DNA of 8,687 nt from an uncultured Lachnospiraceae bacterium (GTDB taxonomy: Bacteria > Bacillota > Clostridia > Lachnospirales > Lachnospiraceae), in NCBI GenBank assembly GCA_949935685.1, contig CATLGN010000051.1:1-8687 (forward strand). Direction: 5' to 3'. The notes below the pieces were generated by a model that saw only the letters and a program-made list of their open reading frames with translations, made no database searches and was not told the origin of the DNA. How positions within the stretch are numbered: the first letter of the stretch is position 1; every line of letters starts with the position of its first letter. The translations under genes and the position numbers were made by a program. Shown here one piece after another: positions 1 to 8,687 of this stretch.

Positions 1-28
1 CGCTAAAATGTCCCGCCCGACATGTCAT
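1..28. other. Possible partial CRISPR spacer at window edge
   Basis: These 28 bases lie just left of the first recognisable (decayed) repeat. The visible spacers are 33 to 35 bases long, so this could be the right part of another spacer, with the preceding repeat just outside the window. No repeat sequence is seen within it. It could equally be leader or unrelated flanking DNA. Confidence 0.3.
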
Positions 29-61
29 TTATCGCTGTGCGTGTAGGGAGTGGATTGTTTT
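29..61 (+). repeat. Decayed first CRISPR repeat
   Basis: It matches the intact repeat at 25 of 33 positions and sits at exactly the array period (35-base gap to the next repeat). The stem is broken by a G-G mismatch, and the handle has TTT where the others have AAA. It is probably not processed efficiently. Confidence 0.8.
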
Positions 62-297
62 GATATTAGTATCATTGTAACTACTTTGGTAGTCTGGTCT
101 CCCTCTGCGTGGAGGGAGTGGATTGAAATAGCTTTGACAAATGGTCAGAGGCCGGACAAGGTATGTCTCCCTCTGCGTGGAGGGAGTGGATTGAAATACT
201 CTTGGTTCTGACACAGACAAATATTCCCAAAGTCTCCCTCTGCGTGGAGGGAGTGGATTGAAATTCTACGAAATCACTTAATTGCCGCATGTATGCA

Positions 298-330
298 GTC
301 TCCCTCTGCGCGGCGTGAGCGGATTGAAAC
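298..330 (+). repeat. Degenerate terminal CRISPR repeat
   Basis: It differs from the intact repeat at five positions (repeat positions 14, 17, 19, 23 and 33). Two of these break stem pairs. A degenerate last repeat is typical of the leader-distal end, which supports left-to-right orientation of the array. Confidence 0.88.
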
Positions 331-366
331 GGTCATGAGGACAACAGAAAAGGAGCAGGTATTCCC

Positions 367-1110
367 ATGCGAATTATAATTTCCCCCGCAAAAAAAATGA
401 AACAAAGCGATGATCTGGCGGCAGATATGGAAATGCCTGCGCTGATCAGTGATGCAGAGAAAATTATGCAGTGGATGCAGCAGTTATCGTATTCGGAGGC
501 AAAAATACTCTGGAATTGCAATGACCGGATTGCCGAAGAAAACTTTAACCGACTGCGGATTATGAATTTGCGTGGGAGTCTTACACCTGCCATTGTTGCT
601 TTTGATGGGATTCAGTACCGGTATATGGCGCCGGCAGTCTTTGAAGATTCGATGCTGGCTTATGTGCAGGAGCACTTGCGGATTCTCTCGGGGTTTTACG
701 GCGTATTGCGGCCAATGGATGGTGTGACGCCGTATCGGCTGGAAATGCAGGCCAGGGCCCGGATAGGGGATGCGAAAGATCTCTTTGATTTCTGGGGCAG
801 CAGGATTTATGATACCGTGATGGATGACAGCCGTTTGATTATAAATCTTGCTTCCCGGGAATACAGCGTGTGTGTGGAACGCTATCTTCAGCCAGGCGAT
901 ACGCTTATCACTTGCATATTTGGTGAAATGTCAAACGGAAGGGTAAGGCAGAAGGGCACGCATGCGAAAATGGCGAGAGGGGAGATGGTGCGGTTTATGG
1001 CGGAAAACCGGATAGAGAGGCCGGAAGAAATGCGGCAGTTTCATCGTCTGGGATATGGATTTTGTGCGGGGCTGTCCACTGAGACATCGTATGTTTTTGT
1101 ACGTCAATAA
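367..1110 (+). CDS. yaaA: Peroxide stress protein YaaA (UPF0246/DUF328 family)
   Basis: This 247-residue protein has the length and order of motifs of the UPF0246 family. The N-terminus reads IISPAKKM, the core YGVLRPMD and PYRLEM lie around residues 111-127, there is an INLAS.EY segment, and HAKMARG lies at 199-205. E. coli YaaA is a cytoplasmic DNA-binding protein that lowers free iron and limits Fenton damage during peroxide stress; that role is known for the family and inferred here. The ATG start follows AAGGAG at about 350-355 with 11 bases spacing. The gene begins 36 bases after the last CRISPR repeat, leaving no room for a promoter between them, so transcription must start inside the array or upstream of it. 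It ends at a terminator-like hairpin at 1124-1157. Confidence 0.95.
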   Translation: MRIIISPAKKMKQSDDLAADMEMPALISDAEKIMQWMQQLSYSEAKILWNCNDRIAEENFNRLRIMNLRGSLTPAIVAFDGIQYRYMAPAVFEDSMLAYVQEHLRILSGFYGVLRPMDGVTPYRLEMQARARIGDAKDLFDFWGSRIYDTVMDDSRLIINLASREYSVCVERYLQPGDTLITCIFGEMSNGRVRQKGTHAKMARGEMVRFMAENRIERPEEMRQFHRLGYGFCAGLSTETSYVFVRQ

Positions 1111-1123
1111 TGGAAATGATTTC

Positions 1124-1157
1124 GGAACGCTGACGAGAGTTGTGCGTTCTTTTTTTT
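1124..1157 (+). terminator. Rho-independent terminator after yaaA
   Basis: GAACGC at 1125-1130 pairs with GCGTTC at 1144-1149 (G1124 can add a wobble pair with T1150) around a 13-base loop. It is followed directly by eight T residues. The stem is short but the T-run is strong. It separates yaaA from the next transcription unit. Confidence 0.65.
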
Positions 1158-1195
1158 AAATTTTTCTAAAACCTGATACAAAAGGGCGGGCAGTG

Positions 1196-1204
1196 TGATA
1201 TACT
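1196..1204 (+). promoter_or_regulatory. Extended -10 promoter candidate for the NYN-LOTUS gene
   Basis: TGATATACT is an extended -10 (TGN plus TATACT) located 25 bases before the ATG at 1230. No good -35 hexamer is seen at 17 bases spacing; CTGATA near 1173 is weak and too far. The extended -10 could compensate. Confidence 0.55.
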
Positions 1205-1229
1205 GTATGTCAGTATAAGGAGAATATGA

Positions 1230-2009
1230 ATGGACAATTTACAGAAAATAGTGCTTTTAATCGATGCGGATAATACCCGGCTGGTAAAGCTGGAGGCTGT
1301 GATACAGGAAATTTCCACCCACGGCCGGATTGTTGTAAAACGGGCGTACGGAAATTGGAAAAAGGATGCGCTGAAGCATTGGGAAAATGAACTGAAGCGC
1401 CTTGCGATCAAGGCGGAGCAGCAGTTTGACTATGTTTCCGGGAAAAATGCCACGGATATGGCTTTGGTAATCGATACGCTGGATTTATTGCACAGCAACC
1501 TTTATGATGCGTTTGCCATCGTAGCCAGTGACAGTGATTATACGCCGCTGGCGATCCGTTTGCATGAGTCGGGTGTTTATGTGATCGGCGTCGGAGAGAA
1601 GAAAACGCCGAAAGCGTTCCGCAATGCCTGTGATGAATTTGTTTTTTTGGAGAATCTGGAAAAGGGAGCGGGTGAGAAGCCCGCGGCTCCCAAAAATAAG
1701 GCAAAGGAGCCAAGTAAAGAGAAAGTGACGGTTCCCGAAGCGCCGGAAGAAAATGAAGATTCTATGGATGGCTTTGAGGAAATCCATAATCTTTTGAAGA
1801 TTGCGTCCGACAAATATCAGGATGACGACGGTTATGTGAATATCAGTTCGGCCGGAACTTTTATCAAAAGGGCAAAACCGGATTTCGATTCCCGTACCTA
1901 CGGTTTTCTGAAACTGCCACAGCTTCTGGAGGCGTTTCCCGATAAATATGAAATCAAACGTTATCCGGGAAAGGGCACGGTGACAATTATCGCGTATAAA
2001 TGCCTGTAG
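1230..2009 (+). CDS. NYN domain and OST-HTH/LOTUS domain protein
   Basis: The 259-residue protein has two parts. Residues 6-142 form an NYN (PIN-like, LabA/DUF88-type) nuclease fold: LLIDADN with D12 and D14, NATDMALVID with D76 and D82, ASDSDYTPL with D101 and D103, then VIGVGE. These acidic residues match the metal-binding sites of NYN ribonucleases. A charged, proline-rich linker (about 145-178) leads to a C-terminal LOTUS/OST-HTH module (about 181-255), a domain known to bind RNA, including G-rich RNA in other proteins. A cytoplasmic RNA-processing or RNA-decay role is inferred; the substrate is unknown. The ATG has AAGGAG 7 bases upstream; an out-of-frame ATG at 1226 is not the start. 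A small gene follows after 21 bases, suggesting co-transcription. Confidence 0.9.
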   Translation: MDNLQKIVLLIDADNTRLVKLEAVIQEISTHGRIVVKRAYGNWKKDALKHWENELKRLAIKAEQQFDYVSGKNATDMALVIDTLDLLHSNLYDAFAIVASDSDYTPLAIRLHESGVYVIGVGEKKTPKAFRNACDEFVFLENLEKGAGEKPAAPKNKAKEPSKEKVTVPEAPEENEDSMDGFEEIHNLLKIASDKYQDDDGYVNISSAGTFIKRAKPDFDSRTYGFLKLPQLLEAFPDKYEIKRYPGKGTVTIIAYKCL

Positions 2010-2030
2010 AGGCAGGAGGAGGTATCTATT

Positions 2031-2324
2031 ATGAAATGTTACAGAGTGGGGCTTCTCGCAGATGTGGAAGCGTATGAAGTGGGAAAGGGTATGGAAGACG
2101 GATTTGAACCGTATCACAATGTTGTCATGCATGGATGGATTATTGTGGATTCACTGGTAAAGGTGACAAGAGAAGATGGTGTGGTGGTATGTCCTTATAT
2201 CAAACACCGCAGAGGGCGGACATTTATCAATGAAGGGGATTATATCATTGTCGAGGAGGACGGCAGTAAACATGCCTGCGGCAGTGATAAAATATACAAA
2301 CGGTATCATAAGGTGGAGGAGTAG
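2031..2324 (+). CDS. Small hypothetical protein, co-transcribed with NYN-LOTUS gene
   Basis: This protein has 97 residues and no signal peptide or membrane segment, so it is probably cytoplasmic. I do not recognise the family. The C-terminal part (INEGDYIIVEEDG at 66-78, then KIYKRYHKV) resembles the GDW/GDY-I-V...F...Y pattern at the end of many small phage-type hypothetical proteins; this is a weak resemblance only. The start is convincing: AGGAGGAGG at 2014-2022, 8 bases before ATG. It lies 21 bases after the NYN-LOTUS stop with no terminator between them, so the two genes are likely one operon. It ends just before the strong hairpin at 2346-2378. Confidence 0.8.
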   Translation: MKCYRVGLLADVEAYEVGKGMEDGFEPYHNVVMHGWIIVDSLVKVTREDGVVVCPYIKHRRGRTFINEGDYIIVEEDGSKHACGSDKIYKRYHKVEE

Positions 2325-2345
2325 ACTTCTGCAGAAAGAAAGAAC

Positions 2346-2378
2346 AAAAGGATTCGCTATTGTACAGCGAATCCTTTT
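2346..2378. terminator. Bidirectional terminator between convergent genes
   Basis: There is a perfect 13-bp inverted repeat (AAAAGGATTCGCT at 2346-2358, AGCGAATCCTTTT at 2366-2378) with a 7-base loop. The stem starts with A-run and ends with T-run, so it can terminate in both directions. Its right arm and loop overlap the last codons and stop of the minus-strand ACT gene, whose stop codon is at 2357-2359. Confidence 0.88.
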
Positions 2379-2761
2379 GCTTTCAGATGATTTTCCACTT
2401 CAAAAATATCTTCCGTATGCAGGATAATTACGGGCATTCCGGTATCTCTGTTAAAGCACAGATACGTATAGTCCACGTTGATATTGCCGTCCAGAAGTTC
2501 CAGCAGCAGATGATTCAGACTGCCCACTTCATCCGCCATCTCCACGCCGATAATATGCGTTGATTTGCACAGATAGCCGCTTGCCTCCAATATTTGGATC
2601 GTCTTTTCCGTGTCGGAAACTATCATGCGCACGACGCCGTATTCGGTGCTGTCATTGGTGACAGAACCGAGTATATTAATATTTTCTTTCTGCAAAAGGG
2701 ATGTAATATCCTGAAAAGTCCCTTTTTTGTTCTCTGCATAAATGGATACCTGTTTTAACAT
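2357..2761 (-). CDS. Tandem ACT-domain amino-acid-sensing protein
   Basis: The 134-residue protein is made of two ACT domains and nothing else. Domain 1 (about 1-66) opens with QVSIYAENKKGTFQDI, containing the usual N-K-x-G ligand loop at 11-14; domain 2 (about 67-134) has the matching turn ADEVGSLNHLL at 76-86. ACT domains bind amino acids at domain or subunit interfaces, so this is a soluble sensor or regulatory subunit. No catalytic or DNA-binding part is present, and the ligand and partner are unknown. The ATG has AGAGGGG about 6 bases upstream. It is divergent from the AEC/AGCS transporter genes, which makes amino-acid-linked regulation of transport a reasonable inference but not shown. 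Confidence 0.87.
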   Translation of the reverse strand: MLKQVSIYAENKKGTFQDITSLLQKENINILGSVTNDSTEYGVVRMIVSDTEKTIQILEASGYLCKSTHIIGVEMADEVGSLNHLLLELLDGNINVDYTYLCFNRDTGMPVIILHTEDIFEVENHLKAKGFAVQ

Positions 2762-2781
2762 GTCGTTCCCCTCTCTGCGTA

Positions 2782-2810
2782 TTTATACTTTATCTATATT
2801 TATAACACAA
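2782..2810 (-). promoter_or_regulatory. Promoter candidate for the ACT gene
   Basis: On the minus strand TTGTGT (2810-2805) and TATAAA (2787-2782) are separated by 17 bases, with the ATG about 20 bases further on. The -35 is weak (3 of 6) and the -10 good (5 of 6). A palindrome CAAATTTG at 2808-2815 overlaps the -35. Confidence 0.5.
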
Positions 2811-2836
2811 ATTTGGTGATTGGTCATCTTTTTTCT

Positions 2837-2845
2837 GTTCTTGCA
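2837..2845. repeat. Left target-site duplication (9 bp)
   Basis: GTTCTTGCA here is identical in sequence and direction to 3248-3256, on the other side of the foldback element. Exact 9-bp direct repeats at both edges of an inverted-repeat element are the signature of transposase-mediated insertion. Confidence 0.82.
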
Positions 2846-3247
2846 GGCACGACAAACGCATGAATGAACAAATTATGAACATAGCATAAAGGATAGAAAC
2901 GCAAAAAGTCTTGACAAGACTTCTTTTCCGGCAGGTGCACAACGTTCCAGCCGTACACCTTGCGGAGGGCATTAGCAGTTCTTACCGCTGTGCGACAACC
3001 CGCAATTTTCGGACAGGGACGTCCGAAAAAGTCCGACCTGCGCCCGGATGGCTCATAGAGGACGGTTGCACGTCTGCCGGTATCCGCCGCCACAGCGGTT
3101 AGAACCGCTTATGCCTGTAGCCCGGTGTACGGCTGGAACGTTGTGCATCTGCCGGAATGATACTATACTGCATTGCAGACTTTTTCCGCCTCTATCCCGC
3201 TTAGTTTACGAAATGTTCATAGTTTGTTCATTCATGCGTTTGTCGTG
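2846..3247. mobile_element. MITE-like foldback element, about 402 bp, no transposase
   Basis: Nearly the whole element is one imperfect inverted repeat. Outer arms 2848-2882 and 3213-3247 match at 34 of 35 positions. Arms at about 2891-2911 and their partner at about 3178-3198 match at 18 of 21. Inner arms 2928-2959 and 3124-3155 match at 31 of 32. A further, weaker stretch (about 2960-2992 with 3091-3123) continues inward, including ACCGCTGTG/CACAGCGGT. The centre carries its own hairpin. A 9-bp direct repeat flanks it. The open frames inside on both strands are mirror images of each other because of the inverted repeat, have no ribosome site, and are not credible genes. It would need a transposase acting in trans. 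Which family moved it cannot be told from sequence alone; a structured RNA is the main alternative. Confidence 0.8.
3006..3029. other. Central hairpin within the foldback element
   Basis: TTTTCGGAC (3006-3014) and GTCCGAAAA (3021-3029) form a perfect 9-bp stem with a 6-base loop. A second GTCCGA at 3031-3036 could compete for the same left arm. The A-run/T-run ends give it a weak terminator look, but no T-run follows on the plus strand. Confidence 0.65.
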
Positions 3248-3256
3248 GTTCTTGCA
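3248..3256. repeat. Right target-site duplication (9 bp)
   Basis: This is the second copy of GTTCTTGCA. Joining left flank and right flank at one copy restores a continuous target whose local sequence CTGTTCTTGCAAACAG is itself a small inverted repeat (CTGTT/AACAG). The copy supplies five of the six bases of the -35 hexamer of the next promoter. Confidence 0.82.
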
Positions 3257-3280
3257 AACAGTCTGCCATTGGTGTATAAA
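3252..3280 (+). promoter_or_regulatory. Promoter candidate for the AEC-AGCS unit
   Basis: TTGCAA (3252-3257) and TATAAA (3275-3280) are 17 bases apart, about 60 bases before the preferred start codon. The -35 lies across the edge of the 9-bp duplication. A second, weaker set inside the foldback element (TTGTGC 3141-3146, 17 bases, TATACT 3164-3169) points the same way. Confidence 0.6.
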
Positions 3281-3339
3281 AGAGTGAGGCATTATCCGGG
3301 AGCGGTCCGGGTATGACAGGAAAAAATGTGAGGTATGAT

Positions 3340-4287
3340 ATGGACTTTTTTTATGTATTTGGCAAAATGGCGGAACTCTTTCTGATAATTATTATTGGAT
3401 ATGTCTGTTGTAAATGCGGCGCTTTCGGGAAAGAGGCGCGGCTGCATGTGACACGGCTTGTACTGCATGTGGCCATTCCCGGCGTGACGCTTGCCTCCGT
3501 GCTGACACAGGACGACCTGCCGGGGGCGGCGGAGATTCTGGGGCTGCTGGCGGTGGCATTTTCCAGTTATCTGATTCTGATCGGAGCGGCGTATATTGTG
3601 CCAAAACTTTTGCGGGTACAGGGCGCGGAAGTGGGAATCTACCGGTTTATGGTGGCTTTTGCGAATGTAGGGTTTATCGGGTATCCGGTAACACAGGCGA
3701 TATTTGGGGACCGGGCGGTTTTTTACACCTGTGTGTTCAATCTGCCGTTTAATTTTCTGGCTTTTTCCGTCGGCGTGATTTTTATTCAGAAAAGCGCGGC
3801 GGCAGGCAGTGCGCAGGAGGGGGCGGCAAAATCTGCCGTTACGTATAAGACATTTCTGACGCCCTGTCTGATTTCGTCGGTATTGGCGATTATACTGGCG
3901 CTGACCGGTTTGAAAGGACCGGCGTTCATAGGGGATACCTGCACCATATTGGGAAATATTACGACGCCGGCAGCGCTTCTGGTCATCGGTTCTTCCCTCG
4001 CGGAAATGCCGGTAAAGGAGATGTTCAGCAACGGCAAAGTATACGTTTTTGCCCTGTTTCGCCTGCTGATACTGCCCCTTGCCGTATATTTTATTTACCG
4101 GGGATTTGTGCGGGACCCCCTGCTTTTGGGAGAATGCGTCATTATTTCCGCGATGCCGGTTGCGACGAATGGAACGATGCTCTGTCTGCAGTATAAGGCT
4201 GACGAGAAACTGATGGCGCAGGGAACTTTTATCACGACGCTGGCTTCTCTTGTGACGATTCCAATGCTGGCCATGCTGTTCACATAA
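3340..4287 (+). CDS. AEC family transporter (auxin efflux carrier-like)
   Basis: This is an integral membrane protein of 315 residues, the usual size of bacterial Mem_trans (AEC) carriers, with about ten hydrophobic segments in two blocks around a hydrophilic loop (about 151-171). Recognisable family features are the first segment ending in a G-Y turn (GY at 20-21), FANVGFIGYP (107-116), the second-half helix NITTPAALLVIGSSLA (206-221), AMPVATNG (271-278) and FITTLASLVTIP (297-308). Known members export auxin in plants or malate and other organic acids in bacteria; the substrate here is not predictable. I chose the ATG at 3340, with GTGAGG 6 bases upstream and a start directly before the first membrane segment. 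An ATG at 3313 with a more distant GGGAG would add nine residues. No terminator separates it from the AGCS gene. Confidence 0.9.
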   Translation: MDFFYVFGKMAELFLIIIIGYVCCKCGAFGKEARLHVTRLVLHVAIPGVTLASVLTQDDLPGAAEILGLLAVAFSSYLILIGAAYIVPKLLRVQGAEVGIYRFMVAFANVGFIGYPVTQAIFGDRAVFYTCVFNLPFNFLAFSVGVIFIQKSAAAGSAQEGAAKSAVTYKTFLTPCLISSVLAIILALTGLKGPAFIGDTCTILGNITTPAALLVIGSSLAEMPVKEMFSNGKVYVFALFRLLILPLAVYFIYRGFVRDPLLLGECVIISAMPVATNGTMLCLQYKADEKLMAQGTFITTLASLVTIPMLAMLFT

Positions 4288-4351
4288 TATTGCAGGCATA
4301 AACCGGCGCTTCCCATAATATAGTTCCTGTAATAACAGTGACAGGACCGGA

Positions 4352-5782
4352 ATGATGTCAGAGATTTTGAAAAGAGCGGATGCATTGGTATGGGGGCCCG
4401 GAATGCTGGCCTTTCTGTTGGGGACCGGGCTGTTTTTGCTTATCCGCATGCGGTTTCTGCCGCTTCGCAATCTGCGCTATGCTTTGCGGTGCGTAAAGGG
4501 GAGCGGTGCAGGGAGCGGCCGCAGGGGGGAGATTTCCCCGGCTTCGTCGCTGGCCACGGAGCTGGCGGCTACGATTGGCACCGGCAATATTGTGGGCGTG
4601 GCGACAGCCATGGTACTGGGCGGACCGGGGGCGCTGCTGTGGATGATTTTGGCGGCTTTTGCGGGGCTTTCCACCAAATTTGCGGAGAGTATGCTCTCGG
4701 TAAAATACAGGGCAAAAGACGAGGCGGGACGTTTTGTGGGCGGCCCGATGTATACGCTGCGCCGGGCTTTTCCGTCTGCGCGTCTGGGAAATGCGCTGGG
4801 CAGTCTGTTTGCCATATTTGCCGTATTGGCTTCTTTTGGGATGGGCAATATGACACAGTCCAATTCCATTGCTTCTTCCTTTCGGGAGACATTTGGGATT
4901 TCGGAAGCGAAAACGGGACTTATCGTGACCATACTGGTTATTTTGACGATTCTTGGCGGTATCCGCTCGATTTCCAGGCTTTCATTGTATCTGGTGCCGG
5001 CGATGGCGCTGTTTTATATCGCGGGGGCGGCTGCGGTTATTTTTCTGCATCTGCCGCAGCTTCCGGGCGGAATTGTACAGATCGTGCAAATGGCATTCTC
5101 CGGGGAAGCGATGGCCGGCGGCGTGGGAGGCAGTCTTATGGCTTCGATGCAGGATGCCATGCGATGGGGCGTTTCGCGGGGCGTTTTTTCCAATGAGGCA
5201 GGACTGGGAGCGGGCGGCATCACGGCGGCTGCCGCAGATACAGACAGTCCGGTGCGGCAGGGATATATCAGTATGACCGGTGTTTTTTTTGATACGATTG
5301 TGATCTGTTCTCTGACGGGTCTTGCGCTGGCAGCCTCCGGCGCACTGGGAATGCGGGATGAAAAGGGGGAACTGCTGACCGGCGCGGCGCTCACGATTGC
5401 CGCATTTTCGACCGTATTCGGAAAACTGGGCGGTTGTTTTGTCAGCGTAGCCATTGCTTTTTTTGCTTTCGCCACGATTATTGCCTGGGAGTATCAGGGA
5501 GAGTGCGCCTTCGGATTTCTTGTAAAAAAGAAGGGGTACTGCCTCTGCTACCGTTTTCTCTATGGTCTGCTGACTTTTGCGGGCGCAGTCTGTACGCTGG
5601 AAGCGGTATGGGACTTTTCGGATATTATGAACGGCCTGATGGCGCTGCCCAATCTCTTGTGTGTGCTTGCATTGTCCGGCACGGTATGCCGGGAAATGAA
5701 CCGCTATGAAAATGAGAAGAAAAAGCGGCAGGGGTTGTGCAAAATGGATAAAAGAAAATGCATATTTGATAAAGAGTCATAA
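4352..5782 (+). CDS. AGCS family sodium:alanine/glycine symporter
   Basis: The 476-residue polytopic membrane protein carries the hallmark AGCS motifs in order: ATIGTGNIVGVATA (73-86), GGPGALLWM (90-98), KFAE (109-112), GGPMYTL (130-136), GMGNMTQSNSI (163-173), and RWGVSRGVFSNEAGLG (271-286). It is expected to import alanine, glycine or a similar small amino acid with sodium. The length is normal for the family, and the last 25 or so residues are a highly charged cytoplasmic tail. Two ATG codons (4352, 4355) are adjacent; CAGGA at 4342-4346 gives 5 or 8 bases spacing, so the second is equally likely. It follows the AEC gene by 64 bases containing only a small CCTGT/ACAGG hairpin, so the two are probably co-transcribed. 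No clear terminator is seen after it. Confidence 0.93.
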   Translation: MMSEILKRADALVWGPGMLAFLLGTGLFLLIRMRFLPLRNLRYALRCVKGSGAGSGRRGEISPASSLATELAATIGTGNIVGVATAMVLGGPGALLWMILAAFAGLSTKFAESMLSVKYRAKDEAGRFVGGPMYTLRRAFPSARLGNALGSLFAIFAVLASFGMGNMTQSNSIASSFRETFGISEAKTGLIVTILVILTILGGIRSISRLSLYLVPAMALFYIAGAAAVIFLHLPQLPGGIVQIVQMAFSGEAMAGGVGGSLMASMQDAMRWGVSRGVFSNEAGLGAGGITAAAADTDSPVRQGYISMTGVFFDTIVICSLTGLALAASGALGMRDEKGELLTGAALTIAAFSTVFGKLGGCFVSVAIAFFAFATIIAWEYQGECAFGFLVKKKGYCLCYRFLYGLLTFAGAVCTLEAVWDFSDIMNGLMALPNLLCVLALSGTVCREMNRYENEKKKRQGLCKMDKRKCIFDKES

Positions 5783-5810
5783 AAAATGACCAGCAAATAC
5801 CGCCTTTCCA

Positions 5811-5838
5811 TTGACTTTACCCGGGAAAAGTGTATAAT
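5811..5838 (+). promoter_or_regulatory. Sigma-A-type promoter for the chemoreceptor gene
   Basis: TTGACT (5811-5816) and a perfect TATAAT (5833-5838) are 16 bases apart, 43 bases before the start codon. It is a vegetative-type promoter; no flagellar sigma-28 pattern is seen. Confidence 0.8.
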
Positions 5839-5881
5839 GAATAATGTCGAAACGTGAGAAAGTTGGAAGGTGGGATGAAAT

Positions 5882-7696
5882 TTGAACGCAGGGACGATAG
5901 AAAAAGGGACAAAAGGGTTCCGCAGTCTGACAGCCATGCTGATCACGATCATTTTTATAATGATCACCATTCCGGCGGTTTGTCTGGGCGGACTTGGAAT
6001 TTATTTTCTGAATCAGTCAATGGAGACGTCTGCGCGGCAGTATGAGGAGGCCATGACGGAAGGCTATCATATGGAAATCAAATCGCAGGTGCAGGCGGCG
6101 CTGGCAGCGGTACAGAGGTACTATGACATGAGCCAGAACGGCGAATTGACAGAGGAAGAAGCAAAGGAGCTGGCGAAAGAAGCCGTCCGCAGTATGCGTT
6201 ACCGTGACGATGCTTCGGGATACATATGGATTGACGGTGTGGACTATACGCTTGTCATGCATCCGATCCTGTCGGAGCAGGAAGGGGATAACCGTTATGA
6301 TATGACAGATCAGAACGGCGTTAAGGTGACACAGAATGTCGTGGCGACCGCACAGGCCGGCGGCGGATACAATTCTTTTTATTTTACGAAATCCGACGGG
6401 GTGACGGTTGCGCCCAAGGTGGCATACTCCGAATTGTTTGAGCCATGGGGATGGGCCATTGCCACCGGCAATTATGTAGATGATATGGAAGCGCAGATTG
6501 CCGGCGCAAAAGATGAGATTCATACGCATTTCAGACAGATGCTGATGGTATATGGCATTACGGCCGTTGTTGTTCTGGCAGCCGCGCTGGCAGTTGCCGC
6601 AGTCGGCGGCATCCGCATTACAGGCGGTATTAAGAAAGTGGAGGTCAACCTCCGGCAGGCTGCCACCGGAGATATGCGTTTTCAGGTTGACGCCAATCTG
6701 CTGAGACGCGCGGACGAAATCGGAGCGATGGCGCGTTCGCTGGAGGCGGTCAGGAGAGCGCTTACCAGTATGCTGGGCAGCGTCGTGGAAACCGGAAACG
6801 AACTCAATCACAGCAGCGAACGGTTTAGCGAGAAGTTTGAAAATATTTCTGACAGTATTAAAAATGTCAATAAGGCGATTGAGGAACTGGCGGAGGGCGC
6901 TACCAATCAGGCCAATGAAACGGAAACCGTCAACGACAAGATTGTGGAACTTGGCGGCGTTATCGAAGTGGAGCGAAACGGCGTATACAGACTGGAAGAA
7001 TCCGTGGGCGCTATGATGAAATATTCGTCGAATGCATCGGAGCGGATCAAAGAACTGGATCAGATCACGGATGTTACAATAGACGCGATTCAGGTCGTAT
7101 CGGAGCAGACGGGTAAAAATAACGAATCGGCCGCGAATATCAATAAAGCTGTGGAGATTATCAAAGGACTGGCTGCACAGACCAATCTGTTGTCACTCAA
7201 TGCCAGCATCGAGGCGGCGAGAGCCGGGGAAGCCGGCAGAGGCTTTGCCGTTGTGGCGGAAGAGATCAGAAACCTTTCGGAAGAGTCTTCCGGCAGCGCG
7301 CAGGAGATCGAAAGCATTGTCAGGGAGCTGACAAGTAATGTGGAGATTTCGGTTAATAAAATGCAGGAAGTGACTTCCAATGTACGGGAGCAGCGCAGAC
7401 AGCTTGACGAGACAGGAACGGCCTTCCGGAACCTGTACAATGAAATCAGTTCGGTGGAGACGGTATCCAAGGAGATTGGCGCGCAGACGGAGAAACTGGA
7501 TACACTGAAACAGATTGTCACGGACTCGGTGAATAATCTGGCAAGTGTGGTAGAGGAAAATGCGGCTTCCACGGAAGAAACGAGTGCAAGCATGGCGCTT
7601 CTGTCACAGACGATCGGAGAATGCACGGAAGATACGCTGCTGCTTGTGGAATTGAGCCAGCGGCAGCATGAAGAGACGGAAAAATTCAAGTTATAG
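5882..7696 (+). CDS. Methyl-accepting chemotaxis protein with sCache sensor
   Basis: This 604-residue membrane receptor relays an external ligand signal to CheA/CheW. A first membrane segment lies at about 18-42. An extracellular single-Cache (sCache_2) domain follows (about 60-205), with [29 protein letters not shown] and other typical family stretches. The second membrane segment is about 220-245, a HAMP linker about 246-300, and the signalling coiled coil runs from about 310 to the end. The conserved hairpin tip is [19 protein letters not shown] (433-451), and a methylation-type segment [12 protein letters not shown] is at 558-569. There is no C-terminal CheR-binding pentapeptide. The start is TTG at 5882, with GGAAGGTGGG at 5865-5874 upstream. 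An ATG at 5875 is in another frame. No che or flagellar genes are nearby, so it is an orphan receptor. Confidence 0.93.
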
Positions 7697-7759
7697 TCTG
7701 ATATATGCCGCCTCCCGGCAGGGGGGATACAGAGCCGGAGGCGGCAGAGGTGGTCAAAG

Positions 7760-7797
7760 AACCCGTATATGGCGGCAGTCCGTATGCGGGTTTTATC
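7760..7797. terminator. Terminator hairpin between chemoreceptor and cysteine-rich gene
   Basis: AACCCGTAT (7760-7768) pairs with ATGCGGGTT (7784-7792), nine pairs including one G-T wobble, followed by TTTTATC on the plus strand; on the minus strand TTCTTT follows. Two other hairpins sit beside it: a 10-bp TGCCGCCTCC/GGAGGCGGCA stem (7706-7746) without a T-run, and CATACGGG-AAA-CCCTGTATG (7797-7816). Together they fill the 135-base gap between the convergent genes. Confidence 0.55.
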
Positions 7798-7831
7798 ATA
7801 CGGGAAACCCTGTATGACAGGAAATCAGAAT

Positions 7832-8248
7832 TTATTCACATTTGCGGATACAGGGATTTTTGCAGTCGCATTCTGTTTCGGATACGCCGCCGCATTGAAT
7901 CTTTGTTTTGTCTATGGTGACGGATGCTCCAAAATGCAGAGGCAGCTTGACACAGATTTTCTGTGTTATGGTAAACTCGCATACCTGCCCTACTTCTCCC
8001 AGGCAGGCGTCGCCGGAGGTAATGATGGGAGAGCCGCAGCAGACTGTCGTACATGGTCCCGCCTTGGCAAAGGGCACTACTTTTACAGGGACGCTTACCA
8101 GATCGGACTGGTAAAATACATTGTTGCATGCCGCGGGAATCTCACATTCTCCTTCGTGGCATCCGCATCCTCTGGAACAGCCGTATGTTTCGTCCGAAAT
8201 GACTTCCAGAGCGGCTTCTTCCATATTCTGTTCATAAAATTCTTCCAT
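7832..8248 (-). CDS. Cysteine-rich hypothetical protein (16 Cys in 138 residues)
   Basis: I do not recognise a named family. The protein has an acidic N-terminus (MEEFYEQNMEEAALEV), a dense cysteine cluster (C24, C28, C30, C35, C41), a middle beta-rich part containing a CC pair (C70, C71) and TITQKICVKLPLHFGA, and a C-terminal cluster ECDCKNPCIRKCE (126-138). It has no signal peptide or membrane segment, so the cysteines suggest metal binding or a disulphide-linked structure such as a spore or cell-surface layer; this is inference. The start is decided by the ribosome site: TTTGGAG lies 6 bases before the ATG at 8248, and a TTG four codons earlier falls inside that site. It is divergent from the DUF3048 gene and convergent with the chemoreceptor. 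Confidence 0.82.
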   Translation of the reverse strand: MEEFYEQNMEEAALEVISDETYGCSRGCGCHEGECEIPAACNNVFYQSDLVSVPVKVVPFAKAGPCTTVCCGSPIITSGDACLGEVGQVCEFTITQKICVKLPLHFGASVTIDKTKIQCGGVSETECDCKNPCIRKCE

Positions 8249-8276
8249 GATTGACTCCAAAATTTATAGTTGCTTT

Positions 8277-8305
8277 ATCATATGAAAAAGGTTTGACGGT
8301 GTGAC
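8277..8305 (-). promoter_or_regulatory. Promoter candidate for the cysteine-rich gene
   Basis: On the minus strand GTCACA (8305-8300) and TATGAT (8282-8277) are 17 bases apart, a weak sigma-A-like pair. The same place reads CATATGATA (8284-8276), which fits the CATANNNTA -10 pattern of mother-cell sigma-K, with CACA 15 bases upstream. Either would start RNA about 20 bases before the ATG, leaving room for the ribosome site. Sequence alone does not decide between them. Confidence 0.45.
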
Positions 8306-8321
8306 AAAACAAGGGTATACT
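8293..8321 (+). promoter_or_regulatory. Sigma-A-type promoter for the DUF3048 gene
   Basis: TTGACG (8293-8298) and TATACT (8316-8321) are separated by 17 bases, 53 bases before the ATG. Its spacer overlaps the -35 of the divergent promoter for the cysteine-rich gene. Confidence 0.75.
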
Positions 8322-8374
8322 GGAAAGGAATAGAAAATGGGTGTTTGAAACCTGAAACAGTAAAGGAGGATACT

Positions 8375-8687
8375 ATGAAGTTTCAAAGAGTGGCAAAAGT
8401 GGTTTCCCTGCTGACAGCGCTGGCATGTATCGGCGCGGCGGTTCCGGCAGGCGTAGTACAGGCAGAAGAGACCCGAAGCGTATATACAAATGAGGTAATT
8501 TCACCGGAGCAGGCTCTTACCCGACCGATTGCGATTATGATGCCGACCGATAAAGTCGCGCAGCCGTCTTACGGGATCAGCAATGCCAAGGTTTTATATG
8601 AGATTATGGAAGAGGGGGACATTTCCCGCCAGATGGCTGTTATCGACGACTGGCAGGGCCTTTCCAAGATTGGCAATGTAAGGAGCT
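8375..8687 (+). CDS. DUF3048 (YerB-like) exported protein, N-terminal part
   Basis: Only the first 104 codons are present; the gene runs off the window. The start is clear: AGGAGG at 8364-8369, 5 bases before ATG. Residues 1-30 form a Sec signal peptide (MKFQRVAKVV, hydrophobic core, cleavage likely after VVQA at 30). The mature part shows the DUF3048 opening: RPIAIMMPTD, QPSYGISNAKVLYEIMEEG and ISRQMAVIDDW, as in the B. subtilis lipoprotein YerB. A cysteine at position 18 has ALA rather than a proper lipobox before it, so this copy is more likely released or otherwise held than lipid-anchored. The function of the family is not well established. Confidence 0.88.
   Translation, partial: MKFQRVAKVVSLLTALACIGAAVPAGVVQAEETRSVYTNEVISPEQALTRPIAIMMPTDKVAQPSYGISNAKVLYEIMEEGDISRQMAVIDDWQGLSKIGNVRS

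Follow-up and report, generated by a model that had tools for sequence, protein, structure and literature searches.

The window, that is, the whole analyzed stretch of 8,687 nucleotides, is contig C51 of an uncultured Lachnospiraceae genome assembly (2.0 Mb, 361 contigs, 69% complete). Between an ACT-domain gene (2357–2761, minus strand) and a Mem_trans transporter gene (3313–4287, plus strand), a nearly palindromic foldback unit of 400 bp was found at positions 2848–3247; it was assigned to neither strand, and its boundaries were set by the arms, the fold and the limits that it shares with its relatives in the same genome. The unit is built of three nested pairs of inverted arms. The terminal pair comprises the left inverted repeat with the tip CACGACAAACGCATGA (2848–2890, plus strand) and the right inverted repeat (3205–3247, minus strand), both located by an arm search (43 nt, 91% complementary). 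It is followed inwards by a pair of 21 nt at 2891–2911/3177–3197 (86% complementary) and a pair of 67 nt at 2926–2992/3091–3157 (85% complementary). Folded as single-stranded DNA, the element reaches −136.6 kcal/mol versus −58.2 kcal/mol (sd 3.8) for 100 shuffled sequences (z = −20.5), none of which folded equally well. The element contains only small ORFs; one of these, of 89 aa, was searched against Pfam without a match. The first-pass annotation, made from the sequence before this analysis, had described a near-complete foldback without genes, and the three arm pairs, the fold and the Pfam result confirm this. The short length, the absence of a transposase gene and the terminal arms of 43 nt are those of a MITE.

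Both edges carry GTTCTTGCA on the plus strand, at 2837–2845 and 3248–3256, and the two copies match exactly, so that the earlier reading of a 9-bp direct target-site duplication also stands. Two extra G residues (2846–2847) separate the left copy from the tip and could be due to erosion or imprecise joining. They had been counted as part of a 402-bp unit with an altered left tip; the residues are present, but they lie outside the element, because its relatives share 2848–3247 as a unit, the matches of most full-length relatives starting and ending exactly at these positions or no more than 3 bases away. As a separate observation, overlapping minus-strand ORFs with the repeated peptide FQSTPSTQRET were seen at the left end of the contig (29–290), which suggests a CRISPR-type repeat array, as read from the ORF list only.

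A search of the own genome with the element gave 91 matches, the palindromes matching on both strands. From the match listing, 41 distinct places including the window copy were counted, together with one fragment of 32 bases. The copies are mostly intergenic, and the full-length relatives are 71–82% identical to the window element. Pairing of inward-facing tips in the fetched stretches yielded 34 elements of 67 to 427 bp, including 13 shorter derivatives of 67–324 bp. Several of them have kept perfect 10-bp duplications, for example TTTTAGCCTG flanking a 152-bp derivative. Duplications of at least 8/9 identity flank 9 of 34 elements in the own genome and 18 of 29 from other genomes, and were found in none of 500 rounds in which flanks were swapped between elements. 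The clean duplications of the family are 9 or 10 bp long, and the 9 bp reported at first thus describe the window copy and not the family as a whole. The dispersal of copies over about 40 other places in the genome, with different flanks and target-site duplications, is as expected for a MITE.

The ACT-domain protein was found in six of nine same-genus genomes. Five of these loci were aligned, and the sixth, whose protein is only 29% identical, was left out. Two of the five genomes (G002 and G007) run through the target without interruption and match the joined flanks of the window (TATATACACC...TTTGCAAG...ATAAAAAT), and the remaining three are too diverged at the target spot for a clear alignment. 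No tip pair was found in the 260-nt stretch upstream of the ACT-domain gene in any of the five aligned loci. A single tip-like 12-mer with two mismatches (CCGTTTGTCGTT) was noted in G002 (locus L367) about 160 nt upstream of this gene; it lies away from the target position and is a chance match or a remnant.

The tips of the element were also found on insertion sequences in other genomes. In genome G012, an insertion sequence of 1252 bp is present twice, with the tips CACGACAAACGC.../CACGACGTACGC... and duplications of 9–10 bp. Its 373-aa protein (locus L127) is an ISAs1-family transposase (NF033564, 355 bits; PF13808 and PF01609) with the domains DDE_Tnp_1 and DDE_Tnp_1_assoc. A second element, L171 of G075, encodes a transposase 70% identical to that of L127, and its two tips agree with each other in 16/16 bases and equal the 16-base tip of the window element, as would be expected of an ISAs1 derivative. 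ISAs1 elements generate duplications of 8–10 bp, and both the 9 bp of the window copy and the 9–10 bp of its relatives fall into this range. When genome contigs (one genome per species) were scanned for a 20-base tip pattern, at least 108 stretches were returned; the hosts among the matches listed (80 named) were Lachnospiraceae, other Clostridia, MAGs labelled Treponema and Spirochaetes, and others. The own genome, at 69% completeness and in 361 contigs, yielded no ISAs1 transposase, nor did an NF033564 scan of a 199-genome phylum sample that includes it reveal a helper, so its helper is inferred. Comparison with solved structures gave one weak match, to a designed barrel, and no ISAs1 relative. 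Since the tips equal those of ISAs1-family insertion sequences, the element is likely moved by an ISAs1 transposase. Genome G025 contains two further ISAs1-family elements, L172 and L175, with the tips CAGGATAACCGC and CACGGAAATC, respectively; in both, the duplication is 9 bp long and a promoter-like site lies at 19 nt, and a tip of the window type lies just outside the left end of L175.

Dispersed copies, flanking duplications, uninterrupted sites in two relatives and transposase-coding elements with matching terminal repeats were the observations by which the first-pass annotation proposed that its MITE reading be judged. All of them were obtained, and the interpretation of the window element as a mobile MITE is supported.

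In order to describe the target sites, both flanks of every element were scored for TTGACA-N16..18-TATAAT; the promoters discussed here are thus predicted from sequence and not mapped. In 26 of the 34 own elements, the −35 box of the best site starts 19–21 nt outside a tip, and in 30 of them it starts at 17–22 nt. When offsets of 1–70 were considered and ties were shared, 26.3/34 fell at 19–21 versus 1.5 expected under uniform placement and a maximum of 4.8 in 200 flank shuffles, which preserve base composition and not dinucleotides. For the elements of other genomes, 78 of the 109 loci of the tip scans were dropped for lack of a partner tip and one duplicate was removed from the 31 pairs. The remaining 30 gave 19.3/30 at 19–21 versus 1.3 expected, with a shuffle maximum of 4.4. 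Eleven of the 30 are of insertion-sequence size (1244–1281 bp), and the peak lies at 19 or 20 in eight of these (two as ties); a single MAG labelled Treponema sp. contributes three MITEs, which also peak at 20. The locus L260 peaks at 64 with offsets to 70, and at 20 when offsets are limited to 60.

In the window copy, the site on the left faces the ACT-domain gene (2799–2827, minus strand) and consists of the −35 box ATGACC (2827–2822), a spacer of 17 and the −10 box TATAAA (2804–2799). Its −35 box starts 21 nt from the tip, or 19 nt without the two extra G residues. With a score of 9, it ties with a divergent site at offset 5 (3252–3280, plus strand; TTGCAA-N17-TATAAA; score 9), the −35 box of which overlaps the right duplication. 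The own elements L006 and L008 have promoter-like sites 19–20 nt away on both sides, as if they had inserted midway between divergent promoters.

With the −35 box as the sole criterion for the side, matches to TATAAT peaked at a spacer of 17 (3.81/6) versus 1.4–2.6 at other spacers. The aligned target sites resemble a textbook promoter, including a partial TG before the −10 box, although part of the −35 enrichment in this profile follows from the way in which the side was chosen. The duplicated 9–10 bp show little base preference, at most 0.23 bit. Among elements with a perfect duplication and a recognizable −35 box, a 10-bp duplication went with offset 20 in 11 cases and a 9-bp duplication with offset 19 in 5, so that duplication length tracks offset in 16/19 and deviates in 3/19. 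The distance from the −35 box to the promoter-near end of the duplicated target is thus constant at 9 nt. Of 13 elements counted, 11 have their transposase gene oriented with its 3′ end towards the promoter; this count includes L265, which lacks a complete transposase. The elements L171 and L256 appear to be one insertion. ORF starts 45–250 nt downstream of the targeted promoter were modestly more frequent than on the other side, both in the own genome (19/28 vs. 9/22) and elsewhere (12/20 vs. 6/20).

A further 40 ISAs1-type loci were collected by their transposase from plasmids, phages, viral contigs and relatives. Repeats together with a perfect duplication made 21 of them usable, and 19 were dropped for want of both. 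The best promoter lay at 18–21 in 12 of the 21, versus about 1.2 expected; nine of these twelve score at least 8, and three are weak (6.5–7.5, one only as a tie). Six of the nine well-scoring elements have tips unlike those of the window element and come from Methylosinus, Pseudomonas, a streptococcal satellite phage, a viral contig and G025 (two). The other 9 of the 21 have no best promoter at 18–21. The two G012 insertion sequences are likewise not at the 19–21 spacing, and one of them lies within an ORF. In a small control of six elements with another tip type, five had no best promoter at 19–21 and the sixth gave a seven-way tie that includes 20. Among 11 loci of remote transposase hits, two (L311 and L315) had usable repeats and duplications. 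The best promoter of L315 lies at 23. L311 (G441) has a 9-bp duplication and a promoter-like site of score 11 at 18; it is a remote hit of the ISAs1 model below the family cut-off and is therefore no clean negative control. From this locus, promoter targeting may reach beyond ISAs1 proper.

The core of the element (2960–3123, plus strand) matches the TwoAYGGAY RNA (RF01731) with 87.6 bits at a gathering cut-off of 43, and it is the sole Rfam match in the window at the gathering threshold. Like this RNA, the core has two hairpins with GGA in the loop. The first, CGGACAGGGACGTCCG (3010–3025, plus strand), has a loop of the type CANGGAYG in 28/30 own-genome cores, and its stem changes on both sides between cores (GGAC/GTCC, GGGC/GCCC, GTGC/GCAC). 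In the second (3040–3054, plus strand), the GGAYGG pattern is present in 29/30. The core occurs in 25 of the 34 own tip-paired elements, and in total 54 copies of TwoAYGGAY above the cut-off were found in the own genome. The RNA was also matched in four of nine same-genus genomes (one with 55 matches) and in 45 of 299 genomes of the family.

Among 21 full-length copies, the outer stem of the core has 59 mispairs that would be G-U on the RNA strand versus 28 that would be so on the other strand (p = 0.0012, uncorrected, an optimistic value given the kinship of the copies and the testing of four zones). The other three zones are not skewed in this way (36 vs. 51, 39 vs. 33 and 31 vs. 25). The earlier statement that no RNA-level selection on one strand is evident is therefore borne out in the arms, whereas the outer stem of the core departs from it. 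Similarly, the MITE had been set against a structured RNA as its alternative. The MITE half of this was right, but there is no either/or, as the MITE includes a sequence that belongs to a structured RNA family.

The own genome encodes CsrA, and an ORF beside csrA is presumably FliW. With GGA in hairpin loops and csrA in the host, the core has the features of a CsrA-binding RNA, and it is predicted to bind CsrA if transcribed. TwoAYGGAY is listed as probably an RNA in the accessible part of Weinberg 2010 (PMC2864571), and in 2014 it was placed among proposed CsrA-binding RNAs as a candidate CsrA sponge (PMC4333381). The targeted promoters point away from the element and so do not transcribe the core; the RNA strand has the same direction as the promoter in 6 elements and the opposite direction in 11, which is no clear bias.

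TwoAYGGAY is not a MITE of the window type everywhere: the tip pair was found at none of 29 loci from 29 other genomes, and a scan of these loci for repeats plus duplications gave only three weak pairs. By a simple reading of ORFs, 11 of the 29 lie between convergent genes. A second tip type, GATTCGGGTGTC, forms pairs around a TwoAYGGAY core at 6 of the 109 loci examined, and no transposase for it was found in a viral-contig scan (0 hits). Cores between the other tip pair, GATTCGGGTGTCAAAAG, were seen at L379, L402 and L405 (G002), L385 (G006), L156 (G208) and L150 (G093). Some of these elements have short flanking repeats such as CTATAAG, and they represent a second type of MITE around the same RNA family. 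As far as the sequences indicate, mobile elements of more than one kind seem to have acquired this RNA sequence. In the accessible literature on TwoAYGGAY, no description of it as transposable-element cargo was found. Divergent TwoAYGGAY pairs (minus then plus, starts 308–505 nt apart) were also observed on contigs C53, C22, C160, C97 and C65 of G000, the pair on C65 including one ISAs1-type element, and similar pairs occur in G017, G070 and G240.

Taken together, the locus is most probably a MITE with ISAs1-equal tips and a TwoAYGGAY core, which is likely moved in trans by an ISAs1 transposase and is predicted to target sites upstream of sigma70 promoters. The transposase family, the target just upstream of promoter-like sequences and the TwoAYGGAY apex were all missed in the first-pass annotation. 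Most tip-paired copies, like ISAs1 transposons elsewhere, sit 19–21 bases ahead of a promoter-like sequence, so that promoters are the likely target of the transposase. In the proposed mechanism, an ISAs1 transposase acting in trans would pick targets just upstream of sigma70 promoters. Since the duplicated target has its promoter-near edge at 9 nt from the −35 box, the element would start at 19 after a 9-bp duplication or at 20 after a 10-bp one. The promoter could be read through bound RNA polymerase, which is favoured here, or by contact of the transposase with the promoter DNA itself. The upstream edge of bound RNA polymerase should fall near the promoter-near edge of the duplicated target.

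A possible but less favoured alternative is that the transposase recognizes DNA resembling a promoter and RNA polymerase plays no part. The boxes like TTGACA and TATAAT are the conserved features of the targets, and in principle a transposase could read them directly; on the other side, the −35 box, the partial TG and the −10 box at a spacer of 17 are conserved as in real promoters, which is not decisive, and there is little preference within the duplicated 9–10 bp. Improbable is the explanation that insertion is random and selection then leaves or favours only the copies at about −55, where a tip is harmless or helps transcription. Losses elsewhere are plausible because the own copies are old, as their 71–82% identity indicates, and mostly intergenic, and because one G012 insertion sequence sits in an ORF. 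However, the peak is about 3 bp wide and recurs with different interiors, in complete insertion sequences and in other genomes, and selection would not explain why duplication length tracks offset; with a peak this narrow and coupled to duplication length, selection alone is unlikely. That the locus is a fixed regulatory or structured RNA and not a mobile element, to which the TwoAYGGAY core with its paired stem changes and constant loops and the cis-regulatory type of the family in Rfam would point, is scarcely credible given the dispersed copies, duplications, uninterrupted sites and transposase-coding relatives, and given promoters that point away from the element.

For the mobile MITE, several consequences would follow. 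Its spread would multiply possible CsrA-binding RNAs and is one route by which an orphan RNA family such as TwoAYGGAY can become abundant in a genome, and hosts with many copies would allow the CsrA-sponge idea of 2014 to be tested. Provided that the targeting is true, each insertion marks a promoter, which would provide natural promoter tags in uncultured genomes, and promoter seeking can be tested directly by comparing insertion beside naked and polymerase-bound promoters. More speculatively, ISAs1-family transposases across several phyla might use polymerase-bound promoters as landing pads (about −45/−55), independently of the TnGBS group, and in this gut genus they might have become a vehicle that spreads dozens of CsrA-binding cores to places beside promoters, possibly resetting the CsrA regulon by transposition.

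The window element was compared with known systems. It resembles ISAs1 insertion sequences in its matching tips, its 9–10-bp duplications and the promoter-like spacing of 19–20 nt that many of them have, but differs from them in lacking a transposase gene, in being a nearly complete palindrome and in its RNA core. Like prokaryotic MITEs of the Correia type, it is short, inverted-repeat, non-autonomous and dispersed. According to the accessible part of a paper on such MITEs (PMC10969869), certain members provide promoters or have links to small RNAs; fixed-distance promoter targeting is not described in that part, and "ISAs1" is absent from the text. No report of promoter targeting by ISAs1 was found in the literature on ISAs1 and on promoter targeting, as far as accessible (including PMC9208149, PMC8763236, PMC3281130 and PMC9330008), most subscription papers and ISfinder lying outside the search.

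A further likeness is to TnGBS, ISLre2 and ISKra4, which, according to the accessible part of PMC3942029, have Mutator-like transposases (p-MULT) and target sigmaA promoters, inserting upstream of them with a fixed distance of 13–17 bp to the −35 box; most p-MULT 3 elements are oriented with the right end towards the promoter. The main text of that paper makes no mention of "ISAs1". The window element is not a member of this group, its presumed transposase being of the ISAs1 family and the peak lying at 19–21 nt. The two systems share a fixed promoter distance and a preferred orientation, with the right end towards the promoter there and the 3′ end of the transposase gene here, but they differ in the transposase family and in the distance itself. 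If a second, unrelated family of transposases also targets promoters at a fixed distance, promoter seeking would be a convergent strategy and no peculiarity of the Mutator-like elements.
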